A stretch of 64,000 bases of DNA from Thermoanaerobacter kivui (GTDB lineage: Bacteria; Bacillota; Thermoanaerobacteria; Thermoanaerobacterales; Thermoanaerobacteraceae), in assembly GCF_000763575.1 (NCBI RefSeq), contig NZ_CP009170.1, positions 521,501-585,500 of the forward strand, given 5' to 3'. Position numbers and translations under genes: made by a program. This document shows positions 1 to 64,000 of the stretch, in pieces; the first letter of the stretch is position 1, and each line of letters begins with the position of its first letter. The notes below the pieces were generated by a model. That model made no database searches, had not been told where the DNA came from, and saw only the letters and a program-made list of their open reading frames with translations.

Positions 1-210
1 GCACCTCATGTATCCCGTATATTAATAGGAAGTGATAACAGATTTTTAATTCCATGTTCCTGTGTCATGGGAGCTCTAATTCTTCTTCTTGCAGATACTA
101 TTGGACGAACGATTATTGCTCCGGTAGAGTTGCCTGTTGGCATAATAATGGGTTTAGTAGGAGGTCCTTATTTTCTTTACATGCTTTTAAGAAGAAAGAA
201 ATTTCACTAA
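1..210 (+). CDS. FecCD-family iron/siderophore/cobalamin ABC permease, C-terminal end
   Basis: Only the last 69 residues lie in the window. They carry the end of a FecCD/BtuC-type permease: the segment ADTIGRTIIAPVELPVGI followed by a glycine-rich final membrane span and a basic tail (LLRRKKFH). In this family the permease forms the membrane channel for an iron chelate or cobalamin delivered by a lipoprotein. The matching ATPase follows 29 bp downstream, so the two form an operon. The substrate cannot be told from this piece. Confidence 0.88.
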   Translation, partial: APHVSRILIGSDNRFLIPCSCVMGALILLLADTIGRTIIAPVELPVGIIMGLVGGPYFLYMLLRRKKFH

Positions 211-239
211 AAAATATAAAAGTATAAAAGGTGATTAGT

Positions 240-1037
240 ATGAAAATATCAGTTCAAAATATATGCTTTTTTTACAAAAGTCATAAAGTATTAAATAACA
301 TAACTGTTGAAATGGAAAAAGGAGAAGTAGTAAGTATCATAGGTCCTAATGGTGCAGGTAAATCCACACTTTTAAAATGTATAGCTCGATTGTTAAAACC
401 GCAAGAAGGTGTTGTTTATTTAAACGGTAAAGATATTGCATCAAAAGATTTGAAAGAACTTGCCAAAGCGATGGGATATGTACCCCAGGATAGCAGAGAA
501 ATTTTTCCCTTTACCGTGATGGAAACAGTTCTCATGGGTAGAAAACCTCATTTAAAATGGGGCGTAACAGAAGAAGATCTTAATATTGTCTCAAAAGTCA
601 TGAAATTTATGGATATAGAAGAACTGGCAGAGAGGTCTCTCGATCAATTAAGCGGAGGACAGAGGCAAAAGGTTTTTGTGGCACGTGCACTGGCACAACA
701 GCCTGAAATATTTCTCTTTGATGAGCCTACAAGCAACCTTGATATAAGACATCAATTAGAAGTTTTTGAGATAATAAAAAAGATTGCCCAAACAGAGGGC
801 CGTATAGTTATAGTAGTTGTCCATGATTTAAATCTTGCATCAAGATTTGCAGATAAGTTGGTGATGCTCAAGGATGGGTATATTTACGCTATAGGTAAAC
901 CTGAGGAAGTTATTACTGAAAATAATATCAGGGAAGTATATGGTGTTTCTGCTTCCATAATAGAGACAGAGTTTGGATTTTATGTTTTACCAATTGAGCC
1001 TCTTGTAGAAGAGGTAGATATTAGAAGTTTTACGTAA
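240..1037 (+). CDS. FecE-type ABC transporter ATP-binding protein
   Basis: This is the ATPase subunit (265 aa) of the importer whose permease ends just upstream. Walker A GPNGAGKST lies near residues 35-43, the Q-loop in YVPQDS, the signature LSGGQRQK near 136, Walker B IFLFDEPTSNLD near 157 and the switch histidine in VVHDLN near 194. Length and motif order are normal for FecE/FhuC/BtuD proteins importing iron chelates or B12. I chose ATG 240 because AAAGGTGAT lies at the right distance; an in-frame GTG nine bases earlier overlaps that site. Confidence 0.93.
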   Translation: MKISVQNICFFYKSHKVLNNITVEMEKGEVVSIIGPNGAGKSTLLKCIARLLKPQEGVVYLNGKDIASKDLKELAKAMGYVPQDSREIFPFTVMETVLMGRKPHLKWGVTEEDLNIVSKVMKFMDIEELAERSLDQLSGGQRQKVFVARALAQQPEIFLFDEPTSNLDIRHQLEVFEIIKKIAQTEGRIVIVVVHDLNLASRFADKLVMLKDGYIYAIGKPEEVITENNIREVYGVSASIIETEFGFYVLPIEPLVEEVDIRSFT

Positions 1038-1121
1038 TCATATTGACAGTGAACTATAAATCTACTATACTAAAGTTAAAGTGAGATTGTAAAAATTTTA
1101 ATAATTTAATAAAGCACACTT

Positions 1122-1148
1122 ATCCTTCCTCCGGGAAGGATTTTTTTT
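1122..1148 (+). terminator. Rho-independent terminator of the ABC importer operon
   Basis: Stem ATCCTTCC/GGGAAGGAT around a short loop, followed by eight T residues. Confidence 0.9.
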
Positions 1149-1199
1149 ACTATAAAACCAAGTATAAGAGAAAGGGGAGTAGAGAGGGGCAAACCTTTA

Positions 1200-1256
1200 T
1201 TGACATGAATGTAAGTAGCCTCTATAATGAAATTATGAACATAAGCTCATAATTTC
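1200..1256 (+). promoter_or_regulatory. Consensus sigmaA promoter with a palindromic operator at +1
   Basis: TTGACA (1200-1205), a 17-bp spacer and TATAAT (1223-1228) form a perfect consensus promoter. A perfect 10-bp inverted repeat, GAAATTATGA (1229-1238) and TCATAATTTC (1247-1256), begins right after the -10 box and so spans the expected transcription start. A strong Shine-Dalgarno (AGGAGGAGG, about 1259) follows, but only two or three codons can be read before a stop in the frames tried. It looks like a tightly regulated promoter whose gene has decayed. Confidence 0.75.
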
Positions 1257-1591
1257 AAAGGAGGAGGTATCAACAGTTGAAATAAAAAGTAAAAAATGGT
1301 ATAGTTTTAATTAAGTGATGATAAGTGCTATTAAACATAAAAAGGATTAAAATGCTATACGATAAAAACAAAACTACATTGATGAACTGAGGAAAAAGGA
1401 AGATTGATAAATGCCCGTTAGAACATCAAAAAGGCAAAGGGGCCAAAAAACATGGTAGTAATACAGGCTAAACTCATTTTTCTAAATCAAGAAAACAAAC
1501 AAATAGTATTAGACTTTTATAAAGCTTGATACTACATGCACCTCAATATATAATAAGAGATAGTTTAATAAATTTACTGAGGTGTGGGTGG
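1257..1591 (+). other. Gene-less stretch, probably decayed coding DNA
   Basis: Between the strong promoter/SD and the next gene all frames are broken. Short protein-like stretches remain in different frames, for example KQNYIDELRKKED near 1370 and KLIFLNQENKQIVLDFYKA near 1468-1526. I cannot assign a family. The pattern suggests a gene or small mobile element ruined by indels; no intact terminal repeats were found. Confidence 0.45.
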
Positions 1592-2278
1592 ATGAAAATT
1601 AACAAAACTAACATACTAAATTTAATTTTAATAGTCATTTTTGCCATTGCATTAATAGCGGCTATGGTGACTTTTGGGAAGAATTTAACTATACTAATTA
1701 ACAGTCCCGATAAATTTAGGCAGTGGATACACAGCTTTGGAAAGCTTGGTATTATTGTATTTATAGGAGTTCAAATAATTCAAGTGGTGGTATTTGTCAT
1801 ACCAGGAGAAGTAGTGCAAATTGCAGGGGGATACCTTTTTGGGACTTTTTTAGGCACTTTATATTCTGTCATAGGTATTACTATAGGTTCTCTTATTTGC
1901 TTTTTGATAGCGAGAGTTTTAGGTTATAATTTTGTGAGAAGTATTGTTTCAGAGGAAAATTTGAAAAAATTTGATTATATTATAAATAATCCTAAAGGGG
2001 AATTTATTCTCTTTTTGCTGTTTTTTATTCCGGGAATGCCCAAAGATGCCCTTTCATACATTGCAGGCATAACTCCAGTTAAATTTTACAATTTTTTTAT
2101 AATCACACTTTTTGCGAGACTTCCAGGTATATTTTTTTCGGCATACATAGGGGCGAATTTGGGAAGCAAAAATTATTTTATGGCGGGATTAGTAGCTGCT
2201 GTTGCAGTGATATTGTTTTTAATAGGACTTTATAAAAAAGATTTTGTGATGGAAAAGTTAAAAAACTTTAAAAAGTAA
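1592..2278 (+). CDS. TVP38/TMEM64 (DedA-like, VTT domain) membrane protein
   Basis: A 228-residue integral membrane protein with about six hydrophobic spans. The central region (PGEVVQIAGGYLFGTFLGTLYSVIG, split here as PGEVVQIAGGYLFG and TFLGTLYSVIG) and the later FIPGMPKDALSYIAGITPV are hallmarks of the TVP38/TMEM64 family, whose relatives include lipid scramblases. The exact substrate is unknown. ATG 1592 follows GAGGTGTGGGTG; an in-frame TTG 66 bp earlier would add residues read from the decayed upstream DNA and has no good ribosome site. It appears monocistronic. Confidence 0.85.
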   Translation: MKINKTNILNLILIVIFAIALIAAMVTFGKNLTILINSPDKFRQWIHSFGKLGIIVFIGVQIIQVVVFVIPGEVVQIAGGYLFGTFLGTLYSVIGITIGSLICFLIARVLGYNFVRSIVSEENLKKFDYIINNPKGEFILFLLFFIPGMPKDALSYIAGITPVKFYNFFIITLFARLPGIFFSAYIGANLGSKNYFMAGLVAAVAVILFLIGLYKKDFVMEKLKNFKK

Positions 2279-2395
2279 GATTTGGCGTGGCTGGACAGAA
2301 AAGTTTAGCGAATTTATTTTGTAAAGATAATGATTTCATAAAATCGTTTCCTTATGCTATAATGTTAATATATAATGGACTTAGGGGGGAATTAC

Positions 2396-3547
2396 ATGTA
2401 TTTATTAAAAGGCGGTAGAGTTTTAACGATGACCGGTAAAATTTATGAAAAAGGAGATGTGCTCATCGACGACGGGAAAATTGTAGATGTTGGAGAGGAT
2501 TTGATTGCTCCTCTGGATGCAGAAGTGATTGACGTAGAAGGATTAATAGTTATGCCAGGTTTAATTGATGCCCACTGCCATCTTGGAATGTGGGAAAATG
2601 CCATGGGCTTTGAAGGAGCAGATGGAAATGAGGCGACAGACCCTGTAACTCCTCAATTAAGAGCAATTGACGGAATAAATCCAATGGATAAATATTTTGA
2701 GGAGGCGTATCAAGCAGGGGTTACAGCTGTGGCAACAGGTCCTGGCAGTGCCAATGTCATAGGAGGGCAATTTGCCGCAATAAAGACGTACGGCAAAAGA
2801 ATAGACGACATGATAATAAAAGAACCTGTTGCGATAAAAGTTGCCTTTGGCGAAAATCCCAAATCTGTTTACCATGAACAGCATAAAATGCCTTCGACGA
2901 GGATGGCGGTTGCAGCCCTTTTAAGGCAGGAACTTGTAAAAGCACAAGAATATATGGAAAAGATGGAACACGCAGACGAAGACAAAAAGCCCGATAGAGA
3001 TTTAGGTCTTGAAGCAATGGTGAAAGTGTTAAAAAGGGAGATTCCATTAAAGGCTCATGCTCACAGAGCAGATGATATATTTACAGCTTTAAGAATTGCA
3101 AAAGAATTTAATGTCGTTATTACTCTTGACCATTGTACCGATGGGCATTTAATTGTTGATGAATTGGTTAAAGAAAATGCTAAGGTTATTGTTGGACCTT
3201 CATTGTCTGAAAGGTCAAAGATAGAGCTTGTGAACTTAAGTTTTAAGACAGCGGGTATTCTTTCAAAAGCAGGTCTTACAGTTGCAATAATGACAGACCA
3301 TCCTGTAATACCTATAAATTACTTACCATTGTGTGCTGCTTTAGCAGTAAAAGACGGAATGGATGAAATGGAGGCTTTGAAAGCTATTACCATAAATCCT
3401 GCTAAAATTTTAGGAATCGATGACAGGGTAGGAAGCCTTGAAAAAGGGAAAGATGCCGATATTGTTGTGTTTGATGGTGATCCTCTTGAAGTAAAAACAA
3501 AGGCAAAATACGTATTTATTAACGGTAAATTAGTACATAAGGCGTAA
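2396..3547 (+). CDS. Amidohydrolase (imidazolonepropionase/HutI-like)
   Basis: A 383-residue metal-dependent hydrolase of the amidohydrolase superfamily. It has the N-terminal beta-sandwich strand, the DAHCHLG metal motif near residue 58, later ligand histidines in KAHAHRADD (about 218) and TLDHCTDG (about 243), MTDHP (about 299) with the usual aspartate, and the C-terminal GSLEKGKDADIVVFDGDPL signature. The substrate is not evident; HutI is the closest named relative I can suggest. The start is ATG 2396 after AGGGGGGA; an in-frame ATG 21 bp upstream is poorly placed. Confidence 0.85.
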   Translation: MYLLKGGRVLTMTGKIYEKGDVLIDDGKIVDVGEDLIAPLDAEVIDVEGLIVMPGLIDAHCHLGMWENAMGFEGADGNEATDPVTPQLRAIDGINPMDKYFEEAYQAGVTAVATGPGSANVIGGQFAAIKTYGKRIDDMIIKEPVAIKVAFGENPKSVYHEQHKMPSTRMAVAALLRQELVKAQEYMEKMEHADEDKKPDRDLGLEAMVKVLKREIPLKAHAHRADDIFTALRIAKEFNVVITLDHCTDGHLIVDELVKENAKVIVGPSLSERSKIELVNLSFKTAGILSKAGLTVAIMTDHPVIPINYLPLCAALAVKDGMDEMEALKAITINPAKILGIDDRVGSLEKGKDADIVVFDGDPLEVKTKAKYVFINGKLVHKA

Positions 3548-3553
3548 ATTTTA

Positions 3554-3593
3554 AAAGGCTATTTATTTAGCAGTAGGCTAATAAATAGCCTTT
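3554..3593 (+). terminator. Stem-loop after the amidohydrolase gene
   Basis: A 14-bp stem AAAGGCTATTTATT/AATAAATAGCCTTT with a 12-nt loop, but only a short T-run, so termination may be partial. Confidence 0.6.
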
Positions 3594-3793
3594 AATCGTG
3601 TAAGTAATTTTTTATAACTTTAAAAAATTTTTTATGCACTGACAAAGCTGTAATTTTATTTTTATTCATAAATTGTTTTGTTTGTGCTGTTTTTAAAGGC
3701 TTTGCTAGATAAATTTGAATAATTACTAAAATTTTTACATAAAAGGGAATACAAGGGTTAGGGAGTAGAAAGGTATCAGAGGGGGTTACAGAG

Positions 3794-4631
3794 TTGAAGG
3801 AAAATACGAATTCTCTACATGTATATTCTGAAATCGGCAAACTAAATTCTGTCATGCTCCACAGACCTGGAAGTGAACTTGAAAGGTTGACACCTGAATT
3901 TTTGAGTGAGCTCCTTTTTGATGACATTCCATGGCTTAGAAGGATTCAGGAAGAGCATGACAAATTTGCACAAGCTTTAAAGGACAATGGAGTAAAAGTT
4001 TATTATGTGGAAGATTTGTTAGAAGAAGTGTTAGAAGACAGTGCAGTAAAGGAATTTTTTATATATGACTTAGTATCATATATGAACGTATCTTCAGAAA
4101 TCAAGAAAACAATTACAAATTTTTTCAGAGACAAAACTCCAAAAGAAATTGTCAATTATGCCATTGCAGGTCTTTTAAAAAAAGAGATAATTGCCATAGA
4201 AATACCGAAAAAAAGGACTTTTATGCACCTTGACACAGTTTTTACGATGGTAGATGTAGATAAGTTTTTGATTTATCCCGGCATGGTTAAAGATTTATAG
4301 AGTTACATGAGGGAATGCTGAAAGCATCAAAGTAAAAGTAGAGGAGGATTTTGCAAAAGTTTTAAAAGAGGCTTTAAATCTTGACAAAGTTACTCTCATT
4401 GAAAGTGGAGGGGGTGACGAGATAAGAGGGGCGAGAGAACAATGGAATGACAGTACGAATACTTTGGCTATTGCGCCAGGAGTTGTTATGGCATACAACA
4501 GAAATGAAATAACGAATAACACTTTGAGAAATCATGGCATAAAAGTTATTGAGATTGAAGGCTCTGAGCTAGTAAGAGGTCGAGGAGGACCAAGGTGCAT
4601 GTCAATGCCTCTTAATCGAGATGATATATAA
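3794..4631 (+). pseudogene. arcA: Arginine deiminase, broken by internal deletion, frameshift and stop
   Basis: The 168-residue reading frame begins like arginine deiminase ([27 protein letters not shown]) and then jumps from an AGLLKKE segment directly to [23 protein letters not shown]. About 110 residues of the usual ~405 are missing, including the RDPF and EGGD active-site segments. After YPGMVKDL the frame shifts; +1-frame reading gives RVT, a TGA stop, then [14 protein letters not shown] through [13 protein letters not shown] and [13 protein letters not shown] with the catalytic cysteine, ending at 4631. The enzyme (arginine to citrulline and ammonia) cannot be made. TTG 3794 follows AGAGGGGG. 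Confidence 0.9.
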
Positions 4632-4698
4632 AGTTTTTGACTAATATTGAAAGATAATATAAAATTAAAAAGTAAAATTACTGAAAGGAGGATACTAT

Positions 4699-5640
4699 AT
4701 GGCATTTAATCTAAAAGGTAGAAGTTTGTTAACTTTAAAAGATTACACACCTCAGGAAATAAGATATATTTTGGACATTGCAAAACAAGTGAAGTCGGAA
4801 AGAAAAGCGGGAGTTGTACATCAAAGATTTTTAGGTAAAACCATAGCACTCATTTTTGAAAAAAGGTCAACGAGAACGAGATGTGCTTTTGAGACTGCCT
4901 TTGGGGAAGAAGGAGGGCATCCAGTATTTTTGTCAACAGACGACATTCAATTGGGAGCAAAGGAATCAATAGAGGATACTGCAAGAGTTTTGGGAAGAAT
5001 GTTTGACGCAATAGAGTTTAGAGGATTTAAGCAGGAGACGGTAGAAATTCTGGCTAAATATGCAGGTGTGCCTGTGTACAACGGATTAACTGACGAATAT
5101 CATCCAACGCAGGTTTTAGCTGACCTCATGACGATAGAAGAGGAATTTGGAAGCTTAAAAGGTAGAAAGCTTGTATTTGTAGGGGACGGAAGAAATAATA
5201 TGGCAAATACCTTAGCGGTAGGCTGTGCGAAAATGGGAATGCATTATGTGATTAATTCGCCAAAAGAATTGTGGCCATCACAGGAATTTATAGATGAAAT
5301 TAGGCAAATGGCTGCTGAAAACGGAGGAACTTTTGAACTTACAAGTGTGCCAGGAGAAGGTCTTGAAGGTGCAGATGCAATTTACACTGATGTGTGGGCT
5401 TCAATGGGAGAAGAGGCAAAGGCGCAAGAGAGGGAAGCTTTGTTAAGACCTTTCCAAGTCAATGAAGACATGATGAAAAAAACAGGAAGGGAAGATACAA
5501 TATTTTTACACTGTTTACCTGCAGTAAAAGGACAAGAGGTTACTTTTGAGGTTATCGAAGGTAAAAACTCAAGAGTATGGGACCAGGCGGAAAACAGAAA
5601 ACATACCATTAAAGCTGTGATGATAGCTACTATGCTTTAA
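4699..5640 (+). CDS. arcB: Ornithine carbamoyltransferase, catabolic type
   Basis: A 313-residue transcarbamylase. The carbamoyl-phosphate loop KRSTRTR is near residues 54-60, HPTQVLAD near 134 and HCLPAVKG near 271. In the arginine deiminase pathway it phosphorolyses citrulline to ornithine and carbamoyl phosphate; it can also run anabolically. It sits between the ruined arcA and intact arcC, 24 bp before arcC, and has a strong GAAAGGAGG site. With arcA dead, a role in arginine fermentation would need another citrulline source or another arcA. Confidence 0.93.
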   Translation: MAFNLKGRSLLTLKDYTPQEIRYILDIAKQVKSERKAGVVHQRFLGKTIALIFEKRSTRTRCAFETAFGEEGGHPVFLSTDDIQLGAKESIEDTARVLGRMFDAIEFRGFKQETVEILAKYAGVPVYNGLTDEYHPTQVLADLMTIEEEFGSLKGRKLVFVGDGRNNMANTLAVGCAKMGMHYVINSPKELWPSQEFIDEIRQMAAENGGTFELTSVPGEGLEGADAIYTDVWASMGEEAKAQEREALLRPFQVNEDMMKKTGREDTIFLHCLPAVKGQEVTFEVIEGKNSRVWDQAENRKHTIKAVMIATML

Positions 5641-5664
5641 TAATGCTTTACAGGGGAGGACATT

Positions 5665-6606
5665 ATGAGAGAAAAAGTTGTTATTGCTTTAGGAGGAAAT
5701 GCTCTGCAGGACGTAAATACGCCGCCTACTGCAGAGGCTCAAATGGAGGTCGTCAAGAGGACAGCGGGGTATCTTGCGGATATAATTGAAAAGGGGTATT
5801 CTGTTGTAATTACTCATGGAAATGGGCCGCAGGTAGGAAGCATAGTCATACAAAACGAAGTTGCGTCAAAAGTTGTTCCGGCAATGCCTTTTGATGTGTG
5901 TGGTGCTGAAAGCCAAGGAATGATTGGTTATATGATCCAACAAGCTTTAGGGGAAGTTTTAAAAGAGAGAAATATCAAGAAAGAAGTTGCAACTATCATA
6001 ACTCAAGTGGTAGTCGATAAAAATGACCCTGCTTTTAAAAAACCTACAAAGCCAATAGGTCCTTTCTATACCAAGGAAGAAGCTGAGATATTAAAAAAGG
6101 AAAAAGGCTATGAAATGGTGGAGGACAGTGGTAGGGGTTATAGAAGGGTGGTTTCCTCCCCTGACCCAAAAGAGATTGTAGAAATTAGCACAATAAAGCT
6201 TCTTGAAAGAAATGGAGTAATAGTCATAACAGTTGGAGGAGGAGGAATTCCTGTTATTAAAGAAAATGGAAATTTAAAAGGGGTAGCGGCTGTAATTGAT
6301 AAGGATTTAGCTTCTGAGAAATTAGCGGAAGACATTGATGCAGATGTTTTGCTAATTCTTACAGCTGTTGAAAAAGTGGCAATAAATTATAAAAAACTTA
6401 ATCAAAAATTCCTTGACAAAATGACAGTGGAAGAGGCTATAAAATACACGGAAGAAGGCCATTTTGCACGAGGAAGTATGTTTCCTAAAGTTAAAGCGGC
6501 AATAAGGTTTGCAAAGTCAAAGGTAGGAAGGCGTGCAATAATTACATCTTTGGATAAAGCGTTAGAAGCACTTGAAGGAAAAACAGGCACGGTGATCACT
6601 TTGTGA
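5665..6606 (+). CDS. arcC: Carbamate kinase
   Basis: A 313-residue amino-acid-kinase fold enzyme that transfers phosphate from carbamoyl phosphate to ADP, giving ATP, CO2 and ammonia. The N-terminal VVIALGGNALQ, THGNGPQVG near 50, the SSPDPKEIVE segment and TVGGGGIPV near 190 are all typical. It is full length and follows arcB in one operon with GGGGAGGA as ribosome site. Confidence 0.95.
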   Translation: MREKVVIALGGNALQDVNTPPTAEAQMEVVKRTAGYLADIIEKGYSVVITHGNGPQVGSIVIQNEVASKVVPAMPFDVCGAESQGMIGYMIQQALGEVLKERNIKKEVATIITQVVVDKNDPAFKKPTKPIGPFYTKEEAEILKKEKGYEMVEDSGRGYRRVVSSPDPKEIVEISTIKLLERNGVIVITVGGGGIPVIKENGNLKGVAAVIDKDLASEKLAEDIDADVLLILTAVEKVAINYKKLNQKFLDKMTVEEAIKYTEEGHFARGSMFPKVKAAIRFAKSKVGRRAIITSLDKALEALEGKTGTVITL

Positions 6607-6636
6607 AAATAAATTAAAAAATTTTCACAAAAACTA

Positions 6637-6665
6637 TTGACAAAGAAGCATAAGAGTGGCAAAAT
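6637..6665 (+). promoter_or_regulatory. sigmaA promoter of the FMN riboswitch-ribU unit
   Basis: TTGACA at 6637-6642 and CAAAAT at 6660-6665 with a 17-bp spacer, about 25 bp before the riboswitch. Confidence 0.6.
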
Positions 6666-6690
6666 AAAGTTAAAATTGAATAAGGATGAA

Positions 6691-6807
6691 GATAAATCTT
6701 CGGGGCAGGGTGGGATTCCCGACCGGCGGTATAGCCCGCGAGCCGCAATTGCGGTTGATTTGGTGAAATTCCAAAGCCGACAGTGAAAGTCTGGATGGGA
6801 GAAGATT
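6691..6807 (+). ncRNA. FMN riboswitch (RFN element)
   Basis: The conserved blocks are present in order: GGGGCAGGGTGGGATTCCC, GACCGGCGGTATAGCCCGCG, AGCCG, GATTTGGTGAAATTCC, AAAGCCGACAGTGAAAGTC and TGGATGGGAGAAGA. P1 is closed by ATCTTC against GAAGAT. A terminator lies downstream, so FMN binding is expected to stop transcription before ribU. Confidence 0.97.
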
Positions 6808-6840
6808 TTTTTGTGCGCTTTTTGTGCAGTAAATTACAAA

Positions 6841-6871
6841 AAATCCTGAAGATTATCTTCAGGATTTTTTT
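6841..6871 (+). terminator. Riboswitch-controlled terminator before ribU
   Basis: AAATCCTGAAGAT/ATCTTCAGGATTT stem followed by a T-run. Its GAAGAT/ATCTTC core also matches riboswitch P1, offering the alternative pairing for switching. Confidence 0.9.
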
Positions 6872-6895
6872 ATAAAACAATTTGGAGGGGTATAT

Positions 6896-7480
6896 ATGGA
6901 AAAAACTAAAACACAAGCCATAGTAAAAGTAGGTTTCCTTTCTGCAATAGCTTTTATACTTATGTATTTAGAATTTCAGGTACCACTGTTCCCCGGTTTT
7001 TTAAAACTTGACTTTAGTGATGTACCTGCATTGATTGCTTCTTTTGCTATGGCGCCTGTATACGGGGTAATGGTTGAGGTTGTTAAAAACATAATCCACA
7101 CTTCAGTAACTCAATCGGGTGGCATTGGAGAAATTGCGAATTTTGCGGTAGGTTCTATATTTGTGTACACGGCAGGAGTTATATATCAAAGAAATAAGAC
7201 GAGAAAAAATGCACTCATTTCGATGACAATTGCTACTTTAGTTATGGCATTCAGTGCGTCACTTCTTAATTACTACGTTTTTCTTCCTTTGTACCAAAAA
7301 GTAATGGGATGGCCTATGGATGCTATAGTAAATATGGGCAGAACAGCGAATAAAAATATAGTGGATGTAAAAACTCTTATATCATACGGAATATTTCCTT
7401 TTAATGTGTTGAAGGGAATCATGTTATCAGTAATTACCTTGCTGGTATATAAAAAGATTTCACCTCTTTTGAAACATTGA
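6896..7480 (+). CDS. ribU: Riboflavin ECF transporter S component
   Basis: A 194-residue membrane protein with about six spans, beginning like RibU (TKTQAIVKVGFLSAIAFILMY, of which the first part is cytosolic), with FPGFLKLDFSDVPALI and the SGGIGEIANF segment that are typical of riboflavin S components. It binds riboflavin and works with the general ECF A/A'/T module encoded elsewhere. The FMN riboswitch directly upstream supports the substrate assignment. ATG 6896 follows GGAGGGG. Confidence 0.95.
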   Translation: MEKTKTQAIVKVGFLSAIAFILMYLEFQVPLFPGFLKLDFSDVPALIASFAMAPVYGVMVEVVKNIIHTSVTQSGGIGEIANFAVGSIFVYTAGVIYQRNKTRKNALISMTIATLVMAFSASLLNYYVFLPLYQKVMGWPMDAIVNMGRTANKNIVDVKTLISYGIFPFNVLKGIMLSVITLLVYKKISPLLKH

Positions 7481-7487
7481 CTTTGTT

Positions 7488-7520
7488 CCTCAGCTTATGC
7501 TGAGGATTATTTTTGTTTTT
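7488..7520 (+). terminator. Terminator of ribU
   Basis: CCTCAGC/GCTGAGG stem with loop TTAT and a T-rich tail. Confidence 0.85.
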
Positions 7521-7572
7521 AATTTACTAAAACATAGTATATAATAAATGTATAGTGATGGGGTGAGTTTGA

Positions 7573-8034
7573 GTGAAAAAGACTTATATATCTAAAAATA
7601 GAGAAGAAACTATAGCGTTGGGCGAAAAATTAGGCAAACTACTAAAAAGTGGAGATATAATTCTTTTATACGGAGAGCTGGGAAGTGGTAAGACCGTTTT
7701 TACAAAAGGGATTGCAAAAGGGCTAGGGATTGAAGAGCCAATTACCAGTCCGACTTTCATGCTTGTGAATGAGCATGCAGGGGAAATCCCACTGTATCAC
7801 TTTGACTTCTACAGAATAGAAGATTATACAGCTCTTTACGATATAGGCTATAAAGAATATTTTTTTGGGAAGGGCGTTTGTGTAATTGAATGGCCAGAAA
7901 GGATTATTCCTTTAATACCTCAAGAAAGGCTGGAAGTGAGAATACAAAGAGGAGAAGAAGAGGAGGAAAGGATTATCACTTTTGAATCTTTTGGAAAGCG
8001 ATATGACAATATTTTTAAGGAGATGTCAGAATGA
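7573..8034 (+). CDS. tsaE: tRNA threonylcarbamoyladenosine biosynthesis ATPase TsaE
   Basis: A 153-residue P-loop ATPase with Walker A GELGSGKT near residues 36-43, the SPTF motif near 58 and the FDFYR and IEWPERI segments typical of TsaE (YjeE/YdiB). It drives the TsaB-TsaD complex that makes t6A37 on ANN-decoding tRNAs. The start is GTG 7573 after GATGGGGTGAG. Its stop overlaps the tsaB start by 4 bp. The gene order tsaE-tsaB-rimI-tsaD is the classic Firmicutes cluster. Confidence 0.95.
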   Translation: MKKTYISKNREETIALGEKLGKLLKSGDIILLYGELGSGKTVFTKGIAKGLGIEEPITSPTFMLVNEHAGEIPLYHFDFYRIEDYTALYDIGYKEYFFGKGVCVIEWPERIIPLIPQERLEVRIQRGEEEEERIITFESFGKRYDNIFKEMSE

Positions 8035-8723
8035 AGGTATTGGCGATGGATTCATCCTCAAAAACTGCCACTGTGGCATTATTGGATGAAAATGGAATCA
8101 TAGGAGAATATTCTATAAATTATCTTAGACATTCCGTAATATTGATGCCGATGATAGATGAACTGCTTAAAAAATGCGATGTTTCAATAAATCACATAAC
8201 CCATATTGCTGTATCAGAGGGACCAGGTTCTTTTACAGGGCTTAGAATCGGCGCTGCGACAGCAAAAGGTTTAGCCCACGCTCTTAATATACCAATTGTA
8301 GGAGTATCCTCTCTTTTAGGTCTTGCATATAATGTCTATGAATTTGAAGGATTGATATGTCCCATTATAGATGCTTTAAATGAAAATGTTTATGCGATGA
8401 TGATAAAAGGTGGTAGTTTTGAAATTTTAAAAGAAACTGACGTATATTCTCTTGAAGCAATTGCAGAGCTTGTTGATAATTATTCTGATAAAGTGTTATT
8501 TGTAGGAGAAGGCGTTTACTCTTATAAAGACAAATTAGAAAAACTCATGGGAGATAAAGCTTTGTTTGCAAAAGATGGAGATAATATAGCAAGGGCATCT
8601 TCTATTGGAGAGATAGCTCTTCAAAAGATAAAAAAAGGTGAGGTAACTAGTTTTTTTGATTTTAAACCTGTGTATATTAGAAAATCGGCTGCTGAAATTC
8701 GTTTGAGTGGCGAGGGGAGCTAA
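8031..8723 (+). CDS. tsaB: tRNA threonylcarbamoyladenosine biosynthesis protein TsaB
   Basis: A 230-residue ASKHA-fold partner of TsaD. The N-terminal MDSSSKTATVALL and EGPGSFTGLRIGAATAKGLA near residues 62-81 are diagnostic. It lacks the metal-binding histidines of TsaD and acts as its scaffold in the t6A complex. It is translationally coupled to tsaE (ATGA overlap) and followed after 3 bp by rimI. Confidence 0.95.
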   Translation: MKVLAMDSSSKTATVALLDENGIIGEYSINYLRHSVILMPMIDELLKKCDVSINHITHIAVSEGPGSFTGLRIGAATAKGLAHALNIPIVGVSSLLGLAYNVYEFEGLICPIIDALNENVYAMMIKGGSFEILKETDVYSLEAIAELVDNYSDKVLFVGEGVYSYKDKLEKLMGDKALFAKDGDNIARASSIGEIALQKIKKGEVTSFFDFKPVYIRKSAAEIRLSGEGS

Positions 8724-8726
8724 TTA

Positions 8727-9173
8727 ATGGAGGTTATTATAAGGCCTATGGAAAAAGAAGATGTAGATGAAGTCTTGGAAATTGAAAGGTTAAGCTTTAG
8801 TATACCTTGGTCTAAAGAAGCTTTTATAAGTGAAGTTACAAAAAACAGCTGTGCCAGATATATAGTCGCGGAAGTTGACAACAAAATTGTGGGTTATGGA
8901 GGCTTTTGGGTTGTCGTTGATGAAGGGCATATAACGAATATAGCAGTTCATCCCCAATATAGGTCAAAAGGAATTGGAAGTAAGATAATGGAAGGCTTAA
9001 TCGATATCGCTAAAAAGAATGGAATATCTGCCATGACTCTTGAAGTCAGAGAGTCAAACATTGTTGCTCAACATTTATATGCGAAGTTTGGCTTTAGACC
9101 TTTAGGGAGAAGAAAGGGATATTATCTAGATAACAGTGAGGATGCAATTGTGATGTGGAAATACGACTTATGA
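8727..9173 (+). CDS. rimI: Ribosomal-protein-alanine N-acetyltransferase RimI (GNAT)
   Basis: A 148-residue GNAT acetyltransferase. The acetyl-CoA pyrophosphate loop reads [13 protein letters not shown] (near residues 75-87); [12 protein letters not shown] and [19 protein letters not shown] are typical RimI segments. Its usual substrate is the N-terminus of a ribosomal protein, possibly others in Firmicutes. It is embedded between tsaB and tsaD, probably co-transcribed. Confidence 0.92.
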
Positions 9174-9186
9174 TGGTGGTGAAAGA

Positions 9187-10209
9187 ATGAACAAAGACAC
9201 AATTATTTTAGGGATAGAATCTTCTTGTGATGAGACGGCTGCAGGAGTTGTAAAAAACGGAAAAGAAGTTTTGTCAAATGTAATATATTCTCAAATAGAA
9301 GTCCACAAAAAGTATGGAGGAGTCGTGCCAGAAATAGCTTCAAGAAAGCATATTGAAGTAATATCAACTGTTGTAGTAGAGGCTCTTGAAAAAGCCAAAG
9401 TGACTCTTGATGAGGTAGATGCGATTGCAGCGACATACGGTCCAGGGCTTGTAGGAGCTCTTCTTGTAGGCTTATCTTACGGCAAAGCCTTAGCGTATGC
9501 AAAAAATAAACCTTTTATTGGAGTCAACCACATAGAGGGGCATATAGCAGCAAATTACCTTGGAAGCGAATTTGCTCCTCCTTTTGTTTGTCTTGTGGCA
9601 TCCGGTGGACATAGTCATATTGTTTTTGTAAAAGACTATGGGGAATATGAGGTGATGGGTCAAACGATGGATGATGCGGCAGGAGAAGCCTTTGACAAAG
9701 TAGCAAGAGCTTTAGGTTTGGGATATCCTGGGGGTCCTGTTATTGAAAGGGCTGCAAAACTGGGAAATATGGAAGCCATTGAATTTCCTAAATCTTTTAT
9801 GGAGGAGGGAAATTTCGACTTTAGTTTTAGTGGGCTTAAGACAGCAGTTTTAAATTATTTAAACAGGCAAAAGCAAAGAGGGGAAGATGTGAATATTTAC
9901 GATGTAGCAGCCAGTTTTCAAAAAAATGTGGTGGATGTGCTGGCAAAAAAATTAATTGATGCAGCAAAAGTGAAAAAAATAGACAAAATTTCTATAGCAG
10001 GAGGTGTAGCTTCTAATAGCTTGTTGAGAGAAAGGCTAAAAGAAGAAGCTGATGCAAAAGGGATAAAAATTCATTATCCAAATAAAATTTATTGCACAGA
10101 CAATGGTGCAATGATAGCTGCTGCGGCATATTACGACTTTATAAAAGGCAAAACATCTGGACTGGATTTAAATGCTATTCCATATTTAAAGATTGGGGAA
10201 AAAATTTGA
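9187..10209 (+). CDS. tsaD: tRNA N6-adenosine threonylcarbamoyltransferase TsaD
   Basis: A 340-residue catalytic subunit that transfers the threonylcarbamoyl group to A37. The metal motif HIEGH is near residues 114-118; the N-terminal [12 protein letters not shown], the SGGHSHIV segment and C-terminal TDNGAMIA are all canonical. Length is normal (about 340). It closes the t6A cluster; GGTGGTGAAAG serves as ribosome site. Confidence 0.97.
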
Positions 10210-10377
10210 CTGTTAAAAATGTGGAAAGCTGTCGAAATTTAAGTTATGATGCCTTTTAAGGTCTGTTGATAACTTTGTGGATATTGTGCTTAAATATATT
10301 TCATTGTATTTACTGTAATGAAATAGGATGAAAATATAGTAAATATAAAATAAGACCTTTTACAGGGGGTTTTTATT

Positions 10378-10701
10378 ATGAACAATATTTTGTTTTTGAC
10401 GAAGGTCAATGACAAATACATTGAGGAGATTAAAAGGGAAATGCCTGATTACGAGATTGTTTATGCACAGAGTGAGGAATAGGCAGAAAATTACATAAAA
10501 GATACAGAAATTATTATATGCTTTGATTTTGATTTTTATCCCAACCTTAGGGATATGGAAAATGTGATAATAACTCCGCATGTCGCGGGGGTTACGCCTT
10601 TATACATGCAAAGGGCGATTGAAATATTAAAAGATAATTTAATCGCATACAGAAAAGGCATGCTCTTAAGAAACATTGTGAATTTGGACAAAGGGTATTA
10701 A
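10378..10701 (+). pseudogene. D-2-hydroxyacid dehydrogenase remnant (stop plus ~200-residue deletion)
   Basis: One frame reads MNNILFLTKVNDKYIEEIKR onward, a TAG stop at 10480-10482, then AENYIKDTEIIICFDF, and continues directly into NVIITPHVAGVTPLYMQRAI and ILKDNLIAYRKG to a TAA. Those are the first and last parts of an NAD-dependent 2-hydroxyacid dehydrogenase; the NAD-binding and catalytic middle is absent. The start has a GGGGG-type ribosome site, so the promoter side seems untouched. It lies between tsaD and the convergent ABC-F gene. Confidence 0.85.
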
Positions 10702-10705
10702 ATAA

Positions 10706-10723
10706 AGCGGGTTTTTACCCGCT
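10706..10723. terminator. Bidirectional terminator between the remnant and the ABC-F gene
   Basis: AGCGGG/CCCGCT stem with AAAATTTT on one side and TTTATT on the other; it includes the ABC-F stop codon. Confidence 0.75.
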
Positions 10724-12607
10724 AAAATTTTCCCATTCCTCGTACATTTGTTCCAGTTTATTTTTAAGAGAATTGTATTCTTTTTGTATATCCACAATTT
10801 CTCCCGTTTTATAGATTTCAGCATCACACATTTTTTCTTCCAAGTATTTTATTCTTTCTTCAGCTTGATAAATTGAATTTTCAAGATTTTTGAGATATTC
10901 TTTTTGCTGTTTTAATTGCAATCTATTGAGCCTTTCTTTATACCTTTCGTTTTTTATTTGGGTTTTTGTCTTTTTGAGTGTCTCTTCTTGCTTTTCATTG
11001 AGCTGGTTCTTTTTTTCTATATAATAGCTGTAATTGCCCAAATATATTTCTACGCCATTTTGAGTCAATATCATCACTTTTGTAGCTATTTTGTCTATAA
11101 AATATCTGTCATGGGAGACAAACAATAAGGTTCCATTGTAGTCTGTTAGAGCTTCTTCTAAAACCTCTTTGGCTTTTAAGTCTAAGTGATTTGTTGGTTC
11201 ATCCATTAGCAAAAAATTTGCCTTTGAAAGTATGAGTTTTAGCAAAGAGAGTCTTGCTTTTTCACCACCGCTTAGTTTATCGATAGTTTTAAAGACGTCG
11301 TCTTCTCTAAACAAAAAGGAAGCCAACAAAGTTCTTACTTCTGTTTGGGTGAGATAAGGATTTTCATCCCATATTTCATCAATGACAGCTTTTTGCTCAT
11401 TTAAACTTTTAAATTCCTGTTCATAGTAACCTGTTATGACATTTGTGCCAAATTTAATTTCACCTTCAAAATTGTGAACTTCTCCTGCTATGATTTTGAG
11501 AAGAGAACTTTTTCCTACTCCGTTTGGACCTAAAAGGGCTATTTTTTCACCTTTTTTGACTTCAAAAGATACGTTAGAGAAAATTTGTCTGTCAAAGCTT
11601 AAAGACAAGTTTTTGACTGTCAACACATCATTTCCACTTTCCAAGTCAAAATCAAAGCGTAAATTAATTGAGGCTTTATTTATCACTGGTTTTTCGATTA
11701 TTTCCATTTTGTCTAATAGTTTTTGTTTGCTTTCTGCCATTCTTACGGATTTTTCACTTCGTTTGTTTTTTTGAATTTGTATAATAGATTTAATTCTTTT
11801 TATTTCTTTTTGCTGTTCCTCATAGGCTTTTAACTTTATTTCAGTTTCTGCTTTTTTCCTTTTTAGATATTCTGTATAGTTTCCCTCATAAACAGATAAA
11901 CGAGTATTTTCAATCTCAAATATTCTATTGACAATTTTGTCTAAAAAGTATCTGTCGTGGGATATAATCAAAATTGTTCCGTTATAAAATCTCAAATATT
12001 GTTCTAGCCATTCTATTGAATTTATGTCTAAGTGATTAGTAGGTTCGTCCAGCAGTAGGACGTCTGGATTTAAAAGAAGGGTCTTAGCCAGCATAAGACG
12101 GGTTTTTTGACCACCGCTTAATATCGATACAGGTGTATCAAATTGAGACACATCAAAGCCTAGACCGTTTAAAACGCCTCTTATTTTGCTTTCTGTTGAA
12201 TATCCCTCAAGTTCGTTGTATTTATCCATTAGGGAAGAATATTCTAAAAGAAGCTTGTCAAGAAGGTCTTTATCTTTTGTTTGAGATATCTTTTTTTCTA
12301 AAGATTTTATTTGATTGTCTAATTCAAATATTTCATAAAATACGGTCTTTACTTCTTCGTATATACTTTTTTCGCTGTCTATAACAGCGCTTTGTTCTAA
12401 ATATCCAATTTTATCTTTAGAGATTGAAATGGATCCACAATCAGCTTCCGTAATTCCTGCTAAAAGTTTAAAAAGTGTGGATTTTCCAGCACCATTTTCT
12501 CCAACTATTCCTACTCGATCTCCTTCGTTGACTATAAAAGAAACATTTTGTAAAATTATATCGATGCCGTAGCTTTTGGTTACATTGTTTACTGTTATAA
12601 TTGCCAT
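10715..12607 (-). CDS. ABC-F family ATPase (YdiF-like ribosome-associated protein)
   Basis: A 630-residue soluble protein with two ABC domains and no membrane spans. Walker A sequences GENGAGKST (first domain) and GPNGVGKSS (second), signatures LSGGQKTR and LSGGEKAR, Walker B LLLDEPTNHLD and LLMDEPTNHLD, a charged linker between the domains and a C-terminal coiled coil (about residues 540-630) define ABC-F. These proteins act in the ribosomal E site as translation factors or antibiotic-protection factors. In Bacillus subtilis ydiF also follows tsaD and precedes rex, so the neighbourhood is conserved although the strand is reversed here. Confidence 0.93.
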   Translation of the reverse strand: MAIITVNNVTKSYGIDIILQNVSFIVNEGDRVGIVGENGAGKSTLFKLLAGITEADCGSISISKDKIGYLEQSAVIDSEKSIYEEVKTVFYEIFELDNQIKSLEKKISQTKDKDLLDKLLLEYSSLMDKYNELEGYSTESKIRGVLNGLGFDVSQFDTPVSILSGGQKTRLMLAKTLLLNPDVLLLDEPTNHLDINSIEWLEQYLRFYNGTILIISHDRYFLDKIVNRIFEIENTRLSVYEGNYTEYLKRKKAETEIKLKAYEEQQKEIKRIKSIIQIQKNKRSEKSVRMAESKQKLLDKMEIIEKPVINKASINLRFDFDLESGNDVLTVKNLSLSFDRQIFSNVSFEVKKGEKIALLGPNGVGKSSLLKIIAGEVHNFEGEIKFGTNVITGYYEQEFKSLNEQKAVIDEIWDENPYLTQTEVRTLLASFLFREDDVFKTIDKLSGGEKARLSLLKLILSKANFLLMDEPTNHLDLKAKEVLEEALTDYNGTLLFVSHDRYFIDKIATKVMILTQNGVEIYLGNYSYYIEKKNQLNEKQEETLKKTKTQIKNERYKERLNRLQLKQQKEYLKNLENSIYQAEERIKYLEEKMCDAEIYKTGEIVDIQKEYNSLKNKLEQMYEEWENFSG

Positions 12608-12739
12608 GGTATAACCTCCTGTTCATATTAAATATATCAAAAAAAATTCTTTTGTAAAAGTGCAAAATATGCTATAACTTTTTTTTGATATATGCCGATA
12701 ACAATTATTGAAGGTATTTCTAAATGGAAGGTGATGGAC

Positions 12740-13555
12740 TTGGATCTCGCTACAATAATAGGTATAATTCTTGGAGTAGGGTCTTTGGTATACGGATTTA
12801 CTTTAGAGGGTGGTACTGTCACATCATTGCTGGGAGTATCTGCTGCTCTCATAGTTTTTGGAGGCACTATAGGTGCTACTATAACTTCTTATTCTATGGA
12901 GGATATTAAAAAAGTGCCGGGGCTTTTGGTAAGGGCTTTTAAAAATGAAAAAGATAATTACCTCGAGATAATAAAGTATTTTACTTTTTTAGCACAAAAA
13001 GCCAGAAGCGAAGGGCTTTTAAGCCTTGAATCTGAAATAGAATCTGAGGATATAAAGAAATTTGATCCCATTTTAAAAGAGTGTTTGGAATTAGTTGTAG
13101 ACGGTTCTGATATGGAACTCATTAGAACAACTATGGAAAACAAAATATACGTAGAAGATTTGGAGGCTAAAAAAGAAGCGGGCATTTTTGAGTCGGCGGG
13201 TGGTTATGCACCTACAATGGGCATTATAGGAACGGTTATGGGGCTTGTTCACGTTTTGAGTAGTCTAAATGAGCCGGACAAATTAGGGCCAGCTATAGCT
13301 ATGGCGTTTATTGCGACGTTGTACGGTGTAAGCTCTGCCAACTTGTTTTGGCTTCCTATTGCACAAAAACTTAAAAATAGGGCAAAGATTAAAAGGACAG
13401 AAAGAGAATTAATATTAGAAGGAAGCCTTTCCTTGCAAGCTGGGGAAAATCCTAAAATACTTGAAAGAAAGTTAATGACATTTATCACGCAGTCCCAGCT
13501 TAAAAATATACCTCAGAAAGGCAGTGTAGAGTTAAATGAAGAGGTTGGAAGATGA
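12740..13555 (+). CDS. motA: Flagellar motor stator protein MotA
   Basis: A 271-residue membrane protein with four predicted spans and a cytoplasmic loop, of the proton-channel MotA type. The start MDLATIIGIILGVGSL and the segment SAGGYAPTMGIIGTVMGLV, with the conserved proline before the third span, are typical. I prefer TTG 12740 because AAGGTGAT lies correctly in front and the protein then begins as in relatives; GTG 12731, ATG 12734 and ATG 12692 are in-frame alternatives. It pairs with motB, which overlaps its end by 20 bp. No other flagellar gene lies in the window. Confidence 0.9.
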   Translation: MDLATIIGIILGVGSLVYGFTLEGGTVTSLLGVSAALIVFGGTIGATITSYSMEDIKKVPGLLVRAFKNEKDNYLEIIKYFTFLAQKARSEGLLSLESEIESEDIKKFDPILKECLELVVDGSDMELIRTTMENKIYVEDLEAKKEAGIFESAGGYAPTMGIIGTVMGLVHVLSSLNEPDKLGPAIAMAFIATLYGVSSANLFWLPIAQKLKNRAKIKRTERELILEGSLSLQAGENPKILERKLMTFITQSQLKNIPQKGSVELNEEVGR

Positions 13556-14249
13556 ATCAAAACCAAATCACGAGAGATGGCTGCTTACTTACTCTGATAT
13601 GATTACTTTGCTTTTAATATTTTTTATTGTGATGTATACTATAAGTAATATCAATGCAACTAAATTTGCTCAGATTTCCAGTTCTTTAAGCAAAACTTTC
13701 ACGGGTACCGATTATGTAATAGGTCAGTACAGCGGAAAAAGTTTTGTTCCGGGGAATTTGGAAAACAAAAATAACCTAGGGAAAATTGAAGAGCAATTGA
13801 AGGGCTTCGTAAAGGAAAACAACCTTCAAGGTATGGTGACAAGTTATATAGACGAGAGAGGGCTTGTAATAAGCCTGCAGGACTCTCTTCTTTTTGACTT
13901 AGGCTCTGCCGACGTACATCCTGAAGAAAAACAAATGCTTATAAAAATAGGAAGTATGCTAAAAGACCTCCCAAATCACATTAGAGTAGAAGGTTTTACT
14001 GATGACCTCCCAATACACAATAATAAATTTGATTCAAACTGGGAGTTATCGGTTATAAGAGCTACCAATGTTGTAAAAATATTGGTAAATGAAGTGGGAA
14101 TTGAACCTGATAGGATATCCGCAGTAGGATATGCGGAATACAGGCCTGTTGCACCGAACGATTCAGAAGGGCATAGAAAACTCAATCGAAGAGTTGATAT
14201 CGTCATAATGAGTACAGAATATAATAAATGGGAGCCTAAACATCAGTAA
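13536..14249 (+). CDS. motB: Flagellar motor stator protein MotB
   Basis: A 237-residue stator subunit with a short N-terminus (HERWLLTYSDMITLLLIFFI), whose aspartate in TYSDM is the proton-binding residue, one membrane span and a C-terminal OmpA-like peptidoglycan-binding domain (VEGFTDDLPIHNNKFDSNWE, then SVIRATNVVKIL). The start ATG 13536 lies inside motA, implying translational coupling. A phenylalanine replaces the histidine more often seen in the VxGHTD motif. Confidence 0.92.
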   Translation: MKRLEDESKPNHERWLLTYSDMITLLLIFFIVMYTISNINATKFAQISSSLSKTFTGTDYVIGQYSGKSFVPGNLENKNNLGKIEEQLKGFVKENNLQGMVTSYIDERGLVISLQDSLLFDLGSADVHPEEKQMLIKIGSMLKDLPNHIRVEGFTDDLPIHNNKFDSNWELSVIRATNVVKILVNEVGIEPDRISAVGYAEYRPVAPNDSEGHRKLNRRVDIVIMSTEYNKWEPKHQ

Positions 14250-14295
14250 ATTCTAGAAAATGTGGTACCGTTACAGGATATTTAGAATTCCTTAT

Positions 14296-14365
14296 ATTCT
14301 ACTATGTTTTTGTTCACTTGACAAAAAATTTACATGTGTTATACAATTCAATTACATAGTAGAAT
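14296..14365. promoter_or_regulatory. rex promoter enclosed by a 12-bp inverted repeat
   Basis: TTGACA (14318-14323) and TATACA (14340-14345) are spaced by 16 bp. A perfect inverted repeat ATTCTACTATGT (14296-14307) / ACATAGTAGAAT (14354-14365) brackets the promoter, and a second palindrome TTTTTGT-N7-ACAAAAA (14307-14327) overlaps the -35 box. The left 12-bp arm is upstream of the transcript, so this is a DNA signal, probably an operator pair, rather than an RNA hairpin. Confidence 0.65.
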
Positions 14366-14377
14366 GAGGTGAGGATA

Positions 14378-15052
14378 TTGAGCAAAAAAACCATAGTATC
14401 AATGGCTGTAATAAGAAGGCTTCCAAGGTACCACAGATATCTGGAGGAACTTCTTAAAAACGATGTAAAGCGGATATCTTCAAGGGAATTAAGTGAGAAA
14501 ATGGGAGTTACTGCCTCTCAGATCAGACAAGATTTAAGTAATTATGGTGGCTTTGGTCAACAAGGGTATGGATATAATGTCGAGGAACTTTACAATAGCC
14601 TGACGAAAATTTTAGGACTTGATAAGACATATAATACTATTATCATAGGGGCAGGGAATCTCGGGCAAGCGATTGCTAATTATACCAGATTTGAAAAGTC
14701 CGGTTTTAATTTAAAAGGGATTTTTGACATTAATCCACGGTTGTTTGGGCTTAAAATCAGGGATGTTGAAGTGATGGACGTAGAAACTGTAGAGGATTTT
14801 ATTGCTTGTAACAAAATCGACATTGGCATTTTGTGTATTCCTAAAGATAATGCTCAATATACTGCTGACAGATTAGTGAAGGCAGGAATTAAGGCGATAT
14901 GGAATTTTTCGCCTATAGATTTAAAAGTGCCTGATGACGTAATTTTAGAGAATGTCCATTTGAGTGATAGCTTATTCACTTTGTCTTACAGGTTAAATGA
15001 AGAGGAACTTTTTAAAAAGTTAAAAGGAGAGACTGTGAAAACAAATGGATAG
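14378..15052 (+). CDS. rex: Redox-sensing transcriptional repressor Rex
   Basis: A 224-residue regulator with an N-terminal winged helix (AVIRRLPRYHRYLEELL, SSRELSEKMGVTASQIRQDL) and a Rossmann domain (IIIGAGNLGQAIANY) that binds NADH/NAD+, then the C-terminal swapped helix. Rex senses NADH/NAD+ and represses fermentation and hydrogenase genes. TTG 14378 gives the usual MSKKT start and follows GAGGTGAGG; GTG 14369 is an in-frame alternative. Its promoter is bracketed by inverted repeats that could mediate autoregulation. Confidence 0.95.
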   Translation: MSKKTIVSMAVIRRLPRYHRYLEELLKNDVKRISSRELSEKMGVTASQIRQDLSNYGGFGQQGYGYNVEELYNSLTKILGLDKTYNTIIIGAGNLGQAIANYTRFEKSGFNLKGIFDINPRLFGLKIRDVEVMDVETVEDFIACNKIDIGILCIPKDNAQYTADRLVKAGIKAIWNFSPIDLKVPDDVILENVHLSDSLFTLSYRLNEEELFKKLKGETVKTNG

Positions 15053-15074
15053 GTTCTATCCGTTTATTTTTTTT
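15046..15074 (+). terminator. Terminator overlapping the rex stop codon
   Basis: GGATAG/CTATCC stem with a T-rich tail; the rex TAG is in the stem. Confidence 0.7.
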
Positions 15075-15078
15075 CTTT

Positions 15079-15096
15079 TTGGCATGAATTTTGCAC
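15079..15096 (+). promoter_or_regulatory. Putative sigma54 (-24/-12) promoter upstream of the agr-like operon
   Basis: TTGGCATGAATTTTGCAC matches the TGGCACG-N4-TTGCW consensus with one change. GG and GC are separated by exactly 10 bp. It points into the 15331-18369 locus. A near-identical copy occurs at 18497. Confidence 0.7.
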
Positions 15097-15264
15097 TTAA
15101 AATGTAGCAAAGAGGATATAAAATTTCAGAAGCATTTTTATGGGATTTGAAAATATCGCTGTGAAACACAAGAGGGCGTTTTTGTAATTACTAAGGTACA
15201 GCTGATGACTTCGAAAAAGTAGAAATTTTCAAAACCCCCTCTAAAGTTATTGATTTTATTTCAA

Positions 15265-15293
15265 TTGACATCCTAATTAATAAAAATTACAAT
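15265..15293 (+). promoter_or_regulatory. sigmaA promoter of the agr-like operon
   Basis: TTGACA (15265-15270), 17-bp spacer, TACAAT (15288-15293), about 38 bp before the first gene. Confidence 0.7.
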
Positions 15294-15330
15294 TATATTT
15301 GAAATTATGTAATGTAGAAGGGCGAGAAAA

Positions 15331-15789
15331 ATGGATAGGTTGACGAGTTGGGAAATCTTTTTGTTTTCAATGCCAGAGGCAGCAGTTATAATAAGTATTG
15401 CCTTTGGTTTAGCAGGAGTAAAGTTTCAAACAAAAAAAATTTTGTATATGAGCGTACTCACTGGAATCATATTGTATTTTATAAGGCCGTTAGTGAGCAG
15501 TTATATTGTAAATGTTATACTTTATATTGTGGTATTGGTGATTTTGTTTTCGGTGTTTAAAATAATGGACTTTTTTAAAATGATAATGAGCATCATTTTA
15601 GCCGTTTCCATTTACTTAATAATAGAATATCTAAATGTGACGGCAATTCAATTTTTATTTGACATAGACCCTGTAATTTTACTAAAAGATTATGTCATCC
15701 GATTTGTGTGTTTTTTACCGCAATTATTGTCTGCTATCTTGGTTTCTTTTGCTATACGCAAATATAAACTTTCTCTATTTATAGAGTGA
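15331..15789 (+). CDS. AgrC-sensor-like polytopic membrane protein without kinase domain
   Basis: A 152-residue, very hydrophobic protein with about five spans. Its beginning (SWEIFLFSMPEAAVIISIAF) resembles the start of the membrane sensor half of clostridial AgrC-type kinases, but no kinase domain follows. The GHKL kinase two genes downstream has only two spans, so this protein may be the detached peptide-sensing part of the receptor; that is inference. It is the first gene of the agr-like operon and lies 25 bp before the response regulator. Confidence 0.6.
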   Translation: MDRLTSWEIFLFSMPEAAVIISIAFGLAGVKFQTKKILYMSVLTGIILYFIRPLVSSYIVNVILYIVVLVILFSVFKIMDFFKMIMSIILAVSIYLIIEYLNVTAIQFLFDIDPVILLKDYVIRFVCFLPQLLSAILVSFAIRKYKLSLFIE

Positions 15790-15814
15790 TGCATTTACCG
15801 GGAGATGAATTTGT

Positions 15815-16525
15815 ATGCTCAGAATAGTTGTGGCAGAGGACGATATAAATTTTAGAAAAGAGCTTATAAAAATTCTTTTAACAATGGAAAGTGTAAATGT
15901 CGAATATTCTACAGGAGATGGAAATGACGCATTAGAGGCGTTAATTAAGATTAAGCCAGATGTTGCTATTTTAGATATAGGATTGCCGGGGCTTTCAGGT
16001 ATTGAGGTGGCGAAAAAGATTAGAGAATGCATGCCTTTTTTAGAGATAATTTTTATCACTTCTTTTGAAGAATACATAAAAGATGCTGTAAGGCTTTACG
16101 CTTCGGATTATATTGAGAAACCTCTTGATGAGAAAAGGTTGAGAGAAACTTTGGATAGGATAAAGAAAAAACTTTTGGAAGTAGAAAATGTCATCCCTTT
16201 TAAGACGGAAGATGGAGTAAAGCTTATCAATCCAAAGGAAATTTATTGTGTTCAAGCCAGTAAAAAAAGGAGTATAATTTATACACAAAGAGAAAAATTT
16301 TTGTGCGATTATTCTTTAAAAGAAATAGAAGAGTTAGTAGACGATAATATATTTTTTAGAACCAACCGATCTTTTTTAGTGAACCTCTTTAAAGTTGATT
16401 TGTTGAAAGACAACAACAGAACTTCTTTTGAAATACATTTTAAGGGTTCAAATCATAAGGCTTACCTCTCTAAAGAATTGTATGAAGAATTTAGAAGGAG
16501 AATAAAATCTATTTACAAATCCTAG
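15815..16525 (+). CDS. LytTR-family response regulator (AgrA-like)
   Basis: A 236-residue two-domain regulator. The receiver domain (about 1-120) has the acidic pair in VVAEDD, phospho-aspartate in DVAILDIGLPG (near 56) and the conserved Thr/Lys positions. The C-terminal LytTR DNA-binding domain (about 130-230) contains VQASKKRSIIYT and FFRTNRSFLVNL. It should be phosphorylated by the downstream GHKL kinase and bind tandem direct repeats; a matching pair lies before agrD (18144-18173). ATG 15815 follows CCGGGAGATG. Confidence 0.9.
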   Translation: MLRIVVAEDDINFRKELIKILLTMESVNVEYSTGDGNDALEALIKIKPDVAILDIGLPGLSGIEVAKKIRECMPFLEIIFITSFEEYIKDAVRLYASDYIEKPLDEKRLRETLDRIKKKLLEVENVIPFKTEDGVKLINPKEIYCVQASKKRSIIYTQREKFLCDYSLKEIEELVDDNIFFRTNRSFLVNLFKVDLLKDNNRTSFEIHFKGSNHKAYLSKELYEEFRRRIKSIYKS

Positions 16526-16544
16526 TTAGATTGGAAGAGGTTTT

Positions 16545-17408
16545 ATGTTTAAGGATAGTTACAAAAATGCAATGATGATTTATGTAGTGCAAATGGTATT
16601 GATAGTGATACTTGTAAATAACAATTTTATGAAAAATCTTGATGTATTTCAGCCAAAAAATCAAGAGCTGTTTAGGATTTTCATAGGAATTTTGATTTTT
16701 ATATTAAATGTGTTTTCTATTTTTGTGTTAAGAGACTTGTATGCCAAAAATAAAGAAGAACGCCAATTTTTAATAAATAGTATTAGATTTAAATACATAG
16801 AAGAACAAAATCGCATATACAGGCAAAATCATCATGATATTAAAAATCACTTGATAGTCATTTCTGAATTAGTCAAGGAAAAAAGATATAGTGAACTGGA
16901 GAATTATTTGTCTTCATATATAGAAGAAATTGATAAAAATTTAGTAACTATAAACACAGCCGTAAATGAAATTGATATATTACTTTATTCAAAGATAAAC
17001 AATGCTAAAAGCAAAGGTATTGAAGTGTATTTTAAATGCGATACACAAATCCAATGCCACAAAAAGCATGTGTTAAACCTTGTTTCAGTTTTGGGAAATT
17101 TAATAGACAATGCAATAGAGGCTTGTGATGAAATGGAAAAAGATAAGTACATAGCGATAGACATAAAAGAAGACCCCATAGATTACATATTTCACATAAA
17201 GAATAGATATGATTTTCAAAAAGATGTAGAACCATCCATCTTTTTTGAAGAAGGGTTTTCTACAAAAGAGGGTAGAGGAAGAGGAGAAGGATTGTATATT
17301 GTAAGAAATATAGTAGAAAAGTATCGCGGTGAAATAAAAGTAAAAACCCAAGGAGGTTATTTTGACGTTATTGTAGAAATTCCTAAATTTTCTCTGGAGG
17401 GCGATTGA
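16545..17408 (+). CDS. GHKL sensor histidine kinase (AgrC-like, short membrane part)
   Basis: A 287-residue kinase with two N-terminal spans (about 8-25 and 42-65), a dimerisation/phosphoacceptor helix containing NHHDIKNHLIVI (near 97) and a GHKL ATPase with N-box LGNLIDNAIEACDE (near 184) and G-box GRGEGLYIVRNIV (near 246). AgrC proteins usually have five to seven spans; here these are missing and may come from the separate membrane protein at the start of the operon. AGAGGTTTT is the ribosome site. Confidence 0.88.
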   Translation: MFKDSYKNAMMIYVVQMVLIVILVNNNFMKNLDVFQPKNQELFRIFIGILIFILNVFSIFVLRDLYAKNKEERQFLINSIRFKYIEEQNRIYRQNHHDIKNHLIVISELVKEKRYSELENYLSSYIEEIDKNLVTINTAVNEIDILLYSKINNAKSKGIEVYFKCDTQIQCHKKHVLNLVSVLGNLIDNAIEACDEMEKDKYIAIDIKEDPIDYIFHIKNRYDFQKDVEPSIFFEEGFSTKEGRGRGEGLYIVRNIVEKYRGEIKVKTQGGYFDVIVEIPKFSLEGD

Positions 17409-17409
17409 T

Positions 17410-17985
17410 ATTAATATTGAAAAGTTAGCTGAAAAATTGACCCAACGATTATTCAAAACTCAAAATTTGACGGATATTGAAATGGCAAAAATACAATATG
17501 GCATAAGCTTAATTTTAGGCGTGCTGATTGAATTTGTCTTAGTTTACACTGTCTCTTTAATATTAGGATTTGGTTTTTACACTGCAGTAATAATGATTTC
17601 AGCTCTTTTGTTGAGAATAAATACAGGCGGAGCTCATTGTTCTACTTATAATAGATGTATAACTTTTACAGCAATTTATTTTATACCTTTTTCTGCTTTA
17701 GCAAAATTTGTAGACATACATTTTCCTTTGACATTTAAATTTTTTGTGAGTCTATTGCTATATTTTATAGTTTTAGCGATAGTAAAAAATCATAAATTTT
17801 ATAAAATTGTAGTTTTCAGTTTTGTTCTTCTAAACATTTTGCTGTTTTTTATGGGCTCAATATTTGGCGTCAAAATGTTGTTTATGGTATCTATTGGTTT
17901 TATGCTGCAAGCTATAATGATAACTTCCTTTGGGGAAATGATGATAAGAATTGCTGATAATGTTATAAAAAAATTAGGAATATAA
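17410..17985 (+). CDS. agrB: AgrB-like peptide-processing membrane endopeptidase
   Basis: A membrane protein (about 191 aa) of the AgrB family, which cuts and cyclises the AgrD signal peptide. Catalytic His and Cys sit seven residues apart in TGGAHCSTYNRC, as in staphylococcal AgrB. The frame has no ATG, GTG or TTG before TTG 17437, which has no ribosome site and would remove the conserved start INIEKLAEKLTQRLF. GGAGG at 17396-17400 places initiation at ATT 17410 instead, so AUU initiation is likely. The kinase gene ends two bases before it. Confidence 0.85.
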   Translation: MNIEKLAEKLTQRLFKTQNLTDIEMAKIQYGISLILGVLIEFVLVYTVSLILGFGFYTAVIMISALLLRINTGGAHCSTYNRCITFTAIYFIPFSALAKFVDIHFPLTFKFFVSLLLYFIVLAIVKNHKFYKIVVFSFVLLNILLFFMGSIFGVKMLFMVSIGFMLQAIMITSFGEMMIRIADNVIKKLGI

Positions 17986-18143
17986 TTTTTTTGTCATTTT
18001 TATCATACTTTTTATGTAATTTAAGAAAAGAAATACATTTTAATACAAAAAATTAATGGGTATAAATATAAAAGAAGGAAAAAACTTCAAAATAAATGCT
18101 GTTTTTAGGATGTAATTTGGAAAAAATTAGGTGAAAAATGCAT

Positions 18144-18208
18144 TTTCGTTCCCAAAAATGACACTTTCGTTCCGAAATCCACACAAAGGGTTTTAAATGT
18201 TGTATAAT
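18144..18208 (+). promoter_or_regulatory. agrD promoter with 21-bp-spaced direct repeats (LytTR-type operator)
   Basis: TTTCGTTCC occurs at 18144-18152 and again at 18165-18173. The 9-bp repeats start 21 bp apart, two helix turns, the layout bound by AgrA/LytTR dimers. A good -10, TATAAT, lies at 18203-18208, but no recognisable -35 is present at 18180, as expected for an activator-dependent promoter. Confidence 0.75.
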
Positions 18209-18237
18209 TAGATAAAGATAAGTGGGAGGTGAATTTA

Positions 18238-18369
18238 ATGAAAAAGGTTCGTCCGATGTCAATATTAGGGACGGTGCTTACCTTTATAGGTACATTGGGG
18301 CTGGTGACTCCCGCTTGTATCGGTTGGTTTTATAAGCCCCAAGTGCCTGAGGTTTTGGCGAAAAAGTAA
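18238..18369 (+). CDS. agrD: AgrD-type cyclic peptide autoinducer precursor
   Basis: A 43-residue peptide with the three-part AgrD design: an N-terminal amphipathic/hydrophobic leader (MKKVRPMSILGTVLTF...), a core around TPACIGWF whose single cysteine would form the thiolactone, and an acidic/proline-rich tail YKPQVPEVLAKK matching the AgrB recognition tail. The exact ring end (F or Y) cannot be fixed from sequence. ATG 18238 follows GTGGGAGGTG. The gene stands 250 bp after agrB with its own promoter and direct-repeat operator. Confidence 0.9.
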   Translation: MKKVRPMSILGTVLTFIGTLGLVTPACIGWFYKPQVPEVLAKK

Positions 18370-18451
18370 TACCTCTCAAAGATTTTTCTACCCTTCCCTA
18401 GTAGGTTTCAACATTTCTCCTGAGTTTTTTACATGGATTTAAATTATTTTT

Positions 18452-18476
18452 GTGCCGGATAATCGGCACTTTTTTA
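18452..18476 (+). terminator. Terminator of agrD
   Basis: GTGCCG/CGGCAC stem, loop GATAAT, followed by six T and a further T-run. Confidence 0.9.
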
Positions 18477-18496
18477 TTTTAGCATTTAGAATTTTA

Positions 18497-18514
18497 TTGG
18501 CATGATTTTTGCAT
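18497..18514 (+). promoter_or_regulatory. Second putative sigma54 (-24/-12) promoter
   Basis: TTGGCATGATTTTTGCAT has GG and GC 10 bp apart and matches the element at 15079 in 16 of 18 positions. Transcription would run toward the P-loop/Asp23 gene and nfnAB. Confidence 0.7.
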
Positions 18515-18565
18515 AGAAAATGGATGTGATAAGGAAGGGTTATAAAAGCTTAAGGGGGGGTGGTG

Positions 18566-18595
18566 TTGACTTAAAAAGAGTAGGGAAGTTATAAT
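18566..18595 (+). promoter_or_regulatory. sigmaA promoter upstream of the P-loop/Asp23-nfnAB genes
   Basis: TTGACT (18566-18571), 18-bp spacer, TATAAT (18590-18595). The remaining ~175 bp to the gene are AT-rich with no other clear signal. Confidence 0.6.
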
Positions 18596-18773
18596 AAAAT
18601 TGAAGAGGGATAAGATAGGGGGTATATATTTGCCTACTTTTTTCAATAACGTATTGAAGTAGTACACATTTTTTGTGGTTGAAAAATTTGTATAAAGCCA
18701 TCTAATTAATACTGTAAAACAATTTAAAAAATTAATGGTGTGTCTTTTTTATATTTTTTTAGGGGGTAATCTG

Positions 18774-19604
18774 TTGAAAGTCTATTCTTTAGTTGGAGAG
18801 AGTGGTACAGGAAAAAGTCACCATGCCTCTTTTATTGCTGGCAAGTACGGGATTAGGTACATCATAGATGACGGTATTTTGATAAAAGGCAACAATATCA
18901 TAGCAGGGGTTTCTGCCAAAAAAGAGGCCACAAAAATTGCGGCGATAAAAAGGGCATTGTTTACTGACCCCAAACACGCAGAAGATGTAAAAAAAGCTAT
19001 TGAAGAAATGAAACCCGACAAAATCCTCATTATAGGTACTTCTGACAGAATGGTGGATGCGATAGCGGAAAAGCTGGGGCTTCCTCCTGTCAGTATAAGG
19101 ATATACATTAAAGATGTGGTACCGCCAAAACAAATTGAAATAGCTCGGGAAAAAAGACTTACGGAGGGGAAACACGTTATTCCTGTTCCCACATTTGAAG
19201 TTAAAAAGCAATTTTCAGGATATTTTTTAGACTCTCTGCGAATTTTTAGGAGAAATAAGGGTGGATATTTTGAAAAGACAATTGTAAGGCCTAATTACAG
19301 CTATTTAGGGAAATACACTATTTCTGAAAATGTCATAAATTCAATAGTAGCTTATGAGCTTATTTTATTTAATGAGGTTTACAGAGTTAATAGGGTTTTG
19401 ACAGAAAAAAGGCCTGAAGGAATAATTTTAAAAGTAGACGTTACAATAAAGTATGGGTACAAAATTATCCCTGTATTAAAAGAAGCTATGAAAAATATAA
19501 AAAAACAATTGGAGTATATGACGGCCTTAAATGTCCTACAAATGGATATTTATGTAAAAAATTTGTATATAGAAAAAACAAATACTAAAGAAAAGGGTAT
19601 GTGA
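18774..19604 (+). CDS. P-loop NTPase fused to an Asp23/Gls24-like domain
   Basis: A 276-residue protein starting with a Walker A motif (SLVGESGTGKSHHASF). The N-terminal half looks like a small nucleotide-binding domain (DKILIIGTSDRMVDAIAEKL). The C-terminal part, from about residue 185 (NSIVAYELILFNEVYRVNRV through EYMTALNVLQMDIYVKNLYI), resembles the Asp23/Gls24 envelope-stress domain. I do not know a characterised member and infer only nucleotide binding. TTG 18774 follows AGGGGG; an upstream ATG at 18735 lacks a ribosome site. It ends one base before nfnA. Confidence 0.7.
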   Translation: MKVYSLVGESGTGKSHHASFIAGKYGIRYIIDDGILIKGNNIIAGVSAKKEATKIAAIKRALFTDPKHAEDVKKAIEEMKPDKILIIGTSDRMVDAIAEKLGLPPVSIRIYIKDVVPPKQIEIAREKRLTEGKHVIPVPTFEVKKQFSGYFLDSLRIFRRNKGGYFEKTIVRPNYSYLGKYTISENVINSIVAYELILFNEVYRVNRVLTEKRPEGIILKVDVTIKYGYKIIPVLKEAMKNIKKQLEYMTALNVLQMDIYVKNLYIEKTNTKEKGM

Positions 19605-19605
19605 T

Positions 19606-21860
<2,255 letters not shown>

Positions 21861-21960
21861 TTAGTATAATATATCAAAAATATGAATTATTATGCAGAAA
21901 ATATCTTGTAACATTTACAAATGATATAAGAAATGGTATAACAATTAGAATATTATGTTA

Positions 21961-21990
21961 AATATACCCATAAATGGGTATATTTTTTTT
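21961..21990 (+). terminator. Terminator after nfnB
   Basis: AATATACCCA/TGGGTATATT stem followed by eight T. Confidence 0.9.
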
Positions 21991-22030
21991 AAAATGATTA
22001 AAAAAATAGAAAACTTACAATAAAAAAACT

Positions 22031-22058
22031 TTCACAAAAGAAAAAAATGTGATAAAAT
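22031..22058 (+). promoter_or_regulatory. Possible sigmaA promoter of the FMN-binding protein gene
   Basis: TTCACA (22031-22036), 16-bp spacer, TAAAAT (22053-22058). Apart from this and the terminator, the gap before the gene holds nothing I can name. Confidence 0.45.
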
Positions 22059-22176
22059 GCATTTAAATGCATTATTATACGAACCTTTATTTAGAAATAA
22101 CATTAAAACAACTTAATTTAGCGAAAAAATTAGATTTTAAAACTAATCACAAAATATTGAACAGGAGGTAATTGCA

Positions 22177-23817
22177 ATGACCATATGGTCAAAATCAAAT
22201 GATGTACTAGGAACAGTAAACAGAGGAAATCCAGCGGAATCCGGCTTGTGCACACTTTGCATGGCGGATTGCCAGGGAAAGTGCGAAACCTGGCTTTCTA
22301 GTCTTCTGGGCAGAAAAATGTTGTATCCTAGAGATTTTGGTATGGTAACAGCTGGAAGTAGCAACACAACGTCCATTGGCGTATCTTACAATTCATTGAG
22401 GATAATGGGATATAATTACGGTGCTTATGGGTTAGGTCAAAATATTTCCAATTCTTCTGATGACTGCATATTCCCAAATGTAAATATTGAAACTGAATTT
22501 GGTAGTGAAGAAAAAACAAAATCAAGAATTCCTATTATGACTGGTGCTCTCGGGTCGACTTTTATTGCAGCAAAGTACTGGGACCCATTAGCTATAGGTG
22601 CGGCTCTTGTAGGTTTTCCGATAGTAATAGGCGAAAATGTGGCAGGTATTGATAAGGAGGCAGTAATAGAAAATGGCAGAATTAAAAAGGCACCGGAACT
22701 AGACAAAAGAATAAATACTTATCTTCGTTATTTTGATGGATATGGTGCTATTATTGTCCAGGTGAATGTAGAAGACTTAAGGAACGGTGTGGCAGAATAT
22801 GTTATTGAAAAGTACGGTGATAAGGTAATAATAGAGCTTAAATGGGGACAGGGTGCAAAAAGTATTGGTGGCGAAATTCAAGTTAAGGATATTGAATATG
22901 CTACTTTCTTAAAAAAGAGGGGTTACATTGTCGATCCTGATCCAGAAAAGCCTGAAATTGTTGAAGGATTTAAAAACGGTGCTGTAAAATCTTTTGCAAG
23001 GCACAGTAGACTCGGATATACTCATCTATCTTCCCCTGAAGAAGTGAGGGAAGAATTTATGAAAACCGTAGAGTATTTACGAAAAATCGGGTATAAAAAA
23101 ATCACATTAAAAACCGGCTCTTATAGTATGGATAGTTTAGCTATGGCTATAAAATTTGCTACCGAAGCAAAACTTGATTTGCTCACAATCGATGGTTCAG
23201 GCGGCGGAACTGGCATGAGTCCGTGGAATATGATGCAGACATGGGGTGTACCGTCTATACTTCTGCATTCGAAAGCATATGAGTACGCATCAATCCTCGC
23301 AAATAAAGGGCAGAAAGTGGTTGATATGGCTTTTGCCGGTGGTTTTGCAAGAGAAGACCATATTTTTAAAGCCCTTGCCCTGGGAGCACCATTTACAAAG
23401 TTAGTTTGCATGGGAAGAGCATTAATGATACCAGCCTTTGTAGGTTCGAATATAGAAGGGGTACTGCATCCGGAAAGGAAAGGCAAGGTAAATGGAAATT
23501 GGGACAGCTTGCCGCCGACGGTTTCTCAGCTTGGCCTCAAAGCAGAGGAAATTTTCGCAGGTTACTATGAGGTGAAAAAGAAAGTGGGAGAAAATGAAAT
23601 GAAAAATATACCTTATGGAGCTATAGCCGTATGGACTTTAGCGGATAAATTGGCTGCAGGTTTGCAACAGCTGATGGCGGGAGCAAGAAAGTTTTCTATC
23701 AAAGCAATTTCAAGAGAAGATATTGCTTCAGCCAACCGGGAAACTGAAAGGGAAACTGGGATACCCTTTATCACAGATATAAGGAATAATGTTGCGAGAG
23801 ATATTTTAAATTCTTAA
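22177..23817 (+). CDS. FMN-binding glutamate-synthase-like protein (GltB central domain)
   Basis: A 546-residue protein built on the FMN-binding synthase domain of glutamate synthase: ELKWGQGAKSIGGEI, LTIDGSGGGTGMSPWNMMQT and FAGGFAREDHIFKALALGA are typical. It lacks the N-terminal glutaminase domain, so it is not a full GOGAT. An N-terminal cysteine set CTLCMADCQGKC (near residue 25) could hold an iron-sulfur cluster. Its neighbour nfnB is GltD-like, which suggests electron transfer with NfnAB or an NADPH partner, but the substrate is unknown. AACAGGAGG is the ribosome site. Confidence 0.85.
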   Translation: MTIWSKSNDVLGTVNRGNPAESGLCTLCMADCQGKCETWLSSLLGRKMLYPRDFGMVTAGSSNTTSIGVSYNSLRIMGYNYGAYGLGQNISNSSDDCIFPNVNIETEFGSEEKTKSRIPIMTGALGSTFIAAKYWDPLAIGAALVGFPIVIGENVAGIDKEAVIENGRIKKAPELDKRINTYLRYFDGYGAIIVQVNVEDLRNGVAEYVIEKYGDKVIIELKWGQGAKSIGGEIQVKDIEYATFLKKRGYIVDPDPEKPEIVEGFKNGAVKSFARHSRLGYTHLSSPEEVREEFMKTVEYLRKIGYKKITLKTGSYSMDSLAMAIKFATEAKLDLLTIDGSGGGTGMSPWNMMQTWGVPSILLHSKAYEYASILANKGQKVVDMAFAGGFAREDHIFKALALGAPFTKLVCMGRALMIPAFVGSNIEGVLHPERKGKVNGNWDSLPPTVSQLGLKAEEIFAGYYEVKKKVGENEMKNIPYGAIAVWTLADKLAAGLQQLMAGARKFSIKAISREDIASANRETERETGIPFITDIRNNVARDILNS

Positions 23818-23920
23818 AATAATAGGTCTCTCTATGGGGGTAAACTCTATTCTTTTTATGGTGTTTTTTTCTTCAATACTCTTACAATTATTCTCTAAGT
23901 GGTAAATTCTTATTTGAGAA

Positions 23921-23946
23921 AAAAGCCGATTTTCGGCTTTTTTTTT
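23921..23946 (+). terminator. Terminator of the GltB-like gene
   Basis: AAAAGCCGA/TCGGCTTTT stem with a long T-run. Confidence 0.9.
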
Positions 23947-24031
23947 ATACAAAAAAATTATATAATAATAATTAACAGGACAGAGAAATATGATAGTTAG
24001 TGAGTAAATAAACTCAATGTGGGTGAGGAAG

Positions 24032-24925
24032 ATGAAATATAGTGTGGAAGAAAAGGGGACAAAGGTAATTGTAAGGGGGATTGAAGATTTTAACCTTAAA
24101 GAGACTTTTGAGTGCGGACAATGTTTTAGGTGGAATGAAGAAGAAGATGGAAGCTATACAGGAGTTGCATATGATAGAGTAATAAATGTGAAATTAGAAG
24201 GAGATATGTTAATAATTGACAATACAGACTTGAATGACTTTTATGACATATGGTTTGACTATTTTGACCTTGGAAGAGATTATAAGCAGATAAAAGAAAG
24301 TCTTTCACGGGATCCAATATTAAAAGAAGCAATTCAATATGGGAAAGGTATAAGGATTTTGCGCCAAGACACGTGGGAAACTCTTATCTCTTTTATAATC
24401 TCTCAAAACAACAGGATACCCCAGATAAAAAAAGTTATAGAAAATCTTGCGAGGTCTTTTGGAGATCCTATTGAGTACAAAGGAAAAATCTATTATACTT
24501 TTCCCAAGGCTGAAGATTTTGTTATGTTTGATGTGGAGACAATTGCAAAGAGCAAATGTGGTTTTAGGGCGAAGTATATAATGGACGCAGCTTCTAAAGT
24601 TTTTTCAGGAGAGATAAACCTTTTGAAGCTCTATGAGTATAAAACAGGAGAAATTAGAGATATTCTTATGAATATAAACGGTGTAGGGCCCAAAGTGGCT
24701 GATTGCGTGATATTGTATTCAATAGGTAGATACGATACTTTTCCAACAGATGTTTGGATAAAAAGGATTGTAGAGTATTTGTATCTGAAAAGAGAAGGAA
24801 ATCCCTTAGAAATACAGCTATTTGCTATAGATAAATTTGGAGAATTATCTGGATTTGCACAACAATATCTCTTTTATTACAGCAGGGAGATGAGGAAGAA
24901 AATTTTTAACGAGAGGAAGAAGTAA
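24032..24925 (+). CDS. ogg: 8-oxoguanine DNA glycosylase/AP lyase (OGG family)
   Basis: A 297-residue base-excision repair enzyme of the clostridial OGG1-like type. The N-terminal part has LKETFECGQCFRW, the core IISQNNRIPQIKKVIENL, and the helix-hairpin-helix NINGVGPKVADCVILYS carries the catalytic lysine in GPKVADC, with the conserved aspartate in FPTDVWIKR. It removes 8-oxoguanine opposite C. ATG 24032 follows GGTGAGG; ATG 24017 upstream has no ribosome site. The next gene starts immediately after its stop. Confidence 0.92.
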   Translation: MKYSVEEKGTKVIVRGIEDFNLKETFECGQCFRWNEEEDGSYTGVAYDRVINVKLEGDMLIIDNTDLNDFYDIWFDYFDLGRDYKQIKESLSRDPILKEAIQYGKGIRILRQDTWETLISFIISQNNRIPQIKKVIENLARSFGDPIEYKGKIYYTFPKAEDFVMFDVETIAKSKCGFRAKYIMDAASKVFSGEINLLKLYEYKTGEIRDILMNINGVGPKVADCVILYSIGRYDTFPTDVWIKRIVEYLYLKREGNPLEIQLFAIDKFGELSGFAQQYLFYYSREMRKKIFNERKK

Positions 24926-25621
24926 ATGTTAGGAACCATTGTGAATTCAATTGCGATAATTATTGGAGGAACCTTAGGTAGACTTCTTAAAGTAGGTATT
25001 CCTGAGAGATTTAAAACCATAGTGATGCAAGGCGTGGCTTTAAGCGTCATGATGATTGGAATATCCAGTGGGCTTAAGTTTAATAATTTGATGTTGGTAA
25101 TTGTGAGCCTTGTTTTGGGTGGTATTATAGGGGAAGCTTTAAATATTGAAGAATATTTAAATAAGTTAGGAGATACATTGCAAAAAAAGTTAAGTAAAGA
25201 TAACAGTTCTACAATTAGCAAAGGCTTTGTGACAGCAAGTTTAGTTTATTGCATTGGTGCTATGGCAATTGTAGGTGCTTTGAAAGATGGACTTTCAGGA
25301 GACCACAGTATACTATTTGCTAAATCTGTGCTAGATGGAATTTCCTCCATAATTTTTGCTTCTACTTTTGGAATAGGTGTTGTTTTTTCAGCTATTTCGG
25401 TATTTTTGTATCAAGGTTCTATTTCATTAGGTGCATCTTTTTTGCAAGGGCTTTTGACGAAACCAGTGATTGAAGACATGACAGCTGTAGGAGGAGTATT
25501 GATATTTGCGATTTCTTTGAACATGTTGGAAATTAAAAATATAAAAGTGGGTAATTTGCTTCCAGCTATTTTTATACCTATTTTTTATCAGATTTTACTA
25601 AACCTTATAAAAGGATTTTAG
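24926..25621 (+). CDS. DUF554 family membrane protein
   Basis: A 231-residue polytopic membrane protein of the DUF554 (YdfK-like) family: it begins MLGTIVNSIAIIIGGTLGRL and has GVALSVMMIGISSGLK and LVYCIGAMAIVGALKDGLSG. About six spans are predicted. The function is unknown. It starts directly after the ogg stop and is followed after 11 bp by the HutP-like gene, so the three are probably co-transcribed. Confidence 0.85.
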   Translation: MLGTIVNSIAIIIGGTLGRLLKVGIPERFKTIVMQGVALSVMMIGISSGLKFNNLMLVIVSLVLGGIIGEALNIEEYLNKLGDTLQKKLSKDNSSTISKGFVTASLVYCIGAMAIVGALKDGLSGDHSILFAKSVLDGISSIIFASTFGIGVVFSAISVFLYQGSISLGASFLQGLLTKPVIEDMTAVGGVLIFAISLNMLEIKNIKVGNLLPAIFIPIFYQILLNLIKGF

Positions 25622-25632
25622 GCGGTGCCAAT

Positions 25633-26046
25633 ATGAAACCGATGAAGAGTATTGATGTAGCCAGAGTTGCGGTAAAAATGGCTATGTCAACGAGAGAAGA
25701 GGAAGAGGCTTTAAAAAATAAATATTGGCAACAGGGAGTAAAAGTTGCTGCTGTTGATTATGGTGGAGAATATGTAACTTCTATATCTAAAATTATTGAA
25801 AGAGCAGTTGTAGCAGCTAAAAGAGAAGGAATTATAGAAGAGAGTCACACAGGAGAGGGAGCAGTTGCAGGGGCTGCCCATGACGCTGTTATGCAAGTCA
25901 TGAACAAAGCCATGGGCCTTAATGTAGGAGGGAAAATAGGAATTGCATATGCTAATGAACATCTTTGTGTTTGTGTGTTTTTTGCGGTAGGGATGCTCAA
26001 CTTAAACGAAGTAGCTATAGGATTAGGTCACAGGTCGTTAAAATGA
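25633..26046 (+). CDS. hutP: HutP family RNA-binding protein
   Basis: A 137-residue protein of the HutP family. In Bacillus, HutP binds histidine and Mg2+ and antiterminates the hut operon. Here ESHTGEGAVAGAAHDAVMQV and the C-terminal NLNEVAIGLGHRSL match the family, including histidines of the type that bind metal. No hut operon is near except a HutI-like amidohydrolase 22 kb away, so the RNA target is unknown. The stop is inside the following terminator. Confidence 0.8.
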   Translation: MKPMKSIDVARVAVKMAMSTREEEEALKNKYWQQGVKVAAVDYGGEYVTSISKIIERAVVAAKREGIIEESHTGEGAVAGAAHDAVMQVMNKAMGLNVGGKIGIAYANEHLCVCVFFAVGMLNLNEVAIGLGHRSLK

Positions 26047-26072
26047 GGGGTTAAACCCCTCATACTTTTTTT
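26043..26072. terminator. Convergent terminator for hutP and the subtilisin gene
   Basis: ATGAGGGG/CCCCTCAT stem with T-run on the + side; it contains the stop codons of both convergent genes. Confidence 0.85.
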
Positions 26073-27298
26073 AAAGCTTCTTCTATATTTATCATCCCAC
26101 TACCTTGAGTCCATAACCCTGCATCGCCGATTTTTATTGCTGTCGATTTTAAAATATTTTTTATTTGGATATTGGCCAAATTAGGATTTTTTTCAAGAAG
26201 CAGTGCTGCTGCTCCTGCTGCCATTGGAGTGGCCATAGAAGTTCCTGTTGCTGTTCTATATGCTTTATTCACCATGATTTCATCTGCACCAAAAGGTACG
26301 TTTCCTGAAGCAGTAGAAATTATTTTTACACCTGGTGCTACTATGTCTGGTTTGTATAGATAAGGCGAACCTCTTCCAGAAAATTGAGCTATTTCGTCAT
26401 CACTTATGTCGGAGGTTCTTTTGTCATCTACTGCTCCAACTGTTATTGCGTTTCTACTAGTACCGGGAGAAGTAATAGTGTTGTAATTGGGTCCAGAATT
26501 TCCGGCAGCTACAGTAACTACTATTCCATGCTTCCACAATGTATCCACACCTCTTACTAAGGGGTCTAGAAAGGTAGGTAATGAAGGAGTTTCACCTATT
26601 GAAAGAGAAACTATTCTTATATTGTATTTATCTTTGTTGTCTAAAACCCATTGCATTCCGGCTAATATATCTGATGATAGACCCTTTCCATAAGCATCAA
26701 GGACTTTTACTGCTACTATATTTGCTTCTGGAGCAACTCCTTTGTATTTTCCATTTGAGGCATATCCGTTTCCTGCAGCATCCCCTGCTACATGGGTTCC
26801 ATGACCGTTATCGTCATAAGGCTGTTTTTTTCCATTGACAACATCATAAAAAGCTACTATGCGATTTTTGGGTTTTGTAAAGTCAGGATGAGGATATATT
26901 CCTGTGTCTAAAAAAGCGATTGTTACACCTTTTCCGGTGTAGCCTAAATCATTTACTTTTCTTGAGTTGATTTCTTGTGTCGCAATGTTAAGTTGCACCT
27001 GGATGGTGGAGTCTTCTGCTATGAAGTGTATACCACTGAGGGAAGCAATTTTTGCTAATTTATTGCATGGCAGATTAACTGACCACGCGTTTATGATGGG
27101 AAGTTCGAATTTTATACTTCCTCCTAATTTTTCAATTTTTGCTTTTAAAATACTATAGGGTAATCTTGAATATAAGATTACTGGTACACATTCACTTCTT
27201 AAATAAGCTACTTTATTTAATAATCTTTTGTCAATTTTGTTTTTAATAAATATGTCTTTCGCTATCTTAGAAAATACAAATATTGGTATCAAGTTCAT
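26060..27298 (-). CDS. Intracellular subtilisin-like serine protease (AprX-like, S8)
   Basis: A 412-residue S8 peptidase with catalytic Asp131 (AFLDTGIYPHPDF), His166 (DNGHGTHVAG), oxyanion Asn267 (VAAGNSG) and Ser354 (GTSMATPMAAG). An inhibitor-like prodomain (about 30-110) precedes the catalytic domain. There is no convincing signal peptide, which fits AprX-type cytoplasmic subtilisins. The start follows AAAGGAGG; an in-frame ATG 60 bp further upstream contains that site inside its reading frame and was rejected. Confidence 0.9.
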   Translation of the reverse strand: MNLIPIFVFSKIAKDIFIKNKIDKRLLNKVAYLRSECVPVILYSRLPYSILKAKIEKLGGSIKFELPIINAWSVNLPCNKLAKIASLSGIHFIAEDSTIQVQLNIATQEINSRKVNDLGYTGKGVTIAFLDTGIYPHPDFTKPKNRIVAFYDVVNGKKQPYDDNGHGTHVAGDAAGNGYASNGKYKGVAPEANIVAVKVLDAYGKGLSSDILAGMQWVLDNKDKYNIRIVSLSIGETPSLPTFLDPLVRGVDTLWKHGIVVTVAAGNSGPNYNTITSPGTSRNAITVGAVDDKRTSDISDDEIAQFSGRGSPYLYKPDIVAPGVKIISTASGNVPFGADEIMVNKAYRTATGTSMATPMAAGAAALLLEKNPNLANIQIKNILKSTAIKIGDAGLWTQGSGMINIEEALKKV

Positions 27299-27390
27299 TT
27301 GCGTACCTCCTTTCATACTATTAACAGAATATGTGGTAAATAAAAATTTGTTAGCCAAAATTTAAAAAGTGTCACCATCTGAAGTTATGA

Positions 27391-27407
27391 CATATTATAT
27401 AGTAGGT
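27391..27407 (+). promoter_or_regulatory. Shared upstream element, sigmaK-like -10
   Basis: CATATTATATAGTAGGT lies 68 bp before a 37-residue membrane peptide gene. CATATTATA fits the CATAnnnTA -10 of mother-cell sigmaK, and an AC pair sits about 15 bp upstream. A near copy precedes the paralogous gene at 28143. Confidence 0.45.
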
Positions 27408-27458
27408 CTTGAAAGACCCACATAGAAAGGCTAAGACCTGAAAGGAGGAAAATTATTT

Positions 27459-27572
27459 ATGCCTGTAGATAAAAGCGGAGCAGGATTTGCATGGTGGTTT
27501 TGGATTATAATTATAATATTGTTAATCTTCCTGTTTGTACCAGGTATCATTGTTGAAGAACCAAAGGCTTAA
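27459..27572 (+). CDS. Small single-span membrane protein (family A)
   Basis: A 37-residue peptide: short polar N-terminus MPVDKSGAGFAWW, one hydrophobic span rich in Ile/Leu, then FVPGIIVEEPKA. A paralog (28143) shares the FWI...FVPGII core. It has a near-perfect GAAAGGAGGAA ribosome site, so translation is real. The function is unknown; the sigmaK-like element and the neighbours make a spore-related role possible. Confidence 0.75.
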   Translation: MPVDKSGAGFAWWFWIIIIILLIFLFVPGIIVEEPKA

Positions 27573-27603
27573 ACATGTTAAAATTGTTTAAAGGGGGATT
27601 AAT

Positions 27604-27789
27604 ATGGCAGGAACAAGCTCAGTTTTTGGGCAAAGCAATTTGCTGTTTTTCTTCTTGATACTTGTTTTAGCTCTTGGTGGAGGCTGGCTTAATGTACCAT
27701 GGTCATTAGAAACATTGTTGTTCTTCTTCATACTACTTGTAATAATAATGGACGGTGGATTAGGTTGGTTCTTCAATGAAGTCAAATAA
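27604..27789 (+). CDS. Small two-span membrane protein (family B, LLFFF motif)
   Basis: A 61-residue protein in which the unit (N/T)LLFFF(L/I)IL appears twice: NLLFFFLILVLALGG and TLLFFFILLVIIMDGG. The second copy precedes GLGWFFNEVK. A paralog with the same double motif is 76 bp downstream. Such LLFFF proteins occur near sporulation genes in clostridia, but I know of no function. AAAGGGGGA is the ribosome site. Confidence 0.75.
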   Translation: MAGTSSVFGQSNLLFFFLILVLALGGGWLNVPWSLETLLFFFILLVIIMDGGLGWFFNEVK

Positions 27790-27794
27790 TTTTA

Positions 27795-27825
27795 AAGGGC
27801 TCTATCCTCCGGTAGAGCCCTTTTT
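27795..27825 (+). terminator. Terminator between the two family B genes
   Basis: AAGGGCTCTA/TAGAGCCCTT stem followed by T5; it splits the small-protein cluster into two units. Confidence 0.9.
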
Positions 27826-27864
27826 ACATGTGAAAGAAAAATAATCGCAATGGAGTGATATTGT

Positions 27865-28059
27865 ATGTCCATATCCGGAGATACATTGTTGTTTTTCTTT
27901 GTAATATTGACCCTTTTGCTAGATGTGAGATTTGAGTTTGAAACTTTGCTGTTTTTCTTTATAATACTTGTAATTTTACAAGAAGAAAAAACTCGTAAAA
28001 AAGCGAGACGTTTTTTATGGTCTTTAGCAGGGATAAATTTTGGTAACACAAATCTTTAA
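27865..28059 (+). CDS. Small two-span membrane protein (family B paralog)
   Basis: A 64-residue protein with the motif twice (TLLFFFVILTLLLD and TLLFFFIILVILQE) and a basic C-terminal tail (EEKTRKKARRFLWSLAG) that the first copy lacks. GGAGTGATATT lies before the ATG. The function is unknown. Confidence 0.7.
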   Translation: MSISGDTLLFFFVILTLLLDVRFEFETLLFFFIILVILQEEKTRKKARRFLWSLAGINFGNTNL

Positions 28060-28063
28060 ATTA

Positions 28064-28080
28064 CGTATTATATATTAGGT
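28064..28080 (+). promoter_or_regulatory. Second copy of the shared upstream element
   Basis: CGTATTATATATTAGGT differs from the element at 27391 in 3 of 17 positions and sits 79 bp before the paralogous gene. Confidence 0.45.
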
Positions 28081-28142
28081 TGACAAAAGGATGAATAAAT
28101 TAATTTGTCCGCAATTTACCTATTTGAAGGGGGGTATATCCA

Positions 28143-28253
28143 ATGCCTGAAGAAAAAGGGGTAGGATTTGTTGCAGGTTGGTTCTGGATTTTTCTAATAA
28201 TAATTTTAATACTCTTCTTTGTGCCGGGAATAATCATTTGTGAGAAAAATTAA
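28143..28253 (+). CDS. Small single-span membrane protein (family A paralog)
   Basis: A 36-residue peptide, MPEEKGVGFVAGWFWIFL through LFFVPGIIICEKN, clearly related to the protein at 27459. AAGGGGGG is the ribosome site. The four small genes are ordered A-B-B-A. Confidence 0.75.
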   Translation: MPEEKGVGFVAGWFWIFLIIILILFFVPGIIICEKN

Positions 28254-28258
28254 GAAAA

Positions 28259-28292
28259 TAAGGGGCAGTCTATAATAATAGACTAACCCCTT
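28259..28292 (+). terminator. Stem-loop after the second family A gene
   Basis: AAGGGGcAGTCTAT pairs with ATAGACTaaCCCCTT; no strong T-tract, so read-through into the next gene is possible. Confidence 0.55.
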
Positions 28293-28334
28293 ACATATAT
28301 TTAGTAAGAGATTAAAAGGTAGGGGGAATTTCTA

Positions 28335-29297
28335 TTGCAAAAAGAAATTTTATTAAAAGTACTTGCCATAGAATTTCTTATTATAGCTTTTGTAAGATTT
28401 CAAGTTTTGGGAGTGGAAAGAGAAAAGGTAGAAGTAGCAGATGGCAAAGAAAAAAATAAACTTGGCAAACCCGAAAAAGATAAAATAAATGTTGATTTAT
28501 ACGAAGTCATTACAAAAGGGAAAGACTTTGTAGGAAGTATAAAGCCATATTTAAACAAAAGAGACCAGTATTATGTAGATATTTTTTCGAAGATAGCAGA
28601 AATAGTTGAAATACAAAAGAATTTAATGAACCTTTCAGAAGAGGAAATCACGGCAATGGACAAAGCTGAAATAGATAAAATAGGGATTTTAAAAGCGATA
28701 AAACCTTACATAGCAGAGGATAAAAAAGTGGTTGTAGATAAATTTTTAAAATTTCATGAGGCGTTAAAGAATTTGCAACAAAAAATGGAGAAATATTCGA
28801 AAGAGGAAGGAAAGGACAATATTTTTGACAAAATAGTCGATATTTATGAAGCTATAAAGCCTATAATTCCAGAAGATAAAATGGAGACAGCTGATAAACT
28901 TGCGAAAAATATAAAATTATTGGAGGTACTTAATAAGGCAGAAGGAATTATGAATAGTATGAAGGAAGAGAAAGAGCAAAATCAACAGATTACCAGAAGC
29001 ATGCCAGATGAAACGGAAGAAGCAGCTGAAGTAGTAAAATTAGAAGAAGAAAATCTTGAAAAAGAAGAGAAAAAAGAGGAAGTGTATGAGCAGCAGGAAC
29101 AAGACGATGATAATACCACGTTGCCTCCAGACTTATCTGAGCAGCAATTAGCTGTCATTGACAATTTAAAATCCATGTTAACAAAAGAACAACAACAATA
29201 TATGTATAACATGATAAATTATTTAAAACAACAAGGATTAGTCAATTCGGCTGACAAAAAAGAGGAAAAGGATAATGAAAAGGATAATAATTCATAA
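28335..29297 (+). CDS. Anchored or secreted protein with three IKP-x-ED helical repeats
   Basis: A 320-residue protein with an N-terminal hydrophobic segment (about 5-25), then charged helical sequence. A motif recurs every ~53 residues: IKPYLNKRDQYYVDIFSK (69-86), IKPYIAEDKKVVVDKFLK (122-139) and IKPIIPEDKMETADKLAK (174-191). A Glu/Gln-rich low-complexity stretch (about 205-265) is followed by a C-terminal part beginning LPPDLSEQQLAVIDNLKSML. I do not recognise the family. TTG 28335 follows AGGGGGA. It is the last gene of the small-membrane-protein cluster. Confidence 0.7.
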   Translation: MQKEILLKVLAIEFLIIAFVRFQVLGVEREKVEVADGKEKNKLGKPEKDKINVDLYEVITKGKDFVGSIKPYLNKRDQYYVDIFSKIAEIVEIQKNLMNLSEEEITAMDKAEIDKIGILKAIKPYIAEDKKVVVDKFLKFHEALKNLQQKMEKYSKEEGKDNIFDKIVDIYEAIKPIIPEDKMETADKLAKNIKLLEVLNKAEGIMNSMKEEKEQNQQITRSMPDETEEAAEVVKLEEENLEKEEKKEEVYEQQEQDDDNTTLPPDLSEQQLAVIDNLKSMLTKEQQQYMYNMINYLKQQGLVNSADKKEEKDNEKDNNS

Positions 29298-29298
29298 T

Positions 29299-29329
29299 AA
29301 GGGGAGTGTATATTCCCTTGTTTTTTTAT
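29299..29329 (+). terminator. Terminator of the repeat-protein gene
   Basis: AAGGGGA/TTCCCTT stem followed by GT7. Confidence 0.8.
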
Positions 29330-29448
29330 TTTAAAATGGAAGATTAAGAAATGTAGTTTAAATCGATAAATAATGGCATAAAATCAAAGTATTTGGGCAA
29401 AATCATAAATAATCGGATTATACAGCTGAAAATGAGCTGTAATGCAGT

Positions 29449-29477
29449 TTGATATGTTTTACTACTTAAATTAATAT
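29449..29477 (+). promoter_or_regulatory. sigmaA promoter of groESL
   Basis: TTGATA (29449-29454), 17-bp spacer, TAATAT (29472-29477), directly before CIRCE. Confidence 0.7.
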
Positions 29478-29488
29478 AGAGATTGGGA

Positions 29489-29515
29489 TTAGCACTCACA
29501 CAAGATGAGTGCTAA
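29489..29515. promoter_or_regulatory. CIRCE operator (HrcA site)
   Basis: Perfect TTAGCACTC-N9-GAGTGCTAA at the expected transcription start of groESL; HrcA repression is expected. Confidence 0.98.
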
Positions 29516-29541
29516 CAAATGAAGGAGGAGGGATAAAGTAT

Positions 29542-29826
29542 ATGAGGTTAAAACCACTCGGAGACAGAGTTGTAGTTAAAGTAATACAGGCAGAAGAAGT
29601 TACAAAAGGTGGAGTTATTTTGCCTGGTACAGCTAAGGAAAAGCCACAGCAAGGAGAAGTTGTTGCAGTAGGGACGGGACAATACATAGACGGCAAGAAA
29701 GTAGAATTAGAGGTAAAAGTTGGCGACAGGGTTATTTTCTCAAAATATGCTGGAACAGAAGTTAAATTGGATGGGGAAGAGTATTTGCTTTTAAGAGAAA
29801 GCGATATTCTAGCAATTGTAGAATAA
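29542..29826 (+). CDS. groES: Co-chaperonin GroES
   Basis: A 94-residue protein, [14 protein letters not shown], with the mobile loop ([20 protein letters not shown]) and [16 protein letters not shown]. It caps GroEL. ATG 29542 is chosen; the frame is open back into CIRCE (TTG/ATG at 29509) but that would translate the operator. GAAGGAGGAGG is the ribosome site. It is followed after 14 bp by groEL. Confidence 0.97.
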
Positions 29827-29834
29827 GGAGGTAG

Positions 29835-31466
<1,632 letters not shown>

Positions 31467-31467
31467 T

Positions 31468-31497
31468 AAAAAGGCTGAGCTTTAGCTCAGCCTTTTT
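31468..31497 (+). terminator. Terminator of groESL
   Basis: AAAAAGGCTGAGC/GCTCAGCCTTTTT stem with loop TTTA. Confidence 0.93.
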
Positions 31498-31566
31498 GAG
31501 TTTATGACCTTGACAGGTTATTGATTGTCTGATAGAATATTTCTGTAACTGATTTGTGATATTTGT

Positions 31567-31643
<77 letters not shown>

Positions 31644-31656
31644 TGTAGAAGGTAGA

Positions 31657-31683
31657 AGCCTCAAAGTTTTGAGGCTTTTTTAT
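31657..31683 (+). terminator. Terminator after tRNA-Arg
   Basis: AAGCCTCAAA/TTTTGAGGCTT stem with a long T-run. Confidence 0.88.
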
Positions 31684-31732
31684 TTTTTTATTGAGAAAAG
31701 CTTTAAATGTGTATATTGTATTTTTTGTACTG

Positions 31733-31761
31733 TTGACATGAACATTCAAATTTGATATATT
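31733..31761 (+). promoter_or_regulatory. sigmaA promoter of the guaBA unit
   Basis: TTGACA (31733-31738), 17-bp spacer, TATATT (31756-31761). Confidence 0.75.
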
Positions 31762-31804
31762 GAATAGTAAATTCATATGGACAAGTTAATAATTTATTAC
31801 TGGG

Positions 31805-31877
31805 AAGCTCATATAATCCCGTGAATATGGCACGGGAGTTTCTACAAAGCGGCCGTAAACTGCTTTACTATGGGTGG
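31805..31877 (+). ncRNA. Guanine riboswitch upstream of guaB
   Basis: Purine aptamer with P2 CCCGTG/CACGGG, L2 AATATGG, J2/3 GTTTCTAC, P3 AAAGCGG/CTGCTTT, L3 CCGTAAA and the 3' side ACTATG. The C before TATG (position 74 equivalent) specifies guanine. P1 is short and G-U rich (CTCAT/ATGGG), unlike the copy at 35163. A terminator follows, so guanine should switch guaBA off. Confidence 0.9.
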
Positions 31878-31899
31878 GATTTACTTTTGCCTTTTTTTG

Positions 31900-31929
31900 G
31901 CCTGAGGAAAATTCTACCCTCAGGCTTTT
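31900..31929 (+). terminator. Riboswitch-controlled terminator before guaB
   Basis: GCCTGAGG/CCTCAGGC stem, 10-nt loop, TTTT. Confidence 0.8.
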
Positions 31930-32051
31930 GACTTAAAAAGGCGTATAAACTTCATAGTTTTGAATTAATGTAATTGTATAAATTGTTTGATGTTATTAAG
32001 GATTTTCTAAAGTAAGTATGTTATAATATAAATATTAAGAAGGAGATGTAA

Positions 32052-33509
<1,458 letters not shown>

Positions 33510-33522
33510 GAGGAGGATTTTA

Positions 33523-35061
33523 ATGGGGATTAAGCGTGAAGTAATTTTGATTTTGGATTTTGGAGGCCAGTATACCCAACTCATTGCGAGAAGAATAAGA
33601 GAAGCAAATGTCTTTTGCGAGATTGTTCCTTACAATATTTCTCCAGAGGAGGTACGAAAAAAAGAGCCAAAGGGAATTGTGCTTTCTGGAGGACCTGCCA
33701 GTGTATATGCAAAAAATGCTCCTAAATGTGATAAAGAAATTTTTGAATTGGGTTATCCTGTGTTAGGTATATGTTATGGTGCACAACTTATGACAGAGCT
33801 TTTAGGTGGAAAAGTTGCGCCAGCACCTGTGAAGGAATATGGCAAGACAGAAATTGTCTTAAATAATACTATTCCTTTGTTTAAAGGGATAGAAAGAGAC
33901 ACTGTTGTTTGGATGAGCCATACTGACCACATAGAACTTCCTCCTCCAGATTTTAAGGTAGTAGCCTCTACTGACAACTGTCCTATTGCAGCAATTGCGA
34001 ATGTAGAAAAGAAATTGTATGCGGTTCAATTCCATCCTGAAGTTTCACACACTCATAGAGGAACAGAGATTATAAGAAATTTCCTTTTTGAAGTATGTGA
34101 TTGCGCGGCAGATTGGACAATGGAGTCTTTAATTGAGCAGACAGTAAAGGAAATAAAAGCGAAAGTAGGAAAACACAAAGCTGTATGTGCCCTGTCTGGC
34201 GGTGTAGATTCTTCAGTTGCTGCTGTTTTAGTGGATAGAGCCATTCACGACCAATTGGTATGCATTTTTGTTGATACAGGGCTTTTAAGGAAAAACGAAG
34301 GATATATGGTTATTGAAACCTTTAGAAAAAATTATGACATGAACATAATCCGGGTAGATGCAAAGGATAGATTTTTGTCACGACTTAAGGGAGTTACAGA
34401 TCCAGAAGAAAAGAGAAAAATTATTGGTAATGTTTTTATAGATGTTTTTAAAGAAGAGGCCTTAAAAATAGGAGATGTGAAATTTTTGGTGCAAGGTACT
34501 TTGTATCCTGATGTAATAGAAAGTGGCAATGGCGTGTCTTCTACTATTAAAAGCCATCACAATGTTGGAGGTCTGCCTGAAGATATAGGTTTTGAACTTA
34601 TTGAACCTTTGAGGATGCTTTTTAAAGATGAAGTAAGGCAAGTAGGAAAAGAATTAGGAATTCCTGAGGAGATATTATATAGACAGCCCTTCCCTGGACC
34701 AGGATTAGCAGTTCGAATCCTTGGTGAAGTTACAGAAGAGAAGTTAGAAATTTTGAGACAAGCTGACAGTATAGTTTTAAGGGAAATGAAAAAGTTTGGC
34801 TGGTACAATAAAGTATGGCAATCTTTCGCGATTTTGCCTGGCATAAAAAGTGTTGGAGTCATGGGGGATGAAAGGACTTACGCCTATGCCATAATTTTGA
34901 GGGTAGTAGATAGCTACGACGGAATGACAGCGGATTGGACAAAGCTTCCTTATGAAATTTTGGAGAGCATATCTACAAGCATTACTAATGAAGTGCCAGG
35001 AGTAAACAGAGTGCTTTACGATATTACTTCAAAACCACCAGCTACCATAGAATGGGAGTAA
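33523..35061 (+). CDS. guaA: GMP synthase (glutamine-hydrolysing)
   Basis: A 512-residue enzyme that aminates XMP to GMP. The class I glutaminase domain has the nucleophile in [10 protein letters not shown] (near residue 85) and His/Glu in [11 protein letters not shown]. The ATP pyrophosphatase P-loop is [12 protein letters not shown] (near 225), and the C-terminal dimerisation domain ends [13 protein letters not shown] 33523 follows AGAGGAGG. Confidence 0.97.
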
Positions 35062-35108
35062 AAACCGAACATTAATTTAGTTTTTTATAAAAAAATTCGC
35101 AAATGAGG

Positions 35109-35137
35109 TTGACTAATATTAAAAAAGTTGATAAGAT
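35109..35137 (+). promoter_or_regulatory. sigmaA promoter of the permease-pur transcription unit
   Basis: TTGACT (35109-35114), 17-bp spacer, TAAGAT (35132-35137), just before the tandem riboswitch. Confidence 0.6.
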
Positions 35138-35162
35138 ATAAGTGGGACAATTGAATAAAAAG

Positions 35163-35233
35163 CACTCATATAATCTCGAGAATATGGCTCGAGAGTCTCT
35201 ACCGAACAACCGTAAATTGTTCGACTATGAGTG
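35163..35233 (+). ncRNA. Guanine riboswitch (first aptamer of a tandem)
   Basis: A canonical purine aptamer: P1 CACTCATA/TATGAGTG, P2 TCTCGAG/CTCGAGA, L2 AATATGG, J2/3 GTCTCTAC, P3 CGAACAA/TTGTTCG, L3 CCGTAAA. ACTATG carries the C that specifies guanine. No terminator of its own lies between it and the next aptamer. Confidence 0.95.
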
Positions 35234-35235
35234 AA

Positions 35236-35338
35236 AGTGTACCTAGGGTTCCAGCCTAGTTTATAGGTGTTTGGACCGAGCGGTACAGGTATATGGGTTT
35301 TCATATACTACACCTAAGGGATAAAAGCCCGGGAGGAT
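35236..35338 (+). ncRNA. ykkC-type aptamer, PRPP class (second aptamer of the tandem)
   Basis: The ykkC consensus blocks are present: CCTAGGGTTCC (35242-35252), GGACCGAGCGGTACAGG (35273-35289) and GGGATAAAAGCCCGGGAGG (35318-35336). GGTGT/ACACC and the TATATG/CATATA hairpin complete the fold. Guanidine, ppGpp and PRPP classes share this core; I assign PRPP because it is fused to a guanine aptamer ahead of purine genes, an arrangement known from Thermoanaerobacter. PRPP binding is expected to prevent termination. Confidence 0.88.
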
Positions 35339-35373
35339 AGGTTTCACTCTATTCCTGCCGGGCATATTTTTTT
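35327..35373 (+). terminator. Terminator controlled by the tandem riboswitch
   Basis: GCCCGG plus AGGATAG pair with CTATTCCTG and CCGGGC, then ATATTTTTTT. Its 5' strand is the last block of the ykkC aptamer, so ligand binding and termination exclude each other. Confidence 0.88.
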
Positions 35374-35400
35374 CTTAAAATTGAAAAAGGAGGATAATTG

Positions 35401-36735
35401 ATGAAAAACAAGTCAAATATGCAGAACGGACTAATTGAAAGATTATTTAAATTAAGAGAGAGAAACACAGATTTTAAGACAGAAGTTTTGGCAGGTACTA
35501 CTACTTTTATCACTTTAGCTTATATAATATTTGTAAACCCACAGATTTTAAGCGAAGCCGGAATTCCAAAAGAGGCTGCAATTGCTGCTACTATATGGTC
35601 TTCGGCAATTGCTACGACTCTTATGGCTCTTCTAGCAAATTATCCTATTGCTGTTGCGCCGGGCATGGGGTTAAATGCTTTTTTTACCTATACAGTAGTT
35701 AAGCAGTTTGGACTGCATTGGACTGTAGCGCTAGGAGCCGTGTTTTTTTCAGGAGTAGTCTTTTTAGTTCTCACTGTCACTAAGATAAGAAGCTGGATAA
35801 TAGAAGCTGTTCCTCCTTCACTAAGGTCAGCTATTCCTGTAGGAATAGGACTTTTCATAGCATTTATAGGACTTATAAATGCAGGGATAGTTGTAAAATC
35901 TGATGCTACTTTGGTAGCTTTTGGGCATATTTTAAAGCCCGAGACTCTCCTTTCTATTTTTGGACTTATACTGGCAGCTGTTCTGATATCTAGAGGTGTC
36001 AGAGGAGCTCTCATAATATCAATTCTAGCTACCACTGTGGTATCTATGATATTTGGCGTTTCACCTCTTCCTAAAGGGATAGGCGATGTGATAAGCCTTC
36101 ACATACCGAGTCTTGCTCCCACATTTGGTAAACTTGATATTATAGGAGCTTTTCATTATGGACTTTTAAACATAATTTTTACTTTCACAATAGTTGAACT
36201 TTTTGACAACATGGGAACTTTGATGGGGCTTCTTAAGAAAGCAGGGTTGCTAGGAGAGAAAGATGAATCTCCAGCTTTAGGAAGGGCTTTTATCTCTGAC
36301 TCTGTTGGGACGATGATTTCGCCAGTTTTAGGGACATGTACTGTGACTTCTTACATTGAAAGTGCTGCGGGCATTGCAGAAGGAGGAAAAACTGGATTGA
36401 CAGGCATTACAGTAGCAGTGTTTTTCTTGTTGGCACTTTTCATAGCTCCTTTGGTAGGGCTAGTTCCAGCATTTGCTACAGCGCCAGCTTTAATAATAGT
36501 TGGAGCTTTGATGATGACGGAGATAGTACACATAAACTTTGAAGATTTTACAGAAGTTTTTCCTGCTTTTATTACTATAATAGGAATGCCTTTGACTTAC
36601 AGCATTGCCACAGGATTGGGTTTGGGATTTATTTCTTATACATTGGTTAAATTATTATCGGGCAGAGCTAAAGAGATACATTGGATGATGTATGTAATTG
36701 CTGTTGCTTTTACAATAAATTTTGTTTTGAGATAA
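35401..36735 (+). CDS. pbuG: NCS2 family purine permease (AzgA/PbuG-like)
   Basis: A 444-residue transporter with about 12-14 spans. AGTTTFITLAYIIFVNPQIL, APGMGLNAFFTYTVVKQFG and the DNMGTLMGL and TCTVTSYIESAAGIAEGGKTG segments (quoted in parts) are AzgA-type hypoxanthine/guanine/adenine transporter signatures. The tandem guanine-PRPP riboswitch supports purine uptake. ATG 35401 follows AAAAGGAGG. The pur genes follow after a modest stem-loop. Confidence 0.92.
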   Translation: MKNKSNMQNGLIERLFKLRERNTDFKTEVLAGTTTFITLAYIIFVNPQILSEAGIPKEAAIAATIWSSAIATTLMALLANYPIAVAPGMGLNAFFTYTVVKQFGLHWTVALGAVFFSGVVFLVLTVTKIRSWIIEAVPPSLRSAIPVGIGLFIAFIGLINAGIVVKSDATLVAFGHILKPETLLSIFGLILAAVLISRGVRGALIISILATTVVSMIFGVSPLPKGIGDVISLHIPSLAPTFGKLDIIGAFHYGLLNIIFTFTIVELFDNMGTLMGLLKKAGLLGEKDESPALGRAFISDSVGTMISPVLGTCTVTSYIESAAGIAEGGKTGLTGITVAVFFLLALFIAPLVGLVPAFATAPALIIVGALMMTEIVHINFEDFTEVFPAFITIIGMPLTYSIATGLGLGFISYTLVKLLSGRAKEIHWMMYVIAVAFTINFVLR

Positions 36736-36755
36736 GAGGGGTTTTCCCCTCTTTT
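36734..36755 (+). terminator. Stem-loop between permease and purE
   Basis: AAGAGGGG/CCCCTCTTTT stem with a short T-tail. I see no obvious new promoter before purE, so it probably gives partial termination within one long unit. Confidence 0.6.
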
Positions 36756-36786
36756 ATAAAAATTTAAAACAGATAGGAGGTTTTTA

Positions 36787-37254
36787 TTGAAAATGCCTAA
36801 AGTTGCAATAGTAATTGGAAGTAAATCTGATTTTCCTGTGATTGAAAGATGCACAAAAATTCTTGAAGAATTTGAAATTTCCTATGATGTTAAAGTACTG
36901 TCTGCTCACAGAACTCCTTTTGAAACGCAAGAGTTTGCTGTAAATGCCGATAAGTATTATGACATAATTATTGCGGCAGCAGGAAAAGCAGCTCATTTAC
37001 CTGGGGTTATCGCTTCCTATACCTTACTTCCAGTTATTGGTCTTCCCATACAATCTTCTACCTTAGATGGACTTGATTCCCTTTTGTCAATTGTGCAAAT
37101 GCCAAAAGGCGTGCCTGTTGCAACAGTAGCTATAGATGGGGCAGAAAATGCGGCGCTTCTGGCTTGTCATATCCTTTCGTTAAAATATCCTTACTTAAAA
37201 GAAATGCTTATGGACTATAGAAATCAAATGGCAGAAGAAGTGTTAAACAATTAA
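36787..37254 (+). CDS. purE: N5-carboxyaminoimidazole ribonucleotide mutase
   Basis: A 155-residue enzyme that moves the carboxylate in AIR carboxylation. [23 protein letters not shown] near 43 and [17 protein letters not shown] are diagnostic. TTG 36787 is 6 nt after AGGAGG; the ATG two codons later is 12 nt away, so TTG is favoured. No purK is present in the cluster, so a class II PurE using CO2, or a remote purK, is possible. Confidence 0.93.
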
Positions 37255-37273
37255 AAAGAAAAGGAGGGTAAAA

Positions 37274-37981
37274 ATGAAAAAGACAGAATTGCTTTATGAA
37301 GGAAAGGCAAAGAAGGTTTATAAAACAGAGGATGAAAATTTTTACATCATTGAGTACAAAGACGATGCAACAGCTTTTAATGGTCTTAAAAGAGGTACAA
37401 TACATCAGAAAGGCGTTTTGAACAATAAAATTTCGGCAATATTATTTGCACTTTTAGAGAGAAATAACATACCTACTCACTATGTAAAAAAATTGAGTGA
37501 CAGAGAAATGCTAGTAAAAAAAGTAGAAATCTTGCCTTTAGAAGTCCTTGTAAGAAATTATGCTGCAGGAAGCCTTTCTAAAAGACTGGGGATTGAAGAA
37601 GGTAAAAAATTAAAAACAACTGTGTTAGAATTTTGTTATAAGAGCGATGAATTGGGCGATCCAATGATTAATGAATATCATATAGAAGCGATGGACCTTG
37701 CGACAAAGGAAGAAGTTGAAACAATAAAAAAGATGTCACTAAAAATTAACGACATTCTTTCAGAATATTTTTTATCTAAAGACATAATTCTTGTCGATTT
37801 TAAATTAGAATTTGGCAGATGTAGAGAAGGAGTTATTTTAGCTGATGAGATTTCACCTGATACTTGTAGATTATGGGATAAAAATACAATGGAAAAACTT
37901 GATAAAGATAGATTTAGAAGAGACTTAGGAAATGTAGAAGAAGCTTATATTGAAATTTTAAAGAGACTTGGAGGTATATGA
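37274..37981 (+). CDS. purC: SAICAR synthetase
   Basis: A 235-residue enzyme that joins CAIR and aspartate with ATP. It begins [16 protein letters not shown] and has [16 protein letters not shown], then DFKLEFGR and [14 protein letters not shown]. It is tightly packed: the next gene's ribosome site lies inside its end. Confidence 0.96.
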
Positions 37982-37982
37982 A

Positions 37983-38231
37983 GTGGTGGTTGCAAAAGTT
38001 TATATAACACTTAAGAAAGGAATACTCGATCCCCAAGGAAAAGCAGTAAAAGGTGCGTTGCATTCAATGGGATATGAGGGTGTCAAGGATGTGAGGGTTG
38101 GAAAATATATTGAATTAACTTTTGAGGATGGTGATTTATCCCTCCTAGAGCAAAAAGTCGATGAGATGTGCAAAAAGATACTGACAAACCCCATCATAGA
38201 AGATTACACCTTTGAAATTGGGGAGGGATAA
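37983..38231 (+). CDS. purS: FGAM synthase, PurS subunit
   Basis: An 82-residue small subunit that dimerises and bridges PurL and Pur[21 protein letters not shown] and VRVGKYIEL are typical. GTG 37983 is chosen because GGAGG at 37970-37974 fits; GTG 37986 is equally possible. It starts one base after the purC stop. Confidence 0.94.
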
Positions 38232-38233
38232 GG

Positions 38234-38911
38234 ATGAAATTTGCTGTTGTAGTTTTTCCAGGGTCCAATTGCGATGTGGACTGCTATTATGCGGTTAAAT
38301 ATGGTCTTAATCAAGAAGTAGAATACGTGTGGCATCAAGAGAAAGACTTGAGCAAATACGATGTTATAATGCTTCCAGGCGGATTTTCATACGGAGACTA
38401 TTTGAGGGCAGGAGCTATTGCGAGGTTTTCTCCTATTATGGAAGCTGTCAAAGAAGCCGCGGAAAAAGGAAAATATGTAATAGGTATATGCAACGGATTT
38501 CAAATACTTACTGAAGCAGGACTGCTTCCAGGGACATTGAGAAAAAATGAGGGACTGAAATTCATTTGTAAGACAGTGAGTATAATAGTGGAAAATGACA
38601 AAACTCCTTTTACTACAAGGCTTAAAAAAGGACAAGAGATAAGTCTTCCCATTGCTCATGGAGAAGGCAATTATTATGTAGACGGTCAAACACTGGAAGA
38701 TATGAAGAAAAACGATCAAATTGTATTTAGGTACAAAGAAAATGTCAACGGTTCAGTTGAGAGAATAGCAGGGGTTATAAATAAGGAAGGCAATGTGTTA
38801 GGTATGATGCCACATCCAGAAAGAGCGTATGAACCTTTGCTCGGCAACACCGATGGTCTTTATATTTTAGGGTCCATAGTGGATAATTTTATAAAAGGCG
38901 GGGTTAATTGA
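38234..38911 (+). CDS. purQ: FGAM synthase, PurQ glutaminase subunit
   Basis: A 225-residue class I glutamine amidotransferase: the nucleophile is in [10 protein letters not shown] (near residue 87) and the His/Glu pair in [12 protein letters not shown] near the end. It supplies ammonia to PurL. Start ATG after GAGGGATAAGG; the stop overlaps the purL start. Confidence 0.96.
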
Positions 38912-41112
38912 TGGAAAAGATATGGAGAAAACTTGGTCTTACTGACGAAGAATATGACAAAATAGTATCCATTTTAAAAAGAGAACCTAATATAACTGAG
39001 CTAGGAATGTACAGTGTTATGTGGTCAGAACACTGCGCATATAAAAATTCTAAGCCCATGCTAAAATATCTTCCTACAAAGGGAGAAAGAGTAATACAAG
39101 GGCCAGGGGAAAACGCTGGAGTATTAGATATTGGGGACAATTTAGCCGTTGTAATGAAGATAGAAAGCCACAATCATCCCTCCGCTATTGAACCTTATCA
39201 AGGAGCAGCGACAGGGGTGGGAGGAATAATAAGAGACATATTTACGATGGGAGCAAGGCCAATAGCTCTTTTAGACTCATTAAGATTTGGACTACCCGAT
39301 GATAAAAGAACTAAATACATTATAGAAAATGTAGTTGCTGGCATAGCAGGGTATGGAAACTGCATAGGAATTCCGACGGTTGGTGGAGATACTTACTTTG
39401 ACGATGCGTATAAAGGAAATCCCTTAGTAAACGCGATGTGTGTAGGAATAGTAGAAAAAGATAAAATAAAAAAAGGCGTGGCAAAAGGTATAGGAAATTC
39501 TGTAATGGTAGTCGGTGCAACTACCGGAAGGGATGGCATTGGAGGAGCAAGTTTTGCATCCCAAGAATTAAGTGAAGAGTCTGAAGAAAAGAGACCTTCT
39601 GTGCAAGTGGGAGACCCATTCATGGAAAAACTACTTCTGGAAGCTTGTCTTGAACTTTTTGAGACAGATGCAGTAGTTGCAATACAAGATATGGGAGCAG
39701 CAGGACTTACCTCTTCTTCTTGTGAGATGGCTTCTCGCGGCGGAGTTGGCATGGAACTTGACCTTGACAAGGTGCCTTTAAGAGAAGAAGGAATGACGCC
39801 CTATGAAATAATGCTTTCGGAATCTCAAGAGAGGATGTTGGTAGTAGTACAAAAGGGAAGAGAAGAAGAGGTACAAAAGGTATTCAAAAAGTGGGGATTA
39901 AATGCGGCTACAATAGGGAAAATCACTGATGATGGAATGCTTAGGGTTATCAAAGGAGGTAAAGTTGTTGCAGAAGTTCCTGTAAAATCTTTGACAGAAG
40001 ATGCGCCACAGTATGTTAGAGAAGCAGAAGTGCCTGCATGGAAGGAAGAAGTTAACAAATTTAGTATTGACGAAATTAAATGCCCTGAGGATATGAATAA
40101 AACCTTGAAAGATGTCATTTCTTCTTTCAACATTACAAATAAAGAGTGGATATACAGTCAATACGATTATATGGTAAGAACAGACACAGTAATAGGACCG
40201 GGTATGGATGCAGCTGTTGTGAGAATAAAAGGAACTAAAAAGGCTATTGCTTTGACAACTGATTGCAATGGAAGGTATTGTTATTTAGATCCTTACAATG
40301 GGTCGCAAATTGCCGTTGCAGAAGCAGCGAGAAATCTCTGTATGGTTGGGGCGAAACCAATTGGTGTCACAGATTGTTTGAACTTTGGAAATCCTGAAAA
40401 GAAGGAAATTTATTGGCAATTTAAAAATTCTATATTTGGCATAGCGAAAGCTTGCGAAACGCTTGGAATTCCTGTAGTAAGCGGCAATGTAAGTTTTTAT
40501 AATGAAAGTGAAGGAAGTGCTATTTATCCTACACCAGTGATAGGAATGGCAGGGCTTATAGAGGATGTGTCAAAAATTTGCACAATGGACTTCAAAGAAG
40601 AAAACGACCTTATCATAGTATTAGGTGAAAACAAAGGTGAAATTGGAGGAAGTGAATATCTAAAGGTCTACTTTGGGATAACAAGAGGACAAGTACCCCA
40701 AATAGATTTAGACAAAGAAAAAAGATTACAAGTTTTGGTATTAAAGCTTATAGAGGAAAAATTGATAAAGTCTTCTCACGACATTTCAGAAGGTGGTTTT
40801 GCAGTTGCATTAGTAGAAAGTGCGATTTTGGGCAAAAAAGGTGCTAAAATATCATTAGAAACTACTTTTAGGGAAGATGTAGAATTGTTTTCTGAATCTC
40901 AATCAAGGGCAATAGTCACTGCGAACAACAGCAATTTAGAAAGAATTCTTGACCTTGCTCACAAATATCAAGTTCCAGCTAAAGTGGTAGGGCATGTGAC
41001 AGCGAAAGATATTGTAATTGATGTAAACAGAAAGAGAGTAATAGACATTCCTTTAGAAGTCCTAGAGGAAAGCTGGAGAGGGAGAATAAAATGGGAAATG
41101 GAGGCAAATTAA
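38911..41112 (+). CDS. purL: FGAM synthase, PurL subunit (small type)
   Basis: A 733-residue ATP-dependent synthetase, the short form that needs PurS and Pur[34 protein letters not shown] (split across the active site) and the second half [13 protein letters not shown] are canonical. ATG 38911 overlaps the purQ stop; an in-frame TTG lies one codon upstream. Confidence 0.97.
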
Positions 41113-42488
41113 AAGAAGAGTGTGGAGTTTTTGGTGCATATAGCTTGACTACTTCTGTGCATTCTTACATTTACTATGGCTTACAAGCTTTACAACACAG
41201 GGGGCAGGAAAGTGCAGGTATAGCTGTTTACAACGGTGAAAATGTTCAGTGTGTTAAGGGATTAGGACTTGCTATAGAGGTTTTTAATAAAGAAAATTTA
41301 AAGATATTAGAAGGGAAAATGGGTATAGGCCATGTAAGGTATTCTACAACAGGAAGCAATGACATTGTAAATGCACAGCCCCTTGTGGCAAATTTTAAAA
41401 ATGAGTACATGGCTCTTGCCCACAATGGCAATTTGATAAATGCTGAGGAATTGCGAAATGACCTTGAAAATGATGGTAGAATATTTCAGACGACGACGGA
41501 CAGCGAAATAATACTCCATTTAATTGCCAAGAACTATCAAAAAGGGTTGATAGAAGCTCTCAAAGAGACTATAAAGCAAATAAGAGGTTCTTATGCTTTA
41601 GTGATTTTGACTGACAATAAGTTGATAGGGATAAGGGATGTTAACGGTATAAGGCCTCTTTGTATCGGCAAAAAAGATGACACTTATTTCCTATCTTCTG
41701 AGTCTTGTGCTCTTGATGTGATAGGAGCTGAGCTAATACGGGATGTTGAAGCAGGGGAGATAGTCATCATCGACAAAAGTGGGTTAAATTCTGTTAAATT
41801 AGAGACAAATAAAAAGAGAATGCCCTGTGTTTTTGAGTATATCTATTTTGCCAGACCAGATAGCGTTATAGATGGCAAAAGCGTTTATTTTACGCGATTT
41901 GAGATGGGCAAAAGATTGGCAATGGAAGCACCTGTAGAAGCAGACCTTGTGGTGCCTGTGCCGGATTCGGGGATTGCGGCAGCAAGAGGTTATTCAATAC
42001 AATCGGGTATACCTATGGGAGAAGGACTTATCAAAAACAAGTACATTGGCAGGACTTTTATAGCGCCCGACCAAAAAGACAGGGAGACAGGAGTTAGGGT
42101 AAAATTAAATGTGTTAAAGGAATTGGTAAGAGGGAAAAGGATAGTTTTGATTGACGATTCAATAGTGAGGGGTACTACGATGAAAAGATTAGTTAATTTA
42201 TTAAAAGTTGGAGGAGCAAAAGAAGTACACGTGCGAATAAGCTCGCCTCCTGTTAAATATTCCTGTTATTTTGGAATTGACACCCCTACAAAAAAAGAGC
42301 TAATAGGAGCCAGAATGACAGTTGAAGAAATGTGCAGATTGATAGGAGCTGATAGCCTTCAATTTTTAAGCATTGAAGGCCTTAAAAAAAGTGTAGGATT
42401 AGATTCTATTTGTGCAGGATGTTTTGATGGAGTATATCCTATGTATGTGCCAAAAGAAGGAAGTAAATATCTCTTTGAGAAGAAATAA
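41091..42488 (+). CDS. purF: Amidophosphoribosyltransferase
   Basis: A 465-residue first enzyme of purine synthesis (PRPP plus glutamine to phosphoribosylamine). Ten propeptide residues ([10 protein letters not shown]) precede the nucleophile Cys11 (CGVFGAYS). The PRPP loop reads [12 protein letters not shown]. Cysteines in [15 protein letters not shown] and [10 protein letters not shown] match the [4Fe-4S] ligands of the Bacillus-type enzyme. It overlaps purL by 22 bp. Confidence 0.97.
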
Positions 42489-42489
42489 C

Positions 42490-42605
42490 ACTTTTGCGAT
42501 ACATTTTATGCATAAAAGCATAGACTCACTTCTGTCATTCTGAGCCGAAACCTTGAGCATAAGCGAAGGGGTACCGAAGGACCTCGAAGAATCTCAGACC
42601 CGAAA
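42490..42605. repeat. Dispersed palindromic repeat between purF and purM
   Basis: The block GTCATTCTGAGCCGAAACCT followed by TGAGCATAAGCGAAGG, GGTACCGAAGGACC and TCGAAGAATCTCAGA has imperfect dyad symmetry (TTCTGAG against CTCAGA/GAAGAATC) and is a form of a repeat seen across many genomes. The preceding GCGATACATTTTATGCATAA matches, inverted, a piece after purD (near 47152). It does not fit coding sequence. Confidence 0.7.
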
Positions 42606-42642
42606 GAAATGCCATAAAATATTAAAAAGTAGGTGTGTAATT

Positions 42643-43653
42643 ATGAAATATAAAGACGCTGGGGTAAATATAGATGAGGGCAATAGGCTGGTGGAAATGA
42701 TAAAGCCTATAGCAAAGCAAACTATGACAGACAATGTTTTAGAAGGCGTAGGAGGCTTTGCAGGGCTTGTTGAAATAAAAAATTACAAAAATCCTGTACT
42801 TGTATCCAGTACTGATGGTGTTGGGACCAAACTTAAGATAGCTTTTATGATGGACAAGCATGATACAATAGGCATAGACCTTGTGGCTATGTGTGTAAAT
42901 GATATTATTGTAACAGGCGCAAAGCCTATTTTTTTCCTTGACTATTTTGCAACGGGAAAGTTAAAAAGTGAAGTGGCAGTTGAGGTAATTAAGGGGATCG
43001 CAGAAGGTTGTAAAATGGCTGGATGTGCTTTAATAGGGGGTGAAACAGCAGAGCTTCCGGGCTTTTACAAGGAAGGAGAATACGACCTTGCTGGTTTTGC
43101 GGTAGGTGTTGCGGAAAAAGAAGGGTTAATTGACCCAAATCGCATGTGTGAAGGTGATGTGATATTAGGACTTCCTTCTTCTGGCATTCACAGTAATGGC
43201 TATTCTTTAGTTAGAAAAATCTTTTTTGAGGAAAACAATCTTTCTGTTAAGGACTTTATACCTGAACTTGACATGAAATTAGGAGAAGTGCTTTTAACTC
43301 CCACAAAAATATATGTCAGGTCAATAGAGGCATTAAAGGGGTTAAAAATTAAAGGAATAGCCCATATTACAGGTGGAGGTTTTATTGACAACATCCCAAG
43401 GATTGTAAAGAAGGGGTTGTCTGCAAAAATAGATAAAGGTACATGGGAAATACCGCCTATATTTAAACTAATTCAAAAAATGGGCAAAGTTGAAGAAAGA
43501 GAAATGTTTAGAACATTTAACATGGGCATTGGCATGATAGTTATAGTAAGCCCTGAAGAAGTAGATGAAGCAATAAATAGATTAGGTCAAATAGGGGATA
43601 AAGTGTATGTCATAGGTGAAATACAAAAGGGTGAAGGCGGTGTAGTTTTATGA
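42643..43653 (+). CDS. purM: AIR synthetase (phosphoribosylformylglycinamidine cyclo-ligase)
   Basis: A 336-residue ATP-dependent enzyme closing the imidazole ring. KDAGVNIDEGNRLVEMI, SSTDGVGTKLKIAF, GGETAELPGFY and HITGGGFIDNIPR are diagnostic. ATG 42643 follows AGTAGGTG. The frame stays open 30 codons upstream, but that segment is the dispersed repeat and has no ribosome site. Confidence 0.96.
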   Translation: MKYKDAGVNIDEGNRLVEMIKPIAKQTMTDNVLEGVGGFAGLVEIKNYKNPVLVSSTDGVGTKLKIAFMMDKHDTIGIDLVAMCVNDIIVTGAKPIFFLDYFATGKLKSEVAVEVIKGIAEGCKMAGCALIGGETAELPGFYKEGEYDLAGFAVGVAEKEGLIDPNRMCEGDVILGLPSSGIHSNGYSLVRKIFFEENNLSVKDFIPELDMKLGEVLLTPTKIYVRSIEALKGLKIKGIAHITGGGFIDNIPRIVKKGLSAKIDKGTWEIPPIFKLIQKMGKVEEREMFRTFNMGIGMIVIVSPEEVDEAINRLGQIGDKVYVIGEIQKGEGGVVL

Positions 43654-44261
43654 ACCTTGTAGTAATGGCATCAGGAAATGGGAGTGATTTACAGTCAATA
43701 ATTGATGCCATTGAGGAAGGTTATATTAAAGCCACTGTATGTGCTGTGATAAGTGACAAAAAAGAGGCATACGCTCTTGAAAGAGCAAAAAAACACGGAA
43801 TTGCTGCTTATTGCCTTCCTAAAAAGGAATTAAAAGAGAGATTTCAACAAGAATTGTTAAAACTTCTTGAAAAAATAAACCCCGATGGAATAATACTTGC
43901 TGGCTGTATAACAATTCTCGACGAAAAAATCGTGCAAAAGTTTCCTAATAGAATAATAAACATACATCCCTCCCTCATTCCCGCCTTTTGTGGGGAAGGC
44001 TTTTATGGAATGAAAGTACATAAAGCGGTGTACGAATACGGAGTAAAATACACAGGCTGCACGGTTCACTTTGTGGACAGTGGTGCTGATACAGGACCTA
44101 TTATCCTTCAGGAAGTTGTGAAAGTCGATGAAGAGGATACGCCAGAGACCATTGCCAAAAAAGTGCTTGAAGTAGAACACAAAGTTTTACCTTATGCAGT
44201 CAAGCTTTTTACAGAAGGAAAGCTCATAGTAGAAGGAAGGAAAGTGCGCATAAAAGGATAG
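43650..44261 (+). CDS. purN: Phosphoribosylglycinamide formyltransferase
   Basis: A 203-residue enzyme using 10-formyl-THF. [36 protein letters not shown] and [17 protein letters not shown] carry the Asn-His-Asp catalytic set. It overlaps the purM stop by 4 bp. Confidence 0.96.
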
Positions 44262-44302
44262 ACTTTCAAGAGAGTAAAAAAGAAAAAACAGGAGGTAGTT
44301 TT

Positions 44303-45829
44303 ATGGCAAAAAGAGCATTAATCAGTGTCTCAAAAAAAGAAGGGATAGTGGACTTAGCTAAGAAGCTCAATGAACTGGGCTATGAGATAATATCAACAGG
44401 TGGGACTTATAACCTTCTTAAAGAAAATGGCGTAAATGTAGTAAAAGTATCAGACATAACAGGATTTCCCGAAATTATGGATGGAAGGGTAAAGACACTT
44501 CATCCGAAAATCCACGCAGGGCTTCTTGCTGTAAGAGATAATGAAGAACACATGAAAGCCCTTAAAGAGCATGGTATTGAGCCTATCGATATCGTCGTAA
44601 TAAACCTCTATCCCTTTAAAGAGACTATTCTTAAAGAAAATGTTGCTTTAGAAGAGGCTATAGAAAACATAGATATTGGCGGTCCTTCAATGATAAGAGC
44701 TGCTGCTAAAAACTACAAGTATGTGACTATTCTTGTTGACCCAAAAGACTATGATATGGTTATAAGGGAAATAAAAGAGAACGGTAATACTAAAGAAGAG
44801 ACAAGGTTTTATCTTGCGGCAAAAGCCTTTGGACATACAGCACTTTATGATTCTTTAATATACAATTACTTAATAGAAAAGACTGGTGTAGAGTTCCCAG
44901 AGGTTATGACATTTGCTTATGAAAAAGCCCAAGACATGAGATATGGCGAAAACCCTCACCAAAAAGCGGCTTTCTATAAGAATCATTTAAAAGCTTATGG
45001 TATTGCAGAATGTGAACAATTGCATGGCAAAGAGCTTTCTTTTAACAATATAAACGATGCTAATGCGGCGATAGAACTTTTAAGAGAGTTTGAAGAGCCT
45101 GCAGTGGTTGCTATAAAGCACACAAATCCTTGTGGAGTAGCTGTTGCAGATGACATATACAATGCTTACTTAAAAGCCTATGAATGTGACCCTGTATCCA
45201 TATTTGGAGGTATTGTGGCATTAAATAGGACTGTAGATGTTAAAACAGCTGAAAAATTGATAAAGATATTCCTTGAAATTGTAATTGCCCCTGACTTTGA
45301 ATCTGAGGCTTTAGAGATTTTAAAGAAAAAGAAAAACTTGAGAATATTGAAACTTAAAGAAGGATACGTGAGAGAATATGATTTAAAGAAAGTAGAAGGC
45401 GGACTTTTAGTACAAGAAAAAGATGAAGTAGACTTAGAAGAGGATAATTTAAAAGTAGTTACCAAAAAAGCACCCTCTCCAAAAGAAATGGAAGATTTGA
45501 GGTTTGCATGGAAAGTAGTAAAGCACGTAAAATCTAATGCAATTGTACTTGCAAAAGATGGCGCAACTGTAGGTATTGGCGTTGGACAAGTCAACAGAAT
45601 ATGCTCGACAGAACAAGCAATAAGACAAGCTGGTGAAAAAGCAAAAGGAAGTGTTCTTTCATCAGATGCCTTTTTCCCATTCCCAGATGTTGTGGAAGCA
45701 GCTGTAAAAGGCGGCATAACTGCTATAATTCAGCCAGGTGGCTCACAAAACGATGCTTCATCAATTGAAGCTGCGGATAAGGGCGGCATATCTATGATAT
45801 TCACAGGTATAAGGCATTTTAAACATTGA
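44303..45829 (+). CDS. purH: AICAR transformylase/IMP cyclohydrolase
   Basis: A 508-residue bifunctional enzyme doing the last two steps to IMP. The N-terminal MGS-like cyclohydrolase domain begins [17 protein letters not shown]; the transformylase part has [12 protein letters not shown] (catalytic Lys-His), [14 protein letters not shown] and [17 protein letters not shown] is the ribosome site. Confidence 0.97.
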
Positions 45830-45844
45830 TGAGGAGGAATGTAC

Positions 45845-47095
45845 ATGAAAGTTTTAGTGATAGGCGGAGGAGGGAGAGAACACGCTATTGTCCACAAACT
45901 TTCAAAGAGCCCTAAGGTGGACAAAATTTACTGCGCTCCCGGAAATGCTGGAATAGCTGCCCTTGCGGAATGCGTCGATATAAAAGCTGGCGATGTTGAA
46001 AAACTTAAAGAATTTACTCTTCAAAATAACATTGACCTAACAGTTGTAGGTCCTGAAATGCCTTTAGTACAGGGAATTGTGGATGAGTTTGAAAAAGAGG
46101 GGCTTAAAATCTTTGGACCTAAAAAAGATGCTGCAGCGATTGAAGGAAGCAAATACTTTACCAAACAATTGCTTCATAAATACAATATTCCTACTGGAAG
46201 ATTTAAAGCTTTTGAAAAATATCAGGATGCACTGAAATTTTTAAAAGAAACGTGGCATCCCGTTGTGATGAAAGCAGACGGGCTTGCACAGGGCAAAGGG
46301 GTGTTCATTGTAGAAAACTTCATAGAGGCAAAGGAAGTTCTTGACCTCATGATGAAGAAAAAAATATTTGGAACGGCAGGAGATACTGTCATCATAGAGG
46401 AAATGCTGTTTGGGAAAGAAGCATCTGTATTTGCTTTTACAGACGGTAAGGCTATTGTACCTATGGTTTCGGCTATGGATTACAAAAAGATTTACGAAGA
46501 AGACAAAGGGCCTAATACTGGTGGTATGGGCAGCATTGCACCAAATCCCTATTTTGACGACAAACTCTTAAAAGAAGTGATGGACAAAATATTGAAGCCA
46601 GTGATAAACGCACTACAAAAAGAAGGCATTGTATATAAAGGAGTGTTGTATGCAGGGTTAATGCTTACAAAAGAGGGTCCTAAAGTCCTTGAGTTTAATG
46701 CGAGATTTGGAGATCCTGAAACACAAGTTGTATTGCCTCTTTTAAAAACAGACCTTGTTGATATAATTGAAGCTATAATAGAGGAAAAACTTGATAAAAT
46801 CCACATAGAGTGGGAAAATAAAGAAGCTGTATGCGTGGTTGCGGCATCTCATGGTTATCCAAGGGAATATCAAACAGGTTTTGAAATAACAGGGTTAGAA
46901 GATGTAAAGGGAGCTTTTGTATATCACGCAGGGACAGCTTTAAAAGAAGGGAAAATTGTAACGGCAGGAGGAAGAGTACTCGCTGTTACAGCAATTGGAG
47001 ATTCATATAAAGAGGCGAGAGACAAAGTATATGAGGAACTTAAAAAAATAAATTTCAAAGGCATGTATTACAGGAAAGATATTGCTATAGTATAA
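45845..47095 (+). CDS. purD: Phosphoribosylamine-glycine ligase
   Basis: A 416-residue ATP-grasp enzyme making GAR. MKVLVIGGGGREHAIVHKLS, MKADGLAQGKGV, NTGGMGSIAP and FNARFGDPETQ are typical. ATG 45845 is 7 nt after GAGGAGG; ATG 45839 is too close to it. It ends the pur operon. Confidence 0.97.
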   Translation: MKVLVIGGGGREHAIVHKLSKSPKVDKIYCAPGNAGIAALAECVDIKAGDVEKLKEFTLQNNIDLTVVGPEMPLVQGIVDEFEKEGLKIFGPKKDAAAIEGSKYFTKQLLHKYNIPTGRFKAFEKYQDALKFLKETWHPVVMKADGLAQGKGVFIVENFIEAKEVLDLMMKKKIFGTAGDTVIIEEMLFGKEASVFAFTDGKAIVPMVSAMDYKKIYEEDKGPNTGGMGSIAPNPYFDDKLLKEVMDKILKPVINALQKEGIVYKGVLYAGLMLTKEGPKVLEFNARFGDPETQVVLPLLKTDLVDIIEAIIEEKLDKIHIEWENKEAVCVVAASHGYPREYQTGFEITGLEDVKGAFVYHAGTALKEGKIVTAGGRVLAVTAIGDSYKEARDKVYEELKKINFKGMYYRKDIAIV

Positions 47096-47114
47096 GCCAG
47101 TCAAAGACTGGCTT
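47094..47114 (+). terminator. Terminator of the pur operon
   Basis: AAGCCAGTC/GACTGGCTT stem, TTTT tail. Confidence 0.85.
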
Positions 47115-47137
47115 TTAAATTTATACAAAGTCACATT

Positions 47138-47272
47138 AAAAAGGTCTCCGCTTTTATGCGTAAAGTGTATTGCGGAAGTATCTTAGTGTGTCTCCTCTGC
47201 ACAAAATGAGCCATAGACACGACTTAGTGAGCCTGTGTTTTTAGACGTTGACTGTGAAACAGGTGCAAAAAA
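47138..47272. repeat. Intergenic segment related to the purF-purM repeat
   Basis: The piece GCTTTTATGCGTAAAGTGTA plus TTGC, inverted, matches 21 of 24 bases of the segment at about 42496-42519. It also has GTGTCT/AGACAC-type short dyads. No coding potential is seen. It probably belongs to a dispersed repeat family. Confidence 0.5.
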
Positions 47273-47354
47273 ATGTGATATAATAGATATCATGAGTGCG
47301 TAAAGTCCATAATATAATAAGTAGGACTTAAATTCTTAATTGGGATGTGGTGAA

Positions 47355-48149
47355 ATGGACTCAAGACCTATTGGGGTATTTGACTCAGGAGTGGGAGGAC
47401 TGACAGTACTTAAAAGGCTTGTTGAGGTTTTGCCAGGAGAAGATTATATCTATTTTGGAGATACCAAAAGAGTGCCTTATGGTGACAGAAGCAGTAAAGA
47501 GATAAAGAAATTTGCAGAGCAAATCATAAATTTCATGAAAGAAAAAAAGGTAAAAGCTGTGGTAATAGCGTGTAATACCACTTGTGCTACTATAAATAAA
47601 GAAGATTACGATGTCATTCTCTTTGACGTTCTTCAAGCAGGTGCCCAAAGTGCGGCAGTGTTTACAGTAAACAAAAAAGTAGGAGTTATTGGAACTACAA
47701 GGACGGTTGAAAGTAAAAGCTATGAAAAAAACATAAAAAACATTGATAAAAATATTGAGGTTTACCAAGTTGCATGTCCGGATTTTGTTCCAATTATTGA
47801 AAAAGGTCTTTCCAATTCTCCTGTAGCCTACCAAGCCGCAAATAAGTATTTGGTAAGCCTCAAAGATAAAAATATAGATACACTTGTTTTGGGGTGTACT
47901 CATTATCCTTTGATGGCGGAGGTTATCGAAGAAATCATGGGAGAAAATGTGAAACTCGTTGACCCAGCGATTAAGTTGGCTTATGATGTAAAAGACTATT
48001 TGATTCAACAAAACTTATTAAATCCACAAGAAAAAGGGAGTATTCAATTTTTTGTAAGCGGTGATAAAGATAATTTCATAAAAACAGCAGAGCTGATATT
48101 GGGCGAAAAAGTTGACAATATTTATGTTGTGAATATAGAAAAATACTAA
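47355..48149 (+). CDS. murI: Glutamate racemase
   Basis: A 264-residue enzyme supplying D-glutamate for peptidoglycan. RPIGVFDSGVGGLTVLK, VPYGDRS, the first catalytic cysteine in IACNTTCAT (near 70) and the second in LGCTHYPLM (near 180) are present. ATG 47355 follows GGGATGTGGTG; TTG 47340 upstream is in frame but lacks a site. The M20 gene follows after 15 bp. Confidence 0.95.
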   Translation: MDSRPIGVFDSGVGGLTVLKRLVEVLPGEDYIYFGDTKRVPYGDRSSKEIKKFAEQIINFMKEKKVKAVVIACNTTCATINKEDYDVILFDVLQAGAQSAAVFTVNKKVGVIGTTRTVESKSYEKNIKNIDKNIEVYQVACPDFVPIIEKGLSNSPVAYQAANKYLVSLKDKNIDTLVLGCTHYPLMAEVIEEIMGENVKLVDPAIKLAYDVKDYLIQQNLLNPQEKGSIQFFVSGDKDNFIKTAELILGEKVDNIYVVNIEKY

Positions 48150-48164
48150 AAGTTGGGTGAGATT

Positions 48165-49334
48165 ATGGTGGATATATTATCAGAGGTGAAAAAAATTGAA
48201 AAAGAAGTGATAGATTTAAGGCGGAAAATACACATGTACCCCGAATTGGGATTTGAAGAGACAAAAACTTCTGAACTTGTTTATGACTATTTAAAAAGTT
48301 TAGGAATTGAAGTGAAAAGAATGGCTAAAACTGGTGTTGTAGGTACCCTTAAAGGCGACGGCAGCAAGACGATAGCCATAAGGGCAGATATGGACGCACT
48401 TCCAATTCAAGAAGAAAATGATATAGAATACGCCTCTCAAATTCCAGGTAAGATGCATGCCTGTGGCCACGATGTTCATACAGCAGTTCTTTTTGGCACT
48501 GCTAAGATTTTGGCAAGTTTAAAGGACAATTTAAAGGGGAATGTTAAATTTATATTTCAGCCGGCAGAAGAAACAACTGGTGGAGCACTTCCAATGATTG
48601 AAGAAGGGGTTTTAGAGGACCCTAAAGTGGATGCTATTATAGGACTACATGTGGACCCTGAACTTCAGGTGGGACAAATAGGAATAACCTATGGAAAAGC
48701 TTATGCTTCATCAGATATGTTTGACATAATAGTAAAAGGCAAAAGCAGTCATGGAGCAGAGCCGCATAAATCAGTAGATTCGATAGTAATTGCTGCAAAT
48801 ATTGTAAATATGCTACAAACAATAGTTAGTAGAAATGCAAATCCTTTAAGCCCCATCGTACTTACTATAGGGACAATTGAGGGAGGACATGCGAGAAATA
48901 TAATCGCTAATAAAGTTAGGATGTCAGGGATTATAAGGATGATGGAAGAGGATAAAAGAGACGAAGTTGTTGAAATGGCGGAAAAAATTTGTCAAAATGT
49001 AGCTAAAGCCATGGGAGGAGAAGTGGAGTTTAAAAGAATAAAAGGATATCCATGCCTTGTCAATCACAAAGAAATGACAGACCTTGTAAAAAAAGCTGCT
49101 TCTTCCGTATTAGGTTACCATAATGTGGTAGAAGTTGCACCTACAATGGGGGTAGAAGATTTTGCCTATTTTTTAGAAAGAGTGCCAGGGTGTTTTTATA
49201 AGCTTGGCTGTGGAAACAAAGAAAAAGGAATAGATAAGCCTATACACAACAACCAATTTAATGTAGATGAAGATTGCATTAAAATAGGTGTTGCTGTTAA
49301 TGTGGCTACAGTGCTAAATTATCTAAGTGATTAA
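48165..49334 (+). CDS. M20 family amidohydrolase (N-acyl amino acid/hippurate hydrolase type)
   Basis: A 389-residue zinc peptidase-family enzyme. The metal motifs are HACGHDVHTA (near 98), PAEETTGGA (near 133) and a later conserved His; the dimerisation domain contains GAEPHKSVDSI. Members cleave N-acetyl or N-acyl amino acids. The exact substrate is unknown; the neighbour murI hints at cell-wall amino-acid recycling (weak). ATG 48165 and GTG 48168 are both possible after GGGTGAG. Confidence 0.9.
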   Translation: MVDILSEVKKIEKEVIDLRRKIHMYPELGFEETKTSELVYDYLKSLGIEVKRMAKTGVVGTLKGDGSKTIAIRADMDALPIQEENDIEYASQIPGKMHACGHDVHTAVLFGTAKILASLKDNLKGNVKFIFQPAEETTGGALPMIEEGVLEDPKVDAIIGLHVDPELQVGQIGITYGKAYASSDMFDIIVKGKSSHGAEPHKSVDSIVIAANIVNMLQTIVSRNANPLSPIVLTIGTIEGGHARNIIANKVRMSGIIRMMEEDKRDEVVEMAEKICQNVAKAMGGEVEFKRIKGYPCLVNHKEMTDLVKKAASSVLGYHNVVEVAPTMGVEDFAYFLERVPGCFYKLGCGNKEKGIDKPIHNNQFNVDEDCIKIGVAVNVATVLNYLSD

Positions 49335-49402
49335 AAATTTTTTTAAGGAATTACAAATTATTTGGAAAAATTCATTGCACGTTGTTTATAAATATACTTT
49401 GT

Positions 49403-49440
49403 AAAACTGCAGAAAAAGTTTACTGCAGTTTTATTTATTT
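49403..49440 (+). terminator. Terminator after the M20 gene
   Basis: AAAACTGCAG/CTGCAGTTTT stem with TTTATTT tail. Confidence 0.75.
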
Positions 49441-49506
49441 ATAACCATTAATAATGTTGCAAAATTGCAGGAAATCCTTCATAAGAAAAATTTTCTTAAA
49501 TAAATC

Positions 49507-49535
49507 TTGACATTTTTCTTCAATTGTTGCATAAT
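49507..49535 (+). promoter_or_regulatory. sigmaA promoter of the RNA/leader before luxS
   Basis: TTGACA (49507-49512), 17-bp spacer, CATAAT (49530-49535). Confidence 0.75.
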
Positions 49536-49541
49536 ATTTAT

Positions 49542-49716
49542 CGTGAGCAAGTGATGAGGGATATTATTCATAATAATGCTCTTCACCTTGCTGATGGCGA
49601 TTAGATGTGCAGAGGAAGCCGCTTATAATTATAAATTTTAAACCATAGATTGTGTACTTAACAAAAATTTCTCCCCCTAATCCCCCTTTAACGCCGGCTT
49701 AATGCCGTTTTTTTTA
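49542..49716 (+). ncRNA. Candidate small RNA or riboregulatory leader upstream of luxS
   Basis: A transcript from the promoter at 49507 would be about 175 nt and end at a hairpin with T8 (CGGC-TTAAT-GCCG, 49694-49706). It holds a long 5' hairpin (AGCAAG...CTTGCT, with TGA/TCA, GAG/CTC and ATTATT/AATAAT inside, 49546-49592) and no open frame. It does not match S-box, T-box, 6S or other classes I know. It could be an sRNA or a luxS attenuator. Confidence 0.5.
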
Positions 49717-49775
49717 TATTTGAGATAGTGTGTTAAAATAAATATAAAGTCAATACATTAGGAGGAAAGATAAAA

Positions 49776-50219
49776 ATGGATATTAAAGTTGAAAGCTTTA
49801 AACTGGATCACAGAACTGTAAAGGCGCCATATGTGAGAAAAGCAGAGCAACTGGTGGGGCCAAAAGGAGACATTATAACGAAATATGATGTGAGGCTTAT
49901 CCAACCTAACACTGATGCCATTCCAACAGGGGGCATGCATACGTTAGAACATTTATTTGCGACCTATTTTAGGGAATATTATGATGACATTATTGATATA
50001 TCGCCAATGGGATGTAGAACAGGATTTTACTTAATAAAATTTGGAGATACTCCTTTAGAGGAATTGAAAGAGACTTTGAAAAAAGTCTTGCAAAAGGTCA
50101 TAGAAACCAAAGAAGAGGAAGTACCAGCAGTAAACGAAATTCAGTGTGGCAATTATAAAGACCATTCCCTTTTTACTGCAAAGGAATACGCAAAGCAGGT
50201 GCTTTTAAAGCTTGAATGA
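49776..50219 (+). CDS. luxS: S-ribosylhomocysteine lyase LuxS
   Basis: A 147-residue metalloenzyme that splits S-ribosylhomocysteine to homocysteine and the AI-2 precursor. The metal site HTLEHLF (near 55) and Cys in CGNYKDH (near 126), with MGCRTGFYL, are diagnostic. GGAGGAAAG precedes the ATG. It belongs to the activated methyl cycle and can make a second signal beside the agr peptide. Confidence 0.97.
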   Translation: MDIKVESFKLDHRTVKAPYVRKAEQLVGPKGDIITKYDVRLIQPNTDAIPTGGMHTLEHLFATYFREYYDDIIDISPMGCRTGFYLIKFGDTPLEELKETLKKVLQKVIETKEEEVPAVNEIQCGNYKDHSLFTAKEYAKQVLLKLE

Positions 50220-50232
50220 CTTTTTCATATAT

Positions 50233-50304
50233 TAAAAGCACCGTGAATAAACTATTGTGAGGTGTCGTTTATGCACAATAGGTCTTTTATTCGCGGTGCT
50301 TTTA
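50233..50304 (+). promoter_or_regulatory. Long hairpin presenting the spoVB ribosome site and ATG in its loop
   Basis: TAAAAGCACCGTGAATAAA (50233-50251) pairs with TTTATTCGCGGTGCTTTTA (50286-50304), 19 bp with one G-U. Directly inside, CTATTGTG pairs with CACAATAG (50252-50259/50274-50281). The 14-nt apical loop AGGTGTCGTTTATG holds the Shine-Dalgarno and start codon. The right arm is codons 6-12 of spoVB. Confidence 0.75.
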
Positions 50305-51827
50305 TATTAACTGTTGCCAATATCATAGATAGAGGTATTGGTTTTGTTTTTAGAATAATTTTATCAAACATATTAGGGCCAGAGGGCACTGGAATATATC
50401 AATTGGTCCTTCCTATATACTTTGTGTCTATAACTTTTTTGACCTCCGGCATAATGGCTGTAACTTCTCGCTTTGTTTCAGAAGAAAGAGCAAAAGGAAA
50501 CAAAAAAAATATGTTTAAAATTTTAAAAATTACTTTTTTGATAGTATTGATAATTGCTTTTACTATTTCTTCGTTGCTATTTTTTAATACTAAGTACGTA
50601 GCTGAAAAGTTACTTCACGAACCAAGAGCACTTTTATCAATTCTCATTTTTGCACCGGTGCTTATCATTGTTGCTTCTTCATCAGTGTTTAAGGGATTTT
50701 TTCAAGGAGTTATAAATATGATACCTGCTTCAGTTTCAGAAATTGTTGAACAAATAGTACGGGTATCAACAACTTTATATTTAATACAGCTTTTTACAGG
50801 AGCTAAACTTGAATATTTAGTAGCGATAGCTATATTTGGCATATCTGTAGGTGAAATTGTCAGTTTTCTTATGTACATACTTTTTTACAAAAGGGAAGTA
50901 AAAATTATAAACAAAGAAATGCCTTATGATGGAAAGGAATGGGATACTTTTTCTATAGTAAAAACGATAGTGGTTACTTCCATACCTATAACTTTTTCAA
51001 AATTAATTGTAAATGTGTTGGATTTAGCGGAATCTTTAATAATTCCTTCAAGACTTGTTGTCTCAGGTCTCACTCACAGTGAAGCGATGTCTGAATTTGG
51101 CAAAATGTTAGGTATGGCAGTGCCTCTTGCATACATGCCAGCAGTTATAACTTCAAGTCTTTCCACTACTGTACTTCCTGCAGTTTCTGAAGCAGCTGCT
51201 CTAAAAAAGTGGGATACAGTAAGACTTAGGATTAACCAAGCAATTGGCTATACTACTTTAGTAGCTTTTCCTGCTATAATTTTATTTTTAGCTCTTCCTG
51301 AGCAAATTTCTCAGCTTTTGTATCCTTCTTCCCCAGGAGTAGGGGCTTTTGTGAGAGTGATTTCCATGGGAAGTATTTTCGCCTTTCTAGAAGCAGTAGT
51401 AGCGAGTATTCTCCATGGATTAGGAAAACAAACTGTAGTTTTAAAGAATTCCATAATATGGCTAGGAGTCTGTATTATAGGTATGTATTACTTGACCGCT
51501 ATGCCACAACTTAGACTTTTTGGATATATATACAGCTTTATATTTGCCGATGCTCTTATTTTAATGCTAAATATGTTTGAGCTCATAAAAATGACAGGAT
51601 TAAGAATAGACTATTTAAATTGGCTTATAAAACCGATAACAGCATCAATAATTATGGGAATAATTGTTATAATTATCCACAGTAAATTGTTGACAGTTAA
51701 TGTTAATATGTGGATAAATATTTTTTTATCAATTTTTATAGGAATTCCTGCCTATTTACTGCTTTGCTCTGCGCTGAAACTACCTTATCTTGAGGATTTA
51801 AGAAAAATAATTTTGTTGAAAAATTAA
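50271..51827 (+). CDS. spoVB: SpoVB-type polysaccharide/lipid flippase (MVF/MATE-like)
   Basis: A 518-residue membrane protein with about 14 spans. RSFIRGAFILTVANIIDRGI, NILGPEGTGIYQLVLPIYF and LAYMPAVITSSLSTTVLPAVSE (quoted in part) match SpoVB/YtgP lipid-linked-precursor exporters used in spore cortex or wall synthesis. ATG 50271 follows GAGGTG at 7 nt; GTG 50262 overlaps that site. The start lies in the loop of a long hairpin, suggesting translational or RNA-stability control. Confidence 0.88.
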   Translation: MHNRSFIRGAFILTVANIIDRGIGFVFRIILSNILGPEGTGIYQLVLPIYFVSITFLTSGIMAVTSRFVSEERAKGNKKNMFKILKITFLIVLIIAFTISSLLFFNTKYVAEKLLHEPRALLSILIFAPVLIIVASSSVFKGFFQGVINMIPASVSEIVEQIVRVSTTLYLIQLFTGAKLEYLVAIAIFGISVGEIVSFLMYILFYKREVKIINKEMPYDGKEWDTFSIVKTIVVTSIPITFSKLIVNVLDLAESLIIPSRLVVSGLTHSEAMSEFGKMLGMAVPLAYMPAVITSSLSTTVLPAVSEAAALKKWDTVRLRINQAIGYTTLVAFPAIILFLALPEQISQLLYPSSPGVGAFVRVISMGSIFAFLEAVVASILHGLGKQTVVLKNSIIWLGVCIIGMYYLTAMPQLRLFGYIYSFIFADALILMLNMFELIKMTGLRIDYLNWLIKPITASIIMGIIVIIIHSKLLTVNVNMWINIFLSIFIGIPAYLLLCSALKLPYLEDLRKIILLKN

Positions 51828-51899
51828 CAATTATAGTATATAATAAAAATAAAACTAAGCCCAAGGGGATTTTCCTGAGGGCGAGGGAGGAGATAAAGT

Positions 51900-53300
51900 A
51901 TGATAAAAGAAAAAGCGGATTTTATTGATGATGAAAAGATAAGACAGGATTTGGAAAAGGCTAAAAAAGCGACAAGTAAAGATGCATTAGAAATTATAGA
52001 GAAAGCTAAAAAACTAAAAGGCATTACTCCTGAAGAAGCAGCGGTACTTTTAAATGTAGAAGATGAGGGTTTGCTCAATGAGATGTTTAAAGTAGCAAGG
52101 TATATAAAAGAAGAAATATATGGAAATAGGATTGTAATATTTGCTCCCCTTTATGTAAGTAACTACTGTTTAAACAACTGTAGATATTGTGGTTACAGAC
52201 ATTCTAATGAGCAGGAAAGAAAAAAGCTTACAATGGAAGAAGTGAGAAGAGAAGTTGAGATTTTGGAAGAGATGGGACATAAGAGATTAGCAGTTGAAGC
52301 TGGAGAAGACCCTGTAAATTGCCCTATAGATTATATTATCGATGTAATAAAGACGATATACGATACAAAACTTAAAAACGGAAGTATTAGAAGAGTAAAT
52401 GTCAATATAGCGGCGACTACTGTAGAAAATTATAAAAAACTTAAAAAAGAAGGAATAGGGACTTATATTTTATTCCAAGAAACTTACCATAGGCCCACTT
52501 ATGAATACATGCATCCACAGGGACCAAAACACGATTACGACTATCATTTGACTGCTATGGACAGGGCTATGGAGGCAGGTATTGACGACGTAGGATTAGG
52601 GGTTTTGTATGGGCTTTATGATTACAAATACGAAACTGTTGCAATGCTTTATCATGCGAACCATTTAGAGGAGAAATTTGGAGTTGGGCCACATACTATT
52701 TCAGTACCGCGACTTAGACCAGCTCTTAACACTTCCATAGATAAATTTCCATATATTGTATCAGATAAAGACTTTAAAAAATTAGTAGCAGTCATAAGAA
52801 TGGCAGTGCCCTATACTGGAATGATTTTGTCTACAAGAGAAAAGCCTAAATTTAGAGAAGAAGTAATAAGCATTGGCATTTCTCAGATTAGTGCAGGTTC
52901 TTGTACAGGAGTAGGTGGATATCATGAAGAGATATCCAAAAAATGTGGTTCAAAGCCACAATTTGAGGTAGAAGATAAAAGAAGCCCTAATGAAATTTTA
53001 AGGACTTTGTGTGAACAAGGGTATCTTCCAAGTTATTGTACTGCTTGCTACAGAATGGGACGTACAGGAGACAGGTTTATGACCTTTGCGAAATCAGGGC
53101 AAATACACAACTTCTGTCTACCTAATGCGATACTAACCTTCAAAGAGTTTTTGATTGATTACGGGGATGAAAAAACTAAGGAAATTGGAGAAAAAGCTGT
53201 AGCGGTAAATTTAGAGAAAATTCCATCAATAACTGTAAGGGAAGAGACAAAGAGAAGACTAGAAAGAATAGAAAATGGAGAAAGAGATCTTTTCTTTTAA
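51900..53300 (+). CDS. hydG: [FeFe]-hydrogenase H-cluster maturase HydG (radical SAM)
   Basis: A 466-residue radical-SAM tyrosine lyase that makes the CO and CN ligands of the H-cluster. The CX3CX2C motif is CLNNCRYC near residue 90. The C-terminal second-cluster cysteines are in YCTACYRMG with a later Cys in HNFCLPN. GAGDPVN-like and ILFQETYHRPTYEYMHP segments match HydG and distinguish it from ThiH. Neither HydE nor HydF is in the window. GGGAGGAG is the ribosome site. Confidence 0.95.
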   Translation: MIKEKADFIDDEKIRQDLEKAKKATSKDALEIIEKAKKLKGITPEEAAVLLNVEDEGLLNEMFKVARYIKEEIYGNRIVIFAPLYVSNYCLNNCRYCGYRHSNEQERKKLTMEEVRREVEILEEMGHKRLAVEAGEDPVNCPIDYIIDVIKTIYDTKLKNGSIRRVNVNIAATTVENYKKLKKEGIGTYILFQETYHRPTYEYMHPQGPKHDYDYHLTAMDRAMEAGIDDVGLGVLYGLYDYKYETVAMLYHANHLEEKFGVGPHTISVPRLRPALNTSIDKFPYIVSDKDFKKLVAVIRMAVPYTGMILSTREKPKFREEVISIGISQISAGSCTGVGGYHEEISKKCGSKPQFEVEDKRSPNEILRTLCEQGYLPSYCTACYRMGRTGDRFMTFAKSGQIHNFCLPNAILTFKEFLIDYGDEKTKEIGEKAVAVNLEKIPSITVREETKRRLERIENGERDLFF

Positions 53301-53344
53301 TATGCAAAATGCCAATAAAATAAAACTTATCAACAAACTTTCGT

Positions 53345-53559
53345 AAAGGAGATATTTTGCATAAGGAGCGACTTGTTACAAAGCGGTAACAAAACTTAGC
53401 AAGACCGAGGGTGGAGGCAGGGCCGAAGCCAAGGATGGCGGAGGCGGGCACCTTAAGGCATGGATGCCACCTGACGTAGGTACCCTGCCGGAACCTGAAG
53501 GTCGAGCTTTAGTTTTGTCGCTTTGGAACATCGGAGCGACGATGTAAAATATCTCCTTT
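53345..53559. repeat. 215-bp structured element with 18-bp terminal inverted repeats
   Basis: The ends AAAGGAGATATTTTGCAT (53345-53362) and ATGTAAAATATCTCCTTT (53542-53559) are complementary with one G-U. Inside, CAAAGCG/CGCTTTG, ACAAAACT/AGTTTTGT and GACC/GGTC pairs lead to a core where GGCAGGG (53417-53423) pairs with CCCTGCC (53483-53489). The core holds two small hairpins, GCC-AAGGAT-GGC and GGCA-TGGA-TGCC. It is GC-rich against its surroundings and has no open frame. It may be a non-autonomous mobile element or a structured RNA. Confidence 0.7.
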
Positions 53560-53620
53560 GTATATTTTTACAATTAAAAATATGACACAATGCTAATGCC
53601 AGATGATTTACATCTTTTCC

Positions 53621-53648
53621 TTGTTAATTTAGCGATTAGGTGTATAAT
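53621..53648 (+). promoter_or_regulatory. sigmaA promoter of the PRD regulator gene
   Basis: TTGTTA (53621-53626), 16-bp spacer, TATAAT (53643-53648). Confidence 0.6.
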
Positions 53649-53707
53649 ATAGACGTGAAAAGAGATACTATTATTAAATTAATGTCACAGAAAAGTGATG
53701 ATGTAAA

Positions 53708-55789
53708 ATGAATAAATTGAGAGGGCGCCAACTGCAAATTTTAAGAAAAATACTGTCCTCTTCAAATACAAGAATGGAAGACATTATGAAAGAATTTGAT
53801 GTAAGCAAAAGGACAGTATACAGAGAAATTGCTTCTATAAATGAATTTGTTAAAAATTACAATTCAAAAATTGTAAATAAGACTGATGGGTTGGTTATAG
53901 AAGGCAATGTTGCTGATATTGAGAAGCTAAAGCTGGATATAGTAGGATATCCTTCAGAGTTTGAAACAGAAGAGAGAAGAAAAATGATATTGTCAGAGCT
54001 TTTGCAGCTAAATGAGCCTGTTAAATTAGAGTATTTCAGCAAAAAATTTGGCGTCACCACTTCTACAATAAGTTATGACCTTAAAGAATTAGAAAAGTGG
54101 ATTGAAAAACAAGGATTAACTTTAATAACAAAGCCAGGTTATGGCGTTTATATATCGGGAAGCGAAAACTCTTTTAGAAGAGCTATAGCTAACTTTTTGT
54201 ATGAGAATTTTGATACTGCAGATTTGATTGATTTCTTAAAAACAGGATATCTCGCAAAAAACAATATTGAAAAAAACTTAGATTTGAGGCTTTTAAACTT
54301 AATTGACTACGATACTGTCTTGAAAATAGAAAAGGCAATTTTAAAATTAAAATTGCAAATTGACTATGAAATTGTAGAGAGTTCTTATTTAGGCCTTGTC
54401 GTTCACCTTGCCTTAGCTATAAAAAGGCTTCAAAATGGTGAAACTATTGAAATGGGTGAAGACAATTTACAGGAACTTAAAAAAACTAATGAATACAAAT
54501 TTGCTAAAAAATTAGCTAAATATTTACAAGAAGAATTGGATATACCTATACCTGAAGATGAGATTGGCTATGTGACAATACACCTTATAGGTGCAAAGTA
54601 CAGGTCAACTACTCAAAATTACAATGACAAAGACATAGAGATTATTGCCCGGGACATGATAAAAGAAGCAGAAAAAATTTTTGATGTCAGTTTTTCAGAA
54701 GATGAGTTTTTGGAAGATGGCTTAAAGAGTCATTTAGTTCCGGCGGTGTACAGATTGGAGATGGGACTTGATATAAGAAACCCTTTGTTGGAGGATATAA
54801 AAACAAAATATCCTTTGCTCTTTGAAAAAAGTAATAGAGTTTGCGATGTTTTGCGAAAAAAATTAAACATGGATATTCCAGAAGATGAAGTTGGATATAT
54901 TGCTATGCATTTTGGTGCAGCTTTAGAGAGGAAAAAAGAGGCTTCCCAAAGGTACAACATAATGGTGGTATGTGCTAGTGGTATTGGAACATCAAGGATG
55001 CTGATGTCAAAACTTCAGATGTTTCCACAAATAAACATAGTAGATGTTACCTCCAGCATAAAACTAAAAGATTTAAAAGTAAGAGATGATATAGACTTAA
55101 TTGTTTCTACAATACCTCTTGACATAAAAGACAAAAAAGTCGTTGTAGTAAATCCCTTGCTTTTAAAGGAAGATGTAGAAAAGCTAAAGAAGGCATTAAA
55201 TACAGACTTTATTATGGAATATGGAATAAAAAAAGAAGAAGAAGGCAATTTTAAAAAAGAGGCTTTACACATAGCCAATTATGGTAAGAGAATTTTGGAG
55301 CTATGCGACACCATAACTTACATGACTGCAAAAGGTGAAAATTCTTCTCAAATAATAGAATATATTCTTAAGAATTTGATAGATGAAAATTTAATTAATG
55401 AAAATCAAAAGGAGCAAATAAAAGAAAGACTTTTAAAAAGAGAAAGCTTAGGTAAAATAGTATTACCAAACAAAGGATTTGTCATATATCATTGCACAAT
55501 TGAAAATATAGATTTTCCATTAGTAGTTGTAGGAAAAGTTATAGAGGAAGTAAAAATGAAAAATCTTGTAGGAGATTATGAAAAGATAAGGACAGCTTTT
55601 TTAATGGTAGCACCAGAAGGTGATAGAGAAGGAATTGAAGTTTTGGGAGATTTAAGTATGTCTTTAATTGAAAGAGAAGATTTAGTGAATACTCTTAACG
55701 AAGCACAGTCCCAAAAGGAGGTCAAAGAAAAAATAAAAGAAGTGTTATTGAAAAAATTTTATGAAGAAATAAAAAGGATAATTACTTAG
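53708..55789 (+). CDS. PRD-containing transcriptional activator with EIIB/EIIA domains (LicR/MtlR type)
   Basis: A 693-residue regulator: DeoR-like HTH (about 1-60, EFDVSKRTVYREI), a second HTH (about 90-135, KFGVTTSTISYDLKEL), two PRD modules (about 185-290 and 300-410, each with conserved His as in VVHLALAI, TIHLIGAKY and AMHFGAAL), an EIIB-like domain with Cys in VVCASGIGTSRML (about 420) and a C-terminal EIIA-like domain with His in GFVIYHCTIE (about 594). PTS phosphorylation tunes its activity. It heads the PTS genes and probably activates them. Confidence 0.88.
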   Translation: MNKLRGRQLQILRKILSSSNTRMEDIMKEFDVSKRTVYREIASINEFVKNYNSKIVNKTDGLVIEGNVADIEKLKLDIVGYPSEFETEERRKMILSELLQLNEPVKLEYFSKKFGVTTSTISYDLKELEKWIEKQGLTLITKPGYGVYISGSENSFRRAIANFLYENFDTADLIDFLKTGYLAKNNIEKNLDLRLLNLIDYDTVLKIEKAILKLKLQIDYEIVESSYLGLVVHLALAIKRLQNGETIEMGEDNLQELKKTNEYKFAKKLAKYLQEELDIPIPEDEIGYVTIHLIGAKYRSTTQNYNDKDIEIIARDMIKEAEKIFDVSFSEDEFLEDGLKSHLVPAVYRLEMGLDIRNPLLEDIKTKYPLLFEKSNRVCDVLRKKLNMDIPEDEVGYIAMHFGAALERKKEASQRYNIMVVCASGIGTSRMLMSKLQMFPQINIVDVTSSIKLKDLKVRDDIDLIVSTIPLDIKDKKVVVVNPLLLKEDVEKLKKALNTDFIMEYGIKKEEEGNFKKEALHIANYGKRILELCDTITYMTAKGENSSQIIEYILKNLIDENLINENQKEQIKERLLKRESLGKIVLPNKGFVIYHCTIENIDFPLVVVGKVIEEVKMKNLVGDYEKIRTAFLMVAPEGDREGIEVLGDLSMSLIEREDLVNTLNEAQSQKEVKEKIKEVLLKKFYEEIKRIIT

Positions 55790-55802
55790 GAGATGATCAA
55801 AA

Positions 55803-56048
55803 ATGTTTAGCATATCGAGAGTTCAAAGAAAAATATTTTATTTGCTTTTGGGGGTAGTATGGTTTTCTACAGGATTTTATGCCATGTTTCATGATAGCTT
55901 CCTTAATGGCTTAAAAATAATGGCTTTTGGAAGTGCCTTTATGTTAATAGTGTTTGCAATACAGACTTATGTCATAAAAATGATACAACTTTATGATAGT
56001 AACCTACAAAAACAACATAAAAAGCTTAAAAAGAAAAAAATGAAATAA
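55803..56048 (+). CDS. Small two-span membrane protein of the PTS operon
   Basis: An 81-residue protein with two hydrophobic spans (about 12-30 and 36-58) and a very lysine-rich C-terminus (HKKLKKKKMK). I do not recognise the family. It lies 13 bp after the regulator and 22 bp before EIIB. AGGAGATGATC is the ribosome site. It could be an accessory of the transporter. Confidence 0.65.
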   Translation: MFSISRVQRKIFYLLLGVVWFSTGFYAMFHDSFLNGLKIMAFGSAFMLIVFAIQTYVIKMIQLYDSNLQKQHKKLKKKKMK

Positions 56049-56070
56049 TCTTTGAAAGGAGGTGTTAAAA

Positions 56071-56397
56071 ATGGCAATAAGAGGAGTAATACTCTGCAGC
56101 TGGGGAGCAACTTCCAGTGCACTTGCTAAAAAAGTAACAGATGAAGCTAAAAAGCAAGGATTGGATGTTGTAGTAGATGCCGGCGGTACAGGAGAGTTTA
56201 AAAAGAAGGCAGAGGAATACGATGTAGCATTATTAGAACCACAAGTAAGACATCTCAAAAAAGAAATTGAATCAATCGCTTCTAAATACAATATCCCTGT
56301 TGATATAGTCGACATGCAGGCCTTTGCTATGATGGATGGCAAAAAAATATTAAATCAAATAATTGAGCTTGCTAAAAAAAGTGGAAAAGAAGTTTAA
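56071..56397 (+). CDS. PTS EIIB component, lactose/cellobiose family
   Basis: A 108-residue EIIB. The phosphocysteine is in GVILCSWGATSSALAKKV (near residue 9). The fold matches CelA/LicB. It passes phosphate from EIIA to the sugar bound by EIIC. GAAAGGAGGTG precedes ATG 56071; an in-frame start 9 bp upstream overlaps this site. Confidence 0.9.
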   Translation: MAIRGVILCSWGATSSALAKKVTDEAKKQGLDVVVDAGGTGEFKKKAEEYDVALLEPQVRHLKKEIESIASKYNIPVDIVDMQAFAMMDGKKILNQIIELAKKSGKEV

Positions 56398-56409
56398 GGA
56401 GGGAATAAA

Positions 56410-57726
56410 ATGAACGATAGGCTTTCAAACAATTGGTTTATGAAGTGGATGGAAGAATCTTTAATGCCAGTTCTTGCTCGTATAGCACAAAATGTGTATT
56501 TGCAGTCAATTAGAGACGCATTTTCAAGCTTTGCTTTGCCTGTGATTTTGACTGGTGCCCTTTTCTTAATTATAGCAAATCCACCAGAGGGAATTAATTG
56601 GGCACCTATACATGCATGGGCAAAAGCAGTAAAACCTATTGCAGCTCAAATCATGATACCTTTCCAACTTACTTTTGGGATAATGGCTATGATGGTAGCC
56701 TTTGGTACAGCTTATAGCCTTGCTACACGATGGGACCTCGACGAGACGATGACAGGAATTATTTCAATGTTGGCATTTTTTATAACAAGCTTTCCTGCAA
56801 CAGATGTGACAAAAGTTACTTTTGGAGATGTACTAAATTACCTCGGCGGTCAAGGCTTGTTTGTAGCAATAATAATAGGCATAATTACAGCAATAGTTGT
56901 GAGATTCTTTAACAAAAGTGGTTTGGTAATAAAAATGCCTGAAGGTGTACCACCTTATGTGGTAAGAAGCTTCTTAGCATTAGTTCCTATGTTTGTAATG
57001 ATAGTGTCAGCGTGGATTGTAGAATGGATTGTATGGGCAAACTTCCATATAACATTGCCACAATTGGTGCTTGACTTATTTAAGCCCCTTGTTGCTGCAT
57101 CAAATAGTTATCCTGCAGCTTTAGCTGAAATAATACTCATGATGCTTTTGTGGTCATTAGGAATTCACGGTATGAATGTTGTTTCTTCAATTGCTTATCC
57201 TTTCTGGATGACACAATTGGCTGCAAATGCAGCGGCTGCAGCAAAGGGATTGCCTTTACCTGGTATTGTAACTGAACCTTTCTTCCATGTGTTTACCCAC
57301 TTAGGCGGTTCAGGTACTACATGGCCTTTGACAATAATGTTTTTACTTTCTGCTTCTGCACAACTTAGAACAATTGGAAGAGCTGAGCTTATACCTGCAA
57401 TATTTAATATAAACGAACCATTGATTTTTGGTGCTCCTATTGTGTTAAATCCAATACTCATTATTCCGTTTATATTAGCTCCAGCAGCTGTTGTAACAAT
57501 AAATTACTTTGCTTTTGCTGTAAATTTAGTACCCAGACCTTTAATACAATTGCCTTTTACAGTTCCAGTTTTTATAAGCGGATTTTTATCTTCCGGTGGC
57601 CATTGGCAAGGAGCTTTGTTACAGCTGGTAAATTTAATTGTAACAGCGATTATATACTATCCCTTCTTTAAAATGTATGAAGCTCAACTTTTAAAGAACG
57701 AAAAAGAAGTAAAAGACCAAGAATAA
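56410..57726 (+). CDS. PTS EIIC permease, lactose/cellobiose family
   Basis: A 438-residue membrane transporter with about ten spans. LPVILTGALFLIIANPP, LLWSLGIHGMNVVSSI and FNINEPLIFGAPIVLNP are signatures of CelB/LicC EIIC. It imports and phosphorylates beta-glucosides or similar disaccharides with the EIIB and EIIA on either side. No 6-phospho-glycosidase is in the window, so the sugar is uncertain. Confidence 0.93.
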   Translation: MNDRLSNNWFMKWMEESLMPVLARIAQNVYLQSIRDAFSSFALPVILTGALFLIIANPPEGINWAPIHAWAKAVKPIAAQIMIPFQLTFGIMAMMVAFGTAYSLATRWDLDETMTGIISMLAFFITSFPATDVTKVTFGDVLNYLGGQGLFVAIIIGIITAIVVRFFNKSGLVIKMPEGVPPYVVRSFLALVPMFVMIVSAWIVEWIVWANFHITLPQLVLDLFKPLVAASNSYPAALAEIILMMLLWSLGIHGMNVVSSIAYPFWMTQLAANAAAAAKGLPLPGIVTEPFFHVFTHLGGSGTTWPLTIMFLLSASAQLRTIGRAELIPAIFNINEPLIFGAPIVLNPILIIPFILAPAAVVTINYFAFAVNLVPRPLIQLPFTVPVFISGFLSSGGHWQGALLQLVNLIVTAIIYYPFFKMYEAQLLKNEKEVKDQE

Positions 57727-57747
57727 TTTGTGATGGGAGTGAAACTA

Positions 57748-58065
57748 ATGGACTTAGAACAAATAATATACAACTTAGTATTGCATGGAGGAAATGCAAG
57801 AGCGGAAGCTTATGAAGCATTGGATGCAGCCGAAAGAGGAGATTTTGAAGAAGCTGAGAAGCATCTTGAAAAAGCAGATGAAGAGTTTTATGAAGGGCAT
57901 AAATACCAAAATATGCTGACACAAGGAGAGCAAAGTGAAGCTCCTAATTTCCTAGTAATTCATGCTCAAGACCAGCTTATGACAGCCCTTGCTGAAAAAA
58001 ACTTAATAAAAAGAATGATTGAACTCTATAAAAGAGTCAATCGATTAGAAAAAAGACAAAAATAG
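57748..58065 (+). CDS. PTS EIIA component, lactose/cellobiose family
   Basis: A 105-residue all-helical EIIA: DLEQIIYNLVLHGGNARAEA, EAEKHLEKADEEFYEGHKYQ and the phosphohistidine in FLVIHAQDQLMTA (near 74). ATG 57748 follows GGGAGTG. It is the last gene of the PTS operon. Confidence 0.93.
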   Translation: MDLEQIIYNLVLHGGNARAEAYEALDAAERGDFEEAEKHLEKADEEFYEGHKYQNMLTQGEQSEAPNFLVIHAQDQLMTALAEKNLIKRMIELYKRVNRLEKRQK

Positions 58066-58072
58066 GAGACTC

Positions 58073-58107
58073 AATACTACCCGGAGAAAAACCGGGTAGT
58101 ATTTTTT
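58073..58107 (+). terminator. Terminator of the PTS operon
   Basis: AATACTACCCGG/CCGGGTAGTATT stem with six T. Confidence 0.93.
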
Positions 58108-58300
58108 ATAATAATTATATCACCTTTTTTCTTTTTTGTCATTATGACCCGAAGCTTTGAAAGTCATTTGTCCACAAAACAACTACAAATCTATTTTGTA
58201 TACGTTATAAAAAAACGCTTTAAAGTATTGAATTATTTTTTAATATTTATTACAATATATTTGTAAACAATTAAATTATTTCATTAGGTGAGGGATAATT

Positions 58301-58603
58301 ATGTATGAATCTAAAATTAAAGATGAACTTGTTGACCAGTTATTTGAGGCCATTTTAAAACTTAAAAACATAGAGGAATGTTACAGGTTTTTTGAAGATA
58401 TTGCTACAATAAATGAAATAAAGGCATTAGCGCAGAGATTGGAAGTTGCAAAAATGCTTCGCCAAAAGAAGACTTACATAGAAATTGCAGAAAAGACAGG
58501 AGCAAGTACTGCTACCATAAGCAGAGTAAATAGGGCATTGAATTATGGAGCAAATGGATATAAAATTATATTAGATAGATTAGAAACAGAATCCCGGGAT
58601 TAA
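58301..58603 (+). CDS. yerC: YerC/YecD family TrpR-related protein
   Basis: A 100-residue DNA-binding protein of the YerC family with a TrpR-like HTH: LAQRLEVAKMLRQKKTYIEI then EKTGASTATISRVNRALNYG. No ligand or target is known. In Bacillus yerC is also close to pcrA-ligA, so the neighbourhood is conserved. Start ATG after TTAGGTGAGGG. Confidence 0.9.
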   Translation: MYESKIKDELVDQLFEAILKLKNIEECYRFFEDIATINEIKALAQRLEVAKMLRQKKTYIEIAEKTGASTATISRVNRALNYGANGYKIILDRLETESRD

Positions 58604-58617
58604 AACCGGGCTTTTTT
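58593..58617 (+). terminator. Terminator overlapping the yerC stop
   Basis: CCCGG/CCGGG stem with loop GATTAAAA, then CTTTTTT. Confidence 0.75.
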
Positions 58618-58640
58618 AAGACTAAATTGGAGTGAAAAAA

Positions 58641-62782
<4,142 letters not shown>

Positions 62783-62856
62783 AAACTCTATCCTTCAAAA
62801 AATATGTTTTTGTGGTAAACTATAAGATGTGAATAATAAAGGAAAGGTGTGGTAAC

Positions 62857-63144
62857 ATGGCTATTAGCAGGAGCGAAGTTGAGCATGTGGCTAAACTGGC
62901 CCGTCTCAAATTTTCGCAAGAGGAAATAGAAGAGTTTACAGTGCAACTGAGCAAAATTATCGACTATGTAAACAAATTAAACGAATTGGACACTGAAAAT
63001 GTAGAGCCTACAGCTCATATAGTGCCAATTCATAATGTATTTAGAGAAGACGAAGTAAAGCCTTCAATGGACAGAGACAAAATATTGATGAATGCACCTT
63101 ATAAAGAGAACGGCTGTTTTAAAGTGCCAAAGATTATAGAATGA
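62857..63144 (+). CDS. gatC: Asp-tRNA(Asn)/Glu-tRNA(Gln) amidotransferase subunit C
   Basis: A 95-residue subunit that holds GatA and GatB together: EVEHVAKLARLKFSQEEIEE and VEPTAHIVP are typical. Start ATG after AAAGGTGTGG. GatA follows with its ribosome site overlapping the gatC stop. Confidence 0.95.
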   Translation: MAISRSEVEHVAKLARLKFSQEEIEEFTVQLSKIIDYVNKLNELDTENVEPTAHIVPIHNVFREDEVKPSMDRDKILMNAPYKENGCFKVPKIIE

Positions 63145-63156
63145 GGAGGTACATAA

Positions 63157-64000
63157 ATGGAATTATATAGTTTGACAATTCACGAACTTAGAGAACTTCT
63201 CAAAAAGAGAGAAGTCAGTGCTTTGGAAGTGACAAAATCCTATCTTGAAAGAATAAAAGAAGTAGAACCTAAAATAGATGCTCTTATCACAATTACAGAG
63301 GATTTTGCCTTGCAAAAAGCAAAAGAAGCAGATGAGAAAATCAAAAAAGGAGAGGACACGGCCCTTACAGGCATTCCTGTCATAATAAAGGACAACATTT
63401 CTACTGAGGGAATAAAAACCACTTGTTCTTCTAAGATGCTAGAAAACTATATTCCTCCCTATAATGCCACAATAGTGGAAAAATTACTAGAAGAAGGAGT
63501 GATAATTTTAGGAAAATCCAATTTAGACGAATTTGCAATGGGCTCTTCTACAGAAAATTCAGCTTTTAAGACTACAAAAAATCCTTGGGACTTATCCCGT
63601 GTTCCAGGAGGGTCTTCTGGTGGTTCTGCAGCAGCTATAGCGGCAGACGAGGCGGCTTTTGCTTTGGGTTCAGATACAGGTGGTTCTATAAGACAACCAG
63701 CTTCTTTATGCGGTGTAGTAGGGATGAAACCTACTTATGGATTGGTGTCAAGATATGGCCTTGTAGCTTTTGCTTCTTCACTTGACCAGATTGGGCCCTT
63801 TACAAAAGATGTTACAGACTGTGCTATTGTATTAAATACAATTATAGGGCATGACCCCAAAGACTCTACTTCTTTAAAGATAGACAAGCCTGATTACACT
63901 TCTTATCTCAAAGAAGATATTAAAGGTTTGAGGATAGGAGTGGCTAAAGAATTTTTTGGCGAGGGAATAGAAGAAGGAGTAAAAGAAACTGTACAAGAAT
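63157..64000 (+). CDS. gatA: Asp-tRNA(Asn)/Glu-tRNA(Gln) amidotransferase subunit A, N-terminal part
   Basis: The first 281 residues of an amidase cut by the window end. The Lys-cisSer-Ser triad is in IIKDNIST (Lys near 76) and [17 protein letters not shown] (near 150-155), with [18 protein letters not shown] before it. It releases ammonia from glutamine for tRNA amidation by GatB. ATG 63157 follows GAGGAGG. Confidence 0.96.

Follow-up and report, generated by a model that had tools for sequence, protein, structure and literature searches.

An AgrC-type receptor is normally a single protein. In the agr-type operon of Thermoanaerobacter kivui considered here, however, it appears to be encoded as two proteins, a membrane sensor of five helices and a short kinase, and the question is whether these two proteins together form one receptor, a split AgrC, as was originally predicted from the DNA alone. 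If so, how peptide sensing is divided from kinase control could be tested directly, since the halves can be expressed, swapped or titrated one at a time. The operon lies within a window of 64,000 nucleotides (the whole stretch of DNA that was analysed, to which all coordinates refer), and the host genome is complete (2.4 Mb).

The operon and its two membrane proteins

The genes in the T. kivui window are ordered sensor, LytTR regulator, GHKL kinase, AgrB and AgrD, all on the plus strand. The stand-alone sensor subunit (15331..15789; 152 aa, five TM helices) was assigned from its ORF call, its AlphaFold2 model and its homology to residues 1-152 of fused kinases. It is followed by an AgrA-like response regulator of the LytTR family (15815..16525; 236 aa; Response_reg E = 3.9e-20, LytTR E = 2e-19), whose gene in Thermoanaerobacter is placed between those of the sensor and the kinase, and then by the short GHKL histidine kinase (16545..17408; 287 aa, two TM helices; HATPase_c_5/GHKL E = 1.1e-19). 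The AgrB peptidase/exporter (17410..17985; PF04647 E = 4e-20) scored 72.4 bits against a curated cut-off of 23, and the AgrD autoinducing-peptide precursor (18238..18369; 43 aa; TIGR04223 E = 1.7e-6) scored 28 bits against a curated cut-off of 19. The AgrB frame is open from the kinase stop, and no ATG, GTG or TTG was found at the N-terminus that AgrB shares with its relatives; candidate starts are an ATT near 17404-17410 or the TTG at 17437. For AgrD, whose core reads ...TPACIGWFYKPQVPEVL..., the ATG at 18238 (giving 43 aa, with a good RBS) is judged more likely from the sequence to be the start than the GTG at 18229. The T. kivui genome contains one AgrB, one AgrD and one strong AgrC-type kinase match. 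The regulator, kinase, AgrB and AgrD named in the original prediction were all borne out, in that every open reading frame was as described and the families were matched by Pfam or NCBIfam profiles.

The kinase carries a GHKL-type histidine kinase domain of the AgrC group. When compared with the NCBIfam AgrC profile NF046015, it matched with E = 1.7e-16, below the full-length cut-off, and the match was confined to positions 136-395 of 414; the kinase therefore lacks the sensor part at the N-terminus. The kinase portion begins at about residue 82, and its motifs were conserved in the six close relatives that were aligned. Although the AlphaFold2 model was weak (pLDDT 61), two N-terminal helices (5-24 and 37-67) were visible in it, which together with the profile match agrees with the proposal that this kinase has only two membrane spans. 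The charges between these predicted helices fit a topology with both ends inside.

In contrast to the kinase, the AlphaFold2 model of the sensor was fairly confident (mean pLDDT 80, pTM 0.77) and consisted of five long helices (6-28, 34-54, 58-76, 81-110 and 121-144). The topology is predicted to be N-out/C-in, and the inter-helix charges fit an inside C-terminus. The family shares a motif comprising S-x-P-E (13-16), R52, E99 and P130. No Pfam match to the 152-aa protein was found at E<=10, and its NCBIfam match was at chance level only; annotation pipelines are therefore likely to miss such receptors and to call their loci incomplete. The open reading frame is not a chance one, since, of 10 Thermoanaerobacter genomes, 9 retain the gene (the eight besides T. 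kivui at 69-89% identity), and a profile built from nine sensors matched 140 of the 398 genomes of the phylum. A fold search found nothing convincing in the PDB (Foldseek E 2.1 at best), VIA-align scores reached a Z of 6 at most, which is within noise for helical bundles, and the sensor profile matched none of the solved structures searched. The best viral fold matches were two uncharacterised phage-labelled proteins (158-165 aa; TM 0.62-0.64; E 0.016 and 0.19). A tblastn search of phage records with one sensor returned none, and viral contigs scanned with a profile of the fused protein were matched mostly at the kinase domain.

Free and fused forms of the sensor

A first search for relatives returned open frames of about 150 aa together with one frame of 471 aa (locus L012), which proved to be an entire kinase that begins with the sensor. 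More generally, the open frames matched by the sensor profile fell into two groups, most of about 150-215 aa and fewer of about 440-496 aa. When a profile was built from seven free sensors only, every one of the 19 fused kinases was matched by it at residues 1-152 (E = 3e-22 to 1.5e-8); aligned profile against profile, the free sensors and the fused proteins gave a probability of 100%. Conversely, the fused proteins were matched from about residue 157-192 almost to their ends by a profile made from 53 short kinases (E of about 5e-64 or better); the part that corresponds to the T. kivui short kinase starts at about residue 166. Given that the two profiles tile the fused protein in order, the sensor and the short kinase together equal the fused protein, with no segment missing. 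The same arrangement, sensor then kinase, each homologous over its whole length, was found in the fused relatives L092-L109 (434-478 aa). The 152-aa protein, for its part, is homologous over its whole length to residues 1-152 of the fused kinases and carries S-P-E, R52, E99 and P130.

The arrangement of the genes was then surveyed in 120 loci, each of about 4-15 kb. The first 80 loci came mostly from the top of the match list, with selected tandem and fused ones added; the later 40 were lower-ranking matches, and their split among categories was counted by eye, so that the counts describe this sample and not true frequencies. A free sensor stood with a short kinase at 67 of the 120 loci, with a GGDEF-HD-GYP protein at 17 and with a larger HisKA kinase at 15; a fused sensor-kinase was found at 18, and at the remaining 3 (two of them near a contig end) no output enzyme was seen. 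The distance from sensor stop to kinase start ranged from -65 to +59 nt in 48 of 52 sensor-kinase pairs, 28 of them overlapping, and in the four exceptions the regulator lies in between, as in the T. kivui window. The two-gene receptor arrangement is thus widespread in clostridia and not rare. The full-length clostridial kinases differ from it in being a single polypeptide with no separate sensor gene at the locus (0/18); the expectation that a fused AgrC would lack the separate gene therefore holds by locus, and one genome may contain both forms at different loci (e.g., G120, split at L078 and fused at L104). The possibility that the layout might be new, without a described example, was borne out in part: no report of a split AgrC was found in the open-access full-text literature (most subscription journals were not covered), but with 67 of 120 loci split, the layout is not peculiar to T. 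kivui.

Repeated interchange between split and fused forms is a classical sign of two proteins working as one. On a kinase-domain tree of 70 rows, 6 changes between split and fused states were inferred (6-6 over the 5-95% range of bootstrap trees), the direction of each being unresolved. At least 4 changes were forced by well-supported branches, and shuffled labels needed 17. These changes imply that the two forms have interchanged repeatedly. Co-divergence was also measured in 43 split operons. Sensor distances correlated with kinase distances given AgrB at a partial r of 0.55, and with AgrB distances given the kinase at a partial r of 0.24; the difference had a bootstrap 95% interval of 0.04 to 0.58, which nearly reaches zero. 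The sensor would thus co-diverge more closely with the kinase than with AgrB, with modest support only, partial correlations within operons being weak evidence.

Losses of these genes were also informative. AgrB and a recognisable sensor occurred in the same 11 of the 37 genomes of the class. In seven Thermoanaerobacterium-like genomes (the genus being inferred from kinship and gene content), a full-length orthologue of the kinase was present at 37-40% identity. At two such loci (L152 and L153), the same motB-rex neighbourhood retains the regulator and the kinase; the sensor, AgrB and AgrD are absent, and a transporter gene occupies the sensor's expected place. As read from gene content, the sensor and the peptide genes were lost together in these genomes while kinase and regulator were retained, so that the sensor appears tied to the peptide. 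The kinase may thus be able to persist without the sensor where AgrB and AgrD have been lost. In three Caldicellulosiruptor-like genomes (L156-L158; name likewise inferred), which are without AgrB, a short kinase comes directly after the gene for a 168-aa protein with five helices, and an hhalign probability of 82% is suggestive of the latter being a diverged sensor.

Receptor model and alternatives

In view of the independent fusions with the two parts in the same order, the repeated interchange, the adjacency of sensor and kinase genes at other loci and the closer co-divergence of the sensor with the kinase than with AgrB, we consider it highly probable that the operon is a self-contained agr-type quorum-sensing circuit with a two-piece receptor. 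The proposal of one split AgrC-type receptor thus has the support of sequence and evolutionary evidence; the physical complex, peptide binding and the direction of signalling are inferred. Judging from the protein families, AgrB would process AgrD into a cyclic autoinducing peptide, which would be bound by the five-helix, 152-aa sensor at the outer face. Within the membrane, the sensor would pack against the short kinase's two TM helices, so that its five helices and the kinase's two would make up a membrane part of seven helices like that of a full-length AgrC-type kinase. Pressed against the kinase helices, the sensor helices may switch autophosphorylation, and the kinase would then phosphorylate the LytTR regulator, whose target genes are likewise inferred.

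Several other readings of the five-helix protein were weighed. It might be a peptide-maturation or export factor linked to AgrB, not part of a receptor, with fusion to the kinase being secondary. Such a role would account for the occurrence of sensor and AgrB in the same 11 of 37 class genomes, for their joint loss with AgrD in Thermoanaerobacterium, and for the sensor adjoining AgrB and AgrD even without an adjacent short kinase. Where the short kinase is missing, however, another signalling enzyme usually adjoins the sensor. Moreover, several independent fusions place the sensor at the kinase N-terminus and none to AgrB was seen, four fused loci (L092, L102, L103 and L106) have a regulator and no AgrB or AgrD nearby, a probable diverged sensor precedes the short kinase at the three AgrB-less Caldicellulosiruptor-like loci (hhalign 82%), and co-divergence favours the kinase. 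A maturation role thus seems to us improbable.

Little more can be said for the view, to which we give very small weight, that the kinase senses the peptide by its own two helices, in the manner of short-loop intramembrane-sensing kinases, and that the free sensor is merely a modulator (a negative regulator, decoy or co-receptor). The kinase orthologue does persist without the sensor in Thermoanaerobacterium, and a two-TM kinase with an accessory membrane sensor is a plan known from BceS. The peptide genes are also gone from Thermoanaerobacterium, however, and its kinase therefore does not read this peptide; in the fused relatives, furthermore, the sensor forms part of the receptor itself, as its N-terminal domain. 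That a once-fused gene has decayed, or only looks split through a sequencing error or frameshift, is scarcely tenable. In a few loci (e.g., L014) the two frames are indeed in register across one stop codon, but both products keep their lengths across many families and 67 split loci, and the kinase motifs are conserved in the six aligned relatives. For the T. kivui window, a frameshift artefact was ruled out by the whole, intact regulator gene that intervenes between the two halves.

Other output enzymes and known systems

The free sensor adjoins a signalling enzyme other than the short kinase at 32 loci, in most cases together with AgrB and AgrD. At the 17 GGDEF-HD-GYP loci, a free sensor (sometimes a tandem pair) is accompanied by AgrB, AgrD and a membrane protein with GGDEF and HD-GYP-type HD domains (PF00990, PF13487) and a length of about 550-690 aa; in the seven of these among the first 80 loci, no LytTR regulator was seen near the sensor. 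The outputs at the 15 HisKA loci have PAS or GAF domains, some with a receiver domain. Many of the GGDEF and HisKA outputs have in common an N-terminal membrane domain of about 180 aa. A profile of this domain made from ten GGDEF proteins found the HisKA kinases at 6e-31 to 3e-17, and in most outputs no Pfam cut-off was reached over it. We lean, without great assurance, towards the five-helix protein being a general, exchangeable peptide-receptor subunit that clostridia encode free, beside AgrB and AgrD, and that docks onto short GHKL kinases, PAS/GAF-HisKA (hybrid) kinases and GGDEF-HD-GYP proteins, for which the shared membrane domain could serve as the docking part. If the sensor is the peptide receptor at all such loci, peptides would act at the GGDEF-HD-GYP loci directly on the second messenger c-di-GMP, which these enzymes would make, without a response regulator, which is an inference from gene neighbourhood. 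Because the same sensor adjoins c-di-GMP enzymes, these loci suggest that clostridia can conduct peptide quorum sensing without going through two-component signalling, and the reading of an exchangeable subunit deserves experiment. No report of AgrB/AgrD coupled to a GGDEF-HD-GYP protein was found in open-access full text, which leaves out most subscription journals.

The system resembles that of Staphylococcus aureus in having a GHKL/HPK10-type kinase, a LytTR regulator, AgrB and AgrD in one operon, so that the AgrC trait of being encoded with these partners is present. The fused relatives also resemble AgrC in the number and order of their membrane helices (five and two, ahead of the kinase), and their best solved relative was the S. 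aureus AgrC kinase module (E = 2e-24). The T. kivui receptor differs in consisting of two proteins and in its gene order; sensor and kinase in one polypeptide, a defining AgrC trait, is absent from the window and found only in the fused relatives. The idea that the 152-aa protein begins like the sensor half of AgrC kinases accordingly held for the clostridial fused AgrC-type kinases (19/19) but could not be shown for staphylococcal AgrC. When the sensor family was compared with single staphylococcal AgrC sequences, hhalign probabilities were under 1% and hmmsearch was not significant; the best match to an NCBIfam AgrC profile among the sensors had E = 0.26 (2 of 32 sensors), and no solved AgrC membrane part was among the structure-search matches. 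In the absence of detectable staphylococcal similarity in the sensor, the term AgrC-type therefore rests on the kinase, its neighbours and the fused relatives.

In clostridia, AgrC-like kinases have been taken as receptors of Agr-like peptides in Clostridium perfringens, where VirS/VirR acts with AgrB/AgrD (PMC7492741), and in C. difficile, where the kinase is RgaS (PMC10602386). Unlike the T. kivui receptor, VirS and RgaS are each described as single-chain kinases encoded away from agrBD (PMC7492741, PMC10602386), and clostridial Agr receptors have been described as single-chain (PMC10602386, PMC7492741, PMC8748961). Split receptors are not mentioned in the passages searched of a review of two-component quorum sensing (PMC8895600).

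A working analogy is offered by the BceS-type kinases, for which no shared ancestry is claimed; BceS entries were among the solved-structure matches of the fused kinases. As is proposed for the T. kivui kinase, BceS is a short two-TM kinase with a tiny outer loop that relies on a separate membrane protein for sensing. BceS-type kinases are intramembrane-sensing, and their partner is the ABC transporter BceAB; they differ from the present system in that this partner is not a five-helix sensor and in having no AgrB/AgrD. Among the ORFs of 14369-19604, no BceAB-like ABC transporter gene was found in the operon. Apart from this, an ABC-F-like protein is encoded at 10715-12607, on the other strand from the agr-type operon.

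Output proteins accompanying free sensors

At 17 loci, one or more free AgrC-type sensors (stand-alone five-helix membrane proteins) were found to be accompanied by a membrane GGDEF-HD-GYP protein together with AgrB and AgrD (loci L110, L111, L112, L114, L115, L116, L130, L164, L170, L176, L179, L181, L183, L185, L186, L189, and L193). Tandem free sensors were frequent at these loci, and in L110-L114 one AgrB and one AgrD adjoin tandem pairs of free sensors. It is possible that loci of this type encode a direct pathway from peptide to c-di-GMP.

An N-terminal membrane domain of ~180 residues was common to the GGDEF-HD-GYP proteins and the HisKA kinases that adjoin free sensors. This domain was present in proteins encoded at L169 (2555-4471), L166 (1241-3676), L192 (5238-7322), and L190 (5794-7479; coordinates given after a locus name are positions within that locus), and also in the GGDEF proteins of the 17 loci. 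In most of the GGDEF-HD-GYP proteins and HisKA kinases bearing it, the domain passed no Pfam cut-off.

A split layout on a viral contig and a probable split receptor in Caldicellulosiruptor-like genomes

On the 136-kb viral contig IMGVR_UViG_2839026242_000001 (L138, 2216-5789), genes for AgrB and AgrD occur together with those for a free sensor of 230 aa, a LytTR regulator, a further protein with LytTR alone, and a kinase of 277 aa encoded separately. L138 is a further split layout, with sensor and kinase as two genes, carried by a mobile element.

In three Caldicellulosiruptor-like loci, the gene for a diverged five-helix protein of 168 aa (L156, 3722-4228; L157, 5015-5521; L158, 3347-3853) overlaps that of a short GHKL kinase. 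AgrB was absent from the genomes carrying these loci. The 168-aa protein and the kinase probably constitute a split receptor for a ligand other than an AgrD peptide.

Loss of components, and the AgrB start in the window

In two related genomes (L054 and L120), the kinase was broken or an insertion lay between it and the sensor; therefore, the system is sometimes lost. In Thermoanaerobacterium-like genomes, the orthologous motB-rex locus (L152-L155, of which L152 and L153 were read in detail) has retained the LytTR regulator and short kinase and has lost the sensor, AgrB, and AgrD.

Within 17395-17440 of the window, no ATG, GTG, or TTG was found at the AgrB N-terminus common to relatives. Translation may begin at an ATT near 17404-17410, downstream of GGAGG; alternatively, TTG at 17437 could serve as the start, giving a shorter protein.
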